A stretch of DNA of 64,000 nt from Candidatus Woesearchaeota archaeon. Its GTDB lineage: Archaea > Nanobdellota > Nanobdellia > Woesearchaeales > DSVV01. The notes beneath the pieces are model-generated. The model saw only the letters and a list, made by a program, of their open reading frames with translations. It did not search any database and had not been told where the DNA came from. The translations under genes and the position numbers were made by a program. Each line of letters opens with the position of its first letter. Position 1 is the first letter of the stretch. The DNA is taken from NCBI GenBank assembly GCA_018661705.1, contig JABJHR010000014.1, positions 62,001 through 126,000 of the forward strand, read 5' to 3'. This document shows, piece after piece, positions 1 to 64,000 of this stretch.

Positions 1-768
1 GCACATAAAATTTTAAGTTTCTGTTTCCACTTATTAAAAAATCTAGGAATAATCATTTCTCCAATCATGCCAAAGTTTGCAGAAAAGTTACATAAACAAC
101 TTAATCTTAAAGATTTAAGTTGGGATGACATTCATTTTGATATGAAAACTCATAAAATTAACAAAGGAGAGATCTTAGTTAAGAAAATAGAAGACGAAGT
201 TAAGAAAATGATTCAGGAAAATGCCCCTCAAGATGCAGAATCCAAGAATAAAAAAGAAAAATCAGAAAACAATACTGATTCTGAGTTTATATTAGATTTA
301 AGAGTAGCTAAAATTGAATCAGTAGAGGATCATCCAGATGCAGACAGATTATATGTTGTAAAAATACATTTAGGGAAAGAAAAGAGACAATTAGTTGCAG
401 GATTAAAGAAATATTATTCAAAAGAAGACTTAACAGGTAAAAAAGTTGTTGTTGTTACTAATTTAGAACCTGTAAGACTTAAAGGAGTGAAAAGTGAAGG
501 TATGATGCTAGCTGCTGAGAAAAAGAAAGATGTTGTAGTGTTAGAAGCAGATGAATCTAAAATTGGAGATCAAGTTTATGTAGAAGGTATTAGTTTACCT
601 AAGAAATTCTCAACAATTACATTTGATGACTTCTTGAAGTATAAAATGAAAGTAAAGTATAGAAAAGTATTTTTAGTTGGAAATGAAGAAGCTGACAAAG
701 TTAAGTTCTTAAAAACTAAACATGAAGAAATTAAAGCAAATATTAATGATAATGCTAAAGTTTGTTAG
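1..768 (+). CDS. metG: Methionyl-tRNA synthetase, C-terminal part (anticodon-binding end plus EMAP/Trbp-like tRNA-binding domain); truncated by window edge
   Basis: Frame is open upstream of the listed ATG at 67 to base 1 (AHKILSFCFHLLKNLGIIISPIMPKFAEKLHKQL). FILDLRVAKIESVEDHPDADRLYVVKIHLG...LEPVRLKGVKSEGMMLAA is the MetRS/Trbp111-type tRNA-binding domain. Confidence 0.88.
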   Translation, partial: AHKILSFCFHLLKNLGIIISPIMPKFAEKLHKQLNLKDLSWDDIHFDMKTHKINKGEILVKKIEDEVKKMIQENAPQDAESKNKKEKSENNTDSEFILDLRVAKIESVEDHPDADRLYVVKIHLGKEKRQLVAGLKKYYSKEDLTGKKVVVVTNLEPVRLKGVKSEGMMLAAEKKKDVVVLEADESKIGDQVYVEGISLPKKFSTITFDDFLKYKMKVKYRKVFLVGNEEADKVKFLKTKHEEIKANINDNAKVC

Positions 769-1653
769 TTACTTTTTCTCAGATGAAGGTTTATTCATAA
801 ACTTAACTCCCAACAGCCCTGCAACCCCAATTAATATCAAAAACACACCAATCAAAAATACAACTAAGGGATAGATTTGTTTTATCATTATTGGTAGCAT
901 CATAAAGAATACTTTGCCCATATCTAAATCTGGACTACCTGAGGGCATGGAACCATCTTCACTAGGTAAAGCTTGGGACATTGTTTCCATTAAAGGAGTT
1001 GTATTAATTGGACTTATAGTTGTCCAAATTAAAAGAATTAAAAATGGAATTACTAACCAAATTCCAGTTCTTAAAAACATCTTTGCTACGTATCTTAAAT
1101 ATTCTTTTGGTTCATGCATAAAAAACAAGAACAATACTCCAAACAAGATTAAAACTAAGATTGGCAAAGAAATCTTAAATGGTTTCCAAATATTTTTTAT
1201 TTTAGTATAAATTGCAGTAATTGGTGAATCTGCTAAAGGTGAATTTTTATCTTCTAATAGTTTGTCTGTTTCTGGCATACCGCCACTCATAATGTCCATG
1301 AAACTTATGAAGAATTCTCTTTTAGGAATACTTGGATCATTAAAGTTATTGCAAACTTTAACAAGCATCATTGTTTGTTCACTTTCTTCTCCCCTTGATC
1401 CACTTTGTTTTAGTAATTCTTCTAAACTTACATCCAAAGAATCAGCTTGTGTTTGCATATCAGTTATTTTATCACAATAAAAAGAAATTTTATTATTCAA
1501 ATTTTCTTGGGCATCTTTATCGGCATATCCATAGATATCACCAAATGCTTCCTTAATATCAATGTTTGTAAAAGTTCCAAAAATTAGTGTAAATATACAT
1601 ATAGAAAGTAAGATTGAAATAATCCAAATACCTAGTTTCTTAAGGAATGCCAT
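769..1653 (-). CDS. Hypothetical membrane protein (multiple TM segments)
   Basis: Long ORF, N-terminal signal/TM, three further hydrophobic stretches; no recognised family. Confidence 0.7.
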   Translation of the reverse strand: MAFLKKLGIWIISILLSICIFTLIFGTFTNIDIKEAFGDIYGYADKDAQENLNNKISFYCDKITDMQTQADSLDVSLEELLKQSGSRGEESEQTMMLVKVCNNFNDPSIPKREFFISFMDIMSGGMPETDKLLEDKNSPLADSPITAIYTKIKNIWKPFKISLPILVLILFGVLFLFFMHEPKEYLRYVAKMFLRTGIWLVIPFLILLIWTTISPINTTPLMETMSQALPSEDGSMPSGSPDLDMGKVFFMMLPIMIKQIYPLVVFLIGVFLILIGVAGLLGVKFMNKPSSEKK

Positions 1654-1719
1654 ATTAAGTGTAATAAGGCCCTATTATATAAAAAGGTTTTTAAATCCAG
1701 ATGCATTCCTTACCTTATC

Positions 1720-2448
1720 GTGACAACTGAAGCAGAGGATACACCAAATAATGGTAAGAAAGGTAAGAGAATAGAAGATCTTGTAAATTGGGGAAGAACA
1801 CAAATGATGGAAATTCGTGTTTTTAATCCAAATGATGATCCTGAAATAAGAAGCGATATACAAGGATTAGTTAATGATGGAAAATACCTTGGAAAATATC
1901 ATTTTATTGGAAGAGACAGAAGAATTAATAAAGGGATTTATTTGGGAGCACATCCAAGGGAAGCAATTTTAGTATTAAATAATGCAGAGCTCATAGTAAA
2001 AGCTTACGAAGAAGTTAAAAAAGAAATTTCTAGTAAAATTGGTGCGTATAATTATAGAGGATTAATACCATCCGCGATTTTTAATACTGTTAAATCTAAA
2101 TTAAGATATGACGAAATTGCAACAAAACAATTTGTAGAAGGATTTGTAACAGAAGATAAAAAAGAACCAGTGATTCCACTTGACCAATTTATTAATGAAG
2201 GATATGGGGTTTGCAGGCATATGGGATTATTTTGTGCAGTATTATTTGAAAAATTTATTGATGAAGGAATTCTAGTAGGAGACGTAAGTGTTGATAGAAA
2301 TAGTATTGGAATAATGGCACACGCATGGTGCAGGTATAAATCACTATCTAAAGAAGCAGTTATATTAGATGTTGCACAGAAATATATTGGACCTGCGTCT
2401 GCACATAATGCAAATTGGTTCTATGAAAGACCAGAAGATAGAAGATAA
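1720..2448 (+). CDS. Transglutaminase-like cysteine protease-fold protein
   Basis: GYGVCRHMGLFCAVLFEKF...MAHAWCRYK...VILDVAQ fits a transglutaminase-like Cys-His-Asp arrangement; GTG start. Confidence 0.6.
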   Translation: MTTEAEDTPNNGKKGKRIEDLVNWGRTQMMEIRVFNPNDDPEIRSDIQGLVNDGKYLGKYHFIGRDRRINKGIYLGAHPREAILVLNNAELIVKAYEEVKKEISSKIGAYNYRGLIPSAIFNTVKSKLRYDEIATKQFVEGFVTEDKKEPVIPLDQFINEGYGVCRHMGLFCAVLFEKFIDEGILVGDVSVDRNSIGIMAHAWCRYKSLSKEAVILDVAQKYIGPASAHNANWFYERPEDRR

Positions 2449-2521
2449 GTTTTGATTTCTTTAAGAATATTCTAGAAAAGATTAAAAAAGTTAATGAACT
2501 ATATCTGCTTTAGACCCAAAG

Positions 2522-2612
2522 CAAAAAACAACAACCCTGGCACAGACGGACATTTTACTTTGTAAAATATCCTACTCGGTTTCACCTCGCCTGGCCAATG
2601 TTGTTTTTTGTA
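2522..2612 (+). repeat. Family A structured repeat, copy A1
   Basis: AAAAAACAACAAC..TGGCACAGACGGAC[hairpin]ATCCTACTC-GGT-TTC-ACC-TCGCCTGGCC..TTGTTTTTTGTAT. Confidence 0.85.
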
Positions 2613-2628
2613 TAAGATAAATAAATTG

Positions 2629-2672
2629 AAAAACTCTACAACATTAGGGCGAAGCCAATGTCGCTCACGAAA
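2629..2672 (+). repeat. Half-unit H (right half of family B) following A1
   Basis: ACTCTACAACATTAGGGCGAAGCCAATGTCGCTCACGAAA matches the right half of B1/B2. Confidence 0.7.
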
Positions 2673-2726
2673 GATTTTAAAAAACAATAATTCTTTAATT
2701 CTCAAAAAATTAAGAAAAAATAAAAA

Positions 2727-3128
2727 CTACTTCTTTTTAGGAGCTTTCATCTTTTTGGTGATTCCTAGTTTCTTTCCGCAATGTTCGCATTCAAAAACAT
2801 AGGCTTTAACACCTTCAAAAGATTTTAGCTTGTAAAGAGTTATTGCTTCCCCTTCTTTTTTACAATGAGGGCATGTATAAGCAATTTCCATTTGACAAGT
2901 TTCTTCAAACTCTTCTTTTGGAACTGTATGTTGACATTCTGGACAAACATATTCTTTTGCTCTGATCTTTGCCTTTCCTGTTTTCTCATTAACAGGCTTG
3001 CCCATTTTTGCTTTGTGACATTCAAGACATTCTGGCCTGTAAACCCAAGCCATTGCTTTGCCTTCTCCCATTGCTCTCCTACTAAAATAAAATAAATCAT
3101 CCATATCTTCCGGTATTGTTAATCCCAT
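2727..3128 (-). CDS. Zinc-ribbon protein with several CxxC pairs
   Basis: CLECHKAK, CPECQH, CPHCKKEG, CEHCGKK motifs. Confidence 0.65.
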   Translation of the reverse strand: MGLTIPEDMDDLFYFSRRAMGEGKAMAWVYRPECLECHKAKMGKPVNEKTGKAKIRAKEYVCPECQHTVPKEEFEETCQMEIAYTCPHCKKEGEAITLYKLKSFEGVKAYVFECEHCGKKLGITKKMKAPKKK

Positions 3129-3223
3129 TGTTTCACCCCTGATGAAAGTAGGAGGTAATTAGTCTGAAGTAAGAAGTTCAATTGTTACTTCTTACTTCTT
3201 GTTTCCTACTTCTTCCTTTATTA

Positions 3224-3808
3224 TTATTTTTTCTTTCCTTTCTTCTTTGCTACTTTCTTTTTCACTGCTTTTTTCTTTACAGCTTTCTTTTTCACTGTTT
3301 TCTTTGCTACTTTCTTCTTTGCAACCTTCTTTTTCACTACTTTCTTTGCTGTTTTCTTTTTAGTTACTTTCTTCTTTACTGCTTTTTTTATAGGAGCTAC
3401 TGCACTTATTTTGTAACAAGACTTACAGTTTCCTAATTTATGCCCAACCATAGTTGAGAACACAATTACAACTAAAAAACCAATCCATAAAAAAAGACTA
3501 TTCAAGATCTCACTGAAGAAAAACATATATCCTTCAATAAAGAGCGTAATTATAAACTCTAAAACTAACCATATGACAACAAAATAAGCACCCAAAAAAA
3601 AACCTTCCTTTGTTGAAGGGAAAGTCTTCTTAAAATACAGGTTTGACAAAAATAGAGTAACTAATCCAATTAAAAATAAAGGAACCATACTAACAACAAA
3701 AAAATTGTTATTTATCCCTGGAATACTCATTAAAATAAATTTAATAATTATGATCACGGCCCATAATAGAACACCTAACAATGTTGCCCCTTTCCAATTT
3801 TTACACAT
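3224..3808 (-). CDS. Membrane protein with long Lys/Ala/Val-rich histone-H1-like C-terminal tail
   Basis: Several TM segments then KKAVKKKVTKKKTAKKVVKKKVAKKKVAKKTVKKKAVKKKAVKKKVAKKKGKKK. Confidence 0.7.
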   Translation of the reverse strand: MCKNWKGATLLGVLLWAVIIIIKFILMSIPGINNNFFVVSMVPLFLIGLVTLFLSNLYFKKTFPSTKEGFFLGAYFVVIWLVLEFIITLFIEGYMFFFSEILNSLFLWIGFLVVIVFSTMVGHKLGNCKSCYKISAVAPIKKAVKKKVTKKKTAKKVVKKKVAKKKVAKKTVKKKAVKKKAVKKKVAKKKGKKK

Positions 3809-3818
3809 ATTCCCACCC

Positions 3819-4028
3819 CTAATTTTTAAAAATATTTCTAAAGTATTTATTTATACTTGATTTTGACAAGTACAAACCAAAAAGAAGATAAAACCAACCA
3901 AGAACATAATAGATCCCAGCTAATGCTTGATGTAAGGAAAGAGATATAACACTAACTACAGTAATGATATAACTAAATATTACCATTTTCTTTCCTAAAT
4001 TTGAATATTCGTATTGTTTCATGTACAC
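3819..4028 (-). CDS. Small membrane protein
   Basis: 69 aa ORF with two hydrophobic segments. Confidence 0.45.
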   Translation of the reverse strand: MYMKQYEYSNLGKKMVIFSYIITVVSVISLSLHQALAGIYYVLGWFYLLFGLYLSKSSINKYFRNIFKN

Positions 4029-4131
4029 TTAAAGTATTTATAGATATATTTAAGCCTTTCTATTTTAATATATAGATATATTACTTATCTAACCAAAAAA
4101 CTTTATAAACTCTAAAATAAATAAAATCAAT

Positions 4132-4398
4132 ATGTTATTAACAGCAGCATTATTTGGATTTATAGGAGGGTGGGCAAGAGCCTGCGTTGGTTATATGAAA
4201 TATAGTTATAAAAATAAAAAATCAAAATTCAAGCCTAGTGCATTTTTGTTAACATTCCTTGCTTCTGGAGTTATTGGATTATTTGCAGGGTTACTTGTTT
4301 CAACAAACTTTGCATTAGCATTATTAGCAGGTTATGCTGGAACAGATTTAATTGAAAATATTTACAAGATTAAAAAGAAAACAAAGGTGATAGTATAA
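4132..4398 (+). CDS. Small membrane protein
   Basis: 88 aa ORF with TM segments, overlaps next ORF by ATG/TAATG coupling. Confidence 0.6.
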   Translation: MLLTAALFGFIGGWARACVGYMKYSYKNKKSKFKPSAFLLTFLASGVIGLFAGLLVSTNFALALLAGYAGTDLIENIYKIKKKTKVIV

Positions 4399-4604
4399 TG
4401 GTACAAGCAAAAGTAGTAGGAGGCGGTTTTGGAAATCATTTTGGAAGACGAATTAGTGGGATTGGTTTTGGATTAGTATTATTGATAATAGGAGTATTAT
4501 TTTTATTAAGAGATTTAGGATACATTACAACTAAAATAAGTTTTTGGACATATTTTTTCCTAGTAATTGGTGCATGGTGGGTATTGGGAAGATTGTTTAG
4601 ATAA
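4398..4604 (+). CDS. Small membrane protein
   Basis: 68 aa ORF, translationally coupled to previous gene. Confidence 0.6.
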   Translation: MVQAKVVGGGFGNHFGRRISGIGFGLVLLIIGVLFLLRDLGYITTKISFWTYFFLVIGAWWVLGRLFR

Positions 4605-4627
4605 GAAATTTGAATATGATGTATGAT

Positions 4628-4710
4628 CAAAAAACAACAACATAGGCACAGACGGACTTTTTCCAAAAGTCCTACTCGTCTTCGACTCGCCTGGCCTTAT
4701 TGTTTTTTGT
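4628..4710 (+). repeat. Family A structured repeat, copy A2
   Basis: AAAAAACAACAACATAGGCACAGAC-GGACTTTTtccAAAAGTCC-TACTC-GTC-TTC-GAC-TCGCCTGGCCTTATTGTTTTTTGTAT. Confidence 0.85.
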
Positions 4711-4727
4711 ATTAAAAAATTAATAAC

Positions 4728-4770
4728 AACGCTCTTAAACAATTGCGAATGCTATTTTCTCACTAAGAAT
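4728..4770 (-). repeat. Half-unit H (left half of family B) abutting A2
   Basis: Reverse complement reads TTAGTGAGAAAATAGCATTCGCAATTGTTTAAGAG. Confidence 0.7.
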
Positions 4771-4796
4771 TTCTCTTTTTTACAGACTTAAAGAAA

Positions 4797-5603
4797 TCAT
4801 GTATGTAAATATTGATTAAAAAACGTAGAAACATCATTATAAACTTGTAAATTTTTTCTTCCAGTCATTTCTGGTTTTTCGTCTCCAAAAACTTTTCCAG
4901 TGTAACCAAAATATCTAAATCCTGTTTTATTAAAACAATGGTTGCCCATAAATTGTACAACATTTTTTTCACCAAAAATGTCATTAAATACTTTTATTCG
5001 TTTAGGACTTTTCAATGTTCTATCTTGTTTTGCAATTGCAACCCTTATAGGAAGATCTATACCAGGATTACATTCTAACAAAGTTGGATGTGCTAAAGAA
5101 TGAATTCCAGATGATGCAGTTCCTCCAAAAGTATTAATATACCAACCAACCCATTCAATATCAGAAGCATCTAAAAAAGCACTTGCCATGTATAGAGCAT
5201 TTAATTTATCTTTAAACCCTGTATCTTGTGCAGCATAAGCAGAAATTGTTGCCCCCACTGAAAAACCAAAAAAACCAATTGAGTCATACCTATCAACAAC
5301 AGATTCAAGCACTGCTTTTTGATCCTCAATTGCCTTTAAAACAGAAAATTTTCCTTTTGATCCATGATGATCTTGAGATAGCGCTTGCCTAAACGGATCA
5401 AATTTATCTGTAAATTTATGGGCACGAAGAGAATATAATAAAACATCATGATGATCTGCAAGATGTTTTGCTAATGGGATAAACGCAGCTGCTCTGCCAC
5501 TTTGTCCATGCGCAATAACAACCAATGATTTATGGTTATCAGAAATTAATAAAGCATCTAAATCTATTTCATCATTTTGTATCACTGTAGGAGTATACTG
5601 CAT
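4797..5603 (-). CDS. Alpha/beta hydrolase fold protein
   Basis: VIAHGQSGRAAAFIPLAKHLADH, nucleophile elbow GFSVGA, late His GNHCF. Confidence 0.65.
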   Translation of the reverse strand: MQYTPTVIQNDEIDLDALLISDNHKSLVVIAHGQSGRAAAFIPLAKHLADHHDVLLYSLRAHKFTDKFDPFRQALSQDHHGSKGKFSVLKAIEDQKAVLESVVDRYDSIGFFGFSVGATISAYAAQDTGFKDKLNALYMASAFLDASDIEWVGWYINTFGGTASSGIHSLAHPTLLECNPGIDLPIRVAIAKQDRTLKSPKRIKVFNDIFGEKNVVQFMGNHCFNKTGFRYFGYTGKVFGDEKPEMTGRKNLQVYNDVSTFFNQYLHT

Positions 5604-5674
5604 TTTAAGTAAGAAATAGCTTCGAATATATTAATATTGTTAAACAAAAGGCTAGATACTGCATTATAACCTAA

Positions 5675-6691
5675 TTAATTAGAAAAAGCCCTATAAATCT
5701 TGGGAGAATTAATAACTTCTTTCTCCATAGCTGGATGTCTCTTTAAATATGAAGCTAATCCAATTGAAGGTGTAATCTGTGGTGATGATGCTACTAATTT
5801 ATTATGAGTACTAATAAGATAACAATAGCTTAATAATCTATATGATAATGCCGAAAATATATCTACATTTATTTCTGGATGTGCAGCAATAACTTCCCCA
5901 CCAGTAATAAGACCTTTTGCTTGAGAATAATGATTTAAAAAATCAAATTTAGGAGTATTTTCATAAACATAATCTTTTAAGTACTTTGCTTTTTCCCCCA
6001 TAACCACTTTTGCAACTACCTCAACATGTGGTTGAGATAAAAAATGAAAAATATTTGATTCATCCAAATATTCTTCAAGTTCTTCGCCTAGTTCTTCATC
6101 TCCAGAAACATGCTCCATAAATTCATGAATATTATCTAAGTCATTTAATCCACTTATAATATCTTGAATTTCTTCTGCTTCTGGTTCAAGTGCTTGAAAT
6201 AATTCTGTTGCACAAACTAATGCAGAAGTTTCTGGGTTTGATCCTTTATAATGAAATAAAAAGATTTTTTCTACATCTCCCTTTTCTGTATATTCACCAC
6301 TAATCCCAGCACCATTAGCACTTGAAACAAATTTACTAATGCCTGATAATTCAATTAATTCATCTGAAGACATATCTCCGCCACGATAACCAGTTAATGC
6401 ATCTATAGTCATGCTCATCAAAGAATCACCATCTGTTGGAATAGCTCCCAAAGGAATCATTTTTGAACAATAACGATCAAATCTTTTAAAATAATTAAGA
6501 GCTGATGTAGAAAAATTAATATCTCCACTTTTTGCAAAAGCATTAAGATATATTCTTACTCTTTTAAAAAGAATATCAATACTTGCATCAGTAAAAGTTT
6601 GCATATGAGCATAATCTTCAAATAATTGAAATACCCTTTCCCCTAAGGATTTATGTCCAGATTTCACTAGTCTCTGCAGTTCAAGTTCCAT
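5675..6691 (-). CDS. Hypothetical protein
   Basis: 338 aa ORF, no family recognised. Confidence 0.65.
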   Translation of the reverse strand: MELELQRLVKSGHKSLGERVFQLFEDYAHMQTFTDASIDILFKRVRIYLNAFAKSGDINFSTSALNYFKRFDRYCSKMIPLGAIPTDGDSLMSMTIDALTGYRGGDMSSDELIELSGISKFVSSANGAGISGEYTEKGDVEKIFLFHYKGSNPETSALVCATELFQALEPEAEEIQDIISGLNDLDNIHEFMEHVSGDEELGEELEEYLDESNIFHFLSQPHVEVVAKVVMGEKAKYLKDYVYENTPKFDFLNHYSQAKGLITGGEVIAAHPEINVDIFSALSYRLLSYCYLISTHNKLVASSPQITPSIGLASYLKRHPAMEKEVINSPKIYRAFSN

Positions 6692-6787
6692 TTATCAAAG
6701 AAAATAAGCCTTATTTATTAATATTCTGGCCAAAATAACCATTATCTTTATAAATTAAAAGGGAATTTCTGTGTATTAAACACATAC

Positions 6788-6936
6788 GCCTCCGTGGCTT
6801 AGCGGTACTTTACATAAGCAAAGGCTTGTGCAAAGCACTAGATAGCGCGGCATTGGTATATTTTGGACAAAGTACAAAATGCTTTGTTCCAAATAACAAA
6901 GATGCCGAGGTCCCGAGTTCAATTCTCGGCGGAGGC
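6788..6936 (+). tRNA. tRNA-Thr(GGU) with anticodon-loop intron (about 6859-6901) and an additional D-arm insertion (about 6808-6842)
   Basis: Acceptor GCCTCCG/CGGAGGC, T-arm CCGAG-TTCAATT-CTCGG, anticodon stem CGGCA/TGCCG, loop TTGGTA..A; both inserts can form internal hairpins. Confidence 0.8.
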
Positions 6937-7016
6937 TTTTATTGTCTATTTTCTAAATTTAAATTAGAATAAGTTGTAGTTAACAATCAACTTCAGTTTC
7001 CCATTCATGAATTAAT

Positions 7017-7595
7017 TTATTTTTTCCGTCGTGGAGCTTTTTCAAACTTAACTAAATCTTCTTCTGTTTTAATTCCTTCTTCTTCTTTTGCCATCTCTAA
7101 GAATTTATAGAAAATTTCTGTTGTTGCATTAACATCTGACATTGCACGGTGTGCTTGCTCATTAACAATTTCAAAATGTTCACATATGCAACTTAATTTT
7201 TTACTAGGTAAGTCCGGTAATAATCTATTTGCTAGTTTTCTTGTACACAATCTTTTATTTTCAATACCTACATCTAAATGTTGCCTTGCATTGTGTTCAA
7301 TAAAACCATAATCAAATGATGCATTATGTGCAATTATAGGAGCATTTCCTAAGAATTCAATAAACTCTGGAAGAACTTTATGAATCGGTTCTGCATCTTT
7401 GACCATATCATTAGTTATGCCTGTTAATCTAGTAATAAAAGAAGGAATTCTTTGTTTAGGATTAACTAAAGTTTGGAATTTACCAACTACTTTGTTCTTC
7501 TTTATTTTAACAGCAGCAATTTCTGTTATCCTATGCCTCTTTTTTGACAATCCAGTTGTTTCTAAATCCAAAACAACATACTCACCCATCACCAT
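7017..7595 (-). CDS. DnaQ-like 3'-5' exonuclease (DNA pol III epsilon type)
   Basis: YVVLDLETTGLSKKRHRITEIAAVKI...APIIAHNASFDYGFIEHN...AHRAMSDVNAT: DEDD exonuclease motifs. Confidence 0.88.
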   Translation of the reverse strand: MVMGEYVVLDLETTGLSKKRHRITEIAAVKIKKNKVVGKFQTLVNPKQRIPSFITRLTGITNDMVKDAEPIHKVLPEFIEFLGNAPIIAHNASFDYGFIEHNARQHLDVGIENKRLCTRKLANRLLPDLPSKKLSCICEHFEIVNEQAHRAMSDVNATTEIFYKFLEMAKEEEGIKTEEDLVKFEKAPRRKK

Positions 7596-7705
7596 CTATT
7601 ATTTTTAGTTATGAAGTTGTTTATATTGTTTTTGGTAGTTGAGTTTATATATTAAAAAGTCAAGAAAAGTTTAATGAAAAAATTTTGTCATTAAAAGAAA
7701 AAATT

Positions 7706-7829
7706 ATTAGTGACAGAATAGCATTCGCAATTGTTGAAGAGTATTATAATCTATTTTTTGCATCTAACTTATTAATCAAGGGTGGTTGGGTGGGGGCTCT
7801 TAGTGGGATGGTTGATCTGTTCTCACGAA
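7706..7829 (+). repeat. Composite repeat B3: left half-unit H plus motif C1
   Basis: TTAGTGACAGAATAGCATTCGCAATTGTTGAAGAGTATT...GGGTGGTTGGGTGGGGGCTCTTAGTGGGATGGTTGATCTGTTCTCACGAA. Confidence 0.75.
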
Positions 7830-7899
7830 ATTTTAATGAATAAGATCCACATAAATCAAAACAACAAAGAATATAAACATAAACAAAAGCCAAACACCC

Positions 7900-8322
7900 A
7901 TGATAGAATTTAACCCAGACGGTAGTTTAAAAGTACCTGGACAAGTAGCAGAGAAGAAACAACAAGACACTTCTAAGATGCAAAACACCAGGTGTTTAGA
8001 AATCAGAAGGGAAATAATCAGCTTTACTTCTCCAAAGAAATGCAAATTATTCTTAAAGCTTTCTGAGAGACTTACAGATAATAGATTTGTTGAAAATCTT
8101 TACAAATATTTTCAAAGTGAGTCAGAGGTTCCTACAAAAATCATTAAGATCAATGAAAAAGAGTTTGAAGTAGAGATTGGAACTTGCTTTAGAAGATGTA
8201 GTGATTGTAATTCTTTGATTAACAAATACAAAGATTTCATGGACGGCTGTGTTATAGAACATAAAGGTAGTTGCTCATATCAACCAAATAAGAATTTCTG
8301 TTATGAAGATTACTTTGATTAA
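7900..8322 (+). CDS. Hypothetical Cys-rich protein
   Basis: 140 aa ORF with CFRRCSDC. Confidence 0.55.
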   Translation: MIEFNPDGSLKVPGQVAEKKQQDTSKMQNTRCLEIRREIISFTSPKKCKLFLKLSERLTDNRFVENLYKYFQSESEVPTKIIKINEKEFEVEIGTCFRRCSDCNSLINKYKDFMDGCVIEHKGSCSYQPNKNFCYEDYFD

Positions 8323-8344
8323 AAAAAGAAAGAAAATAAAAAAG

Positions 8345-9082
8345 TTATTCTTCAGCCAATGGCTCTGCTTCGTCCCCATCTACAGGGAATCCTGGAAGAG
8401 AAGGCGGATCCTCAGAATCTTTATTTTTCCTTTCAAATTCACAATTATTGTTAGCCTTCAATGCCACACTATATCCATTGATGTCATCATCAAAAAATAA
8501 CTCACTTACAGATGTAGATTCCCATTCTTGATTTTGTGAATCCCAAACATAAACCTTAGAAATATCGCAATCCCCCATACCTAATTCCTTAGTTGTCCAA
8601 AAATGAGGTGTCACAGTTACTAAATTCCAACCCTTAACAATTTTAAAGTCACGATCAGAATATTGTTCTAATTCTGCAACATTAGCTTTTAAATAAATAA
8701 GATCATCACCTTTAAAATAGAACCAAGAAGGCGTAAAATGAATATATCCTTCCTCATAGTAAGGGAATAAGTTTTGTTTTTCAGGTGGATTTTTTACAAA
8801 AGAAATTTTGAAATATTCCTTTTGTTTGGGAAGATACAAAAATCTATAGGGTCCAAAATTAGAAAAATCCTTCATTACATCAACGTCGTCTTGGTCCATA
8901 ATATCCCAATCATAATCAACAAAATCTAATAGTGGTTCTGGGAGTAAATTCCACCCCGGATGTAATTCAACTTCAAATTTATATTCTTCAGGTATATTCT
9001 GAGGGAAACTATAAACAGACAAAGAAAATAACAATATTAATACAATAAATATAATTAAACTGTTTTTTTTCATTTTTATCAA
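8345..9082 (-). CDS. Secreted/membrane-anchored hypothetical protein
   Basis: N-terminal signal peptide MKKNSLIIFIVLILLFSLSVYSF. Confidence 0.65.
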   Translation of the reverse strand: MIKMKKNSLIIFIVLILLFSLSVYSFPQNIPEEYKFEVELHPGWNLLPEPLLDFVDYDWDIMDQDDVDVMKDFSNFGPYRFLYLPKQKEYFKISFVKNPPEKQNLFPYYEEGYIHFTPSWFYFKGDDLIYLKANVAELEQYSDRDFKIVKGWNLVTVTPHFWTTKELGMGDCDISKVYVWDSQNQEWESTSVSELFFDDDINGYSVALKANNNCEFERKNKDSEDPPSLPGFPVDGDEAEPLAEE

Positions 9083-9333
9083 TCCTCTGGTAACGCTGGT
9101 GGTTGAATATTTTCTAAGGGACCTTTGGTGTTTTCAGATTCTGGTAAAACCTTAGGTAAAGAATCTTCGGATTCCACGTTTACTTCATTTTCAACAGGAA
9201 AAGAAGGCGGTGTTAAAACATCTTCTTTTTCATTTAAATCTATATTTTCATCTTGTTTTTCAACATAAACAACTTTTACACACCCAACAATAACAAAAAG
9301 TAAAATCAGTAATACTAAAATCATTTTTCTCAT
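9079..9333 (-). CDS. Putative lipoprotein
   Basis: Signal with lipobox-like IVGC; overlaps next gene by 4 nt. Confidence 0.6.
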   Translation of the reverse strand: MRKMILVLLILLFVIVGCVKVVYVEKQDENIDLNEKEDVLTPPSFPVENEVNVESEDSLPKVLPESENTKGPLENIQPPALPED

Positions 9334-9415
9334 AAGATCACCTAATTAAGAAATAGAGTTAGTTATATATAAATATTTTGTATTTTGATTAAAAAAAGAA
9401 AAAGAAAAAAACAAA

Positions 9416-11023
9416 TTAACTACATGCACCTGCTGGAACGTTTGGTGTTGTAGAAGCTGCAACTTCTGTATCGCATCCTTCTACATCATTATATTGGCAG
9501 AAATTGGTTTGGACAGTTGCTGCATCAATACCTGAAAACTTGTTTTGGTTATTAGCAATCCATGTTGGACTAGCACCAATACCAAGACCATTTGCAATCT
9601 TAATATCTTCGCTTAACAATTCTGCTCCTTGTTCACCATCAAAACAAGTTTCAACTGCTGTAACATCTACACTAAATTCTTCTGCACATGTTTTCCAGTT
9701 AACTCCTTTTACACCATTGGTGCTCCTGCAGTATAAATAGTCTAACCATGCATCAGGTGAATGTTCTTTAACACAAAGTTGAATAATGTTTTCATCTACT
9801 TCATATTGCCCATGCAAACTATCAAAACCATCTTGTACTTCATTTGCAATGTAATGAACTTCATAATCAACTGCATCTCCTAAGTTATCAACAACACCTT
9901 TCAATGCTTCAACACCTTTTCTACCGTATGGACAATCACTCATTATGAAAAGTTGTAGATTACCTTTTTCTTCTTCTCTGCAAACAAAGTCTTCTTTACA
10001 ACTATCATCATCACAATCAATGTTTCCATTCCCAGTATCATCAATTTCATTGTTACAAATTTCTTTTATTGGATCAAAACTAGCTCCAACCATTAATGAA
10101 AGATATTCACCTTGAGGTACAAGATACTGTTGAACAGCTGCATAACCTTCACCTTCCTTGACTGCTTGATCAAACAAGAATGCTGGAAGTACTTTTACGC
10201 CTGCTGTTTCAAATAATTCTTTTCCTTCTTCAGACATATAATCCAAAGCTGTGACTTCTAGTCCTGGAAAAATCCCTTTTAATTGAGAAACAACACCAGT
10301 TGCCGCTTGACATTCAGCACATCTTTTATCATTCAACATAATTAAATTAACTTTTGTTGGTTCTGGGATATCATTACAAGCTTCTGGCTTGTCTGATTCA
10401 AAAGCATTACAAATTGCTCTTAAAAAATCATTCTCTGTTCTTCCACCAGCATATGGCTGATCATTAAGGAAAATAGTTGGGCTACCTCTAGCACTAACAG
10501 CTGTAGCTTTTTTAGCTGATTCACTTAATAATTCTTTACCTTCATCCCCATCATAACATGCTTCAATTTTTGCAACATCTAATTCAGAAGATTTTGCACA
10601 TGCGTTCCAGTTACCAGGAATTGCTTGTGCATTTGCATTCATGCACACAACCATATCCATGTATTTATCAGGATAATATTCAGCTGCACATAACTGAGCA
10701 ATGTTTCCTAAAACTTCTGGCGTTCCATGTAAAGATTGAAATTGTCCAGGAGCTGTCTCGGTTACAATAAACTCTAGATTAAAATCAACTGCCCCTCCTA
10801 ATTGATCTAATACAGGTTTAACTGCATCCTCTACTTGAGTTCCATACGGACACTGACTCATAACATAAAAATCTAATTTAACTTGTTCTCCATCATAATC
10901 TGAACCACCACCTGGCATTTTCACCAGACTATAAGCAGAAACTAAACCTATTATTACAATAATAAGAACAGCTGGCACTAAAATATCATTTAAAGAAATA
11001 CCTCTCTTAAACATCTTTTTCAT
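9416..11023 (-). CDS. Membrane-anchored tandem thioredoxin/DsbA-like protein
   Basis: Two paralogous domains with CPYG active sites (SQCPYGTQVEDAVKPVLDQLGGAVD..., SDCPYGRKGVEALKGVVDNLGDAVD...), middle segment with CAEC, Ca-loop-like DDTGNGNIDCDDDSC. Confidence 0.75.
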   Translation of the reverse strand: MKKMFKRGISLNDILVPAVLIIVIIGLVSAYSLVKMPGGGSDYDGEQVKLDFYVMSQCPYGTQVEDAVKPVLDQLGGAVDFNLEFIVTETAPGQFQSLHGTPEVLGNIAQLCAAEYYPDKYMDMVVCMNANAQAIPGNWNACAKSSELDVAKIEACYDGDEGKELLSESAKKATAVSARGSPTIFLNDQPYAGGRTENDFLRAICNAFESDKPEACNDIPEPTKVNLIMLNDKRCAECQAATGVVSQLKGIFPGLEVTALDYMSEEGKELFETAGVKVLPAFLFDQAVKEGEGYAAVQQYLVPQGEYLSLMVGASFDPIKEICNNEIDDTGNGNIDCDDDSCKEDFVCREEEKGNLQLFIMSDCPYGRKGVEALKGVVDNLGDAVDYEVHYIANEVQDGFDSLHGQYEVDENIIQLCVKEHSPDAWLDYLYCRSTNGVKGVNWKTCAEEFSVDVTAVETCFDGEQGAELLSEDIKIANGLGIGASPTWIANNQNKFSGIDAATVQTNFCQYNDVEGCDTEVAASTTPNVPAGACS

Positions 11024-11144
11024 TTACAATTCACCCCTTTAGTTTACTAATTTATTATTAATTTATACACTCAAGACATTTATCCTTTATATATTTTATT
11101 GAATAACTTATAGGGGCTTTTGTTATTAAAAGTAAGAAAAACCC

Positions 11145-11232
11145 TCGTGAAAAAAAAGCATCCGCAATTGTTGAAGAGTATTTCTCTGCAAATAACTCTA
11201 GAACACTAGGGCGAAGCCAATATAGCTCACTA
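11145..11232 (+). repeat. Family B palindromic repeat, copy B1
   Basis: CTCGTGAAAAAAAAGCATCCGCAATTGTTGAAGAGT...ACTCTAGAACACTAGGGCGAAGCCAATATAGCTCACTAA. Confidence 0.8.
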
Positions 11233-11299
11233 ATTTTTTAAATTATTTAGAAATAAGTAGTATCAAAAAAATAAGAAAAAAAAGAAAAAAGCTAAAAGC

Positions 11300-13630
11300 T
11301 TATTTTCTGCTTACTGCAACAATTAATCCAACAATAACCAGTATAACAACAAGAATTGCTGCTAATAACAAACCTAAATACAATGAACTGTCGAAGAAAC
11401 TATTATCATCGTCAGCATCTACTGTAGTTGTGGTTTGTGTAGGTGTGTTTGTTGGAGTTGATGTTACAATAACTTCAACATCATCATCATCATCGCCACT
11501 GTCTTGAGTTGTATCTGTAGTTGTGGTAGATGTTTGAGATCCGCCGCAAGGTACAATTGTCAAAACAGCTGAAGCTGTTTCAATGTCGTCATCATCGTTA
11601 TAGTAAGCTTTTCCAGTAACTACATATGTTTTTTCAACTGCATTTGCTGGAACATTCAAAGAGAATGTTTTCTTAAAGTAGGTATCATCATCATCTGAAT
11701 TTCCTTCTTCAAGTTCGAATAATTCAATCTCTTCAATGTTTAACTCATCTTGTGAGATAACTAATTGAACATCTTCATCATGCCCACCAGTGTTTAATAA
11801 CTTAACAGATAAGTCTAAGTTATTATTATTACAACTAAGTGTGGAAGGGCTTAATGTGAATGTTTTAAACTTAAGTTTGTTGTTTTCTTTCTCAACTTTA
11901 ACAGTGAAATCAACAAAATCAGCTTCGTAGAAAGCACCAGTGTCTTTATCGTAACCAACTGCTTCTATTGTTCCTGAATAAGTTCCTTCTTCAGCATCTA
12001 ATGGAACATTGATTGTGAAATCTTCTTCAGATTTATCACCATCATCAAGGTTTTCATAGTCTTTATCAAGATCATGATCTCCCTCATCTCCCATTTCTGC
12101 TAATGTTAAGGTTACTTCAATATCTTCTACTTCGAAATCATTTTCGTCATCCTTTTCGCAAGTATTTTTAACCTCAACTGTGAATTTTAACTTATCACCA
12201 GGTTCAACTTCATCAATTGATCCGCCGTTTTCATCAAGACCTGAGTCTTTATCATCAGCATCTTCTCCTGCATAAGCTTTAACATCATAAATTTCGATGC
12301 ATGAAGGTCTTTTGACTTGTAATTTAAAGTCATCAGTTACTTCAAGTTGTTCACCTGAAAGAGTGTATGTAGCTTTTACAGTGAAATAATAATAACCTTC
12401 ATCAAGTTCGCTAGGTGTCCATGATACAACTTTGTTAGCAAAACTCATACCAGCAGGAACTGCTAATGTAGGTGCTTTTGCTAATAATTGATATGACACT
12501 GGCAAATTACTTGGGTTATTAAGCTTTGATTCAACATTTAAACTAAATGTTTCACCATAAATAACAGTTTGATCAGCTATGTTTAAGGAAGGTGCTGCAG
12601 GTGTTGAAACTGTAATAGTATATTCTTCTGTTACTGTTTCTATACCAGGAGCACTAATTTCTAACTTAACATTGTCTGAACCAGCCTCTGTTGGTTTACC
12701 TGAAAGAGTAATACCATCCTTATCTCCGCCTTGCATATTTAACCATTCTGGTTTATTAACAAATTGGTAGTTAGGAAGAACATCATCAGGGTTTGAGATT
12801 GCTAGATTGTATTCATAATCTACATCAACTGTAGCAGTTGTTACTTCTGTAGATGTAATTGCAATACCATCAGCATTATCATTTGTAACTAAAAAACAGA
12901 TATTATCTGTATCTTTTCCGCCATTTTTGTCTGTAACTTGGATTGTACAACAAGCATCATTACTGTTTGTGTTTGCATAATCAGCAGCAGGTGTGTATTT
13001 AAACTCACTACCATCTGATGCAACATTACAGTTTACTTTACTTGTATCTTCGCTTGTTACAACAAATACGAAACCATCAACATCTTCATCATCTGAAACA
13101 TAACTTAACATGAATTTGTTCCATGCTGTTTCTCCAGAATCTTCTTCAATTGTTTCTGAATCATCGCCTGCAAAGTTAAGTACAGGTTCGTTATTTCCTA
13201 CTGAAAGAGATGCAGTTTTTGTATTTTCATAATTTAAATCTGCGTCAACAGGATCTTGCCATACTGCTTCTACAACACAATCAACTGAGTTTCCTACTTC
13301 TAAACTAGGATCAGCCATTTCAGCTGTAATTGTTGTACTTAATTCAAAATTATCTAATGAATCATCAACAGCAACAATTTCATTGTTTACTTTCCATGTT
13401 ACAGTTACGTCTAAGCTACCTAAATCATCCTGAACTAATGAATTAGTTGAGAATAACTTAAAGTTACAAACAGGTGTACTGTCATGGAATAATTCAACAT
13501 CTCCACCAACGCCATCAGTAATTTTGATGTCTGCGCCAATTAAAAGATCTGTAGCAGCGCTAACAGCCATTAAACTAACTAAAAAGACCGCTAATACCGC
13601 AATTAATTTTCCAATTGCATTTAATCTCAT
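11300..13630 (-). CDS. Surface/S-layer-like protein with Ig/cadherin-like repeats and C-terminal TM anchor
   Basis: Signal peptide, acidic beta-rich domains, Thr-rich stalk TSTTTTDTTQDSGDDDDD, C-terminal TM LYLGLLLAAILVVILVIVGLIVAVSRK. Confidence 0.7.
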   Translation of the reverse strand: MRLNAIGKLIAVLAVFLVSLMAVSAATDLLIGADIKITDGVGGDVELFHDSTPVCNFKLFSTNSLVQDDLGSLDVTVTWKVNNEIVAVDDSLDNFELSTTITAEMADPSLEVGNSVDCVVEAVWQDPVDADLNYENTKTASLSVGNNEPVLNFAGDDSETIEEDSGETAWNKFMLSYVSDDEDVDGFVFVVTSEDTSKVNCNVASDGSEFKYTPAADYANTNSNDACCTIQVTDKNGGKDTDNICFLVTNDNADGIAITSTEVTTATVDVDYEYNLAISNPDDVLPNYQFVNKPEWLNMQGGDKDGITLSGKPTEAGSDNVKLEISAPGIETVTEEYTITVSTPAAPSLNIADQTVIYGETFSLNVESKLNNPSNLPVSYQLLAKAPTLAVPAGMSFANKVVSWTPSELDEGYYYFTVKATYTLSGEQLEVTDDFKLQVKRPSCIEIYDVKAYAGEDADDKDSGLDENGGSIDEVEPGDKLKFTVEVKNTCEKDDENDFEVEDIEVTLTLAEMGDEGDHDLDKDYENLDDGDKSEEDFTINVPLDAEEGTYSGTIEAVGYDKDTGAFYEADFVDFTVKVEKENNKLKFKTFTLSPSTLSCNNNNLDLSVKLLNTGGHDEDVQLVISQDELNIEEIELFELEEGNSDDDDTYFKKTFSLNVPANAVEKTYVVTGKAYYNDDDDIETASAVLTIVPCGGSQTSTTTTDTTQDSGDDDDDVEVIVTSTPTNTPTQTTTTVDADDDNSFFDSSLYLGLLLAAILVVILVIVGLIVAVSRK

Positions 13631-13879
13631 TTTTTGTCCTCCGTTTAAGTTTTAAAAACCGAATATAAGTTCGTTATAGCTAAAACTCCACAGATTGCCC
13701 GTGTAAGTGTTATATAGCTAACTCTATCCCCTCTTTTAAGATACCACCTAATTTTTAACCCCTTTTACTAGTATTATATATTATATAGGGCCAAATACAC
13801 CCAATATGATATTATTCAAGAGTAGTCACTACCATATATAAAGTTTTCGAAGATTACAACTAAAACACACAACACAACC

Positions 13880-14356
13880 TTATTTTATCTTCTGTACAAA
13901 ATCCTTAACTCTTTGCATATGCTCATCAAAATCCTTTGCAACTTCTTTTGTCTTAAATGTCAAAGTTGCTTTTGGCTCTTTCCCAGATATTTCTGCCATA
14001 TGCAAGAATGCCTTATCATCACCATTTCCACCCATTGTACAAAAGAATGCTACATTTTGAAAATGGCCAGAAAACTTAGAAAGATATGATCTTATTGGAC
14101 TTGCCATTGTCCATGCCCAGATTGGTGTTCCAATTACAACTAAATCATAATCAGAAGGATCTTTCTTAACTTCCTCAATCTTTGGCAGTTTCTTCATAGA
14201 AGATTCTTTACCTGCTTTAAGATAACCTAATGGCCCTTTGTAATTAGTTTTAGAATGAATTTCCTCAATATCTGCTTTTATCAAAGAAGCAATAGTTTCT
14301 GCTACTTTTTTTGTAATGCCAGTTCTTGAATGATATACTATTAGTGTTTTCATCAT
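13880..14356 (-). CDS. Flavodoxin family protein
   Basis: MKTLIVYHSRTGITKKVAETIA...DLVVIGTPIWAWTMASPIRSYL. Confidence 0.88.
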   Translation of the reverse strand: MMKTLIVYHSRTGITKKVAETIASLIKADIEEIHSKTNYKGPLGYLKAGKESSMKKLPKIEEVKKDPSDYDLVVIGTPIWAWTMASPIRSYLSKFSGHFQNVAFFCTMGGNGDDKAFLHMAEISGKEPKATLTFKTKEVAKDFDEHMQRVKDFVQKIK

Positions 14357-14362
14357 AATACC

Positions 14363-15028
14363 TCACTTCTTTCTATACTCCAAATACGAATAAACAAACA
14401 AAAACAAGGCAGTAAATAATACAGGCACTAAAACTAACCAAATTGCAATTTCCTGGAAAAACAAACCAAAAAAAGCAATTATCCCACATGTCTTAAACAT
14501 TTTCCCACCTAATTGATGAGTTTTCTTCCATACTTTATCACTGCTTAAAGTCCATGGAGTTCTAATTCCAACAAACCAATTTCTTTCTGCATTTTTTAAT
14601 AAATAACCAATATAGAAAAACAACACACCCATTGCAGCAACCATCATCACAGACATATTAAACACATAACCAAGATTCCAAAGCAATGTCAAAAGATAGA
14701 TATACAACAAAAACCCCAGCAAAACAACAACAAACCAATCATAGTAAGCTCTAAATTTTACAAAGTTCTTTTTGAGTGGATCAATGCTTGGTAGCAATAA
14801 AAATAATCCAAACATGAAAATGGAAAGAATTGGCATTAAGAACAATCCCCAGAATTTACTCATATTACCATCAACTTCTCCTTTTGCATTCCAATGGGAT
14901 GCCATTTGATCAGGCATTGATGGATAATAATAAAACGCAAGCACAAAAGAAACAACAATAAATAATACACTTAACCAGAACGCTAGTTTAGACATTTTCA
15001 TAGTATCACCCTCTTTTATGAAACACAT
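14363..15028 (-). CDS. DUF1648/SdpI-family membrane protein
   Basis: YYPSMPDQMASHWNAKGEVDGNMSKFWGLFLMP and GIRTPWTLSSDKVWKKTHQLGGKMF signatures. Confidence 0.85.
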   Translation of the reverse strand: MCFIKEGDTMKMSKLAFWLSVLFIVVSFVLAFYYYPSMPDQMASHWNAKGEVDGNMSKFWGLFLMPILSIFMFGLFLLLPSIDPLKKNFVKFRAYYDWFVVVLLGFLLYIYLLTLLWNLGYVFNMSVMMVAAMGVLFFYIGYLLKNAERNWFVGIRTPWTLSSDKVWKKTHQLGGKMFKTCGIIAFFGLFFQEIAIWLVLVPVLFTALFLFVYSYLEYRKK

Positions 15029-15054
15029 TAATAATTTAATACATTAAATCAAGT

Positions 15055-16008
15055 TCATTTCAACGTTGTAATTGGTCTGCTTTGAAGCACATACAATTTA
15101 CCTTTCTCAATACTCCATTCAATATCAACAGGGAATTTGTAATGTTTTTCCAGCTTAATTATAATATTGGCAACTTCTTTTATTTGTTTCTCTGTTAATT
15201 TCTGAGTTTTGCCCGTTTCCTCAGGTATATTTTGCCATTTGTTTTCAACACCTGCAACTGTATCAACCTTAACAAGCATTTTTTGTTGCGTGTTAACAGA
15301 AATATCTTCAATCACACCCTCTTTTTTCTTAACAACATAACTATCAGGTGTAATTTGTCCAGAAACAATTGCCTCTCCTAATCCAAAACCAGCTTCTATT
15401 ATTAATTGATTTCTATCTTCTGTTACAGGATGCACTGAAAAACCAATTCCTGAAACTTCAGGTTCAATCATTTTCTGAACAACAACTGCTACTGAAATCT
15501 TTTCACCATGCAATCCTTTTTCAAATCTATAAAAAATAGCTCTTGGAGTAAATAATGATGCCCAACATTTTCTAACATTTTCTAATAAATCTTTTTTTGT
15601 TGTATTTAGAAAAGTATCTAATTGACCAGCCCAAGCAGCTCTTGCACTATCTTCAGCTGTTGCAGAACTTCGAACAGCAACAAACTTTGTACCTAAACTA
15701 TTAAACTCTTCAACAATTTCATCTGCAATATCTTTTGGAATCTCAGTATTATTAATCAGGGCTTGTATTTTTTCAGAAGCATTTTCAATTGTATGCATTA
15801 CTTCTTTATCAACTTCATCTAACGCCGCACCTACTTCAACAATTAAATCAGTTTCATCTAAGAATCTATCAAAAGCATCTGCTATTACAACAAAACCAGG
15901 TGGCACATTAAATCCTGCTTTAGTCATTTCCCCTAAAGAAGCTCCTTTACCACCAGCAAGATTAACATCTTTTTTAGTAATATCTGAAAAATCCTTAATA
16001 TGTTTCAT
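15055..16008 (-). CDS. Stand-alone PEP synthase / PPDK N-terminal (PEP/pyruvate-binding, ATP-grasp-like) domain protein
   Basis: NLAGGKGASLGEMTKAGFNVPPGFVV...VRSSATAEDSARAAWAGQLDTFLN...DIEWSIEKGKLYVLQSRPITTLK; ends at 317 aa with no swivelling His or PEP-utilizer barrel domain. Confidence 0.88.
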   Translation of the reverse strand: MKHIKDFSDITKKDVNLAGGKGASLGEMTKAGFNVPPGFVVIADAFDRFLDETDLIVEVGAALDEVDKEVMHTIENASEKIQALINNTEIPKDIADEIVEEFNSLGTKFVAVRSSATAEDSARAAWAGQLDTFLNTTKKDLLENVRKCWASLFTPRAIFYRFEKGLHGEKISVAVVVQKMIEPEVSGIGFSVHPVTEDRNQLIIEAGFGLGEAIVSGQITPDSYVVKKKEGVIEDISVNTQQKMLVKVDTVAGVENKWQNIPEETGKTQKLTEKQIKEVANIIIKLEKHYKFPVDIEWSIEKGKLYVLQSRPITTLK

Positions 16009-16236
16009 GTTTACTCATTTGAATATTTTGATTTATTTAAATTTTATGGGTAATGAGTATTGAGTTGTGGGTAATAAGTTGGTAATGGGCAGGTAATGAA
16101 TATTGGGGTTTTGAGCATTGCTTCTTTTTCTCAGAACTAATTAACTCAGAACCAACCCATAACTCACCACCCACAACTACTTACATCTATAATTTCATAT
16201 AAAACTTTATATACATCCCAACATATATGCATAATT

Positions 16237-18183
16237 ATGCAATTTATGAACTTTACGTTAGACAAATTCCAAGAAGAAGCAGTTAATGCTATTGATAAGA
16301 ATAAATCAGTGCTTGTATCTGCGCCAACTGGTTCTGGAAAAACATTAATTGCTGATTATGCAATAGATAAAGCACTAAAAGGAAATAAGAGAATAATATA
16401 TACTGCTCCAATTAAAGCATTATCTAATCAAAAATATAAAGACTTCACAGAGCAATATGGTGCAGATAAGATTGGGTTAATGACCGGTGATATTGTAATT
16501 AACACAGAAGCACAAGTTCTGATAATGACAACTGAAGTTTACAGAAACATGGCAATTATCAAAGATCCAATGCTAGATGATGTATTATATTGTATCATGG
16601 ATGAGATTCATTTTATCAGTGATGTTGAAAGAGGTCATGTTTGGGAAGAATCAATTATTTTTAGTGATAATAAAACAAGATTTATTTTTTTGTCTGCAAC
16701 AATTCCTAATTCAGTAGAATTTGCATCTTGGGTAGGAAAAATTAAAAAACATAAAGTTGAAATAATTAGATATGACCACAGACCAGTTCCATTAAAAATT
16801 GTGTTTTACGATACAGACCTTGGAATAACAACATTAGACAAAATAAAAGAACAAAAAAAATTAGATAAATATCCCAGATATGGTCATTCTAGGAAAAGAC
16901 AACGTTTTGCACAAAAAATAGAACCACCAAATTATGTTGATGTTGTTCAAGACCTTAAACATAAAGATAAACTACCTTGCATATTTTTTGTTTTCTCTAG
17001 AAAAAAAACACAAGATTATGCATTTAAATTAGCAAAAAAATATAATTATCTTACTGAAGAAGAAAAGAAAGAATTATCAAGCATTGTTAGTGCAGAATTC
17101 ATAAAAATTAGTGCAGAAGTTGCATCATTAAATTCTACAAAAACTTTAAGACAATGTTTAGGCAAAGGTGTTGCATTTCATCATGCAGGATTATTACCAG
17201 ATGTTAAACATGTTGTTGAAAAGTTGTTTGCAAAAGGTTTACTAAAAGTATTATTTGCAACTGAAACTTTCGCAGTTGGAATTAACATGCCTGCTAAAAC
17301 AGTTTGTTTTGATGGGCTTAGAAAATATACAGGAACAGGGTTTAGATATCTAAACTCAAAAGAATTTTTTCAGATTTCTGGAAGAGCTGGAAGAAGAGGA
17401 ATGGATAAAGAAGGACTTTCTATTTCATTAATTCACAGAAGAAGTGCAGACATTGAAAAAATCAAAGAATTTACTGAGAAAGATATTTTACCATTAAAAT
17501 CTCAGTTCCGAATTTCATATAATACTGTTTTAAACATGATTAATTTACACAATGAAAAAGAAATTGAACAAATTTTAATGAAAAACTTTTTTACATTCCA
17601 AGAACTAGGAAAAAGAGCAAGTGGAACATATGTTTTAAGACAAATTAAAGCAAGATATGAAAGATTAGTTAGGACACTAAGAAAATTAGGCTACACAAAT
17701 AAAAACGGACTTACAGAGTTAGGATTATTCACATCAAAAATTTATTCTGATGAATTAGAAGTTTCACAATTGTTTGCTGCTGATTTTGATTTTAAGTTTG
17801 ATGAATACACAATTTTGCTTGCAATTGGAGCGTTAGTCTATGAAGAACGAAAAGGAACAACATTTTATAATTTGTTTCCATCTCAAAAATTAAGCAAACT
17901 AGCAATAGCAATAAAAAATCACCCTATTTTAAAAAAAGGGAAATGGTCTAAAAACATAAACAATATGTCTGCTATAGTCCAACCATGTTTTGAACAAAAG
18001 TCATTCATTACAATTCTTAAAAATACAAACATGCTTGAAGGAGACTTAATCAGAATAATGATGCAAATGTTAGACAAGCTTGAACAACTTGAAAGAGCAT
18101 CAATGGACCATAATTTCACGGCACTGGTTAGAAATTCTAAATATTTAGTTAGAGAATCACTAAAAGGAATACATATATTTTAG
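16237..18183 (+). CDS. Ski2/Mtr4-like DExH-box RNA helicase
   Basis: SAPTGSGKT, MDEIHFISD, LSATIPN, FATETFAVGINMPAKTV, QISGRAGRRGMD. Confidence 0.9.
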   Translation: MQFMNFTLDKFQEEAVNAIDKNKSVLVSAPTGSGKTLIADYAIDKALKGNKRIIYTAPIKALSNQKYKDFTEQYGADKIGLMTGDIVINTEAQVLIMTTEVYRNMAIIKDPMLDDVLYCIMDEIHFISDVERGHVWEESIIFSDNKTRFIFLSATIPNSVEFASWVGKIKKHKVEIIRYDHRPVPLKIVFYDTDLGITTLDKIKEQKKLDKYPRYGHSRKRQRFAQKIEPPNYVDVVQDLKHKDKLPCIFFVFSRKKTQDYAFKLAKKYNYLTEEEKKELSSIVSAEFIKISAEVASLNSTKTLRQCLGKGVAFHHAGLLPDVKHVVEKLFAKGLLKVLFATETFAVGINMPAKTVCFDGLRKYTGTGFRYLNSKEFFQISGRAGRRGMDKEGLSISLIHRRSADIEKIKEFTEKDILPLKSQFRISYNTVLNMINLHNEKEIEQILMKNFFTFQELGKRASGTYVLRQIKARYERLVRTLRKLGYTNKNGLTELGLFTSKIYSDELEVSQLFAADFDFKFDEYTILLAIGALVYEERKGTTFYNLFPSQKLSKLAIAIKNHPILKKGKWSKNINNMSAIVQPCFEQKSFITILKNTNMLEGDLIRIMMQMLDKLEQLERASMDHNFTALVRNSKYLVRESLKGIHIF

Positions 18184-18270
18184 AGTTAGTTTAAAATATT
18201 ATTAAAAAATAAAATTCTAATGAAAAATAGATAATAGTAAAAACAAAATTCTAAAAAAATAAAGAAAAAA

Positions 18271-18365
18271 CTTAGTGAAAAAAGTAGCATCCGCAATTGT
18301 TGAAGAGTATTACACTGCATGTCACTCTTCAACACTGGGTCCGAAGGACATGTCACTCACGAGTT
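18271..18365 (+). repeat. Family B palindromic repeat, copy B2
   Basis: TTAGTGAAAAAAGTAGCATCCGCAA-TTGAAGAGT...ACTCTTCAA-CACTGG-GTCC-GAA-GGAC-ATGTCACTCACGAG. Confidence 0.85.
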
Positions 18366-18463
18366 ATTCTAAGTTTTAACTATTAAATTATAAACACCAT
18401 TAGAAATATCTTAACAAAAATCAACAAAATAATAATTTAAAAAAAGAAATAAAAATAAAAAAA

Positions 18464-18745
18464 TTACTCAAACTCTAATTCTACACCAGATGTTTTTGTT
18501 GTAATTAAATTATATAGGAAAGCTCCTACACCACCTACAACAAATCCAAATATTACGTAGAGAATTGGCAGATAAATAAAATCCCATCCTAACCAAAATG
18601 TGCTATCAAAGATTGATAATACTAAATATACTACATCAACAAGTAATGCAACAATTAGCATTAAAATAGCATAGATTTTTGCTAGTGGAAGAATTCCAAT
18701 TTTTTTCAAAACCATAATATTTCCTTTTTTTGCCATATTTTTCAC
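18464..18745 (-). CDS. Small membrane protein
   Basis: 93 aa ORF with TM segments. Confidence 0.55.
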   Translation of the reverse strand: MKNMAKKGNIMVLKKIGILPLAKIYAILMLIVALLVDVVYLVLSIFDSTFWLGWDFIYLPILYVIFGFVVGGVGAFLYNLITTKTSGVELEFE

Positions 18746-18836
18746 CCCTTTTTTGATAATAATAATAATCTTATATTATTACTCTTATTTGCCATATTTA
18801 TATATTTTTTGCCAATTTTATGCTGAAGTTACATAA

Positions 18837-18888
18837 AAGGGCGGTGGATGGGGGCTCCTAGAGGGATGGTTAATCTGTTTTCACTAAT
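18837..18888 (+). repeat. Motif C, copy C2
   Basis: TGGGGGCTCCTAGAGGGATGGTTAATCTGTTTTCACTAA, near identical to the right half of 7778-7829. Confidence 0.8.
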
Positions 18889-18944
18889 TATATACGCCAC
18901 TAAGATAAGCAAAATTTAAATAAACTAATTCATTAACTAATATT

Positions 18945-19652
18945 ATGGACATAGAAACAAGACAAGCAAAACACATTGCTATGATTATGGATGGAAACAG
19001 AAGATATGCTAAAAAACTCCATTTACCAGCTGGTGTTGGCCATGAAAAAGGAGCTGAAAAATTAAGTAATGTAATTAAATGGTGTTTGGAAGCAGAAATT
19101 AAAGAATTAACATTATACGCGTTTTCTATGCAAAATTTTCACAGAAAACAAGAAGAAGTTGAAGGATTATTCAAATTATTCAGGAAACATTTTGCAAAGC
19201 TTAATGATGATAAAAGTATTATAGAAAAAAAAATAAGAATCAAAGTTGTTGGTAGAAAACATTTATTTCCTAATGACATACAAGAATCAATAGCAAAAAT
19301 TGAAGAAAAAACAAAACAACATGATAATTTAACAATAAATTTTGCAATGGCATATGGGGGCAGAGAAGAAATCGTTGATGCTGCAAGAAAAATCGCAAGT
19401 GAAATTAAACATAATGAAATAACTGCAGAAGAGATTGATAATGAAACATTTGCAAATCACCTTTATTTTAAGTCTGATCCTGATTTAGTAATTAGAACTG
19501 GGGGAGATTATCGAACATCTAACTTTCTACCTTGGCAAACTGTTTATTCTGAATGGTTTTTCACCCAAAGTTTATGGCCAGAACTAAACAAAGAAGAATT
19601 TCTTGACATCTTAAACCAATTTAATAATAGAGAAAGAAGATTTGGGAAGTAA
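18945..19652 (+). CDS. uppS: cis-Prenyltransferase (undecaprenyl/dehydrodolichyl diphosphate synthase family)
   Basis: HIAMIMDGNRRYAKK...GHEKGAEKL...TLYAFSMQNFHRKQEEV...DLVIRTGGDYRTSNFLPWQTVYSEWFF. Confidence 0.93.
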   Translation: MDIETRQAKHIAMIMDGNRRYAKKLHLPAGVGHEKGAEKLSNVIKWCLEAEIKELTLYAFSMQNFHRKQEEVEGLFKLFRKHFAKLNDDKSIIEKKIRIKVVGRKHLFPNDIQESIAKIEEKTKQHDNLTINFAMAYGGREEIVDAARKIASEIKHNEITAEEIDNETFANHLYFKSDPDLVIRTGGDYRTSNFLPWQTVYSEWFFTQSLWPELNKEEFLDILNQFNNRERRFGK

Positions 19653-19792
19653 GATAGTAAATTCTATATTAAACTTAATAAACCCCATATTAAAAAAAAT
19701 AAATTTAATATTTGATTAGGTTAATTTTATATATCTCTTAGGTCTATCTATAAATTGGATACAATATCCTTCTAAATAGTTAATGCTAAGGT

Positions 19793-22700
19793 GTGGAAAT
19801 GGTAAAAAATCTATATACAAAAAAGGCTCTTGTTTTAATAGTTGTATTTCTCATGTTTACAATGTTATTAACAACAGCTGTTTCTGCCAAAACCATAAAA
19901 GAAAATAAATCAAACAAATTTTTGCAAGAATTATTATCAAAAGATAACGTTGAAATAATTAAAGGTTCCACTAATAAAGAATTAGATCAGCCATTAGATA
20001 AAAAAAAGGAAAAATCAAGCACATGGGAAAAAATACAAAAAGAAAAGCAAAAAGAAAAAGAAAAAATTAAAGCAAAGAAAGAAAAAGCAAAGAAAAAATT
20101 AAAAAAAGAGCAAGAAAAAGAGAAGAAAAGAATTGAATATGAAATTGAAAAAGCAAAACAAAGATTAGAAAAAAGATTAAAAGGAAAAAGATTAACTGCA
20201 GATGATCTGAAAAAGGCACTTGCTAAAAGCAGATTAATTGCAAAATTAAGAGCAGAACTATTTTTGTCTGATGATATTAAAGAAGCCATAATTGAAGAAA
20301 TAAAAGAAGAAACAGAATTTCTTGTAGATGAATTAAAGCAAATAAATGTAACCCCTGAAACAAAACCATCTTCAGTAACTCCAATCATCCCTGTTGTTGA
20401 GCCTGAGCCAGAACCATTAGATGTTGTGGATAAGAAAAAAAAGAAGAAAAGTGGTGGCGGAGGCGGTGGAAGTAGTTCAGCACCACCAAACAATCCAACA
20501 CCACCAACACCAACAAGTGTTGCTGGCTGTACAGACGAAAATTATTTAGAATATAATCCTGATGCAGAAGCAGACGATGGAAGCTGTGAAACACTTATTG
20601 TTTTAGGTTGCATGGATGCAGAAGCAGATAATTATAACGTAAATGCCAATAAAGACGATGATTCATGTGAATACTTAGGTTGCACAGATGCAAACGCAAA
20701 TAATTTTGATCCTAACGTTAACAAAGATGATAATTCATGCCAATATTTAGGATGTACAGATGAAGAAGCAGATAACTTTGATCCAACAGCCAATGTAAAT
20801 GATGGAAGCTGTGAATTTCTAGGATGTACAGATGCAAACGCAGACAACTTTGATCCAAACGCAAACAAAGATGATAATTCATGTTTATATTCTGGATGCA
20901 TGGATGAAGATGCAAATAATTTTGATCCACAAGCAAATGTCGACGATGACAGTTGCGAATATTTAGGATGTACAGATGTAAACGCAGATAACTTTGATCC
21001 AAACGCTAACGTTGATGATGAATCATGTCAATTTCTTGGATGCACAGATGTAAACGCAGATAATTTTGATGTAAACGCAAATGTAAATGATGGAAGTTGT
21101 GAATATTTAGGTTGCACTGATCCTGCTGCGAATAATTTTGATGAAAATGCAAATACCAATGATGGGAGCTGCACTTATGATATATTTGGTTGCATGGATC
21201 CCAATGCAAAAAATTTTAACCCATTTGCAAATGTCGATGATAATAGCTGCGAATATGATGTTCTTGGTTGTATGGATCCAAACGCAGACAACTTTGATGC
21301 AGAAGCAAATATTGATGATGATAGTTGTGAGTATTTAGGATGCATTAATCCAGAAGCGGATAATTTTGATGAAAATGCAAATGTAGATGATGGAAGTTGT
21401 CAATTTTCCGGATGTATGAATCCAAACGCAGATAACTTTGATCCAAACGCTAATGTAAATGATGGAAGCTGTGAATTTCTAGGATGTACAGATGCAAACG
21501 CAGACAACTTTGATCCTAACGCAAACAAAGATGATAATTCATGTTTATATTCTGGATGCATGGATGCAAACGCAAATAATTTTAATCCACAAGCAAATGT
21601 CGACGATGACAGTTGCGAATATTTGGGATGTACAGATGCAAACGCAGACAACTTTGATCCAAACGCTAACAAAGATGATAATTCATGTCAATATTTAGGA
21701 TGTACAGATCCTGAAGCATTTAATTTTGATCCTAACGCTAATGTAAATGATGGAAGTTGTATTGCAGTAATTGAAGGATGCATGGATGAAAATTATTTAG
21801 AATATGATGCAGATGCAAACACTAACAAAGAAGATATGTGTGTAACTTTAATTGTTTATGGGTGCACAGATCCAGATTATTTAGAGTATAATGCAAATGC
21901 TAATATCGACGATGAAAGTTGTGCCACATTAATTGTTGAAGGCTGCATGGATCAAGAAGCATTTAATTACAATCCATTAGCAAATACTGAAGACAACAGT
22001 TGTATTCCAGTAGTAGAAGGATGCATGGATCAAGAAGCATTTAATTACAATCCATTAGCAAATACTGAAGACAACAGTTGCGTTCCTGTAGTAGAAGGAT
22101 GCATGGATCAAGAAGCATTTAATTACAATCCATTAGCAAATACTGAAGACAACAGTTGTATTCCAGTAGTAGAAGGATGCACAGATGAAGAAGCATTTAA
22201 TTACAATCCATTAGCAAATACTGACGATGGAAATTGTATTCCGGTAGTAGAAGGATGCACAGATGAAGAAGCATTTAATTACAATCCATTAGCTAATACT
22301 GATGATGGTAGTTGTATTCCGGTAGTAGAAGGATGTATGGATGAAAATGCAAATAACTACAATCCTTTAGCAAATATTGATGATGACTCCTGCACTTATG
22401 ATATTCTTGGTTGCATGGATGAAGATGCAAATAATTACAATCCTTTAGCAAATATTGATGATGGTAGTTGCATTTCTGTTGTTAATGGATGCACAGACGA
22501 AGAGGCATTTAATTACAATCCATTAGCAAATACTGACGATGGTAGTTGCATTTCTGTTGTTAATGGATGCACAGACGAAGAGGCATTTAATTACAATCCA
22601 TTAGCAAATACTGACGATGGTAGTTGCATTCCTGTTATTAATGGATGCACAGATGAAGATGCTTTCAATTATAATCCTTTAGCAAATACGGATGATGGAA

Positions 22701-24448
22701 GTTGTATAGCAGTTGTTAATGGATGCACAGATGTAAATGCAAACAATTACAATGAAAATGCTAATGTTGATGACGACAGTTGCACTTATGATCTTCTTGG
22801 ATGTACAGATGCAAACGCAAACAACTTTAATCCATTAGCAAATGTGGATGATGGAACTTGTACGTATGACGTTGAAGGTTGCACAGATGCAAACGCCAAC
22901 AACTTTAATCCATTAGCAAATGTCGATGATGGAACTTGTACGTATGATGTTGAAGGATGCACAGATGCAAACGCCGATAACTTTAATCCAAACGCTAATG
23001 TCGATGACGGATCATGTATTTATTCTGGCTGTATGGATCAACTTGCATTAAATTATAATGCACAAGCAACAATTGATGACAACAGTTGTGAATATAAATA
23101 TCCTTGGCACGAAAATATTTTAACAACATATTTTTGGGTTGGTGAAGCACCAGGTGAAGAAAATAGTTGGGTAGATAATTTTGGGAGTGCTTGGGATAGT
23201 AAATGGATGGAACATTTTGGGGGAGTAGATGATCCTGATTGTAGAGACGGATATCATCCTTGCACATTTACCCCATTAGAAAATCCGTTTTATTGTGCTT
23301 TGCCTTATTCAGACTTTGACGACGAAGGACCAAAAGCAGACAGAGCAGATGTTGTCCCGTGGTTTGGTGATATTGAAAATGTAGACAACCAAAAATCAGT
23401 TATAAAAAACAGATGGATAAGAATTAAATTTAATGATGAATATGCATATTGTCAATGGAGCGATGCTGGTCCAGGAAGTAATGATGACACAGCTTATGTT
23501 TTTGGAGATTCTCAACCAGTTCATTGGGATGAAATTGGATTAGACACAAGTCCCGCCATCAGAGATTATTTAGGAATGGATGGGATGGACTTAGCAGACT
23601 GGCAATTTGTTGATGACCAAGATGTTCCAGACGGACCTTGGACAGACACCATAACAACAACAAGCACTTGCTGGATATATGGTGGAAGCCCTTGCCAAGA
23701 AGAAGACACATTGTTTAATCACAATGTAAATACTGTATTTAATAATGAAGCAAAAGACAGAAAATATTTTGTTTATGAACCAGCCGCATGTAAAAATGAA
23801 GATACTGATTGCCCATTATTATTTATGTTCCATGGTTTAGGAGGAACTGCTGCAGGCGTTACAGGAAACACTTATGGTTGGCAACAAACTGCAGATGATA
23901 ATAACTTTATGGTTGCATTTCCTGATTCATTAACTTTAGAAGCAAAAAACTTTGGAGATTTTTCAGATCCAGCGGGAAAACATTGGGATATAACTCCATT
24001 AATATTTTCAGAAACACAAGACACTAAATTTGTAGAAGAAATGATTACAGAAATTGATTCAATCTATGGGGTTGATGAAACAAAAATATTTACAACAGGC
24101 CATTCTTATGGGGGGTATTTTAGTTATTATCTAAACTTCGTATTAAATAATAAATTCAAGGCGTTTGGTAGCCATTCTGCAGGTTTAATTCCGTATGATA
24201 TTTTAGGATTTACAGTCTATTGGCCAGCTGAACCAAAAAACATATTACAAAATGGAAATACCCCTGCAATCATTATCCATTCCAGTGATGACACAATTGC
24301 CCCACCATTATTTGCAACAACTTTAGAATCACAAATGATTGCAAAACACCATATCCCAGTTCAAAGAATTGATCTAACAAACAAAAACCACAATTGGGAT
24401 AAAACTAAAAACCAAGTGCAATGGGATTTCTTTTTAGCAAATAGTTAA
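19793..24448 (+). CDS. Giant secreted protein: Lys/Glu coiled-coil, 34 GCxDxxAxNxNPxANxDDGSC repeats, accessory domain, C-terminal PHB-depolymerase/feruloyl-esterase-like domain
   Basis: Signal peptide; 34 repeat units counted by eye; LLFMFHGLGGTAAGV..., FTTGHSYGGYFSYYL (GxSxG), late His HNW. Confidence 0.85.
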   Translation: MEMVKNLYTKKALVLIVVFLMFTMLLTTAVSAKTIKENKSNKFLQELLSKDNVEIIKGSTNKELDQPLDKKKEKSSTWEKIQKEKQKEKEKIKAKKEKAKKKLKKEQEKEKKRIEYEIEKAKQRLEKRLKGKRLTADDLKKALAKSRLIAKLRAELFLSDDIKEAIIEEIKEETEFLVDELKQINVTPETKPSSVTPIIPVVEPEPEPLDVVDKKKKKKSGGGGGGSSSAPPNNPTPPTPTSVAGCTDENYLEYNPDAEADDGSCETLIVLGCMDAEADNYNVNANKDDDSCEYLGCTDANANNFDPNVNKDDNSCQYLGCTDEEADNFDPTANVNDGSCEFLGCTDANADNFDPNANKDDNSCLYSGCMDEDANNFDPQANVDDDSCEYLGCTDVNADNFDPNANVDDESCQFLGCTDVNADNFDVNANVNDGSCEYLGCTDPAANNFDENANTNDGSCTYDIFGCMDPNAKNFNPFANVDDNSCEYDVLGCMDPNADNFDAEANIDDDSCEYLGCINPEADNFDENANVDDGSCQFSGCMNPNADNFDPNANVNDGSCEFLGCTDANADNFDPNANKDDNSCLYSGCMDANANNFNPQANVDDDSCEYLGCTDANADNFDPNANKDDNSCQYLGCTDPEAFNFDPNANVNDGSCIAVIEGCMDENYLEYDADANTNKEDMCVTLIVYGCTDPDYLEYNANANIDDESCATLIVEGCMDQEAFNYNPLANTEDNSCIPVVEGCMDQEAFNYNPLANTEDNSCVPVVEGCMDQEAFNYNPLANTEDNSCIPVVEGCTDEEAFNYNPLANTDDGNCIPVVEGCTDEEAFNYNPLANTDDGSCIPVVEGCMDENANNYNPLANIDDDSCTYDILGCMDEDANNYNPLANIDDGSCISVVNGCTDEEAFNYNPLANTDDGSCISVVNGCTDEEAFNYNPLANTDDGSCIPVINGCTDEDAFNYNPLANTDDGSCIAVVNGCTDVNANNYNENANVDDDSCTYDLLGCTDANANNFNPLANVDDGTCTYDVEGCTDANANNFNPLANVDDGTCTYDVEGCTDANADNFNPNANVDDGSCIYSGCMDQLALNYNAQATIDDNSCEYKYPWHENILTTYFWVGEAPGEENSWVDNFGSAWDSKWMEHFGGVDDPDCRDGYHPCTFTPLENPFYCALPYSDFDDEGPKADRADVVPWFGDIENVDNQKSVIKNRWIRIKFNDEYAYCQWSDAGPGSNDDTAYVFGDSQPVHWDEIGLDTSPAIRDYLGMDGMDLADWQFVDDQDVPDGPWTDTITTTSTCWIYGGSPCQEEDTLFNHNVNTVFNNEAKDRKYFVYEPAACKNEDTDCPLLFMFHGLGGTAAGVTGNTYGWQQTADDNNFMVAFPDSLTLEAKNFGDFSDPAGKHWDITPLIFSETQDTKFVEEMITEIDSIYGVDETKIFTTGHSYGGYFSYYLNFVLNNKFKAFGSHSAGLIPYDILGFTVYWPAEPKNILQNGNTPAIIIHSSDDTIAPPLFATTLESQMIAKHHIPVQRIDLTNKNHNWDKTKNQVQWDFFLANS
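20523..23100 (+). repeat. In-frame minisatellite encoding the 34 Cys/Asp/Asn repeats
   Basis: Tandem units of about 22-28 codons, some adjacent units nearly identical at DNA level. Confidence 0.9.
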
Positions 24449-25242
24449 ATCATCTTTTTCTTAACAAATAAATGCACACCATAACCAATTAACCAAGAAC
24501 CTAATAAAGAAACAATTGTTCCCAAGATTAAACCAAGTGGAACAAAACTAAATCTTACAAATACAACAAAAGCAATTACGCTTACTCCTGTAAGTATTGC
24601 TACTTTCATGACAGCAGATGAAAAATCCTTACCATGTGCAAAATGTGTTACAATTATTGTTCCAAGAAACGCTGCTGGGAACATTGCAAATACTCCTCCT
24701 AAGACAGGTCCAGAAACTTTTGCAAGTAAAACAGCAATTGCAATAATTATTCCAGTCATTGAACCCCTAAATAACAACATTGGCAAAGTATGTTTTAATT
24801 TTCTTTTTGATTCTGATTTTATTTTCAAAACTTTTTCAAGTACGTAGTATGAAACAATTAAAACAAACACTAAAACTATCATTGATATCCAAAAGCTTCT
24901 AAAATCTGTAGAATAAACACCTAAGGACAATACAAACCAAACTAATAATAATGAACCTAAAGCTAACCAAAAATTAATTTTCCTAACAAGAGAAAGATAT
25001 ACAAGCATAGATAAATAAATCACCGCCCCAATCAAAGGAGATAAAGTAGTTGCTTCAGCAGCCGCATTTGTTGATTGAGTCCAGCCAATAAAGAAAAAAG
25101 TAATTAATGCTGTTGATGGAAGTCCAGCAATTATTCCACCTAACTTAGTCCCACATTTTTCAGCAACAACAGTTGCATAAGTAATCCATGCACCACCTAT
25201 AATGAATGATAAGATTAATTTTAGCAGGAATATTTGCTCCAT
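24445..25242 (-). CDS. Polytopic membrane protein
   Basis: 265 aa with many TM segments; overlaps the end of the esterase gene by 4 nt, convergent. Confidence 0.65.
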   Translation of the reverse strand: MEQIFLLKLILSFIIGGAWITYATVVAEKCGTKLGGIIAGLPSTALITFFFIGWTQSTNAAAEATTLSPLIGAVIYLSMLVYLSLVRKINFWLALGSLLLVWFVLSLGVYSTDFRSFWISMIVLVFVLIVSYYVLEKVLKIKSESKRKLKHTLPMLLFRGSMTGIIIAIAVLLAKVSGPVLGGVFAMFPAAFLGTIIVTHFAHGKDFSSAVMKVAILTGVSVIAFVVFVRFSFVPLGLILGTIVSLLGSWLIGYGVHLFVKKKMI

Positions 25243-25369
25243 ACCTTATATTTCATATTAGAATCATATATAAATCTTACCAAAACCTTTATAATACCTA
25301 TATATTACCTAGTATATTAATTATTATAGGGGTGTATTAGTTCAGAGAGACAATAGAGGTGTCAATATC

Positions 25370-26833
25370 TTGGAATTAGATAATGAGAAACTAAAAGAGA
25401 TAAAAGAAGCTGTTAAGAGTGGAAATATTAAACTTTACCAATTAGAAGAGTATATTTTTGAAACTTTATTTAATTCTGATGCTGAGCAATTTAAACAAGC
25501 AGTTGAAACAGCAGAAAACCTAAGAGCAGAAATAATAGAAGAAGAATTAGGAACAACTTTAGACAAAATAAAAGATTCTGATAAATATAAAGAAAAAGAT
25601 TTCATTAATACTTCTAAATTAAAAGAAGGAAATATTGTAAAAGGTACAGAATTAAAAATAGGAACTGCAAAAATCCCATTAAGTATTGCTGGCCCAGTTA
25701 AAATAAAAACAAATAATTTTGAAAATAGTTTTTATGTTCCAATTGCAACAAATGAAGCTGCATTAATTGCGGGATTAAACCGAGGTTTTAAAGCAACAAA
25801 CCAATCAGATGGAATTAAAACTTCAGTTACATATAATGGAATGACAAGAGCACCATTATTAGAAGCAAATGATATTTATAATGCACAAAAGTTTGCAAAT
25901 AGCATTAACGATGGAAAGTACAATCAATTATTTGAAAGGGTTGTAAAAGAAAATGCAGAATATTCTTCTTTTATGGATGCAAAAGCATTTCAAATACAAA
26001 ATAAAATTTGGTTACGATTAAAGTTTAATACTGGAGAAGCAATGGGAATGAATTCTGCAGTAAAATACACAACCTTAATCATGAAAGAACTTCTTGATCA
26101 AAATAAACATCCAGAAAATAAAGATATAAAATTAATTGCATTAAGTGGAAATCTTTGTTGTGATAAAAAATCCGCATCAATCAATATAACAGAAGGTCGA
26201 GGATATAAGGCAGAAGCAACAATTATAATTTCAAAAGAAAAGATAAAAGAAATATTTAACACAACTCCTGAAAAAATAATCAAACTAAATTTTTGGAAAA
26301 ATCATTTCGGCAGCAGTTTAGCAGGTTCTGTTACAGGACTAAATGCAAACGCTGCAAATACAATTGCTGCAATCTTTGCTGCAACTGGTCAAGATTTAGC
26401 GCAAGTTGTTGAGTCTTCTACTTGTTATACTTTTGCTGCCCCTGTTCCTGAAAAACAATGTGAAAATTTAGGTTATGAAAAAGGCGCATTAAAGTTTAGT
26501 GTTACTCTACCTTGCTTAGAAATAGGTACAATTGGTGGGGGAACTCAATTTGGAACTGCAAAAGAAGCAATTAACACAATTTTTGCATTAATCACAAAAG
26601 AACTAGCTAATACAAACAATGCAAATAAAGACGAGCTACTTATAGAAGATTTGAATAAATATATAAATCATGAGGGGACAAAAAACCCTAAATCAATAAT
26701 CTTCGCACAAGTTATTGCTGCCGCAGTTTTATCACAAGAATTAAATTTATTAGCTGTACTTGCAAATGAATATGCATTATGTAATTGTCATATGGCACTA
26801 GCAAGAGGAGAAGTTGAGAGTGAGAGAGAATAA
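25370..26833 (+). CDS. hmgA: HMG-CoA reductase (class I-like)
   Basis: VPIATNEAALIAGLNRGFKA, GEAMGMNSAVKYT, LSGNLCCDKKSASINITEGRGYKAEA, GTIGGGTQFGTA; TTG start in the supplied ORF. Confidence 0.92.
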   Translation: MELDNEKLKEIKEAVKSGNIKLYQLEEYIFETLFNSDAEQFKQAVETAENLRAEIIEEELGTTLDKIKDSDKYKEKDFINTSKLKEGNIVKGTELKIGTAKIPLSIAGPVKIKTNNFENSFYVPIATNEAALIAGLNRGFKATNQSDGIKTSVTYNGMTRAPLLEANDIYNAQKFANSINDGKYNQLFERVVKENAEYSSFMDAKAFQIQNKIWLRLKFNTGEAMGMNSAVKYTTLIMKELLDQNKHPENKDIKLIALSGNLCCDKKSASINITEGRGYKAEATIIISKEKIKEIFNTTPEKIIKLNFWKNHFGSSLAGSVTGLNANAANTIAAIFAATGQDLAQVVESSTCYTFAAPVPEKQCENLGYEKGALKFSVTLPCLEIGTIGGGTQFGTAKEAINTIFALITKELANTNNANKDELLIEDLNKYINHEGTKNPKSIIFAQVIAAAVLSQELNLLAVLANEYALCNCHMALARGEVESERE

Positions 26834-26847
26834 ATTATAATTAATTA

Positions 26848-26952
26848 GAAAATAACAACAAGGCCAGGCGAGTTGAAAGCTTGCTTGAAACGAGTAGGAT
26901 TTTTTGAACAGAGTGAAAAAAGTCCGTCTGTGCCATTATTGTTGTTGTTTTC
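26848..26952 (-). repeat. Family A structured repeat, copy A3
   Basis: Reverse complement reads ATGGCACAGACGGACTTTTTTCACTCTGTTCAAAAAATCCTACTC-GTT-TCAAGCAAGCTTTC-AAC-TCGCCTGGCCTTGTTGTTATTTT. Confidence 0.85.
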
Positions 26953-26991
26953 TACATCAAGATCATCAAAAAAATAAAGGTTTACCACAAA

Positions 26992-28047
26992 ATGATAAAA
27001 AAACTCAATATTGGAATTACTGGATTCGGTTGTTACATTCCGAGATTTAGAATTAGAACAGATGACATAGCTGTAGCTAATAACCAAAATGTTGAGTTAA
27101 TTAAAGGAGCTCTTCTTATCAACGAAAAAACAGTTCCTAACAAAGATGAAGATGCAATTACAATTTCTGTAGAAGCTTCTAAAACCGCATTATTAAGAGC
27201 AGGTGTTTCACCAAAAATGTTAACTGCGATTTACATGGGGAGTGAATCACATCCTTATGCTGTTAAATCAAGCAGTGCAATAATTGGTGAAGTTTTGGGT
27301 GTTGGAGAAAATTTTATGGCTGCAGATACAGAGTTTGCATGCAAAGCAGGAACAGCTGCACTACAAATGATAAGTGGAATGGTTGAAGGAGAATTAATTA
27401 ATTATGGTTTAGCAATTGGTGCAGACACATCACAAGGATCACCAGGAGATGCATTAGAATATAGTGCTGCTGCTGGAGGCGCTGCTCTTATTATTGGAAA
27501 AAATAAATCTGAAATTTGTGCAAATATTTTATACACATTATCAAGAACTTCTGACACTCCTGATTTTTGGAGACGAAACAAACAGCAATATCCTTCACAC
27601 ATGGGAAGATTTACTGGAGAAGAAGCATATTTTAAGCATGTAATTTCTACAACAGAAGCAATGTTAAATGAAACTGGTTTTAAAATTTTAGACTTTGATC
27701 ATGTTGTTTTACATCAACCAAATGGGAAATTCCCATTAAAGGCAGCAAAAGCATTAGGAGCATCAAGAGAACAATTAAAATACGGCATTGTTGTACATGA
27801 TATTGGTAATACTTATTCAGGAAGTTCATTATTAGGATTAGTTAATGTTCTAGAAAATGCACAACCTGGTCAAAAAATACTATTAACATCATATGGATCA
27901 GGAAGTGGATCAGACTGTTTTATTATTGAAACCACTGAAAATATCTTAGAAAAGCAGAAAATAGGCAAAAGATTAATAAATTACTTGAGTGATAAGCAGT
28001 ATGTTAACTATAATCAGTATCGACAGATGGTTAAAATGATACATTGA
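26992..28047 (+). CDS. Hydroxymethylglutaryl-CoA synthase (archaeal type)
   Basis: GITGFGCYIPRFRI..., EFACKAGTAALQM, HQPNGKFPLKAAKALG, YGSGSGSDCFII. Confidence 0.92.
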   Translation: MIKKLNIGITGFGCYIPRFRIRTDDIAVANNQNVELIKGALLINEKTVPNKDEDAITISVEASKTALLRAGVSPKMLTAIYMGSESHPYAVKSSSAIIGEVLGVGENFMAADTEFACKAGTAALQMISGMVEGELINYGLAIGADTSQGSPGDALEYSAAAGGAALIIGKNKSEICANILYTLSRTSDTPDFWRRNKQQYPSHMGRFTGEEAYFKHVISTTEAMLNETGFKILDFDHVVLHQPNGKFPLKAAKALGASREQLKYGIVVHDIGNTYSGSSLLGLVNVLENAQPGQKILLTSYGSGSGSDCFIIETTENILEKQKIGKRLINYLSDKQYVNYNQYRQMVKMIH

Positions 28048-28126
28048 GGAAAGTTGGAAGTAAGAGGTAGGAAGTAAGAAGTAAAAGAACTTCATACCTT
28101 TAATATTATGCCACTTATATTAAAAA

Positions 28127-29287
28127 ATGGAAAAAATTGGAATAATTGGAGTTGGAGCAACAAAGTTCGGTGAACTTTGGAAGCATGGATTAAGAGACCT
28201 TTTAGCAGAGTCCCAACTAAAAGCAATAGAAGATGCAGGTATTAGTGAAAGACAAATTGATATGATTTTTACAGGAAATATGTGTTCTAGTGATTTTTCT
28301 GGCCAAAGCCATCTTGGTAGTATGGCTGCTGAAATTTTAAACGTAAATGTTCCTTCAATAAAAGTAGAAGCTGCTTGTGCTTCAGGAAGTGTTGCATTAA
28401 GACAAGGTTTGCAAGCAATTAAATCAGGAGAAGCAGATATTGTTCTTGTTAATGGAGTAGAAAAAATGACAGATGTTCAAACAAGACAAGCAACTACTGG
28501 ATTAATGGGGGCAGGTGACGAAGAATGGGAAGGCTTTAATGGCTTAACTTTCTGCGGACTTTATGCCATGATTGCTAGAGCTTACATGCACAAATACAAA
28601 CTAACAAGAGAACAATTAGCTATGGTGAGTGTTAAAAACCATAAACACGCTACTTTAAATCCAATTGCTCATTTTCATAATGAAATTACAGTTGATCAAG
28701 TTCTAAACTCATCAATTATTGCAGATCCTTTAACATTATTAGATTGTTCACCAATTACAGATGGAGGTGCTTCTTTAATTTTAGCAAAAGAAGAGATTGC
28801 TAAGAAATTTGAATCTCCAATTTGGGCATTAGGAAGTGGACAAGCAAATGACACATTAAGTTTACATGCTCGTAAATCATTAACAGAAATTCCTGCTACC
28901 ACACATGCTGCACAACGAGCATTAATGCAAGCAAAAATAGGAATTGATAAAATAGATGTTACAGAAGTTCACGATTGTTTTTCAATTGCAGAAGTTATGG
29001 CAATCGAAGATTTAGGATTAGTGCCAAGAGGCGATGCAGGAAAAATAATGGAAGAAGGCTTAACTTATTTTGATGGCAAAATCCCAGTTAATAGTTGCGG
29101 AGGTCTAAAAGCATGTGGACATCCAATAGGAGCAACTGGAATAAAACAAGTTTGGGAAATTGTTAAACAACTTAGGGGAGAGGCTGGTAAGAGACAGATT
29201 CATAACGCAAACATTGGATTAACACACAACGTAGGTGGAACTGGAAGTACAGTTGTTGTAAATGTTTTTGGAAGAGAAAGAGGTTAA
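28127..29287 (+). CDS. Acetyl-CoA acetyltransferase (archaeal thiolase of the HMGS complex)
   Basis: GVGATKFGELW..., EAACASGSVALRQG, NSCGGLKACGHPIGATGIKQ, HNVGGTGSTVVVNVFGR. Confidence 0.92.
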   Translation: MEKIGIIGVGATKFGELWKHGLRDLLAESQLKAIEDAGISERQIDMIFTGNMCSSDFSGQSHLGSMAAEILNVNVPSIKVEAACASGSVALRQGLQAIKSGEADIVLVNGVEKMTDVQTRQATTGLMGAGDEEWEGFNGLTFCGLYAMIARAYMHKYKLTREQLAMVSVKNHKHATLNPIAHFHNEITVDQVLNSSIIADPLTLLDCSPITDGGASLILAKEEIAKKFESPIWALGSGQANDTLSLHARKSLTEIPATTHAAQRALMQAKIGIDKIDVTEVHDCFSIAEVMAIEDLGLVPRGDAGKIMEEGLTYFDGKIPVNSCGGLKACGHPIGATGIKQVWEIVKQLRGEAGKRQIHNANIGLTHNVGGTGSTVVVNVFGRERG

Positions 29288-29365
29288 AAAGTTTGTAGTT
29301 GGTGGTTTGTAGTTAGTAGTAGCTAATAAATTACAACAAACAACTCACAACAGACATCTAATAAA

Positions 29366-29776
29366 ATGCATAGACAAAGCCCAATACTAAGATGGAGAAG
29401 ATATCCTGAAAGATATCGTTTAGAAGGAAACAAATGTCTTGAATGTAGTCAGATTTATTTTCCAAAAAAAGAATTATGTGAATGTGGGTGTAAAAGTTTT
29501 GTTAATTATAAATTAAAAGGAGAAGGAAAAATATTAACATTCACAGAAATTAAATCTTCCCCTGAAGAATTCTCTGAAATGACACCTTACTGTGTTGGAA
29601 TTATTGAACTAGAAGACGGCCCAAAAATAACTGCACAAATAGCAGACGCAGATGTCACATGTCTTAAAGTAGGAGACAAAGTAGAATCTACTTTTAGAAA
29701 GTTCACAGCAGTTGGAGATAGTGGTGTTATCCATTATGGATTGAAGTTCAAGAAAGCAAAAAGTTCTATTAATTAA
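29366..29776 (+). CDS. DUF35 OB-fold zinc-ribbon protein (thiolase/HMGS partner)
   Basis: RWRRYPERYRLEGNKCLECSQIYFPKKELCECGC...YCVGIIELEDGPKITAQI. Confidence 0.9.
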   Translation: MHRQSPILRWRRYPERYRLEGNKCLECSQIYFPKKELCECGCKSFVNYKLKGEGKILTFTEIKSSPEEFSEMTPYCVGIIELEDGPKITAQIADADVTCLKVGDKVESTFRKFTAVGDSGVIHYGLKFKKAKSSIN

Positions 29777-29786
29777 CTCTATTTTT

Positions 29787-30761
29787 CTATTCAAAAACAC
29801 ATTTAGGAGGACCAATAGAAATAAACTCTTTATGAAATAAGGATATTTCCATTATTCTATTATCTGGAAATGCTTCCTCAACTCCTAATAACACATTTTT
29901 TAATTTATAGGGATCTTCAACAAATATTCCAAACTCAATAAAAGGATCACCAACATACTCTGCAATAAAACTTACTTGAGAATGTTGCTTTAAGTAAGAT
30001 AGAAGTTTTTCTCTTTCATCAACCTTTTTATTTTTTGAGAAAATACTGTATTGAAACAATCCAATCTTAGAAACATCAACAAAAATTGAATAATTTCGGA
30101 TAATTTTAGAATTTTCTAATTGTTTTATTCGCTTTGCAACTGCAGGAGCTGTTAATTTTACTTTTTTAGCTAATTCAACACATTCAATTCTAGAATTTGT
30201 TGCTAATTCTTTCAATAAAATCTTATCTTTATTATCAATAAGGTAATTTGATATTTTTGTTTGTTTTCCAGAGAAGAATTTTGTGTTGAAATATTTTTCA
30301 TATAAGAAAGTATTCTTCCTATGTAAAGTAAATCTGTAATTAATAATATCATTTTTGAATTTATCATATAGAATTAAAAATTTCTCATCTAATTCTTGAT
30401 TTGTCTTCCCAATTATTGACAAGCCAAACCCCCAAACTCCTGAATGCTCTGCCACCCAAGAGACAGAATCAGATGCATCCAGAAATTGTTTAAAGTTTTT
30501 TTCTTTGTGTGATTTTATGTTGAGAAAAACAGCTGCTCCAATAAAACCTAATTTTTCTATGTCTATTTCTGTAACAAAATCCAATATAATTTTGTCTTTC
30601 TTTAGTTTGTTTATTCTGTAAGTAATTACTTCTCTTGATGCTTTTATTTTCTTAGCTAATTTTGTTAATGGAATTCTTGAATTTCTAATTAGTTCTGACA
30701 GTATTTTGGCATCTAATTTATCTAAACAGCAATTTTCATTCGTTTTTGATTTATTGCCCAT
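29787..30761 (-). CDS. Lrp/AsnC-family regulator with two HTH-AsnC modules
   Basis: LDAKILSELIRNSRIPLTKLAKKIKASREVITYRINKLKKD and a second copy DKILLKELATNSRIECVELAKKVKLTAPAVAKRIKQLE. Confidence 0.85.
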   Translation of the reverse strand: MGNKSKTNENCCLDKLDAKILSELIRNSRIPLTKLAKKIKASREVITYRINKLKKDKIILDFVTEIDIEKLGFIGAAVFLNIKSHKEKNFKQFLDASDSVSWVAEHSGVWGFGLSIIGKTNQELDEKFLILYDKFKNDIINYRFTLHRKNTFLYEKYFNTKFFSGKQTKISNYLIDNKDKILLKELATNSRIECVELAKKVKLTAPAVAKRIKQLENSKIIRNYSIFVDVSKIGLFQYSIFSKNKKVDEREKLLSYLKQHSQVSFIAEYVGDPFIEFGIFVEDPYKLKNVLLGVEEAFPDNRIMEISLFHKEFISIGPPKCVFE

Positions 30762-30867
30762 ATTTACATAAATAAAGTATACTAGTTTATAAAGTTTATT
30801 ATTGTAAAATATTTATAAGAAAGTCTTATATAATCTAAGTTAGTTCTTATTAAGAGGGGGTAAAAAA

Positions 30868-31818
30868 ATGAATCCAGTAACACAAACAATAGAAGCAATA
30901 GTAAAAACCATAGGTACAGAAGAGTTCGAGAACACAGGAGATGTAAAAATCAATAGAGAAAAACTTGATGAATTCTGTACAAATTTTGATTATAAAAAAG
31001 CAAAATATTGGATGGATGATTGCCCAATAGATTTATCCTGGATGGACGAACAAGATAAATTAGCTTTTCTCTTTGTTTTTAACTCAAGTAGTTTTAGTTA
31101 TTGGAATGATCCAGAATGGAAAGCAGAAGGTTATGAATATGAAATGTATAGAGGAACATGGAATATGCTTTTTGCTTTAAACAAAGCTATTAAAAATAAT
31201 AGGCAATTGCTTGATCCAAATTATTTATCTACAATCAATGAGGAAGAATTAGGAATTATACTTAAAGGAAATATTAAAATACCATTATTAAAAGAAAGAG
31301 CAGCAATCTTAAGAGAATTAGGAAAAGGTGTTGTTGAAAGTTTTAACAGCGATTTCAATGAAGTATTAATGACTGCAAATTATGATGCAATTGAATTTGT
31401 CAAACTAATGGTTTCTGAATTTCCAACTTTTAATGATTCATCTGTCTATAAAGGACACAAAGTTTGTTTTTACAAAAGAGCACAATTATTAGCTTCAGAT
31501 ATATCAAATGGCTTTACTGATCTTAGCAATTCAGATAAATTAACTGCATTAGCTGATTACATAGAACCAATGGCATTACGGCAACTAAGAATTTTTGAAT
31601 ATTCACCAAGATTAGCACACATTGTAAATAATAAAATAGAAATCCCTAGCAAAAGTGAAATGGAGAATGAAATCAGAATAAAAAATGTTTACACTGCAAA
31701 ATTAATCTCTAAAAGAACAGGATTAACACAAATGCAAATAAATGATGCACTATGGAATATGAAATCCATTATTTCAGACATTTACAAACATCATAGGACA
31801 AGAGGATGTAATTATTAA
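30868..31818 (+). CDS. DUF2419 / QNG1-like queuosine 5'-phosphate N-glycosylase (queuosine salvage)
   Basis: SSSFSYWNDPEW, YRGTWNMLFALNKAI, IPLLKERAAILRELGKGVVESF, VCFYKRAQLLASDI, LADYIEPMALRQLRIFEYSPRL parallel my recollection of human C9orf64/QNG1. Confidence 0.8.
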   Translation: MNPVTQTIEAIVKTIGTEEFENTGDVKINREKLDEFCTNFDYKKAKYWMDDCPIDLSWMDEQDKLAFLFVFNSSSFSYWNDPEWKAEGYEYEMYRGTWNMLFALNKAIKNNRQLLDPNYLSTINEEELGIILKGNIKIPLLKERAAILRELGKGVVESFNSDFNEVLMTANYDAIEFVKLMVSEFPTFNDSSVYKGHKVCFYKRAQLLASDISNGFTDLSNSDKLTALADYIEPMALRQLRIFEYSPRLAHIVNNKIEIPSKSEMENEIRIKNVYTAKLISKRTGLTQMQINDALWNMKSIISDIYKHHRTRGCNY

Positions 31819-31855
31819 TTTATTAAAAAAATTAAAAACACAAATTAAAAAAACT

Positions 31856-32878
31856 TCAAACTTCTTTATCTAAAACTTCCCTATTAAGTTCAAGGTTTTC
31901 CCCTGTATACAATACAGACCCAACTTTTTTAAAACCCGAGAAAGGCTTCCCAATACTTTCTAAGTATTTCATTGCTTCATTAGCTATTTCCCCATTATCA
32001 CATGGAAATACTGAACCTGTATGTTGGTCCGTCATTAATTGATAAATTTGCAATGCTCTTGTAAAACTTTTTCTTTGATTAAATCCAGATTCAAAAGTAT
32101 GATTACCTAAAACATTATTAATCAACAAATGTGTAGATTCATGATATGCTTTTAAAAAAGGAGTAGCATCTTCTTGAAGCGGCATAACTGCTAAATCTAT
32201 ATTTCCTTGATAAACATGCACTGCAGGATGTTTATAACCAGTATCAACAACTTCTTTTATTGATTTTCCTGAATAAAAAGCAGATAAAAGCACATTATGT
32301 AAAGAGTAATCATGCCCACCATTTCCTGGAATTTTAATTGGAAGATTCATGTTTCCAGTAGGGGTTCCATCTTCTATATTTTTAAAATCAAACTCTGTAG
32401 ATAATACAGCAGAAAGCTTTTCACCTTTAGTATAACCATTCAAAAACATAGCAGAATGTGATACTAACATACTAACTTTATATTCCACATCTTTAAATGA
32501 CGTTGTAAAACCAATCCTATTGGTTGGCTCAACTGTTTGTTCTAATCCATTAAGAATAGGTTGAAAATGTTCTTGTAACATTTCCCACATTTCACCAGAC
32601 AAACTAGAAATATATTGGAATCTTTCTTTTTCTTCATTACTAGGGCCACTATAACATCTTTCAAAATGTTCTGGATTCAGAAACTTCAAGAACATCATCA
32701 TATCGAATCGGGAATTATCCTGCATTGTTCTAGAAAGATCAGCAAGAGATTCATAGGCTCTTTTAAATTCACCATCACCAACATCAAAATAAAATGCCCT
32801 AGGAGGATTCTTACCAAATCCACCATCTGCATTAAGATTTTTTCCACTAACACCTAAATCAGATATTCCATGTACCAT
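31856..32878 (-). CDS. Hypothetical protein with HExxH motif
   Basis: LKAYHESTHLLINN. Confidence 0.55.
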   Translation of the reverse strand: MVHGISDLGVSGKNLNADGGFGKNPPRAFYFDVGDGEFKRAYESLADLSRTMQDNSRFDMMMFLKFLNPEHFERCYSGPSNEEKERFQYISSLSGEMWEMLQEHFQPILNGLEQTVEPTNRIGFTTSFKDVEYKVSMLVSHSAMFLNGYTKGEKLSAVLSTEFDFKNIEDGTPTGNMNLPIKIPGNGGHDYSLHNVLLSAFYSGKSIKEVVDTGYKHPAVHVYQGNIDLAVMPLQEDATPFLKAYHESTHLLINNVLGNHTFESGFNQRKSFTRALQIYQLMTDQHTGSVFPCDNGEIANEAMKYLESIGKPFSGFKKVGSVLYTGENLELNREVLDKEV

Positions 32879-33008
32879 AATTATTACCCCATTACAGATA
32901 TAAGATAAGAAATAAAGTATTTAAGTTTTATGGTAATATAGAACAAGCAATGAAATGAAATTCAACTAAATAGAATAAAACAGAATTAAAATTTAATTCA
33001 TTAAATCA

Positions 33009-34115
33009 CTAACAATACTTCTCAACTAACTCCCTAGCTATCTTCCTCAATTTAGGAATTCCAATTAAATCAGGATTAGCAGGGATAATTGCTCCTTTTA
33101 GATGGTCTGTTCTTCCTGCAGTTGCTGCATATTGTAAGGCACCTTTCATTACTTCAGTCATGTAAGCTGGAACTCTTTCTGAATGAGATAAATCCTGCAT
33201 TACTTTTAATGTTCCGTGTTCATGGCTTGCATCTCTATCTAAATCAACAACAAAAGTTGCAGCTGCATATCTTCTTCCTAATTCAATTGCAGAAAATGCT
33301 TCAATAAGTGTCATTCCAACAATGTCTCCATATTTTTCTCTTACTACACCCTCTGCTTCTGTACTAAATCTATCCCCAGGAATAATAACAGCAACACCCT
33401 TTTCATGAACAGCATTAAAATAATTATTAGCTTTTGCTTTATACGAGAATAAAGCACTTAATCCTTTATCAATCAAGGGCCTTGGATTAACATGAACAAT
33501 TAATCCCATACCAAATACACTGTCAAACTTTCCAGATTCATCTTTAACATCATGAGGAACAACTAAATCATAAACTTGTACTTCAAAAGGAATCTCCATC
33601 CCTAATTTTGCAGCCACTGAATCAACTTTTTTTACAACAGATTTGGGCATGTACTTTCTAAAAGCTGTTCCTAATTTATCCATAAGGCCTGAATTTAAAC
33701 TTCCAACAGCACTTGTTGCTAAGAAAACGGCATTATCAACTTTATCATCTGGAAGAAAATCTCTAACTAACATTTCTCCCGCTAAAATATTTGCTTTATA
33801 TTGTGTAACAGATGGCCCGTATCTTTGTTCATGGCCATGCCTTGGAATAAAAAAAACATTCCCTATTTGTTGATATTCTACAACCCCAGGTCCTAAACCC
33901 TCTGGAAAATTAATTTGTAATTCTGCTGCTTTATCAACAACTCTTGTTTCTTTATATCCAGTATCAATTGTTTTCCATTCAACATCATCAAAAATTGGAC
34001 ATTCATCCACTCCAGAACCACCAAATATTACTATAGCCCTATCATCCATTCCCATTAATTCTTCAAGATTGGGTGCAGGACAGTTTTTCATATTAAAATC
34101 TAAAAAACTTACCAC
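33009..34115 (-). CDS. MTAP/PNP-family nucleoside phosphorylase-like protein
   Basis: AIVIFGGSGVDECPIF, FFIPRHGHEQRYGPSVTQYKANI, FLATSAVGSLN. Confidence 0.75.
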   Translation of the reverse strand: MVSFLDFNMKNCPAPNLEELMGMDDRAIVIFGGSGVDECPIFDDVEWKTIDTGYKETRVVDKAAELQINFPEGLGPGVVEYQQIGNVFFIPRHGHEQRYGPSVTQYKANILAGEMLVRDFLPDDKVDNAVFLATSAVGSLNSGLMDKLGTAFRKYMPKSVVKKVDSVAAKLGMEIPFEVQVYDLVVPHDVKDESGKFDSVFGMGLIVHVNPRPLIDKGLSALFSYKAKANNYFNAVHEKGVAVIIPGDRFSTEAEGVVREKYGDIVGMTLIEAFSAIELGRRYAAATFVVDLDRDASHEHGTLKVMQDLSHSERVPAYMTEVMKGALQYAATAGRTDHLKGAIIPANPDLIGIPKLRKIARELVEKYC

Positions 34116-34217
34116 TTATAAAGATTTATAGACTTCATTGAATATGTTTGAAAATTGTCAAGAACCATCGGTCAATAGACAAGGAGTATATTCACGACAT
34201 ATTAAAAGATAGAATTA

Positions 34218-36908
34218 TTAACGTTTAGACAAATAACTAATTTCAGAGTTAATTCTAGAAAGCATTTGTTGCTGTTTTTTAGTTTTAGGCATCCTCATAT
34301 GTTTTCTAGAATAACTAAATTGTGATATTGCTTTTTTTGCCCAATCTCTTTGTCCAGTTAAATTATACACAAAGGAAGCACCTTCAGCAGCATAAAAAGC
34401 AAGTTCTGTTGCTTTTTGTAGATCATTTGCATCAACACATTTTTCTTGCTCAGTAAATTCTAATCCTGCTAATTGTTTTAATGCAGAATCATAAATAAAA
34501 ATTCCCAAATCAACAAAATGTGCTTTAACTCCTTCTGTAATAGAATCATTAATATTCCCCATCAAACCAAATATTTTTCTTGCATCCACTACAAGTGCAT
34601 AATATTGTTCACTTATTTTTTCATAATCTTTTGTTGCTTCACATGTTCTTGTCGCATTGTAATTTGCAGTTAATGCTTTTTCCCAAACGCTTAATTTAGC
34701 AATTGAAGATTCAGACACTTTAATTAAAAACTTTAAAGCCCTACGAGATTTTCTATAAAAATCCATACAAACATCATAATTATCAACAAGAGAATGCAAG
34801 GTAGAATTTGTTAAATCTATTAATTCATGTGCAACATTTTTTCTTGCAAGAATACTTGAACTATGCGGCTGCAACATTTCTTCAAGTTGAGACGCCCTAT
34901 TAATCTTATCTTGTAATCTAGATTCATGACCTAATCTTATTAAAACTGCTGGTTCAAATACTTCTCCAAACTCATCTCTTTTTTCCCCCAATGCATTCAT
35001 AACTACAACCCCTACGTTATTAACATTAGGTTCTCCTTTTGTTGTTTCTTCTTTTCCATTAGTTGTTCTTGTTTTTCTATTACCTGTTTCTTCATCACCA
35101 TCATCATGCATCCCACTCCTAATTAAATGTTCTGGAGTATAACCTAAAGAAGAATAAAACTCTTCTGCCCATTCACAAGTTTCTTTTATTGAATATGCTT
35201 GTCTTATGACTGCTTTAGATATTTTAAGCATTTTATCTTCAAGCCGTGATAATATTCGAGTATTTCCTATAGCTTCTCTTACTGATTTCGCATAAGATTC
35301 AAATGCTTTTTTTGCATTTGAAATATCCTGATTTTGATCAAAAAGTTCATGATAAGTTTCAGCAATAAGTTCATATTGTAAACCTAGATTACCAAGATTC
35401 TTTTCTAAAGTAAGTCTAATTAAATTTTCCATAGCATCAATTGCCATGTCTGCAAATCTTTGATTATAACCAAGACTAAGGACTTTATTGCAAAACTTTC
35501 CCATTACAAGATAAGTTTTACTTGCATGTTTTGGATCAACATCTTCCAACATTATAGCAGATTTAATAGAATCTTCGTAACATTTATCTGCTGTGCTTCG
35601 AAAACCATTTTTATAAGCTTCTTCGCTTACTTCCGCATCCTGCAATAAGAAAAAAAGACCTTCAGCCATTGTAGAAGCAAAACCAAGTGAATATGCAAGA
35701 TGTTTTTTATGTCTCTCTTCAGATAAAACATCAGGAAATCTGTTAAATATTCTTTCTGCAAGTTTATATCCTGCCCTTGCTTTTGCTTTCCAAGTTATAA
35801 CTTCAGAAATGTGGTCTCTGTGTTCAGCAATAAACCTTGCCATGTCTCCAATAACACAAGCATTGTAAAAAGAAAGTTCAGGATTAATTTCTGGACCTAA
35901 AGCAAGAGCTTTTGAATAGAATTTGTAACCAATAAAAGCTGCACTAAGAAGATTATCTTTTTCTGCTGGATCTACTTTTTTTCTTTTACTTGGCCCAAAC
36001 AATTCAACAATTGATTTACCATATTCACCGACATGATTATAAATAAAAAAAAGAATTGATTTATCTTCAAATTGTTCTGCAAAATTAACAGCCATAAGAT
36101 GAGAATCAGTTGCTTTTGTTATCCATTCTTTATTTTTAAGTAAAATAACTGCCTCTAAAGCAATTTCAGCAGCATTTCTGTAATAAACAGAAGCCAATTT
36201 AGGATTGGTTATACTCAATGTTTGAGCACACTTAAAATAATCATTAAAACATTTTTCAATCCATTTTTTGGCGTGATCTTTCTGATCATATTCTTTTCCA
36301 TTTTCTTCTGCTTCTTGTTCATTTTTTACATCACCAATGTACATAATTCGTTGAAAAATATATTTAGCAGCTTCTGCAGCAAAACCAAATGCATGTGCAG
36401 CATGATCAACATCAATTATTTGACATAATTCAGCTGATCGTTTGTAACCTTTATACCATTTCTTTGCCCAAAATAAATCAGCTGTTTCTTTAAATAAAAG
36501 TCCTGCAGCATCTGCTTTGTAAGCATGAAGATGTGCTTCCATCTTAGCAAGATCAGGTGAAATTTCTGTAATATCTACATTTCCTCTTTCTTGTTCTAAT
36601 TTTTCAATACCTTCGTTGCAATAATCATAAAGCTTATTAAAAAGAATATGATCAATACCTAATGGTTTTTCAGCAGTACCATCATTCCCTTCCCAAAGCT
36701 CATTTTTTTCCTGTTCTTCTTTAAACAACCTTGTAGCTACTTTTGTTATTTTTTTGATAAATTCAACACTTTCATGATCAACTGAATCATTTTCAACCAT
36801 ATATTCTAGAATTAAAGGAATTGTTTCTGCTTTGCCACCTTCAGAACTCCAGTTATGATATTCCCATTCAACTAATAAATCAAGCCTTTCTTTCTGATCA
36901 CTATCCAT
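34218..36908 (-). CDS. Large alpha-helical (TPR-like) protein
   Basis: 896 aa, Ala/aromatic helix-pair pattern throughout, no signal peptide. Confidence 0.65.
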   Translation of the reverse strand: MDSDQKERLDLLVEWEYHNWSSEGGKAETIPLILEYMVENDSVDHESVEFIKKITKVATRLFKEEQEKNELWEGNDGTAEKPLGIDHILFNKLYDYCNEGIEKLEQERGNVDITEISPDLAKMEAHLHAYKADAAGLLFKETADLFWAKKWYKGYKRSAELCQIIDVDHAAHAFGFAAEAAKYIFQRIMYIGDVKNEQEAEENGKEYDQKDHAKKWIEKCFNDYFKCAQTLSITNPKLASVYYRNAAEIALEAVILLKNKEWITKATDSHLMAVNFAEQFEDKSILFFIYNHVGEYGKSIVELFGPSKRKKVDPAEKDNLLSAAFIGYKFYSKALALGPEINPELSFYNACVIGDMARFIAEHRDHISEVITWKAKARAGYKLAERIFNRFPDVLSEERHKKHLAYSLGFASTMAEGLFFLLQDAEVSEEAYKNGFRSTADKCYEDSIKSAIMLEDVDPKHASKTYLVMGKFCNKVLSLGYNQRFADMAIDAMENLIRLTLEKNLGNLGLQYELIAETYHELFDQNQDISNAKKAFESYAKSVREAIGNTRILSRLEDKMLKISKAVIRQAYSIKETCEWAEEFYSSLGYTPEHLIRSGMHDDGDEETGNRKTRTTNGKEETTKGEPNVNNVGVVVMNALGEKRDEFGEVFEPAVLIRLGHESRLQDKINRASQLEEMLQPHSSSILARKNVAHELIDLTNSTLHSLVDNYDVCMDFYRKSRRALKFLIKVSESSIAKLSVWEKALTANYNATRTCEATKDYEKISEQYYALVVDARKIFGLMGNINDSITEGVKAHFVDLGIFIYDSALKQLAGLEFTEQEKCVDANDLQKATELAFYAAEGASFVYNLTGQRDWAKKAISQFSYSRKHMRMPKTKKQQQMLSRINSEISYLSKR

Positions 36909-37055
36909 ATATATATTAGAATCCTATATCTATTTATATATTTTATTAGATATTACCATTAAATAGTGATTAAATCACAAGATCATTGCATAATATTGTC
37001 AAAAGAGAAAGTCAAACCTCGAAATCCTTATAAAACCCAAAAAATACCCGAAAGT

Positions 37056-37970
37056 ATGGCAAAAGCACCAGGTAAAATAATACTTTTTGGAGAACATTTT
37101 GTTGTTCATGGAAGTTATGCAATTTCTGCAGCAATTGATAGGTTTAGTGAGGTTAAAGTTGAAACAAACAAAAAACAATTGTCTGAAACAAAAAAAATAT
37201 CAGTAACATACAATAATGAAACCGTAAGAACAGAAAGCAAATTATGTATGGGAGTAAAAAACATATTAAATTATTTAAAATTAAATGAAAATCTAAACAT
37301 AACAATTAACTCAACAATAAAAGGAAGTGGTTTAGGAAGTAGTGCTGCATTCTGTGTTGCTTTTGCAAAAGAATTAAATGAAAAATTTGATTTAAAACTA
37401 GAAAACCCAGACATCAACATTGCAGCATATGAAGGAGAAAAAGCATTCCATGGTAATCCTTCGGGAGTAGACAACACAACAAGTTTGTATGAAGGAATTT
37501 TATTATTTAACAAGGACATTAAAACTCAACTTTTGGATCATTCCACCATAGAAGTAAAAGAAAAAATAAAATTAATTTTAGTAAACACAGGTAAAAAAAC
37601 AAACACAATCAAAATAGTTGAAGAAGTTAAAAAAATAAAAGAACTAGATCAAGAAAAGTTCAAACATTATATTGCAGAAATAAATCATTTAGTTGATGAT
37701 GCAAAAGATGCAATTTTAAACCATGACCTCCCATACATTGGACAATTAATGCTCTTTAATCAAGCATTATTAGAAAAAATTGGAGTTTCAACACCAGAAA
37801 TTAGAACAATTATAACAACAGGCATTAATAACGGTGCATTAGGTGGAAAAATAACTGGAGCTGGTGGAGGAGGAAATGTCATATTACTGTACGACGATGA
37901 AAAGAATAAGGAAAAGATTATAAATGAGTTAAATAATAAAGGATATGAGAGTTTTAGTATTGAAATTTGA
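37056..37970 (+). CDS. mvk: Mevalonate kinase (GHMP kinase)
   Basis: MAKAPGKIILFGEHFVVHGSYAISAAID, IKGSGLGSSAAFCVA, GGKITGAGGGGNVI; supplied ORF starts at 36966 but ATG at 37056 fits the family start. Confidence 0.92.
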   Translation: MAKAPGKIILFGEHFVVHGSYAISAAIDRFSEVKVETNKKQLSETKKISVTYNNETVRTESKLCMGVKNILNYLKLNENLNITINSTIKGSGLGSSAAFCVAFAKELNEKFDLKLENPDINIAAYEGEKAFHGNPSGVDNTTSLYEGILLFNKDIKTQLLDHSTIEVKEKIKLILVNTGKKTNTIKIVEEVKKIKELDQEKFKHYIAEINHLVDDAKDAILNHDLPYIGQLMLFNQALLEKIGVSTPEIRTIITTGINNGALGGKITGAGGGGNVILLYDDEKNKEKIINELNNKGYESFSIEI

Positions 37971-38024
37971 TAATAAAATTATGAAAGAGAAGAAAAAAAT
38001 CATAAAAATAAATTTTAATAAAAG

Positions 38025-39029
38025 GTGAATAAAATCAAAGCAACAGCAATCGCACACCCAAATATTGCATTAATCAAATATTGGGGTAAAAGAAATGATG
38101 AATTAAAAATCCCAACTGTTTCTAGTATTTCTGTAACTCTTGACAATCTTTATACAAAAACAACTGTTGAGTTTAATGAAAAATTTGAAGAAGATAAATT
38201 CTCACTAAATGATAAAACAGTTACTGGCGGAGTAGTATTAAAACGAGTTATTGAACTTCTTGATTTAATCAGAAAACATTCAAAAAAAAATCAGTTTGCA
38301 AAAGTTGTAAGTGAAAATAATTTTCCAGATGCAGCTGGATTAGCAAGCAGTAGTTCTGCTTTTGCTGCATTAACAATGGCAGGATGCAACGCCATAGGTT
38401 ATGGCATAAATAAAAAAGAAATGTCAATAATTGCCAGACAAGGTTCAGGATCAGCATGCAGAAGTATTTTTGGTGGATTTGTTGAATGGAAAAAAGGTAA
38501 AAAAGACGATGGCACTGATAGTTTTGCGGAACAAATTGCAGACGAAAAGCATTGGGAAGACTTCAGAATAATTGTTTTAATTGTAAATCCAAAAGAAAAG
38601 AAAATTAAATCAACAGAAGGAATGAAAATTAGTGTTAATTCATCTGAGTTGTATGAAGCTTGGATAAAAGCAAGTGAAAATGATGCTGGAAAAATTAAAC
38701 AATATCTTTTGGAGAAAAATTTAACAGAAACAGGAAAAATTGCAGAACAAAATTGTTTACGAATGCATTCTGTCATGATCAGTTCAGACCCTTCATTAAT
38801 TTATTGGAATCCTGAAACAGTTACATTAATAGATAAAATTCAAGCAATGCAAAGTAATGGATTAGATTTACATTTTACAATTGATGCTGGCCCAAACATA
38901 AAAATTATTTGCCAGGAAAAAGATGTTGAAAAAATTCTAAACTGTTTAGAACAAGCACCATTTATTCATGATTTTGTTGTATGTAGCCCAGGTAAAGGCG
39001 CTGAAATAGTAGATGATCATTTGTTTTAA
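38025..39029 (+). CDS. mvaD: Diphosphomevalonate decarboxylase
   Basis: ATAIAHPNIALIKYWGKRNDELKIPTVSSISVTLDNLYTKTTVEF, FPDAAGLASSSSAFAALT, GSGSACRSIFGGFVEW. Confidence 0.92.
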   Translation: MNKIKATAIAHPNIALIKYWGKRNDELKIPTVSSISVTLDNLYTKTTVEFNEKFEEDKFSLNDKTVTGGVVLKRVIELLDLIRKHSKKNQFAKVVSENNFPDAAGLASSSSAFAALTMAGCNAIGYGINKKEMSIIARQGSGSACRSIFGGFVEWKKGKKDDGTDSFAEQIADEKHWEDFRIIVLIVNPKEKKIKSTEGMKISVNSSELYEAWIKASENDAGKIKQYLLEKNLTETGKIAEQNCLRMHSVMISSDPSLIYWNPETVTLIDKIQAMQSNGLDLHFTIDAGPNIKIICQEKDVEKILNCLEQAPFIHDFVVCSPGKGAEIVDDHLF

Positions 39030-39068
39030 TTGTTTTAATATTCTTTATTGATTTTATGTTTTTAAAAA

Positions 39069-39176
39069 TCCAATAACAAAGATGCAGACAGACCGGGGGT
39101 TGTCCCTTACGGGGTGGTCTGTAGGACAAAGCAAAGCTTTGGCCGTCTGCCATCATTATTGTTGTTGGATTTTTTA
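39069..39176 (+). repeat. Long inverted-repeat element A5, architecturally similar to family A
   Basis: AATCCAATAACAAAGATGCAGACAGACC...GGTCTGT...GGCCGTCTGCCATCATTATTGTTGTTGGATT. Confidence 0.65.
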
Positions 39177-39250
39177 TAAGCAATTGGTTCATCAGAATAA
39201 AACACCATCATTCAACAAACTATTTAAACACAAAAAAATTACAAACCCAT

Positions 39251-40396
39251 ATGATTACAATTAAAGCACCAGGTAAATTAATGTTAGCAGGAGAATGGGC
39301 TGTTTTAGAGACTGGTAAGCCAAGCATTGTTGCTGCTGTTGATAAGTATGTAGAATGTTCAATCGAAGAAACTAATTCTTCATCCATACAAATTCCAGGG
39401 ATGGAAAAAATAGAATTTGTTTTTGAAAAAGATAAATTAAGATTTAGAAAAATCTTAACTTCTGGTGAAAAAGAAAAATTATTATTTGCAAAAAACACAA
39501 TTGAAGTTTTCTTAACTTTCATGGAAGAAAATGCAAATCCAATTGAAAGTTTCAATATTAAAACAAAAAACCACAATACAACCATTACAATTCCAAACGG
39601 TAGTGACTCTGAAGGAACTGAAAAAAAGATAGGTTTTGGTAGTAGTGCCGCTACTTGCGTTGCAATTGGAACTGCAATTATGAAAAGTTACGATTATGAC
39701 GTCACTGAAGAAAAACACAAAGAAATTATTTTCAAGCTTGCAAGTATTGCGCATTTTACTGCCCAAGAATTTAGAGGAAGTTGTTTTGATGTAGCGGCCT
39801 CAACATATGGTGGAGTTATAATATACAAAGCGTTTAATGGACTTTGGCTAAAAAATGAAATAAAAAGAAAAGTTTCATTAACAGAAATCTTAAATGGCGA
39901 CTGGCCGCATTTGAAGATAAAACCAATAACACTCCCAGAAAATCTTAAAATATTGTGTTGTTACACTTCTACTTCTGCAGACACTAGAAAGATGATTGCG
40001 AAAATGGAAAAATTCAGAGAAAATAATTATGATGAATACATGGAACTAATAGATGAGTTTGAAGAAGCTGTTAACTCAATAATTGATGCACTTGGATTTG
40101 GTAATCCAAATGAGATCAAAATGATGTGGCACAAAAATCAATCATGTCTTAAAGAGCTTGACGAGAAAAGCAAGATTGGAATTCTAACGCCAGAACTTAA
40201 AAAACTAATTGAAATCGCAAATAAACATGACTGCGTTGGTAAAATAAGTGGTGCAGGTGGTGGTGATTCAGGAATTGCAATCTGTTTTAATGAAGAAAAC
40301 TGTAAAAAAATAAAAAAAGAATGGAAAGAATCTAAACTTTACTTAATAGATATTAAAATAAGTGAAAATAAAATAATAAATGAAAAAGAAGAATAA
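39251..40396 (+). CDS. Phosphomevalonate kinase (bacterial/eukaryotic GHMP type)
   Basis: MITIKAPGKLMLAGEWAVLETGKPSIVAAVDKYV, KIGFGSSAATCVAIGTA, KISGAGGGDSGIAICF. Confidence 0.85.
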   Translation: MITIKAPGKLMLAGEWAVLETGKPSIVAAVDKYVECSIEETNSSSIQIPGMEKIEFVFEKDKLRFRKILTSGEKEKLLFAKNTIEVFLTFMEENANPIESFNIKTKNHNTTITIPNGSDSEGTEKKIGFGSSAATCVAIGTAIMKSYDYDVTEEKHKEIIFKLASIAHFTAQEFRGSCFDVAASTYGGVIIYKAFNGLWLKNEIKRKVSLTEILNGDWPHLKIKPITLPENLKILCCYTSTSADTRKMIAKMEKFRENNYDEYMELIDEFEEAVNSIIDALGFGNPNEIKMMWHKNQSCLKELDEKSKIGILTPELKKLIEIANKHDCVGKISGAGGGDSGIAICFNEENCKKIKKEWKESKLYLIDIKISENKIINEKEE

Positions 40397-40399
40397 AAT

Positions 40400-40675
40400 T
40401 TACTTTACAACTTTCTTAAACTTAGCTAAAAAGTCACTATTTTTCTTTTCAAGTCTTTTACAAGCATCTTGAAGAATTTTTTGTGGAGCTTTACCTGTTG
40501 ATTCAACCGTAATTCTTGGAATTCCAACTTGTGGGTGTTCAATATGATAACCACCAACTTTAGTATCTTTATCATTCCAAATTTCCTTTTTTAAGGCATT
40601 ACACATAGCATGACCTTCTCCTTTTAATTCAACTACAAGAGTTTTTTTTGATGATTCAATAACATTTATTTCCAT
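40400..40675 (-). CDS. rpoL: DNA-directed RNA polymerase subunit L (Rpb11-like)
   Basis: LVVELKGEGHAMCNALKKEIWNDKDTKVGGYHIEHPQVGIPRITVES. Confidence 0.93.
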   Translation of the reverse strand: MEINVIESSKKTLVVELKGEGHAMCNALKKEIWNDKDTKVGGYHIEHPQVGIPRITVESTGKAPQKILQDACKRLEKKNSDFLAKFKKVVK

Positions 40676-40768
40676 TTTACCACCTGTGATTATGATCTAA
40701 GAAACATATAGGTCATTTATAAAGTTTATCATCGTTTGGAGTTTATAGAGTGGAAAAAGATAAAGTAG

Positions 40769-40908
40769 CAAAAAACAACAACAATGGCACAGACGGACTT
40801 CCTGAAAATATGAAATTTTCAGGCCTTCAAATTAAAATTTGAAGTTATCCAAAAGTCCTATTCGCCTCAAGCAAGCTTTCGGCTCATCTGGCCTTGTTGT
40901 TTTTTGTA
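40769..40908 (+). repeat. Family A structured repeat, copy A4 (expanded)
   Basis: ATGGCACAGAC-GGACTT[CCTGAAAAT..ATTTTCAGG][CTTCAAAT..ATTTGAAG]..AAGTCC-TATTC-GCC-TCAAGCAAGCTTTC-GGC-TCATCTGGCCTTGTTGTTTTTTGTAT. Confidence 0.85.
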
Positions 40909-40927
40909 TTAAAATTAAGAATTAAAA

Positions 40928-40966
40928 CACTTTTCAACACTGGCGGATGCTTCTTTTTTTCACTTA
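40928..40966 (-). repeat. Half-unit H abutting A4
   Basis: Reverse complement CTAAGTGAAAAAAAGAAGCATCCGCCAGTGTTGAAAAGT. Confidence 0.7.
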
Positions 40967-41011
40967 GATTTGACCTATAAAACTAAAGATTAACACATAA
41001 GAAAAAACAAT

Positions 41012-41089
41012 GACCTTCATGTTACGCCAACTTTTGCTGCCTTAGCATTTTGTTACTTGCGACATTGCCTAAATTTTAACATGAAGGTC
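41012..41089. repeat. Perfect 13-bp inverted repeat enclosing a 52-nt loop
   Basis: GACCTTCATGTTA (41012-41024) / TAACATGAAGGTC (41077-41089). Confidence 0.85.
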
Positions 41090-41307
41090 CTGCTTTGGTT
41101 TTCACCAACACCTCGATTTCCCGAAACTATACAAACATACCCAATAGGGGAAGGGTATACGATTTTGTATACTAAGATACAAGTCATATTTAAATGTTTT
41201 GATTTAACACACAAAACAAGAATTAAGAACCACCAAAAAGTAATAAATAGGGAAAATAATAAAAAGAACTAGCAATACCCATACAATATTACATAAAAAA
41301 CAATAAA

Positions 41308-42273
41308 ATGAAATTAATATACAACAAAATATTCCTTGAACATGAAACAGGAACACATCCAGAAAACAAAGCAAGATTATTAGCGTTCCAAGGAATTGAA
41401 GAAACTCCTTTATCTGAAATTCCAAATGGTGAACAATTTCTTAGATTAGTTCATGGTAGAAGACATATAAGAAGAGTACAAGAAGCAAGTGTTAATGAAA
41501 TTCCTTTTGATTTAGACACTTTAGCATCTATTGGAAGCTATGAAGCAGCATATTATGCAGTAGGAGCAACCTTAAAAGCAGCACAACAAGGGGATTTTGC
41601 ATTAGTAAGACCACCCGGCCATCATGCAACTGCAGACAAAGCAATGGGTTTTTGTTTGTTTAACAATATGGCTGTTGTTGCAGCATATCTAAAAAAACAA
41701 GGTAAAAGAGTAGCTATTCTCGACATAGATGGACATTTTGGAAATGGAACATACGATATTTTTGAAAAAAACAAAGATGTTTTTTATTTTTCTTGCCATG
41801 AATTCCCAAATTTTCCAGGATCAGGAGATACTGAGGATATTGGAAAAGGAAAAGCAAAAGGCACAAAAATTTCAATGCCCCTTCCATATGACTCTGGAGA
41901 TGACATTTTCCTCGACAGCATTAAAACAGCGTTACCATTTATCAAAGAATTTAATCCAGATATAATTGGAATCTCAGCAGGATTTGATGGACACCATGCA
42001 GATCCTCTTCTTTCATTAAGATACAGCGCAATCGGATACCATGAAGTTGGAAAATTACTAAAAGAAGAATTTACTAGTCAAGGAATTCCTGTGTTTGCAA
42101 CATTAGAAGGGGGTTATAATGTAGAATATCTTCCAAGATGCGCAAATAATTTTGTTGCAGGAATTAATGGACAAACTGCAAGTTATCAAGAAGCTTCAAC
42201 AATCTCTGCAACAAATATAAAAGAAATGTACGAAGCCAGAAAACAAGAAGTTTTAAAAAGATTAAAGTCATGA
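41308..42273 (+). CDS. Histone deacetylase / acetylpolyamine amidohydrolase family
   Basis: ALVRPPGHHATADKAMGFCLFNNMAVVAAYLKKQGKRVAILDIDGHFGNGTYDIF. Confidence 0.92.
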   Translation: MKLIYNKIFLEHETGTHPENKARLLAFQGIEETPLSEIPNGEQFLRLVHGRRHIRRVQEASVNEIPFDLDTLASIGSYEAAYYAVGATLKAAQQGDFALVRPPGHHATADKAMGFCLFNNMAVVAAYLKKQGKRVAILDIDGHFGNGTYDIFEKNKDVFYFSCHEFPNFPGSGDTEDIGKGKAKGTKISMPLPYDSGDDIFLDSIKTALPFIKEFNPDIIGISAGFDGHHADPLLSLRYSAIGYHEVGKLLKEEFTSQGIPVFATLEGGYNVEYLPRCANNFVAGINGQTASYQEASTISATNIKEMYEARKQEVLKRLKS

Positions 42274-42323
42274 GAATTCTTAGAGATAATAATTAATTAA
42301 AATATCAAATTAGAGGTGAAACA

Positions 42324-42755
42324 ATGAAAAAGTCATTAATAATTATTATTATATTGTTAAATACAATATTAATTTCTGCAGAAGAACTTACAAAAGAAGA
42401 AGTATGGGAACAAGTACAGGATTTCAAAGGACAAAAAGTTTTTGCACCACTAGACAAGTATTATAGTAATGAAATTGCAAATGTTGTTTTCTTAGATACT
42501 GAAGAAAGGATTTATGGAATTCTAGAAGATGGAGAACTAACAACAGTAGAACTAGGAGAACATGAAGATCCAACAATGGTTGTAGAAATTGATTCCTTTA
42601 ACACAATTAATAGTATATTAAACAGCGAGAACCCAATTGATCAATTTGTCGAGGAAAAAGACGACAAAACAATTATATTCAAACCACAAGGATTTATTAA
42701 AAAAGCAAAATATTATGTTGCAATCGCAGCATTGAAAGTCTTTGGTTGGTTTTAG
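42324..42755 (+). CDS. Secreted hypothetical protein
   Basis: Signal peptide MKKSLIIIIILLNTILISA. Confidence 0.6.
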   Translation: MKKSLIIIIILLNTILISAEELTKEEVWEQVQDFKGQKVFAPLDKYYSNEIANVVFLDTEERIYGILEDGELTTVELGEHEDPTMVVEIDSFNTINSILNSENPIDQFVEEKDDKTIIFKPQGFIKKAKYYVAIAALKVFGWF

Positions 42756-42799
42756 ATTTTTTTTAATTAGATAGCAGAATAATAATTAAACAATAAAAA

Positions 42800-43429
42800 T
42801 CACATCTTAAAAAACTTCCAACACCCAACACTTATTCTTTCAATTTTCTTTTTATGAAATTTCATTGATGCCCTAAGTGGAAAATTAAATTCATGAATTA
42901 ATTTAGAATTAATTTTATGATCCCTAGATAACGCAGAAATAAAATCCTTAGAAGTTGTCTTATGAAAACTATAAATAGTAGAAGCAATTGTAAATGCTTT
43001 TTCTAAAAATTGTTTGTCAACATGCTTTTCTCGTGTACCAAAAGGAGGATTTTGAATAACAACATCTGCTTTAACTTGTACATGATACTCCTTATTAATC
43101 TCCTCAACATTCTTATTTAATAGTTTATATTTTCTAACAGGAATTTCAAGATCTGCAATATTTTGTGCCAGTATTTCCAAAGCTTCCTTGTCAATATCAA
43201 TAAAATAAACAAATCTCGCACCTAATAAAATTGCTCCAAGTCCCAAAATACCAGTTCCACAACCAAGATCTACAACTATTTTGTTTTCTATATTTCCTTG
43301 CATGTAAGCATCCCAAAGAACAGTAGCAGCGACCTCACTATCAGTAGGATATTGCTCAAGTTTTGTTTTTGCATTGGAAAAAACCAATAACTTACTCAAT
43401 TGTACAGATAGTCCTGATTTTGAAACCAT
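42800..43429 (-). CDS. METTL5-like rRNA adenine N6-methyltransferase
   Basis: LEQYPTDSEVAATVLWDAYMQGNIENKIVVDLGCGTGILGLGAILLGA, catalytic NPPF in VIQNPPFGTREKHVD, FPLRASMKFHKKK; start likely at the internal ATG 43429 rather than 43669. Confidence 0.88.
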   Translation of the reverse strand: MVSKSGLSVQLSKLLVFSNAKTKLEQYPTDSEVAATVLWDAYMQGNIENKIVVDLGCGTGILGLGAILLGARFVYFIDIDKEALEILAQNIADLEIPVRKYKLLNKNVEEINKEYHVQVKADVVIQNPPFGTREKHVDKQFLEKAFTIASTIYSFHKTTSKDFISALSRDHKINSKLIHEFNFPLRASMKFHKKKIERISVGCWKFFKM

Positions 43430-43744
43430 GTGAAACCAAAAACATGCAGACATTAAATATTTTGTGGCATTAATCATGATAAGAACCATGATATCATAAA
43501 AATCTGTCATGAGTGTTAAACCCCATACAAAAATTCTTGATGAAATTTTTGTGCATAACTGTGTATGGTTTTCTATCACCAGTATATAATATAGTAAACT
43601 AAGTACAATATGAATAGCGAAACCTTTATAAACAACCTCAAATCTTTCAAGATTGCTTAATTCAAGCATCTATCCTCTCCCAAAATTCTCTTTTTAATCA
43701 AAGAGTCAATGTGAGTGCTTTATACTCAAAATAAAGTATGATTT

Positions 43745-45411
<1,667 letters not shown>

Positions 45412-45422
45412 ATTTTTTATTC

Positions 45423-45529
45423 GGGCTTGTAGCTCAGTCTGGTAGAGCACCGCCCTTGCAAGTTTAAGTAAGTGCAATTGCTTTACCAAAGACAGGCGGG
45501 GGCCTCGGGTTCGAATCCCGACGAGTCCA
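45423..45529 (+). tRNA. tRNA-Ala(UGC) with anticodon-loop intron (about 45461-45493)
   Basis: GGGCTTG/CGAGTCC acceptor, D-stem GCTC/GAGC, anticodon stem CCGCC/GGCGG, T-arm TCGGG-TTCGAAT-CCCGA. Confidence 0.93.
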
Positions 45530-45596
45530 TTTAACATTAATTTGTTAAATATTTGCTCAATATTCTTAATATTGGGTGAAGGTCAAATCAGTTTAT

Positions 45597-48562
45597 GATA
45601 ATGAGACCATGCATAGGGGATACATACTTCACGTTATTAGGTGGATAGTTTGGCTCAGTAAGATGAAGAAGGACGTGACAAGCTACGAAATGTCTCGGCG
45701 AGGTGCAGGTAACCGTTGAACCGAGAATCTCCGAATGTGACTTCACTTTGAATCTGTAAAGATGAGTAACGCAGGGAATTGAAACATCTTAGTACCTGCA
45801 GGAAAAGAAATCAAAAGAGATGCTGTTATTAAGGGCGACTGAAAGCAGCACAAGGCAAACTGAATCCTTTGCAGTAATGTAAAGGAGATGTGGTGTGGCC
45901 ATCGTTATAAACCATTTTTGTGAATTGAAGTTTTCTGGAAAGTCATACCATAGAGGGTGAAAGTCCCGTAAGTAAAACAAAGATGGTTTTAGGTGGTACC
46001 TCGAGTAGTATTCATCGGATATTGAATATGAATGTGGGAGTATCAACTTCCAACCTTAAATACTCACTGAGTCCGATAGCAAAGGAGTACCGTGAGGGAA
46101 AACTGAAAAGAACCCTTAACAGGGAGTTAAAAGAACTTGAAACCTAATAACTATAGCAAGGTAGGGCTCTACGGAGTTCTGCCGTGCGTTTAGAATAACG
46201 TACCAGGGAGTAAATCTATGTGGCGAAGATAATCTTATACAAGAGTATCTATAGCGAAAGCAAAACCTTGCAGATTCGAGAAGGGGGGTACTAACCTGCC
46301 TTAAGTCACATGGATCTGACCCGAAGCGGGACGATCTATCCTTGAATAAGATGAAATGTAGGTCAAACTGCATGGAGGTCTGAAGGAGTGCTACGTGCAA
46401 GTGCTTCTCTAATTTGAGGTTAGGGGTGAAAAGCCAATCGAGTTCCGTGATAGCTGGTTCCTACCAAAGTTGGCCAAAGTCAAGCCTTGAGTCAGATAGC
46501 ATAGACGGTAGAGCTACGGATTGGGGGCTCAGGGGAAGAAATTCCTCGGTTCCTTGTCCAACTCCGAATGTTTATGCATCGTAGCTCAGGAGACGCGTAT
46601 ACGGGGTAAGCTTGTATACGGAGAGGGGAACAACCCAGACTATAGTTAAGGCCCCTAAACGCTAACTAAGTGTTAACGGGTGAAGAGTGTTCATTCACAC
46701 AGACAGCAAGGAGGTTGGCTTAGAAGCAGCCACCCTATAATAAGTGCGTAACAGCTTACTTGTCAAGTGGATGAGCCTCGAAAATGGACGGGGCTAAGTT
46801 AGCTGCCGATACTATAGACCATCTAAAAGATGAGTGGTAGGTAGGCGTTCTGGTTGGGCAGAAGGTTTTACAAGAGTAAGACTGGACCGATTAGAAATGA
46901 AAATCCTGGTGGTAGTAGGATCTTAGCAGAGTGAGAATCTCTGTCACCGAAAGGGCAAGGGTTCCTTGACAATGTCGATCAATCAAGGGTTAGTTAATCC
47001 TAACTGTTCTCATAACTTGAGAAACGGGAAAGGGAAACAGGTTAATATTCCTGTACTATTAAAGTAAACGTGGTAACACAAGTTTAATTCCTGACGCTTT
47101 TGGTTAGGCTAACACAAATTATCTTTTGTGCTAATTAGAATAAATTAATGGAGTATCATAACGATGAGAAATTAATTAAGTCTAAGAATGGTGCTCTTTG
47201 AGCATTTAGCTGATACCATGAGCCCATGAAAAGGGAATTGAAAATGATCTTTAATATTTATACCCAGAACCAGCACTGGTGCCCCTAGGTGAGAAGCCTA
47301 AGGTGTGAAGGTTTAATCTGACTAAGGGAATTCGGCAAATTAGCCCCGTGCCTTTGGTATAAGGGGTTCCTGTAATTGTTTCTGTATAGAGGCGATTGTA
47401 GGATGCAAATATTAGGGTGGTCCGACTGTTTAACAAAAACATAGCTTTCTGCTAGCCTGTAAAGGTGTGTACAGAAGGTGAAGTCTGCCCAGTGCCCGTA
47501 CTTTAAACTCCTTTTCAAGGGAGCTAAGAGCGGGTAAACGGCGGGAGTAACTATAACTCTCTTAAGGTAGCGAAATGCCTTGCCGTTTGAATGACGGCTT
47601 GCATGAATGGCTTAACGAGATCACCGCTGTCCCTAGTCAGAATCCTCCGAACACCCTTTTCTGGTGCAAAGGCCAGAGATTTCCAGTGGGAAGTGAAGAC
47701 CCCGTGAAACTTTACTGTAGCCTGTAATTGTGATGTGAGTTTTGTTGTATAGCGTAGATGGGAGTTGTTATGTTCTGGTCGCCAGATCAGGAATAGACGT
47801 CAGTGAAACACCATCCATCAAAACTTATGTTGCTAACTAGCTCAAAGCTAGGACAGTTATAGGTGGACAGTTTGGCTGGGGTGGCACCCTGCTGAAATTG
47901 TATCAGTAGGGCCCAATGGTTAGCTCAAGTCGGTCAGAAATCGACTGGAGAGTGCAAGGGCAAAAGCTAGCCTGATTGGATCTTCACTAATTCAAGATCT
48001 AAAAACGAAAGTTTGGCCTAGCGAACTCCTATACCTCATTGATGGAGGTTAGGAATGACAAAAAAGTTACTCCGGGGATAACAGAGTTGTCGCGCCCGAG
48101 AGCTCATATTCATGTTTGCACTTGCAAATATGATAGAGTAAATCGACGGCGCGGTTTGCTACATCGATGTCGGCTCTTCCTATCCTGGTCGTGCAGAAGC
48201 GACCAAGGGTGCGGGTGTTCACCGATTAAAAGGGATCGTGAGCTGGGTTCAGAACGCTGTGAGGCAGTTTGTTTAATATCTACTGGAAATGTTGGAAATT
48301 TGAAAGGAAGAATCTTCTAGTACGAGAGGAACGAAGGTTCGGAGCCACTGGTCCACCGGTTATCTGATAAGGTAAGCCGGGCAGCTACGCTCTAGAGGAT
48401 AAGTACTGAAAGCATCTAAGTACGAAACCTTCCTTGAAAAGAAATTTCTTGAACTCTCATAAAAGATGAGGTTAATGGATACGGTGTGTAAGTACCAAGG
48501 TAACGAGGTATTTAGCATGCGTACCCCAATCGTTCATACTTGTATCCCCTATTATGGTTATC
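45597..48562 (+). other. 23S rRNA precursor processing stem
   Basis: GATAATGAGACCATGCATAGGGGATAC (45597-45623) pairs with GTATCCCCTATTATGGTTATC (48542-48562). Confidence 0.8.
45624..48541 (+). rRNA. 23S ribosomal RNA (ends approximate)
   Basis: GGTGGATAGTTTGGCTCAG near 5' end, TAACTATAACTCTCTTAAGGTAGCGAAATGCCTTGCC, CGGCTCTTCCTATCCTGG, AGTACGAGAGGAAC. Confidence 0.96.
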
Positions 48563-48790
48563 ATTTTTTTTTCTTTTTTAAAAAACTATAAGTCTAGCGT
48601 TAGCTATATTATTAACCACGTTTTATAGAAAAAATGTCTGAAAAAAATTCAACAGTTCCAAATATTTTCCAATCTACTTATAAATAAATTGTAGTATTTC
48701 CGGAAAACCTTAACTTCCCCATATTATTCTCGAAAATTTTTCGGAAAAAGTTAAGAAAAATATATTAAGGCTACATCCCACTAAGTTTTT

Positions 48791-49207
48791 ATGAAAAAAA
48801 TACTTGTTATGAGAAAACCTGTTACATCAAGAAATAGAAAAACAAATTATAAGAATCTAATTGTATGGAAATTAGCATATAACTTAGTTTTAGATTTTTA
48901 TGATATTGCAGAGTCCCTTCCAGAGTATGAAGAAAGAAACATTGCAGACCAGATGAGAAGAGCTTCTACGTCACTTCCATTGAATATTGCAGAGGGTGCA
49001 AGTTCTTCATTCAAGAAAGTATTTTTTAGTCAATTAAATTATGCATATGGTTCTGCAAAAGAATTAGAGGTACTACTAATGTTATGCAGAGATCGCAAAT
49101 ATATTAGTTCTGAGCAGTTTTTAGAGTTAAACGAAAAACTTGATAAGTTTAGATGCTATACTTACAGATTAATGATGAGAATAGAAAAAGAGTTACTATA
49201 TAGATAA
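48791..49207 (+). CDS. Four-helix bundle protein, 23S rRNA intervening-sequence protein (IVP) family
   Basis: YKNLIVWKLAYNLVLDFYDIAESLPEYEERNIADQMRRASTSLPLNIAEGAS...FFSQLNYAYGSAKELEVLL. Confidence 0.9.
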   Translation: MKKILVMRKPVTSRNRKTNYKNLIVWKLAYNLVLDFYDIAESLPEYEERNIADQMRRASTSLPLNIAEGASSSFKKVFFSQLNYAYGSAKELEVLLMLCRDRKYISSEQFLELNEKLDKFRCYTYRLMMRIEKELLYR

Positions 49208-49283
49208 AAAAGTATGTGTCCCTGGTTAATAATTTTAGATTAACAAAAAAAAAGAATTAAAAAGCTCATTATAACAGTTAATA

Positions 49284-50369
49284 TTATTTCTTTTTATGCA
49301 ATTCAATTGTTTGTGTTGGGAATGCAAAATTAAGTCTTGCCTTGTTAAATCTGGTTAAGATCTCATGATTAATTTTATGTTTAGTTGTATATATTGTTTC
49401 CCAGTTTCCTTTTGCATCAATAAAATAGATTACTTTAATATTAAGTGAGAAATCAGCGAATTCATCAAAATAAACACTTGCATCTTTCACATTTACATTT
49501 TTATTCTTCTTCAGCACATCTTTAATTATTTGTATCCCTTTTTCAACTTGTGCAGGTTTTGTGTCGTATGTTAATCCTAGTGTAAACTTTATTTTTCTTG
49601 CAGGTTCTCTTGTTATGTTCTCGATAAAACCATCCGCAAATTTGGCATTAGGAATTGTAACTTGTGTTCCATCTAATGTTTTTAATTTAGTTGTTCTAAG
49701 ATCAATTTTTCTTATTGTCCCATCAAAACCACCAATTTTAATTCGATCTCCAATTCTAAATGGTTTATCTGTAAAAACAGCTACCCCACCAAATAAATTT
49801 GCTAAAAGATCTTTTGCTGCAAGGGCAAATGCTAATCCTCCTAGTCCAAGACCTGCTAAGATTGAGTTAATATTGTAACCAAATTTATCAAGAATCATTA
49901 AACCAGCAATAATTATAATAAAGATTCTTACTAACTTTCTAATAATTGGAACAAGATGATCATCAAGATCACTTTTTGTTTTTGTTGTTAATGGTAAAAG
50001 ATAATATTTAATAACATTATCTAAAAATCTAATCAATATCCAAGCAACACCTATAATAACTAAAACATGGGTAATACTACTGAATACCTTCAATGCTACT
50101 TCAGATAAATTCAAATAAGTGTATCCATAATAAAATCCAATAATTGAGATAAACCAAATAAATGGTGCACCAAATGCTTCTACTAACATATCATCAAATT
50201 TAGTTTCAGTTTTTGCTGCAAATTTATGCACAACATTTTTTATAATAAAATGTAATATTTTTCCTAATATTGCTGTTGCTAAAATAATACCCAAAAAGAG
50301 AACAAACCTCCAAACGGGTCTATTTAATATCTCTAACATGAGAATATTATTAATTATTTCCATTGACAT
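49284..50369 (-). CDS. MscS-family mechanosensitive ion channel
   Basis: LAGLGLGGLAFALAAKDLLANLFGGVAVFTDKPFRIGDRIKIGGFDGTIRKIDLRTTKLKTLDGTQVTIPNAKF. Confidence 0.93.
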   Translation of the reverse strand: MSMEIINNILMLEILNRPVWRFVLFLGIILATAILGKILHFIIKNVVHKFAAKTETKFDDMLVEAFGAPFIWFISIIGFYYGYTYLNLSEVALKVFSSITHVLVIIGVAWILIRFLDNVIKYYLLPLTTKTKSDLDDHLVPIIRKLVRIFIIIIAGLMILDKFGYNINSILAGLGLGGLAFALAAKDLLANLFGGVAVFTDKPFRIGDRIKIGGFDGTIRKIDLRTTKLKTLDGTQVTIPNAKFADGFIENITREPARKIKFTLGLTYDTKPAQVEKGIQIIKDVLKKNKNVNVKDASVYFDEFADFSLNIKVIYFIDAKGNWETIYTTKHKINHEILTRFNKARLNFAFPTQTIELHKKK

Positions 50370-50473
50370 GAATATTCCTAAGTATTAAGTGATATAAAAA
50401 GCTTCTGGTATTTTTAGTGTAACTTAATTATTAAAAAGTAATAAAACCTTGTTTTTTGAGAAATTTTATATAG

Positions 50474-51166
50474 TTGAAATACAACAAAACACAAGAGATG
50501 GTTAAAAAAAAGAAAAAAGGGGATAAAAAAGGTTTATTAAAGTATTCTGCACCTAATTTTTTAATTTGTAAAAGTGGTCCAGAACCTGAGTTTATATCTT
50601 TCTTAAGTGAAGTAAAAAATCGAGGTAAGCTTTTAGATGTTGGTTGTGGAATTGGTTTAGAATCAGATTATGCTCAGAAATTAGGTTTTGAAGTTGTTGC
50701 GATAGACAATAATTATTCTTGTATTAAAAAAGCAAAAGAAATTAATCATAGAGTTGATTTTAAGCAAATGGATATTTTTAATTTTGTTAAAAAAGTACCA
50801 AAAAATGAGTTTTCAGTTGTCCTTGATAGTAAGTTTAGTAATAGATTAACATTAGGACATCTCAAAAGATATTATAAAAATATTGCAAAAGCACTTCAAC
50901 ATAATGGGCTCATGTACTTACAAGTTTTATCTACAGAGGATACATATTGTAAAAAGCATTGTCCAAAAAGAAAGTGGACTAAAATTAAAGATGTTTATAT
51001 TAGATTTTTTTCTAAGAAGGAATTAATTAAATTATTAAGATTAACTGGGTTAAAAGTTGAACAATTCAAGATTGTTAAGCAGAAGTCAACAACTGGAGAA
51101 AACGAAGAGAGACAGGAAGAAACGTATTATGTGATTATTGCAAAACAAACAATAAAAAAATGGTAA
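50474..51166 (+). CDS. Class I SAM-dependent methyltransferase
   Basis: GKLLDVGCGIGLESDYAQKLGFEVVAIDNN. Confidence 0.85.
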   Translation: MKYNKTQEMVKKKKKGDKKGLLKYSAPNFLICKSGPEPEFISFLSEVKNRGKLLDVGCGIGLESDYAQKLGFEVVAIDNNYSCIKKAKEINHRVDFKQMDIFNFVKKVPKNEFSVVLDSKFSNRLTLGHLKRYYKNIAKALQHNGLMYLQVLSTEDTYCKKHCPKRKWTKIKDVYIRFFSKKELIKLLRLTGLKVEQFKIVKQKSTTGENEERQEETYYVIIAKQTIKKW

Positions 51167-51206
51167 TATTAATGCCAGAGTAAGAGATTATAGTTGAATT
51201 CTAATT

Positions 51207-53693
51207 TTATGCCAGAACTCTACTAGTATGTTCTGTTTTCCCGATTCTAACAATATGTTCTGCAAAGCTTTCAATTTTAGATTCATGACTAACAATAATT
51301 ACTTGCGCAATATTCAATTCATCTAAAACATCTTTTATTTTATCTAGTTGTTCTTGAGAAAAACCATCAGTTGGTTCATCTAAAACAATAATTTCTTTTG
51401 TGTTTATGGTTGTAATAAAAGAATTAATAACTTTGTTAAGAGCTAATCGATAAGCTAGTGCAACTGCGCTTCTTTCACCACCACTTAGATTTTCAACTGA
51501 GGTTTCGTATCCGTTTTGGATGATGATAGGGCTAAAGTCTTCATTTAGTCTTGCACTAAGATTTTCATCTTCCATTAACATATCAAACCAATTAATAAAC
51601 AACTCATTAAATTCGTGATATAATTTAATCATGATGTGCCGTTCCATGGTATTCATTAAGTTTGAGAAGAAATTATCAATCCATGAGACTAGTTTATCAA
51701 TGTCATCAATCTTAAGCTTTGCTTGCTCTTTATTTTTAATCTCATCAGAAATTTGTAGTGATCTTTGTTCAAGATTTTCGATTTGTTTTTTTGTTAAACT
51801 GAGATTTAGCTCTAACTCTTTTTCTTTTTTTTGTTGACTAACAACTTCTTGTTTTAAAAGACTATTTTTGTCTTCTATTTCCGCAAAAGCAGTAATTTTC
51901 TTTTCTAAATCTTCAATTAAACTTTTAGTGGTTTGAATATCTTCTGAAAATTTTGTTAAGGATTCTTTTATATTTTGTAATTCTTGGCTTTTTTCTTGAT
52001 AGCTCTTTTCCATTAGCTCTTTTTGTTTTATTCTATTCTCATATTCATTAATTTTAGTTAAAATTTCTTTTCGTTGATTAATTTTGTCTTGTAATAACCG
52101 AGGATCTTTATTTTCTAAATCAGCTTTTTTTTCATTTAATTGATTTCTAATTTTCACTAATTCCTCCAGAATTGCTTGTTTTTTTGATAACTCTTGATTT
52201 TGTTCTTGAATATTTTTAAATTCTGCCTTTAATTTTTCAATAAGTTTCTCTTTTTCACGAAGTTGTTCTATTAAATTATTTTTATCTTCTATTTCTTTTA
52301 CTCTTTCTTTTCTTTCAACTTCCATTTCAGTTATTTCCTTATTAAAATCTTTAATAGTTTGATTTTCTGTTATTACGATTTCATCCTTGTGATTAGAACC
52401 AATATTTTGAAGACAAAGAGGACATTTGTCTATATCAACAATATCATTTTTTAATTTATTTGCTTTATCAATACCAATTTCATTTTCTTTAATTTTAAGA
52501 TTAAGTTCATGAATAGCTTTTTCCATACTTTTTAATTCATTCATTAAGATTGATTTTTTTTCAATTTCTTTTTCAATTGACTCCATTTCTTGTTTCTTTT
52601 TTACTATATCTTTTGCTGCTTCTCTTTTTTCTTTTATTTCCGAGGAAAGTTGTTCTATTTTTGAATTATTAAATTCTATTTCTTTTGTTAAGTGAATTTT
52701 ATCAGATTTTATTATTTCTAGAAGGTCTTCTTCTTCCTTAAGAGCTTTTTCAAGAATAGATTTGTTTACTTCTTCTGGTTTGATAATCTTAAATTCTGCA
52801 ATTTCTGTTTCTAATGATTTTATTTGATTAAGCAGTCGTGTAGATTTATCCTCATTATCTTGTTTTTGTTGAATGTAATTCTTATGTTTCACTTCGTTAA
52901 TTGCAAATTGATTTTTTAGTTCATGAAATTCTTTAATTTGTTGCTCTATTTTCAAGAGTTCGTCTGTTTTATTTTTCAATTCCGCAGTTGTTTTTTCCAA
53001 TTCAGGTAAAAGTTGTTTTATTTTTTCTTGATGAACACTTTTTTGTTGAATAACTTCTTCATATTGCTTCTTTTTTTCTTCAAGATCACTTGATTTCCCA
53101 ATTAAAATTGCTTTTCTATTTTTCAGACTTTTTTGAATATGGTAAGAATTATGATTGATTCGTTTATATTTATCAATGTCAAATACTTTTCTTAATGTAT
53201 CTAATCTTACATTCACATTTTCAAATAAAATTTGTTTCATTTGTTCTTGTGGCGTATAAACAGTGTATCTATAGATTATATCTGTTGCTTTTGTAATCAT
53301 TTCTTGTGGATAACCTAATAAATTAAGAACTCTTGTCTTTAACTCAACAGGTGTGCATTCTGTTTTGAGGTTATCTACTATAATATAACCAGATTCTTGT
53401 TTAACTTGGTTTGCTCTTCTTAGATTTCGTTTAATAATAACATTGCTTTCTGTGTTACCTTTTTTGATACTGAAATGTAGTTCAACACTTCCTTCATGTT
53501 TCCCATGCCTTAGAAGAAGATCTCCAGTGATTGTTTTTCTACTGAGTCCAAATAAAGCAAATTCCACTGCGAGAAGTAATGTTGTTTTTCCTGATCCAAT
53601 ATCTCCACTAAGCAAAACAATGCCTTTTGGAAAATTAATCTCCTCATCTTTATAGGAACGAATGTTATGAAGTTTTAGTTTTTTCAGGAACAT
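51207..53693 (-). CDS. rad50: Rad50-like DNA repair ATPase
   Basis: LHNIRSYKDEEINFPKGIVLLSGDIGSGKTTLLLAVEFALFG; CPLC zinc hook in coiled coil; ENLSGGERSAVALAYRLAL...IIVLDEPTDGF. Start at MFLKKLKL (53693) is more plausible than 53780. Confidence 0.9.
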   Translation of the reverse strand: MFLKKLKLHNIRSYKDEEINFPKGIVLLSGDIGSGKTTLLLAVEFALFGLSRKTITGDLLLRHGKHEGSVELHFSIKKGNTESNVIIKRNLRRANQVKQESGYIIVDNLKTECTPVELKTRVLNLLGYPQEMITKATDIIYRYTVYTPQEQMKQILFENVNVRLDTLRKVFDIDKYKRINHNSYHIQKSLKNRKAILIGKSSDLEEKKKQYEEVIQQKSVHQEKIKQLLPELEKTTAELKNKTDELLKIEQQIKEFHELKNQFAINEVKHKNYIQQKQDNEDKSTRLLNQIKSLETEIAEFKIIKPEEVNKSILEKALKEEEDLLEIIKSDKIHLTKEIEFNNSKIEQLSSEIKEKREAAKDIVKKKQEMESIEKEIEKKSILMNELKSMEKAIHELNLKIKENEIGIDKANKLKNDIVDIDKCPLCLQNIGSNHKDEIVITENQTIKDFNKEITEMEVERKERVKEIEDKNNLIEQLREKEKLIEKLKAEFKNIQEQNQELSKKQAILEELVKIRNQLNEKKADLENKDPRLLQDKINQRKEILTKINEYENRIKQKELMEKSYQEKSQELQNIKESLTKFSEDIQTTKSLIEDLEKKITAFAEIEDKNSLLKQEVVSQQKKEKELELNLSLTKKQIENLEQRSLQISDEIKNKEQAKLKIDDIDKLVSWIDNFFSNLMNTMERHIMIKLYHEFNELFINWFDMLMEDENLSARLNEDFSPIIIQNGYETSVENLSGGERSAVALAYRLALNKVINSFITTINTKEIIVLDEPTDGFSQEQLDKIKDVLDELNIAQVIIVSHESKIESFAEHIVRIGKTEHTSRVLA

Positions 53694-53865
53694 GAAATCA
53701 GGATGTTGTGATGGTTTATATTGATTGTTAAGATTAAGATATAGTAAAAGAACAGAGACATAAAACGAGAAATTAGTCAATTTCTTAAGAGATTAGTCAA
53801 AATTACCTTATTGACCCATATATGTCATTAGGTTTATAAGTAATGAATGTCTCCTAATACAAATC

Positions 53866-53970
53866 ATGACATCTAACAGAGTAGATCAATACGGGGAAGA
53901 TGATCCATTTACTTTTAAGAATATTTTAATTCTAATTTCTGTTGTTGTTGTGATTATGCTGTTGTTCTAA
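53866..53970 (+). CDS. Unlisted small ORF: 34-aa single-TM protein
   Basis: MTSNRVDQYGEDDPFTFKNILILISVVVVIMLLF; TATA-like TTTATAAG about 25 nt upstream. Confidence 0.5.
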   Translation: MTSNRVDQYGEDDPFTFKNILILISVVVVIMLLF

Positions 53971-53997
53971 AATCAGATATGACCTTTTATCATATTC

Positions 53998-54816
53998 TTA
54001 ACTACCATTAGTTATAGAATATAAATTATCGCAAGTTTCAAAGCTAGATTGTTGTAATTCCTGATATAAGCTTTGTGTTACTGACATTAATTCAAGCCTA
54101 TTTTGAATAAGAGCATTTGTATCATTTACAACCAAAGCAGTAATTGGATCAGAAGGTTGTGTTTCTATAAAGCCCATTACCTTTGATAACGCCTTTAAAT
54201 CACTTTGTAATGTACAAGTTATATTTTCCAGTAAATCAAGATATTGATGATTAGTTTCTCTAGCTAAATCACTCATTTCTTCAATATCACCTTCTTCGTG
54301 ATACTTTTGCATTAATTTATAGTTTGACTCAACTGTATCAAGAAGGGTTATTGCACTACGAACAGCATAAGCATGGCTTTCTCCAAGACCATTGTCATAT
54401 TCTTTTTCAAGAGTATCAAATATTTTGATATAACCTTGAAAATGTTCTGGTGCAACAGTTTCTGATTCCTGGCCTAAATCCAACAACAAATGAAGACTTT
54501 TAAATGAATCAATAAAATTACCAGAAGGCATCAAATAATCCACTATAATGTAATTTCTCATAGCATCTGACTCTTCTGTAAATATTTCCATTAAATCATT
54601 TGCTTGATGAGAAGGACCATATAAAGGATCATCTCCCACAACTAAATTCTCCCCATTATTAACTTCTGGCCCAGATAAAACTTCTTCTAATCGAAAATTT
54701 TGAGTTGAAGTATCATTTGGTTTAGTTATAACATAATCATCTTGAGCAAATGCACCACCAAGTATTAATCTCCCAACAATCCCTAACACAATTATAGTAT
54801 TATTCATAAATATCAC
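53998..54816 (-). CDS. Secreted hypothetical protein
   Basis: N-terminal signal peptide; 272 aa helical. Confidence 0.6.
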   Translation of the reverse strand: MIFMNNTIIVLGIVGRLILGGAFAQDDYVITKPNDTSTQNFRLEEVLSGPEVNNGENLVVGDDPLYGPSHQANDLMEIFTEESDAMRNYIIVDYLMPSGNFIDSFKSLHLLLDLGQESETVAPEHFQGYIKIFDTLEKEYDNGLGESHAYAVRSAITLLDTVESNYKLMQKYHEEGDIEEMSDLARETNHQYLDLLENITCTLQSDLKALSKVMGFIETQPSDPITALVVNDTNALIQNRLELMSVTQSLYQELQQSSFETCDNLYSITNGS

Positions 54817-54913
54817 ATCCCCATTATTATTTTTATTGTTATTATTTAAGAACTAGTAGATATTATAGATATATAAAAGAAAGTAGTAGCGGTAAGGACA
54901 ACATTAACCAAAA

Positions 54914-55285
54914 TTAAGGATTAGTTATTTCTTGGTATACTTTTTTTATTAAATCTATTATTATGTCAGGCATTGTATCTTCAAAAGTTTTTTCTCCAGG
55001 TATATTTTCCCCATCATAAAGTCCAACATAACTTAGTGTTTTTTCTTTATCAACTCCAACAATAAAAGTCCGGCCTTTTCTTTTACGCCACTCAAATCCA
55101 ATATCACCTGCGGGCTCGGGGCAAATATCCGGAGTTGGCACATCTTCAGGCAAAAGTTTAAGAAAAGATACTGCATATTGGTAAGTGACTTCATCTATTG
55201 GCTCAGCACCATAACCACCCCAGTTTGAAGATAAGCAATCCTTGTATACTTTTTCAAGCTCAGAAAGTGCTTTTTCTAATTCCAT
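54914..55285 (-). CDS. Small hypothetical protein with NWGGYGAEPI motif
   Basis: CLSSNWGGYGAEPIDEVTYQYAVSFLKLLPEDVPTPDICPEPAGDIGFEWRKRKGRTFIVGV. Confidence 0.6.
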   Translation of the reverse strand: MELEKALSELEKVYKDCLSSNWGGYGAEPIDEVTYQYAVSFLKLLPEDVPTPDICPEPAGDIGFEWRKRKGRTFIVGVDKEKTLSYVGLYDGENIPGEKTFEDTMPDIIIDLIKKVYQEITNP

Positions 55286-55368
55286 ACTACCAAAGAAATA
55301 GATGGTTGTATAAAAAATGAGTGATTATGTTTTATATAAGTGAAAAAAGTCTGAATTTAAAACCAACC

Positions 55369-57129
55369 TTACCTCAATTTAATATTCCTTGCCAAATGCC
55401 TCTTTATTTTAGGAAGTGAAGCATGGTTAACTAGTCTTATCATATCCCAAGGTTTAGCTTGCCAATTTCCTTTTGAGATATAATCACCAACATTAATTCT
55501 TTTTCTTACAGCCGCTAATAATATTGCATTTAGATCTCCTCCCCTTTTATATGCATCAAAAACAAAATCTCCTGCTGAAGTATCTCCTGTGTTTAAAACT
55601 CCTTCAAGAATATGAGGTGTTGGGTCAAATGAATTTAATTTGAATGAAATTTCCCTAGGAAGCTTTGCTCTAACAGCAGCGTTAAATTCTGCAGCAATAG
55701 CACTTAATTTATGAGGGCCAATCATACCAAACTCTTCAAACGGAGTTCCAGGATGTGGCATTAAAGGATACATATCAATTCTAATCTCTCCTCGGCCTTT
55801 ATGTTGCTTAAGTGTAGCTGCCGTTCTATGAATTAGATCAACATATTCCATTCTATCTGCAATTGTTTCTGTTGGAATTCCCACAATACAATACATTCTA
55901 ACTTCAGTAAATGCTTTTTCTGCAATAACTCTTTCAATATTAGGCATCATTTCTGCATTTTTAATTGTTTTAAGTAAGATTTTGTTTCTTAAAAAATCAC
56001 TTCCTGTTTCAGGAGCAATGTGTAAATATTCTTGATCTAAAAATTCTTCTATCTTATCAATATCATCTATTCTTACTGACCTAATAACTGGTTTTGCAGT
56101 TTTTAAGTTCGCTTTTGCCCATTCTAGAATTTCTTTAAGATCAGCAGGATCATAATTTGTTGAGGAAGCTCCTGCAAGAACAACTTTTTCAACACCCATA
56201 TCATCAAACTCTTGAAGATAACGCATAACTTGTTCTTTTGCATTTGATCTGTACTTCCCTCTAATGTTTGCCATCTGACAAAAACCACATTTGTATTTAC
56301 ACGAATAATCAATAAAAGCAAATGCTTCTTTTCCTTTCTTCATAATTAAACTTGCTCTTCTAAAATCAGGTAAATTACCAATTACTTGTTGTTCAACAAA
56401 ACCTTGAGAATTACCATTATAGATTACATCAACAAGTTCTCCAGCATCATTATATTTTCTTTCTGTAAATTCTGGAACATAAACACCAGGAATATCTGCA
56501 ACCAGATGTAATAATGTTTTTCTATCTTTTCCATTAGTTACTGATTGCCATGCTTCATATCTCTCTGCAATCCTCGGCATTGCTTCATCGCCATCACCAA
56601 TAACAAAAGCATCAACATAATTCTCAAAAGGAGCAGGATTTAAAACACCCATGTGTCCTGCAACAACTAAAGGTTGTCTTTGCTGTGTTTCATTTCTTTT
56701 TTTTCTTTCTTCTCTATTAACTGATAGCCCACTTAATTCTAACAAATTAAATAATCCCATAATTAAAGAAGGGTTTGAGATACTAACACCTAAAATATCT
56801 GCACTTGCAATGTTTTCATGAGAATATAATGTTTTTAATCCGTTTTGTTCTGCATCCGCCATTACATTTGGAAATGGCAGGTAACCAAAATCAACATTAA
56901 AAGAAGTTTGTCTAGCAACTTCATTTGCAACAATATGCATTCCTGAACCACGCCAAAACGCATAAGGAATATCTGGCATTGCCATAACCATGTTTAATCC
57001 ATCTGAGTTGTAACCCAATTTATCTTGTCTAAGGTCTGGACTAACTAAAAGCTTTTGTGTTAAGTTTTGATTATAAGTTTTTTGATCTGTTATTTCTCTC
57101 ACTATTTTCTCACCATACAATTTCTTCAT
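55369..57129 (-). CDS. Radical SAM protein with B12-binding-like N-terminus
   Basis: CxxxCxxC in YSCKYKCGFCQM; ISNPSLIMGLFNLLELSGL, VVAGHMGVLNPAPFENYVDAFVIGDGDEAMPRI. Confidence 0.85.
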   Translation of the reverse strand: MKKLYGEKIVREITDQKTYNQNLTQKLLVSPDLRQDKLGYNSDGLNMVMAMPDIPYAFWRGSGMHIVANEVARQTSFNVDFGYLPFPNVMADAEQNGLKTLYSHENIASADILGVSISNPSLIMGLFNLLELSGLSVNREERKKRNETQQRQPLVVAGHMGVLNPAPFENYVDAFVIGDGDEAMPRIAERYEAWQSVTNGKDRKTLLHLVADIPGVYVPEFTERKYNDAGELVDVIYNGNSQGFVEQQVIGNLPDFRRASLIMKKGKEAFAFIDYSCKYKCGFCQMANIRGKYRSNAKEQVMRYLQEFDDMGVEKVVLAGASSTNYDPADLKEILEWAKANLKTAKPVIRSVRIDDIDKIEEFLDQEYLHIAPETGSDFLRNKILLKTIKNAEMMPNIERVIAEKAFTEVRMYCIVGIPTETIADRMEYVDLIHRTAATLKQHKGRGEIRIDMYPLMPHPGTPFEEFGMIGPHKLSAIAAEFNAAVRAKLPREISFKLNSFDPTPHILEGVLNTGDTSAGDFVFDAYKRGGDLNAILLAAVRKRINVGDYISKGNWQAKPWDMIRLVNHASLPKIKRHLARNIKLR

Positions 57130-59539
57130 TTTTATTATATGAAAATGCTAAAAATAATCCAACTGCAATAAAGTCAGCTGCTAAACCTTTTCCCATTTCT
57201 TGATAATGTGGCTGTTCAAAAACTTGATTATAAGCAGCAACAACTCTTTGATTTAAATCTCCAGAAGTATTTTGAATTACGTCATAAACTTTTCTAATGT
57301 CTGGAAAACCTTGAACAAATTGTCTGTTATGAACAATTGAATTTAAATTTTTGGAATCTTCTGCATCTTTTAATTCTGCAGCATAATAATCAAAAACATT
57401 AGTAACCGGATGCATACCAACATTTCTTTCAACTCTACTTAAGATATATGCAAACTGTTTCATATTAATTAAGGATGAAACATCTTCTTCAGTTGTATTT
57501 TGTAATAATTCTGTTGCCTTATCAAATAAAAAATCAACAGGTTTCTCACAATAAGGATCACAAATTGCCATTGTTGCAATTAATGGAAATCCAAACTCAA
57601 TAATTCCTTGATTAAGTCTGCCCCCTCTTCTATTTAATTTACTAAGCACTTGCATGTTATAACACGCATCATAAAGTAATCCTGGTTGTTTAATATCTTG
57701 ACCTTCTTCACAAGTTTTACCGTGTTTTTTTTGATAGTTCTCAACTCTTGATAACAATTCAAAGATTGCAGGACCCATATTAACTCCAGCAACAACAAAC
57801 TGATCTAATTTTTGAAACTGAGATAAATCCCAATATCTTGTTGTACAACCTTCTTTATTAAATAAAGGTTCAAGTGCACATGCTTTTTGAAAATCAACCG
57901 CAACTTGCGCCATTGTTGTTCGAAAACCTTTTACAATAATTCCTGCAAAAGTTTGGTTTACAATTTCATTAATACCAGGAGTTGCTTGATAAACATTTAA
58001 ATCTACAAATTTATGATCTGTTTCTGTATCTTGAGATAATTTAATTTGTTTTTCTTTTGCATATGCTTTAACAGCTTCAATTTTATTTTGTCCGAGTTTT
58101 ATTCCTGTTTCATTGTTAAGTGCAGCCTCTTGTTCAATTGCTTTGTAGTATAGTTGAATTGCCAATTCACAATCTACTTTTGTAATTTTTCTTGTAGGAT
58201 GTTGAGCAAGAATCATATCTCCTAGTGTCAAGTAATGCTCAGAAGAAGATTCTGCTTTTTCCATGATATCAGTTAAAAATTTCCTATTTCTATAAATATG
58301 TTCGGGATTCCATTTTCCAAAATAAAGCATCCCAGCTAATAATCCTTTATTCATCATACGATCTCGAAGTTTTGCATAATCTTCTGTTTGAAAATCTAAT
58401 ATTTCAAATAATTGTGGATCTATTTTATAACACATATCGGCTTTTACTAAGGATTCATAAGCTGTCCTAAGATTTTCCATTCTATTTGCAAATGGTTTTC
58501 TTGTAAATCTTGTATGGCCTGGACCACTTTCATTTGCATGAATTGCTGCTGTCATCAAAGTAGTAGCATCCCCCACTGCATATTCAAGTGAATTCATTAT
58601 TTTTCCAACAGAGGTAACTTTTTTGTCTTCAAATGGAACTTTAAAATTAAATATACCTGATTCATGTGCTTGAAGATGTGCGTAAGTATGACGTCCTAAT
58701 GATAATTCAATTCTTTCAATAGAATTTCCTTTTTCAACTTGTTCTGCAGCCCATCTAAGAAATCCATTTGTGTTATCAATAAATTTAACTCTTGATCTCA
58801 TTATGTTAACAACATAAGTCATTAATGCCATTGCTCTAGGCAAATTTGTTTCATCATAAATCATATCTTGAAATTCTTCACTAGAAACATAGTTTACTTT
58901 AACTTCATCTTTTGCATACAAACTTGCACTTCTTACATTCCCATCAATAATTGCCATTTCACCAAAAATATTTCCTGATCCTAAGGTTGCAATTTTTTTA
59001 TTTCCAGATCTTTCTTCAAGAATAACATCAACTTCTCCTTTTTCAATAATGTAAATTGCCTCTCCGGGATCACCTTGTCTAAATATTCTTTGTCTTGGTT
59101 CAAAGGTTGTAGAATGTGCAAATAACATTTCTGCTATTTCCTCTAACGCCCCTTTTAATTCTTCCTGGGTTGGTTCATCTGTAAATTCTTTTTCATGTTC
59201 TACTGTTTGATCTGATAATAACCAAGCTTTAGAAACAATATTTCTACTAATAGTTCCTTTTTCAATTAATTCTAATAACTCAGAATGTTCTGCATTAATT
59301 CCCCTAAGCAATTTTGGAAAACTTTGATATTCCTGTTTTAGAAGTAAATATTCTTCTATTAATCTAGAATCATCTAATACTTCTTCTAATCTAAAAGTTA
59401 AAGATGGTAAATCACCAACCCTAGTATATTGTGTAAGTTTCTCTAAAACAAGATCACTTAAACTACCATTTTCAGATAATTGAATTACTTTCCCCATATA
59501 AGTAGGTAATATAAGTGCATTTATAAATATAGGGGGCAA
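57110..59539 (-). CDS. Cyclic-nucleotide-binding-domain protein with long uncharacterised C-terminus
   Basis: FEPRQRIFRQGDPGEAIYIIEKGEVDVILEERSGNKKIATLGSGNIFGEMAIIDGNVRSASLYAKDEV; overlaps the radical SAM gene by 20 nt. Confidence 0.8.
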   Translation of the reverse strand: MPPIFINALILPTYMGKVIQLSENGSLSDLVLEKLTQYTRVGDLPSLTFRLEEVLDDSRLIEEYLLLKQEYQSFPKLLRGINAEHSELLELIEKGTISRNIVSKAWLLSDQTVEHEKEFTDEPTQEELKGALEEIAEMLFAHSTTFEPRQRIFRQGDPGEAIYIIEKGEVDVILEERSGNKKIATLGSGNIFGEMAIIDGNVRSASLYAKDEVKVNYVSSEEFQDMIYDETNLPRAMALMTYVVNIMRSRVKFIDNTNGFLRWAAEQVEKGNSIERIELSLGRHTYAHLQAHESGIFNFKVPFEDKKVTSVGKIMNSLEYAVGDATTLMTAAIHANESGPGHTRFTRKPFANRMENLRTAYESLVKADMCYKIDPQLFEILDFQTEDYAKLRDRMMNKGLLAGMLYFGKWNPEHIYRNRKFLTDIMEKAESSSEHYLTLGDMILAQHPTRKITKVDCELAIQLYYKAIEQEAALNNETGIKLGQNKIEAVKAYAKEKQIKLSQDTETDHKFVDLNVYQATPGINEIVNQTFAGIIVKGFRTTMAQVAVDFQKACALEPLFNKEGCTTRYWDLSQFQKLDQFVVAGVNMGPAIFELLSRVENYQKKHGKTCEEGQDIKQPGLLYDACYNMQVLSKLNRRGGRLNQGIIEFGFPLIATMAICDPYCEKPVDFLFDKATELLQNTTEEDVSSLINMKQFAYILSRVERNVGMHPVTNVFDYYAAELKDAEDSKNLNSIVHNRQFVQGFPDIRKVYDVIQNTSGDLNQRVVAAYNQVFEQPHYQEMGKGLAADFIAVGLFLAFSYNKNEEIVW

Positions 59540-59624
59540 TTGTTACTAATAAGTGGTTTTTGAGTAGAATGGAACAAAACAGAATAAAATTAAATAAAAT
59601 AAAGGAAAGAAAAAATTTAAGCTG

Positions 59625-60491
59625 TCAAACTAAACTTGCAGCACCCACAATACCTGCTCCTTTTAGTTCTGTTCTTACAATTTTACATGCGGGAACAAAA
59701 CTTCTTTTGTTCATTTCTCTGACCATTGTTTTGTTAAAAAACCGCCATGCACCAGCAATTTGGCCACCAAGAACAATTACTTCTGGATCAAATGCATTTA
59801 CAAAATTAGCCAATGCAACTCCTAACATTTCTCCGTATGCTTCAAATGTTTTTTTCGCTTTTCTATTATTTCGTTCCGCAGCTAAGAAAATATCTAAAGG
59901 ATCATTAACTTTTAACCCAAAACTTTTTGCAATCTTAATTAAACCCCTTGTTGAAATAAATTCTTCAACACAACCTTGATTACCACACCTACACTTTGTA
60001 CCTTTGTAATGAAGAGTTGTATGTCCTAATTCAGATGCATTTCCATTTCCCAAATAAAGTTTACCTTTAAAAATTAGTGCACTTCCAATGCCTGTTCCTA
60101 AAGTTAAACAAAGAAAATTCTTATATTTTCTTCCATAACCAAACTTTGCTTCTGCTATTGCAAAACAATTTGCATCATTATCAAGCTTTGTTTTTTTCTT
60201 AAACTTAGATTTAATAATCCCCGCTAAAGGTACATCATGTAAAGGTAAATTAGGAGTATCAATAACAACACCGTCATATGGATCTACAACACCCGCAACC
60301 CCAACACCAATTGCTGTTGTTTGTTTAGAAAATAGTTTATCAATAACCGTAAATATATTTTCAAGAACTTCATCTCTACCTGCTTTTGCATTTGTTAAAA
60401 TCTTTGTCTTATCTATAATCTTACCACGATTATCAATTACTCCTGCCTTAATATAAGTTCCACCAACATCAACACCAATTGTGTACGACAT
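59625..60491 (-). CDS. ROK-family sugar kinase (glucokinase-like)
   Basis: IGVDVGGTYIKAGVID..., LTLGTGIGSALIFKGKLYLGNGNASELGHTTLHYKGTKCRCGNQGCVEEFIS. Confidence 0.93.
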   Translation of the reverse strand: MSYTIGVDVGGTYIKAGVIDNRGKIIDKTKILTNAKAGRDEVLENIFTVIDKLFSKQTTAIGVGVAGVVDPYDGVVIDTPNLPLHDVPLAGIIKSKFKKKTKLDNDANCFAIAEAKFGYGRKYKNFLCLTLGTGIGSALIFKGKLYLGNGNASELGHTTLHYKGTKCRCGNQGCVEEFISTRGLIKIAKSFGLKVNDPLDIFLAAERNNRKAKKTFEAYGEMLGVALANFVNAFDPEVIVLGGQIAGAWRFFNKTMVREMNKRSFVPACKIVRTELKGAGIVGAASLV

Positions 60492-60597
60492 ATTAACCTC
60501 CTTTGTGAAGGTTTGAAAGGTTTGAAGGGTCGGAAAGGTTTGAAAGTGTAATCCTTTTTAACCTTTAATACCTTTATTACCTTTAAAACCAGTTATT

Positions 60598-61581
60598 TTA
60601 TTCTTTTAACATATCCTTTAATTTCTCAATAATTTCAACTGGCCCTGCATCAACACCATATTCTTTAGCAAGATGCACACTTGTTAAATCACCCATCATA
60701 ATTGCTGAAAATAATTTAGTTAATTTATCTGGACCAGAAATTCCAATTTCAGTAACAGGAACATTATAATGCTTAACTAAACTTTTTGTAATCTTAATTC
60801 TTTTTTTAATATGTTTATTATCTTCTTGATCTTTCAGAAAGATTACATGAAAATCCGCTAATCTTTTGGTATATCCAACTAACTCATTATGATTTAGTTC
60901 TGGAAGAATATTACAGAAAGCATGGATTTTAGTATTTTCATTAAATTCACATTTCCATCTATATGCAACAACAGCTAAATTATGTGAAGCATAAATTAAA
61001 GGAATTTTTCCAACTAAACTTTTTGCAAGATCTTTTGCAGCATTATCTAACATTGGTTTTTTTAATGCTAAAACTGTATTTTTTATGAACTCTGTTTGTT
61101 TAGGAATCAAATTTGAATTTTCTAACATCCTTAACATAGCAAAGAATGAATAACAGATAGCATTTCTTGGTTGCAAACCACCAGGTAAAGTAATAAATGG
61201 TTGATTTTTCTTAGTAAATAACTCTTTTATTTTTCCACCAGTTGCCATTCCTACAACTTTGCACTTCTTTTTCAATGCATCCCTATATGCAGAAATTGTT
61301 TCTTCTGTGTTTCCTGAATATGAACTTACAATTACTAAAGTATCCTCATCTACCCAGCTTGGAAGTTGATAATCTCTGTTTACTTCAATCCTTAAATCCT
61401 TCATATCTGATAAATATGTCTTAAGAACATCACCAGCAATGGCGCTTCCACCCATCCCTGCAATTACAATTGAATTTACTAGAGAATCTACTTTGAAATC
61501 TTTAACTATAGAAATTGCCTCAACTATATGCTTAGGCATATCCAATACAACTTGCCTAATATCTTTATCTGAACCCATCAT
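60598..61581 (-). CDS. Bifunctional phosphoglucose/phosphomannose isomerase
   Basis: IVIAGMGGSAIAGDVL, LVIVSSYSGNTEETISAY, LPELNHNELVGY. Confidence 0.92.
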   Translation of the reverse strand: MMGSDKDIRQVVLDMPKHIVEAISIVKDFKVDSLVNSIVIAGMGGSAIAGDVLKTYLSDMKDLRIEVNRDYQLPSWVDEDTLVIVSSYSGNTEETISAYRDALKKKCKVVGMATGGKIKELFTKKNQPFITLPGGLQPRNAICYSFFAMLRMLENSNLIPKQTEFIKNTVLALKKPMLDNAAKDLAKSLVGKIPLIYASHNLAVVAYRWKCEFNENTKIHAFCNILPELNHNELVGYTKRLADFHVIFLKDQEDNKHIKKRIKITKSLVKHYNVPVTEIGISGPDKLTKLFSAIMMGDLTSVHLAKEYGVDAGPVEIIEKLKDMLKE

Positions 61582-61897
61582 AACCCCACTTTTTCATTAA
61601 TATTATAATATTATAATCGTATATATATATTACTTTATATAGATTGTTGTGATTTAGGCTATAATTAAGTGTAAAATATAGTTTTAAGTAAGTAGTTTGA
61701 AGTTTGTAGTGGATTATCAGTAAGTAGTTTTGAGTCTTACTGTGTTTTCTCAATACTAATTAACCCATAACCAAACCTCACAACCAATCCACACATAACC
61801 AACTCATTACCCATTACCCACTAACAAAAACTCAAAATCAGGATAATTACACACATACTTCAGTAACCTTTATAAAGGGTAACTCAATCCATTGGTG

Positions 61898-61934
61898 TAA
61901 CAGAGATGTGGGCGTCACTTGCCTGAATCTGTTA
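61898..61934 (+). promoter_or_regulatory. Hairpin in the L15e leader
   Basis: TAACAGA-(23 nt)-TCTGTTA about 30 nt before the rpl15e start. Confidence 0.4.
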
Positions 61935-61962
61935 TGATTAATAAAATAATGGATGTGAAAAC

Positions 61963-62541
61963 ATGGGATTATACAAATATGTTAGAGAGCTTTGGAAAAA
62001 GCCACAGGATTCTTTAGGAGATTTGTGGAAGCAAAGACTTTTCATTTGGAGAAGAGAGCCTGCTACAGTTAGAATTGAAAGACCTACAAGGATTGATAGA
62101 GCAAGAAGTTTAGGTTATAAGGCAAAGCCTGGTTTTATTGTTGTTAGACAACGTCTAAAAAGAGGAGGACGTATGAGAGAAAGACCAAGCGGTGGAAGAA
62201 AACCTAAAAGATATACAAGAAGAAAGAATGTAGGTAAATCATATCAGCAAGTTGCTGAAGAAAGAGCAGCTAGAAAATTTATTAATTGTGAAGTTCTTAA
62301 CAGTTATTGGGTAGCACAAGATGGAATATCTTATTGGTATGAAATTATTTTAGTTGATAAAAGCCATCCAGTAATTAAAAAAGACAAAAACATAAAATGG
62401 ATTGCTGAGCCACAACATAGAAATAGAGTTTTTAGAGGCTTAACTTCATCTGGTAAGAAAAGCAGAGGTATGCTGAATAAGGGTATCGGTGCTGAAAAAA
62501 TCAGACCAAGTTTAAACGCTAATAAAGGGCGAGCTAAATAA
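61963..62541 (+). CDS. rpl15e: 50S ribosomal protein L15e
   Basis: [75 protein letters not shown]. Confidence 0.97.
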
Positions 62542-62585
62542 AGCTTTTTTATTTTATTCTTTTTTATTTTATTTGGGACAGAAAC

Positions 62586-63419
62586 ATGAATAGCAGAAAC
62601 GAAGATTTTGACATAAGAATTTTAGAAGCACATCTTATAACACAAGCAGAGTTTGATGCTTGTAGATTACCAGAGGACAATCTTGAAGAATTAATTATTG
62701 GAAATATCCAAGGTGTTGGTGGCCATATTTATACCGTTTCTCTTCAAAGAAATAATGAAGGTAATTCTCCAATTATTGAAGTTAAAACTCAATCTAAAGA
62801 AAGTTTTCCAAAGCATTTTAGAAGAGAAGAAGGAGAAAAATTAGCAGCTCAAACACTTTTAGATTTTAGTCTTGGATTAAGAAGAATCACAGGAGGTTAT
62901 ATTAAAGTTTCACCTCATGGTGTTATTTATGGTGGAGGAGAAATTCCATTTACAATTAATGGTGAATTACAAAGTCATAATCTTAAAGAAGGACCTATGA
63001 AAACGCAGATAAATTTATCTGACAAAATATTTAGAAACCAAGATGAAATATTAGATGTATATCACAAATTTGTACAAGAGTTTTATCCAGGCAAAAGTTT
63101 CTTAGATGGCGTTGCACCAAACGGATGCATTGATTATTGCGGATTTAAAAAAATATGGAAAAGAGAATTCAAAAAAACAAATCCTTGGCATCATCCAGCT
63201 ATACTTTTTGCAGGTTATCTTGGTGCCCTTAATGTTGATATTCCAGTAGCAATGAAAATCAATAAAGGTTCAATAATGACTCTTACAGGATATTTGAGAG
63301 AAAAAGCATCACATAGTGAACCAATAGTTCAAAGAGCAACATATAAACGGTTGAAAGAAACAGATGTAATTAATTCTGGATTACCAGAAAGAAGGTATGT
63401 CATGTTAAGAGAAAATTAA
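62586..63419 (+). CDS. Hypothetical protein
   Basis: 277 aa ORF, no recognised family. Confidence 0.6.
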   Translation: MNSRNEDFDIRILEAHLITQAEFDACRLPEDNLEELIIGNIQGVGGHIYTVSLQRNNEGNSPIIEVKTQSKESFPKHFRREEGEKLAAQTLLDFSLGLRRITGGYIKVSPHGVIYGGGEIPFTINGELQSHNLKEGPMKTQINLSDKIFRNQDEILDVYHKFVQEFYPGKSFLDGVAPNGCIDYCGFKKIWKREFKKTNPWHHPAILFAGYLGALNVDIPVAMKINKGSIMTLTGYLREKASHSEPIVQRATYKRLKETDVINSGLPERRYVMLREN

Positions 63420-63487
63420 AAAACACATAAACAAGAAAAAACTATTAAATAAAAGAAAGATAAAATTAAAAAAATATTTGTTTTGAA

Positions 63488-63742
63488 TTACCAATCTAAA
63501 TTTTCTAACTCGTCTAAGTCTCCATCAATTTCGTCTAATTCTTCATCAGAAAAATCATCTTCAAGAGTTTCAACTTCTTCTAAATCTTGAGTTGTTTCCT
63601 GTGTTTCAGAAAGACCTTCAACTGGTTGAACATCTGTTTCCTCACGCATTGCTGGTTCTCCATCATTATCTGGAGAAAAAGTTTGACAACCAACAAAAGC
63701 AACAACAAACAACAATAACATAATTGCAAATATCTTCTTCAT
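63488..63742 (-). CDS. Putative acidic lipoprotein
   Basis: MKKIFAIMLLLFVVAFVGCQ lipobox-like, acidic tail. Confidence 0.6.
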   Translation of the reverse strand: MKKIFAIMLLLFVVAFVGCQTFSPDNDGEPAMREETDVQPVEGLSETQETTQDLEEVETLEDDFSDEELDEIDGDLDELENLDW

Positions 63743-63852
63743 ACTAACACCTCGTTTATTGATATTATTTTTTTAATTTAGTTGTATATATAGTTTGTGT
63801 ATTTGTTTGCTGGAAAATTATATAAATAAACAAGCATTTTTCTTATCTAAAT

Positions 63853-63959
63853 GGACCTGTGGCCCAGTCTGGAAAGTTCATCTTGGACAAATAGGGCGAT
63901 TGCCTCCTACATATTTTGAAGAAAGCAATAGGTCGGGAGTTCGAATCTCCCCAGGTCCG
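63853..63959 (+). tRNA. tRNA-Arg(CCU) with anticodon-loop intron (about 63910-63923) and D-loop insertion (28-nt D-loop, 63866-63893)
   Basis: Acceptor GGACCTG/CAGGTCC, D-stem GCCC/GGGC, anticodon stem ATTGC/GCAAT, loop CTCCTA..A, T-arm GGGAG-TTCGAAT-CTCCC. Confidence 0.85.
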
Positions 63960-64000
63960 TTTATTTTTTCTATTTCTTGTTGTTCTTTCTACTACTACAC

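Follow-up and report, generated by a model that had tools for sequence, protein, structure and literature searches.

What kind of element occupies positions 40,769 to 40,908 of the window (the whole 64-kb stretch of Woesearchaeota DNA analyzed here), and does its fold matter as RNA or as DNA? The preliminary description had assigned this segment, copy A4, to a four-copy intergenic family with covarying stems, and had proposed either a novel structured RNA or a hairpin substrate of a mobile element. All four copies (A1 to A4) were recovered where it had placed them, and inspection of the sequence and a covariance-model search agreed (Table 1). The model was derived from 52 aligned copies of the window's genome (G000), among 61 full copies parsed there. 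It matched the window exactly four times (2524-2611 +, 4630-4710 +, 26848-26949 - and 40771-40907 +), with E values from 2e-21 to 6e-16; the next-best match had an E value of 0.09, and this search found no fifth family A copy in the window. The parts described earlier were likewise present: the four P3 stems (GGT/ACC, GTC/GAC, GTT/AAC, and GCC/GGC), loops of either TTC or TCAAGCAAGCTTTC, the additional nested hairpins in A4, and the pairing of GGC(A)CAG with CTGGCC together with the AAC/GTT arms. The count of four copies held for the window and had to be abandoned for the genome, which carries at least 76.

Table 1. Positions of family A copies, the parts of copy A4, and adjoining family B halves in the window
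Feature	Position	Strand	Details and basis
Copy A1	2522..2612	+	P2 CATTTTACTTTGTAAAATA, P3 GGT/ACC; sequence and covariance model, E 2e-21
Copy A2	4628..4710	+	P2 CTTTTTCCAAAAG, P3 GTC/GAC; sequence and covariance model, E 1.2e-20
Copy A3	26848..26952	-	P3 GTT/AAC, TC-AAGC..GCTT-TC extension; covariance model, E 3e-19
Copy A4	40769..40908	+	Two nested extra hairpins in P2; covariance model, E 5.8e-16
A4 left outer arm, CAAAAAACAAC	40769..40779	+	Pairs with 40896-40906; sequence, arm covariation
A4 P1, 5' side, GGC(A)CAG, bulged A at 40789	40786..40792	+	Partners CTG 40888-40890 and GCC 40891-40893
A4 unpaired joint AC, P1 to P2 (minus strand GT)	40793..40794	+	Sequence; conserved across alignments
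A4 hairpin P2 (GGACTT...AAAGTCC), variable arm	40795..40858	+	Sequence
A4 unpaired joint TA, P2 to P3	40859..40860	+	Sequence; conserved across alignments
A4 hairpin P3, Y-TC-GCC-(TCAAGCAAGCTTTC)-GGC-TC-R	40861..40886	+	Sequence; Y-R covaries
A4 right outer arm, GTTGTTTTTTG	40896..40906	+	Sequence
Family B half right of A4, ACTTTTCAACACTGGCGGATGCTTCTTTTTTTCACTTAGAT	40929..40969	+	Sequence
Family B half right of A1, CTCTACAACATTAGGGCGAAGCCAATGTCGCTCACG	2633..2676	+	Sequence
Family B half right of A2, CTCTTAAACAATTGCGAATGCTATTTTCTCACTAAG	4731..4771	+	Sequence

A three-way junction under selection

The common fold, a three-way junction, combines A/T-rich arms with the hairpins P2 and P3, a bulged purine, and joints (AC, TA, and Y) that are conserved and unpaired. 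Along the plus strand, the order is A-rich arm, GGC-(A)-CAG, AC, GGA...TCC (P2), TA, Y-TC-NNN...NNN-TC-R (P3), Y, CTG-GCC, and T-rich arm. The minus strand gives an A/T-rich outer stem, a GGC stem with a bulged T, P2 and P3 as minihairpins, and the joints R, TA, and GT. There, the TC/TC mismatches of P3 become tandem G-A and A-G in a Py-GA-Pu context, and distant families have ordinary pairs at these places. The first base of P3 is a purine in every well-parsed copy when a less constrained listing is used; the corresponding count of 94/94 was partly forced by the search pattern. As a side observation, some A copies (at L024, L029, and L053) carry an extra hairpin block, AATTACGACTAAAGTCGAAATTATTAAGCTTGATTAACATCAAG, in the left outer arm, and at L009:4784 the reverse complement of this block lies in the right arm, as would result from a flip of the core.

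Is the fold maintained by selection? In the G000 alignment, double-sided changes occurred in 84 cells (counted as cells, which are non-independent events), compared with 23.5 ± 3.6 after shuffling and 0 to 7 when the partner was slid, and 93.3% of cells were paired, versus 86% shuffled and 30 to 53% slid. P1 was paired in 99.4% of cells, compensatory changes included, through variants such as GGCACAG/CTGGCC, GGCACGG/CCGGCC, GGCATGG/CCCAGCC, and GGTACAG/CTGACC, and the Y-R pair closing P3 was C-G in 68 copies, T-A in 22, and another combination in 4. Distant homologues (36 matches in other genomes) behaved alike, with 151 double-changed cells versus 34.5 shuffled and with 95.9% of cells paired, a value that leans in favor of the structure because the alignment was fitted to it. 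Despite this fitting, sequence changes in the arms and P1 were plainly visible, as in the arms AATCCAGCCA...TGGCTGGATT. Compensatory changes thus lay far above both kinds of control (shuffled and slid) in G000 and far above the shuffled control in distant homologues, and they strongly support both the earlier proposal of selection on structure and the three-way-junction-like fold.

Copy number, placement, and turnover of sites

The family extends well beyond the window. Covariance-model matches numbered at least 76 in G000 (1.65 Mb, 92.8% complete) and at least 116 in the congeneric sister species, the metagenome-assembled genome (MAG) Woesearchaeota SI047_bin3 (G001), from 150 scored candidates in each genome. 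A 13-base core allowed up to two mismatches was found at 71 places in G000, compared with 3 for the reversed control pattern. Across the order Woesearchaeales, 21 of 147 genomes had matches, and a phylum-wide draw gave 18 positives among 284 genomes, all 18 within the same order; the genomes are MAGs or of unstated origin, and the number of candidates scored per genome was limited. Relatives of family A occur in many families of the order in a patchy but multicopy distribution, with some genomes of the same family lacking the element, and adjacent inverted pairs of copies were seen in several genomes. No family A match was found in the collections of viral contigs (searched with two patterns), plasmids, and phages. 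Separately, we noted divergent relatives with a very different P1, two of which form an adjacent inverted pair (L193:15854-15954 + and 15959-16064 -), with another in the right flank of L093.

In G000 and G001, the copies are intergenic, and none lies inside a long reading frame. Ninety-seven copies from both genomes fell between tandem genes (26 ++ and 30 --), divergent genes (21), and convergent genes (20); because gene calling relied on a simple reading-frame script, individual placements may be wrong. Orientation relative to tandem genes was balanced (p = 0.69), and convergent gaps were mildly favored over divergent ones (p between 0.01 and 0.05; 20 convergent versus 12 to 13 expected). 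This slight excess, together with A6..T6 arms around GC-rich hairpins, is what bidirectional terminators or insulators (GC hairpins flanked by an A-tract and a T-tract) would look like. We consider that explanation very unlikely, given that 21/97 copies occupy gaps between divergent genes, which call for no terminator, that one relative sits inside an apparent operon, and that a three-way junction with fixed joints is superfluous for termination.

Are the sites themselves stable? Where the genes flanking G001 copies were found together in G000, some sites were shared and others were empty. On large G000 pieces chosen without regard to the repeat, about 8 G001 copies were absent versus 3 shared, the clearest empty site being L108:3760-3980 compared with L062:3720-3860. 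The flanks of empty sites were too diverged for reading an insertion boundary, an exact excision or insertion point as expected of an IS200/IS605-derived MITE, or a target duplication. With regard to a DDE-type MITE, for which terminal inverted repeats and a target duplication of constant length would be expected, inverted arms were present and no duplication could be seen in their A/T-rich flanks. Elsewhere, P2 had been replaced in place while the arms and P3 were kept (L028:10188 compared with L084:8908), or differed in length, 6 versus 43 bases, by the same kind of replacement (L036 compared with L097). The swapped-in P2 types are also found elsewhere in the same genome, in other copies. 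At L028:9583 and L084:8325, the two species carry the element in opposite orientations, with the direction of the flanking genes kept; independent insertion is an alternative reading of this site. Sites are gained or lost between the species, and P2 tips are exchanged in place. Between the two closely spaced, inverted, identical copies on G001 contig C14, no transposase was found among the reading frames.

P2 and P3 assort freely: 54 copies carried 52 combinations, compared with a permuted mean of 53.3, and 40 copies carried 38, compared with 37.7 when permuted. Selection for unique combinations serving as barcodes was considered and rejected, as the observed numbers equaled the permuted ones. 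We tentatively entertain, at a low level of confidence, that the repeats could be substrates of an undescribed archaeal recombination system acting on folded single-stranded DNA, which would exchange or flip hairpin modules between dispersed sites; such exchange and flipping would give each copy its own P2/P3 combination.

Some sites persist between species at about 70 to 90% protein identity, which counts against a mobile element in that a host function would predict it too. The family could be a static site in the DNA that the host retains for chromosome organization, fork restart, or recombination/insulation, its cruciform or single-strand fold being bound by a host protein and its spread resulting from occasional duplication or recombination. 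Several congener-shared sites with their arms kept, orientation-blind placement, and near-perfect pairing in a genome where no candidate Y1 gene was found all suit this explanation. We nonetheless judge it unlikely in view of the excess of empty over shared sites in the less biased comparison, the patchy distribution within families, and the numerous adjacent inverted pairs, which mobile REP-type repeats also show. Selection in single-stranded form has been proposed for REPINs (PMC3116915), and the copy-number, placement, and turnover data fit a nonautonomous mobile repeat selected in that way. Our preferred reading, which we hold to be moderately probable, is that family A is a dispersed, nonautonomous REPIN/MITE-like DNA repeat of Woesearchaeales, spread via recognition of a folded single strand.

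A second dispersed repeat, family B, accompanies many of these copies. Its two hairpin ends are inverted (TTAGTGAAAAAAGTAGCATCCGCAATTGTTGAAGAGT ... ACTCTTCAACACTGGGTCCGAAGGACATGTCACTCACGA) and carry loops of the DNA type, GNA/GNAB; the repeat reads ACTCTTCAACACTAGGGC-GGA-GCCAATGTCACTCAC, with variants. About half of the G000 family A copies have a B half on the right and some lie between two B ends, so A can sit within or beside another hairpin repeat. Family B also occurs alone, and the A-B arrangement was seen at one copy in G001; A and B may form a composite unit of this lineage. Family B is also present at about 11128-11240 and 18255-18365 of the window. The module CAC(C/T)CCG-NN-GG(G/A)G(C)CAACCC(T/C)C, which forms the P3 tip in distant relatives, recurs in separate elements of G000 and G001, partly in inverse orientation (L034:3001 -, L035:3001 +, L097 right of 3043, and L139-L155). 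A 107-base tRNA (Rfam tRNA) at 45423-45529 of the window, probably with an intron and missed by ARAGORN at default settings, lies between archaeal 16S (43808-45277) and 23S (45616-48549) rRNA genes.

The folded strand and the search for an enzyme

Which strand folds? The minus strand was predicted to be the stabler one in 102/103 copies with DNA parameters and in 101/103 with RNA parameters; that RNA parameters, too, place it above the plus strand counts against our preferred reading. Loops of the type d(GNNA) and tandem G-A pairs in a Py-GA-Pu context are stable in DNA. On the minus strand, 62 of 70 countable P3 loops were of the GNA (45) or GNNA (17) type, and the loop-closing pair was C-G in 57 and T-A in 13, never reversed. 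The tetraloops were GTTA, GATA, and GACA, and 0/17 were GNRA. The minihairpin d(GCGAAGC) is described as extraordinarily stable (Yoshizawa et al. 1994, as cited in PMC10527192).

The evidence favors a DNA element over an RNA. A structured RNA, whether it regulates from the leaders or tails of mRNAs or represents a family of small RNA genes, would account for the very strong covariation; the minus-strand tandem G-A pairs by the three-way junction are stable in RNA too, and one relative's copy (L121) lies inside a ribosomal-protein/NusA gene cluster. It is rather improbable, however, since the copies have no preferred orientation to neighboring genes, no conserved promoter-like block was found outside the arms, the P3 tetraloops are never GNRA, and comparison with Rfam gave no relevant family at gathering or relaxed thresholds. 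Of the two readings originally offered, a mobile element's hairpin substrate is the better fit, and the structured RNA fares worse on account of the balanced orientation, the DNA-type loops, and the empty, swapped, and inverted sites.

How might such a repeat spread? According to the preferred reading of a mobile DNA repeat, the minus strand, once single-stranded, would fold into the three-way junction, and an enzyme recognizing the folded strand would spread the element, a Y1/HUH transposase working in trans being the likeliest candidate. Recognition by that enzyme, and not an RNA product, would keep every copy paired, and gene conversion or template switching between copies would shuffle the hairpin tips.

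Y1_Tnp genes (PF01797) were present in 14/21 element-bearing genomes versus 39/126 others (Fisher p = 0.003, unadjusted for genome size), a weak association across the order. No Y1_Tnp gene was found in G000, 92.8% complete, despite its at least 76 copies, and family members lacking the element (G002, G003, and G004) also have Y1 genes; these two points weigh against the preferred reading, as does the fact that no clean boundary or target duplication could be read at empty sites. A Y1_Tnp gene as obligate partner was rejected on the G000 result, and tyrosine recombinases, in 122/147 genomes, are too nearly ubiquitous to be informative. The only Y1 gene found in G001 belongs to an IS200-like unit with other hairpins, one end of which directly adjoins an A copy at its left arm. 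No family A model match lay beside the Y1 genes of G003 to G006 and G008, the loci covered, and no full insertion sequence (IS) with family A ends was found. The IS200/IS605 TnpA connection raised at the outset receives only indirect support, as no Y1 gene was found in the window's genome; Y1 in trans is kept as the most likely, though unproven, enzyme. We also observed the IS200-like Y1 unit at the ends of G001 contigs C3 and C50 (L114 and L105), where it possibly uses an A arm as its target.

Covariation is usually taken as proof of RNA and here points to single-stranded DNA. The hundreds of covarying copies in two congeners amount to a natural mutagenesis experiment on a DNA fold, and the covariance model can annotate a repeat otherwise mistakable for an RNA family. 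In-place tip exchange and the flipped copy prompt a testable question, namely, what enzyme of these minimal archaea works on folded DNA.

Comparison with known systems

To our knowledge, few REP-like systems have been described in archaea, and the literature searched contained none from Woesearchaeales. How does family A compare with described elements? Archaeal integron attC sites are recombined as a folded bottom strand (PMC9668308), as the minus strand of family A is predicted to fold, and GAA triloops and orthologous sites with changed inner parts extend the likeness. Assignment to integron-type attC sites is the one we credit least, as an R-box pair (GTTRRRY/RYYYAAC) was present in only 2/61 and 4/43 copies, and the copies stand roughly 20 kb apart in both orientations with no cassette arrays.

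AAV-type terminal hairpins form a T-shaped three-way junction with two small arms. Family A shares the T shape, but it does not lie at genome ends, and no link to a virus was found in the viral and phage collections searched. The hammerhead core places NGA-stem II-GAA beside a three-way junction, and the minus strand of family A has YGA-stem-GAR in the same setting; a hammerhead-like core was rejected, as there is no CUGA segment, the Y-R pair covaries, and no Rfam family matched. Among MITE-type modular repeats, ERIC, BOX, NEMIS, and Correia resemble family A as intergenic, orientation-blind units of 80 to 140 bp with palindromic arms and a modular middle, and family A differs in its three-way junction, DNA minihairpins, free module assortment, and in-place tip exchange. 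The ends of IS200/IS605 and PATE-type MITEs likewise have subterminal single-strand hairpins and do not need perfect terminal repeats; the hairpins of the one IS200-like copy in G001 are different, however, and no autonomous IS sharing both ends with family A, as expected of a derived MITE, was seen at the inspected Y1 loci.

REP/REPIN elements are intergenic, many-copy single-strand hairpins that show compensatory changes and inverted pairs and keep conserved bases unpaired at their foot (PMC3116915, PMC3733652, PMC6006769). Family A differs in being one obligate three-way junction with A/T-rich arms in an archaeal host; its constant unpaired bases are limited to TA and GT, and the outer "tag" letters covary with the stems. 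Neither an unpaired GT[AG]G/CGTC tag nor a repeat-flanked RAYT/Y1 gene was found, the latter in G000, so family A falls short of what defines REP/REPIN. On the minus strand, (G/A)TAG and CGT(C) stand on either side of P2 and are reminiscent of the GTAG/CGTC tags; plus-strand CTAC (minus-strand GTAG) was present in 40/61 and 37/43 copies and CTAT in 18 and 5. In its behavior, family A matches REP/REPIN elements: it is extragenic and palindromic, reaches high copy number, changes by compensation, and occurs in inverted pairs.
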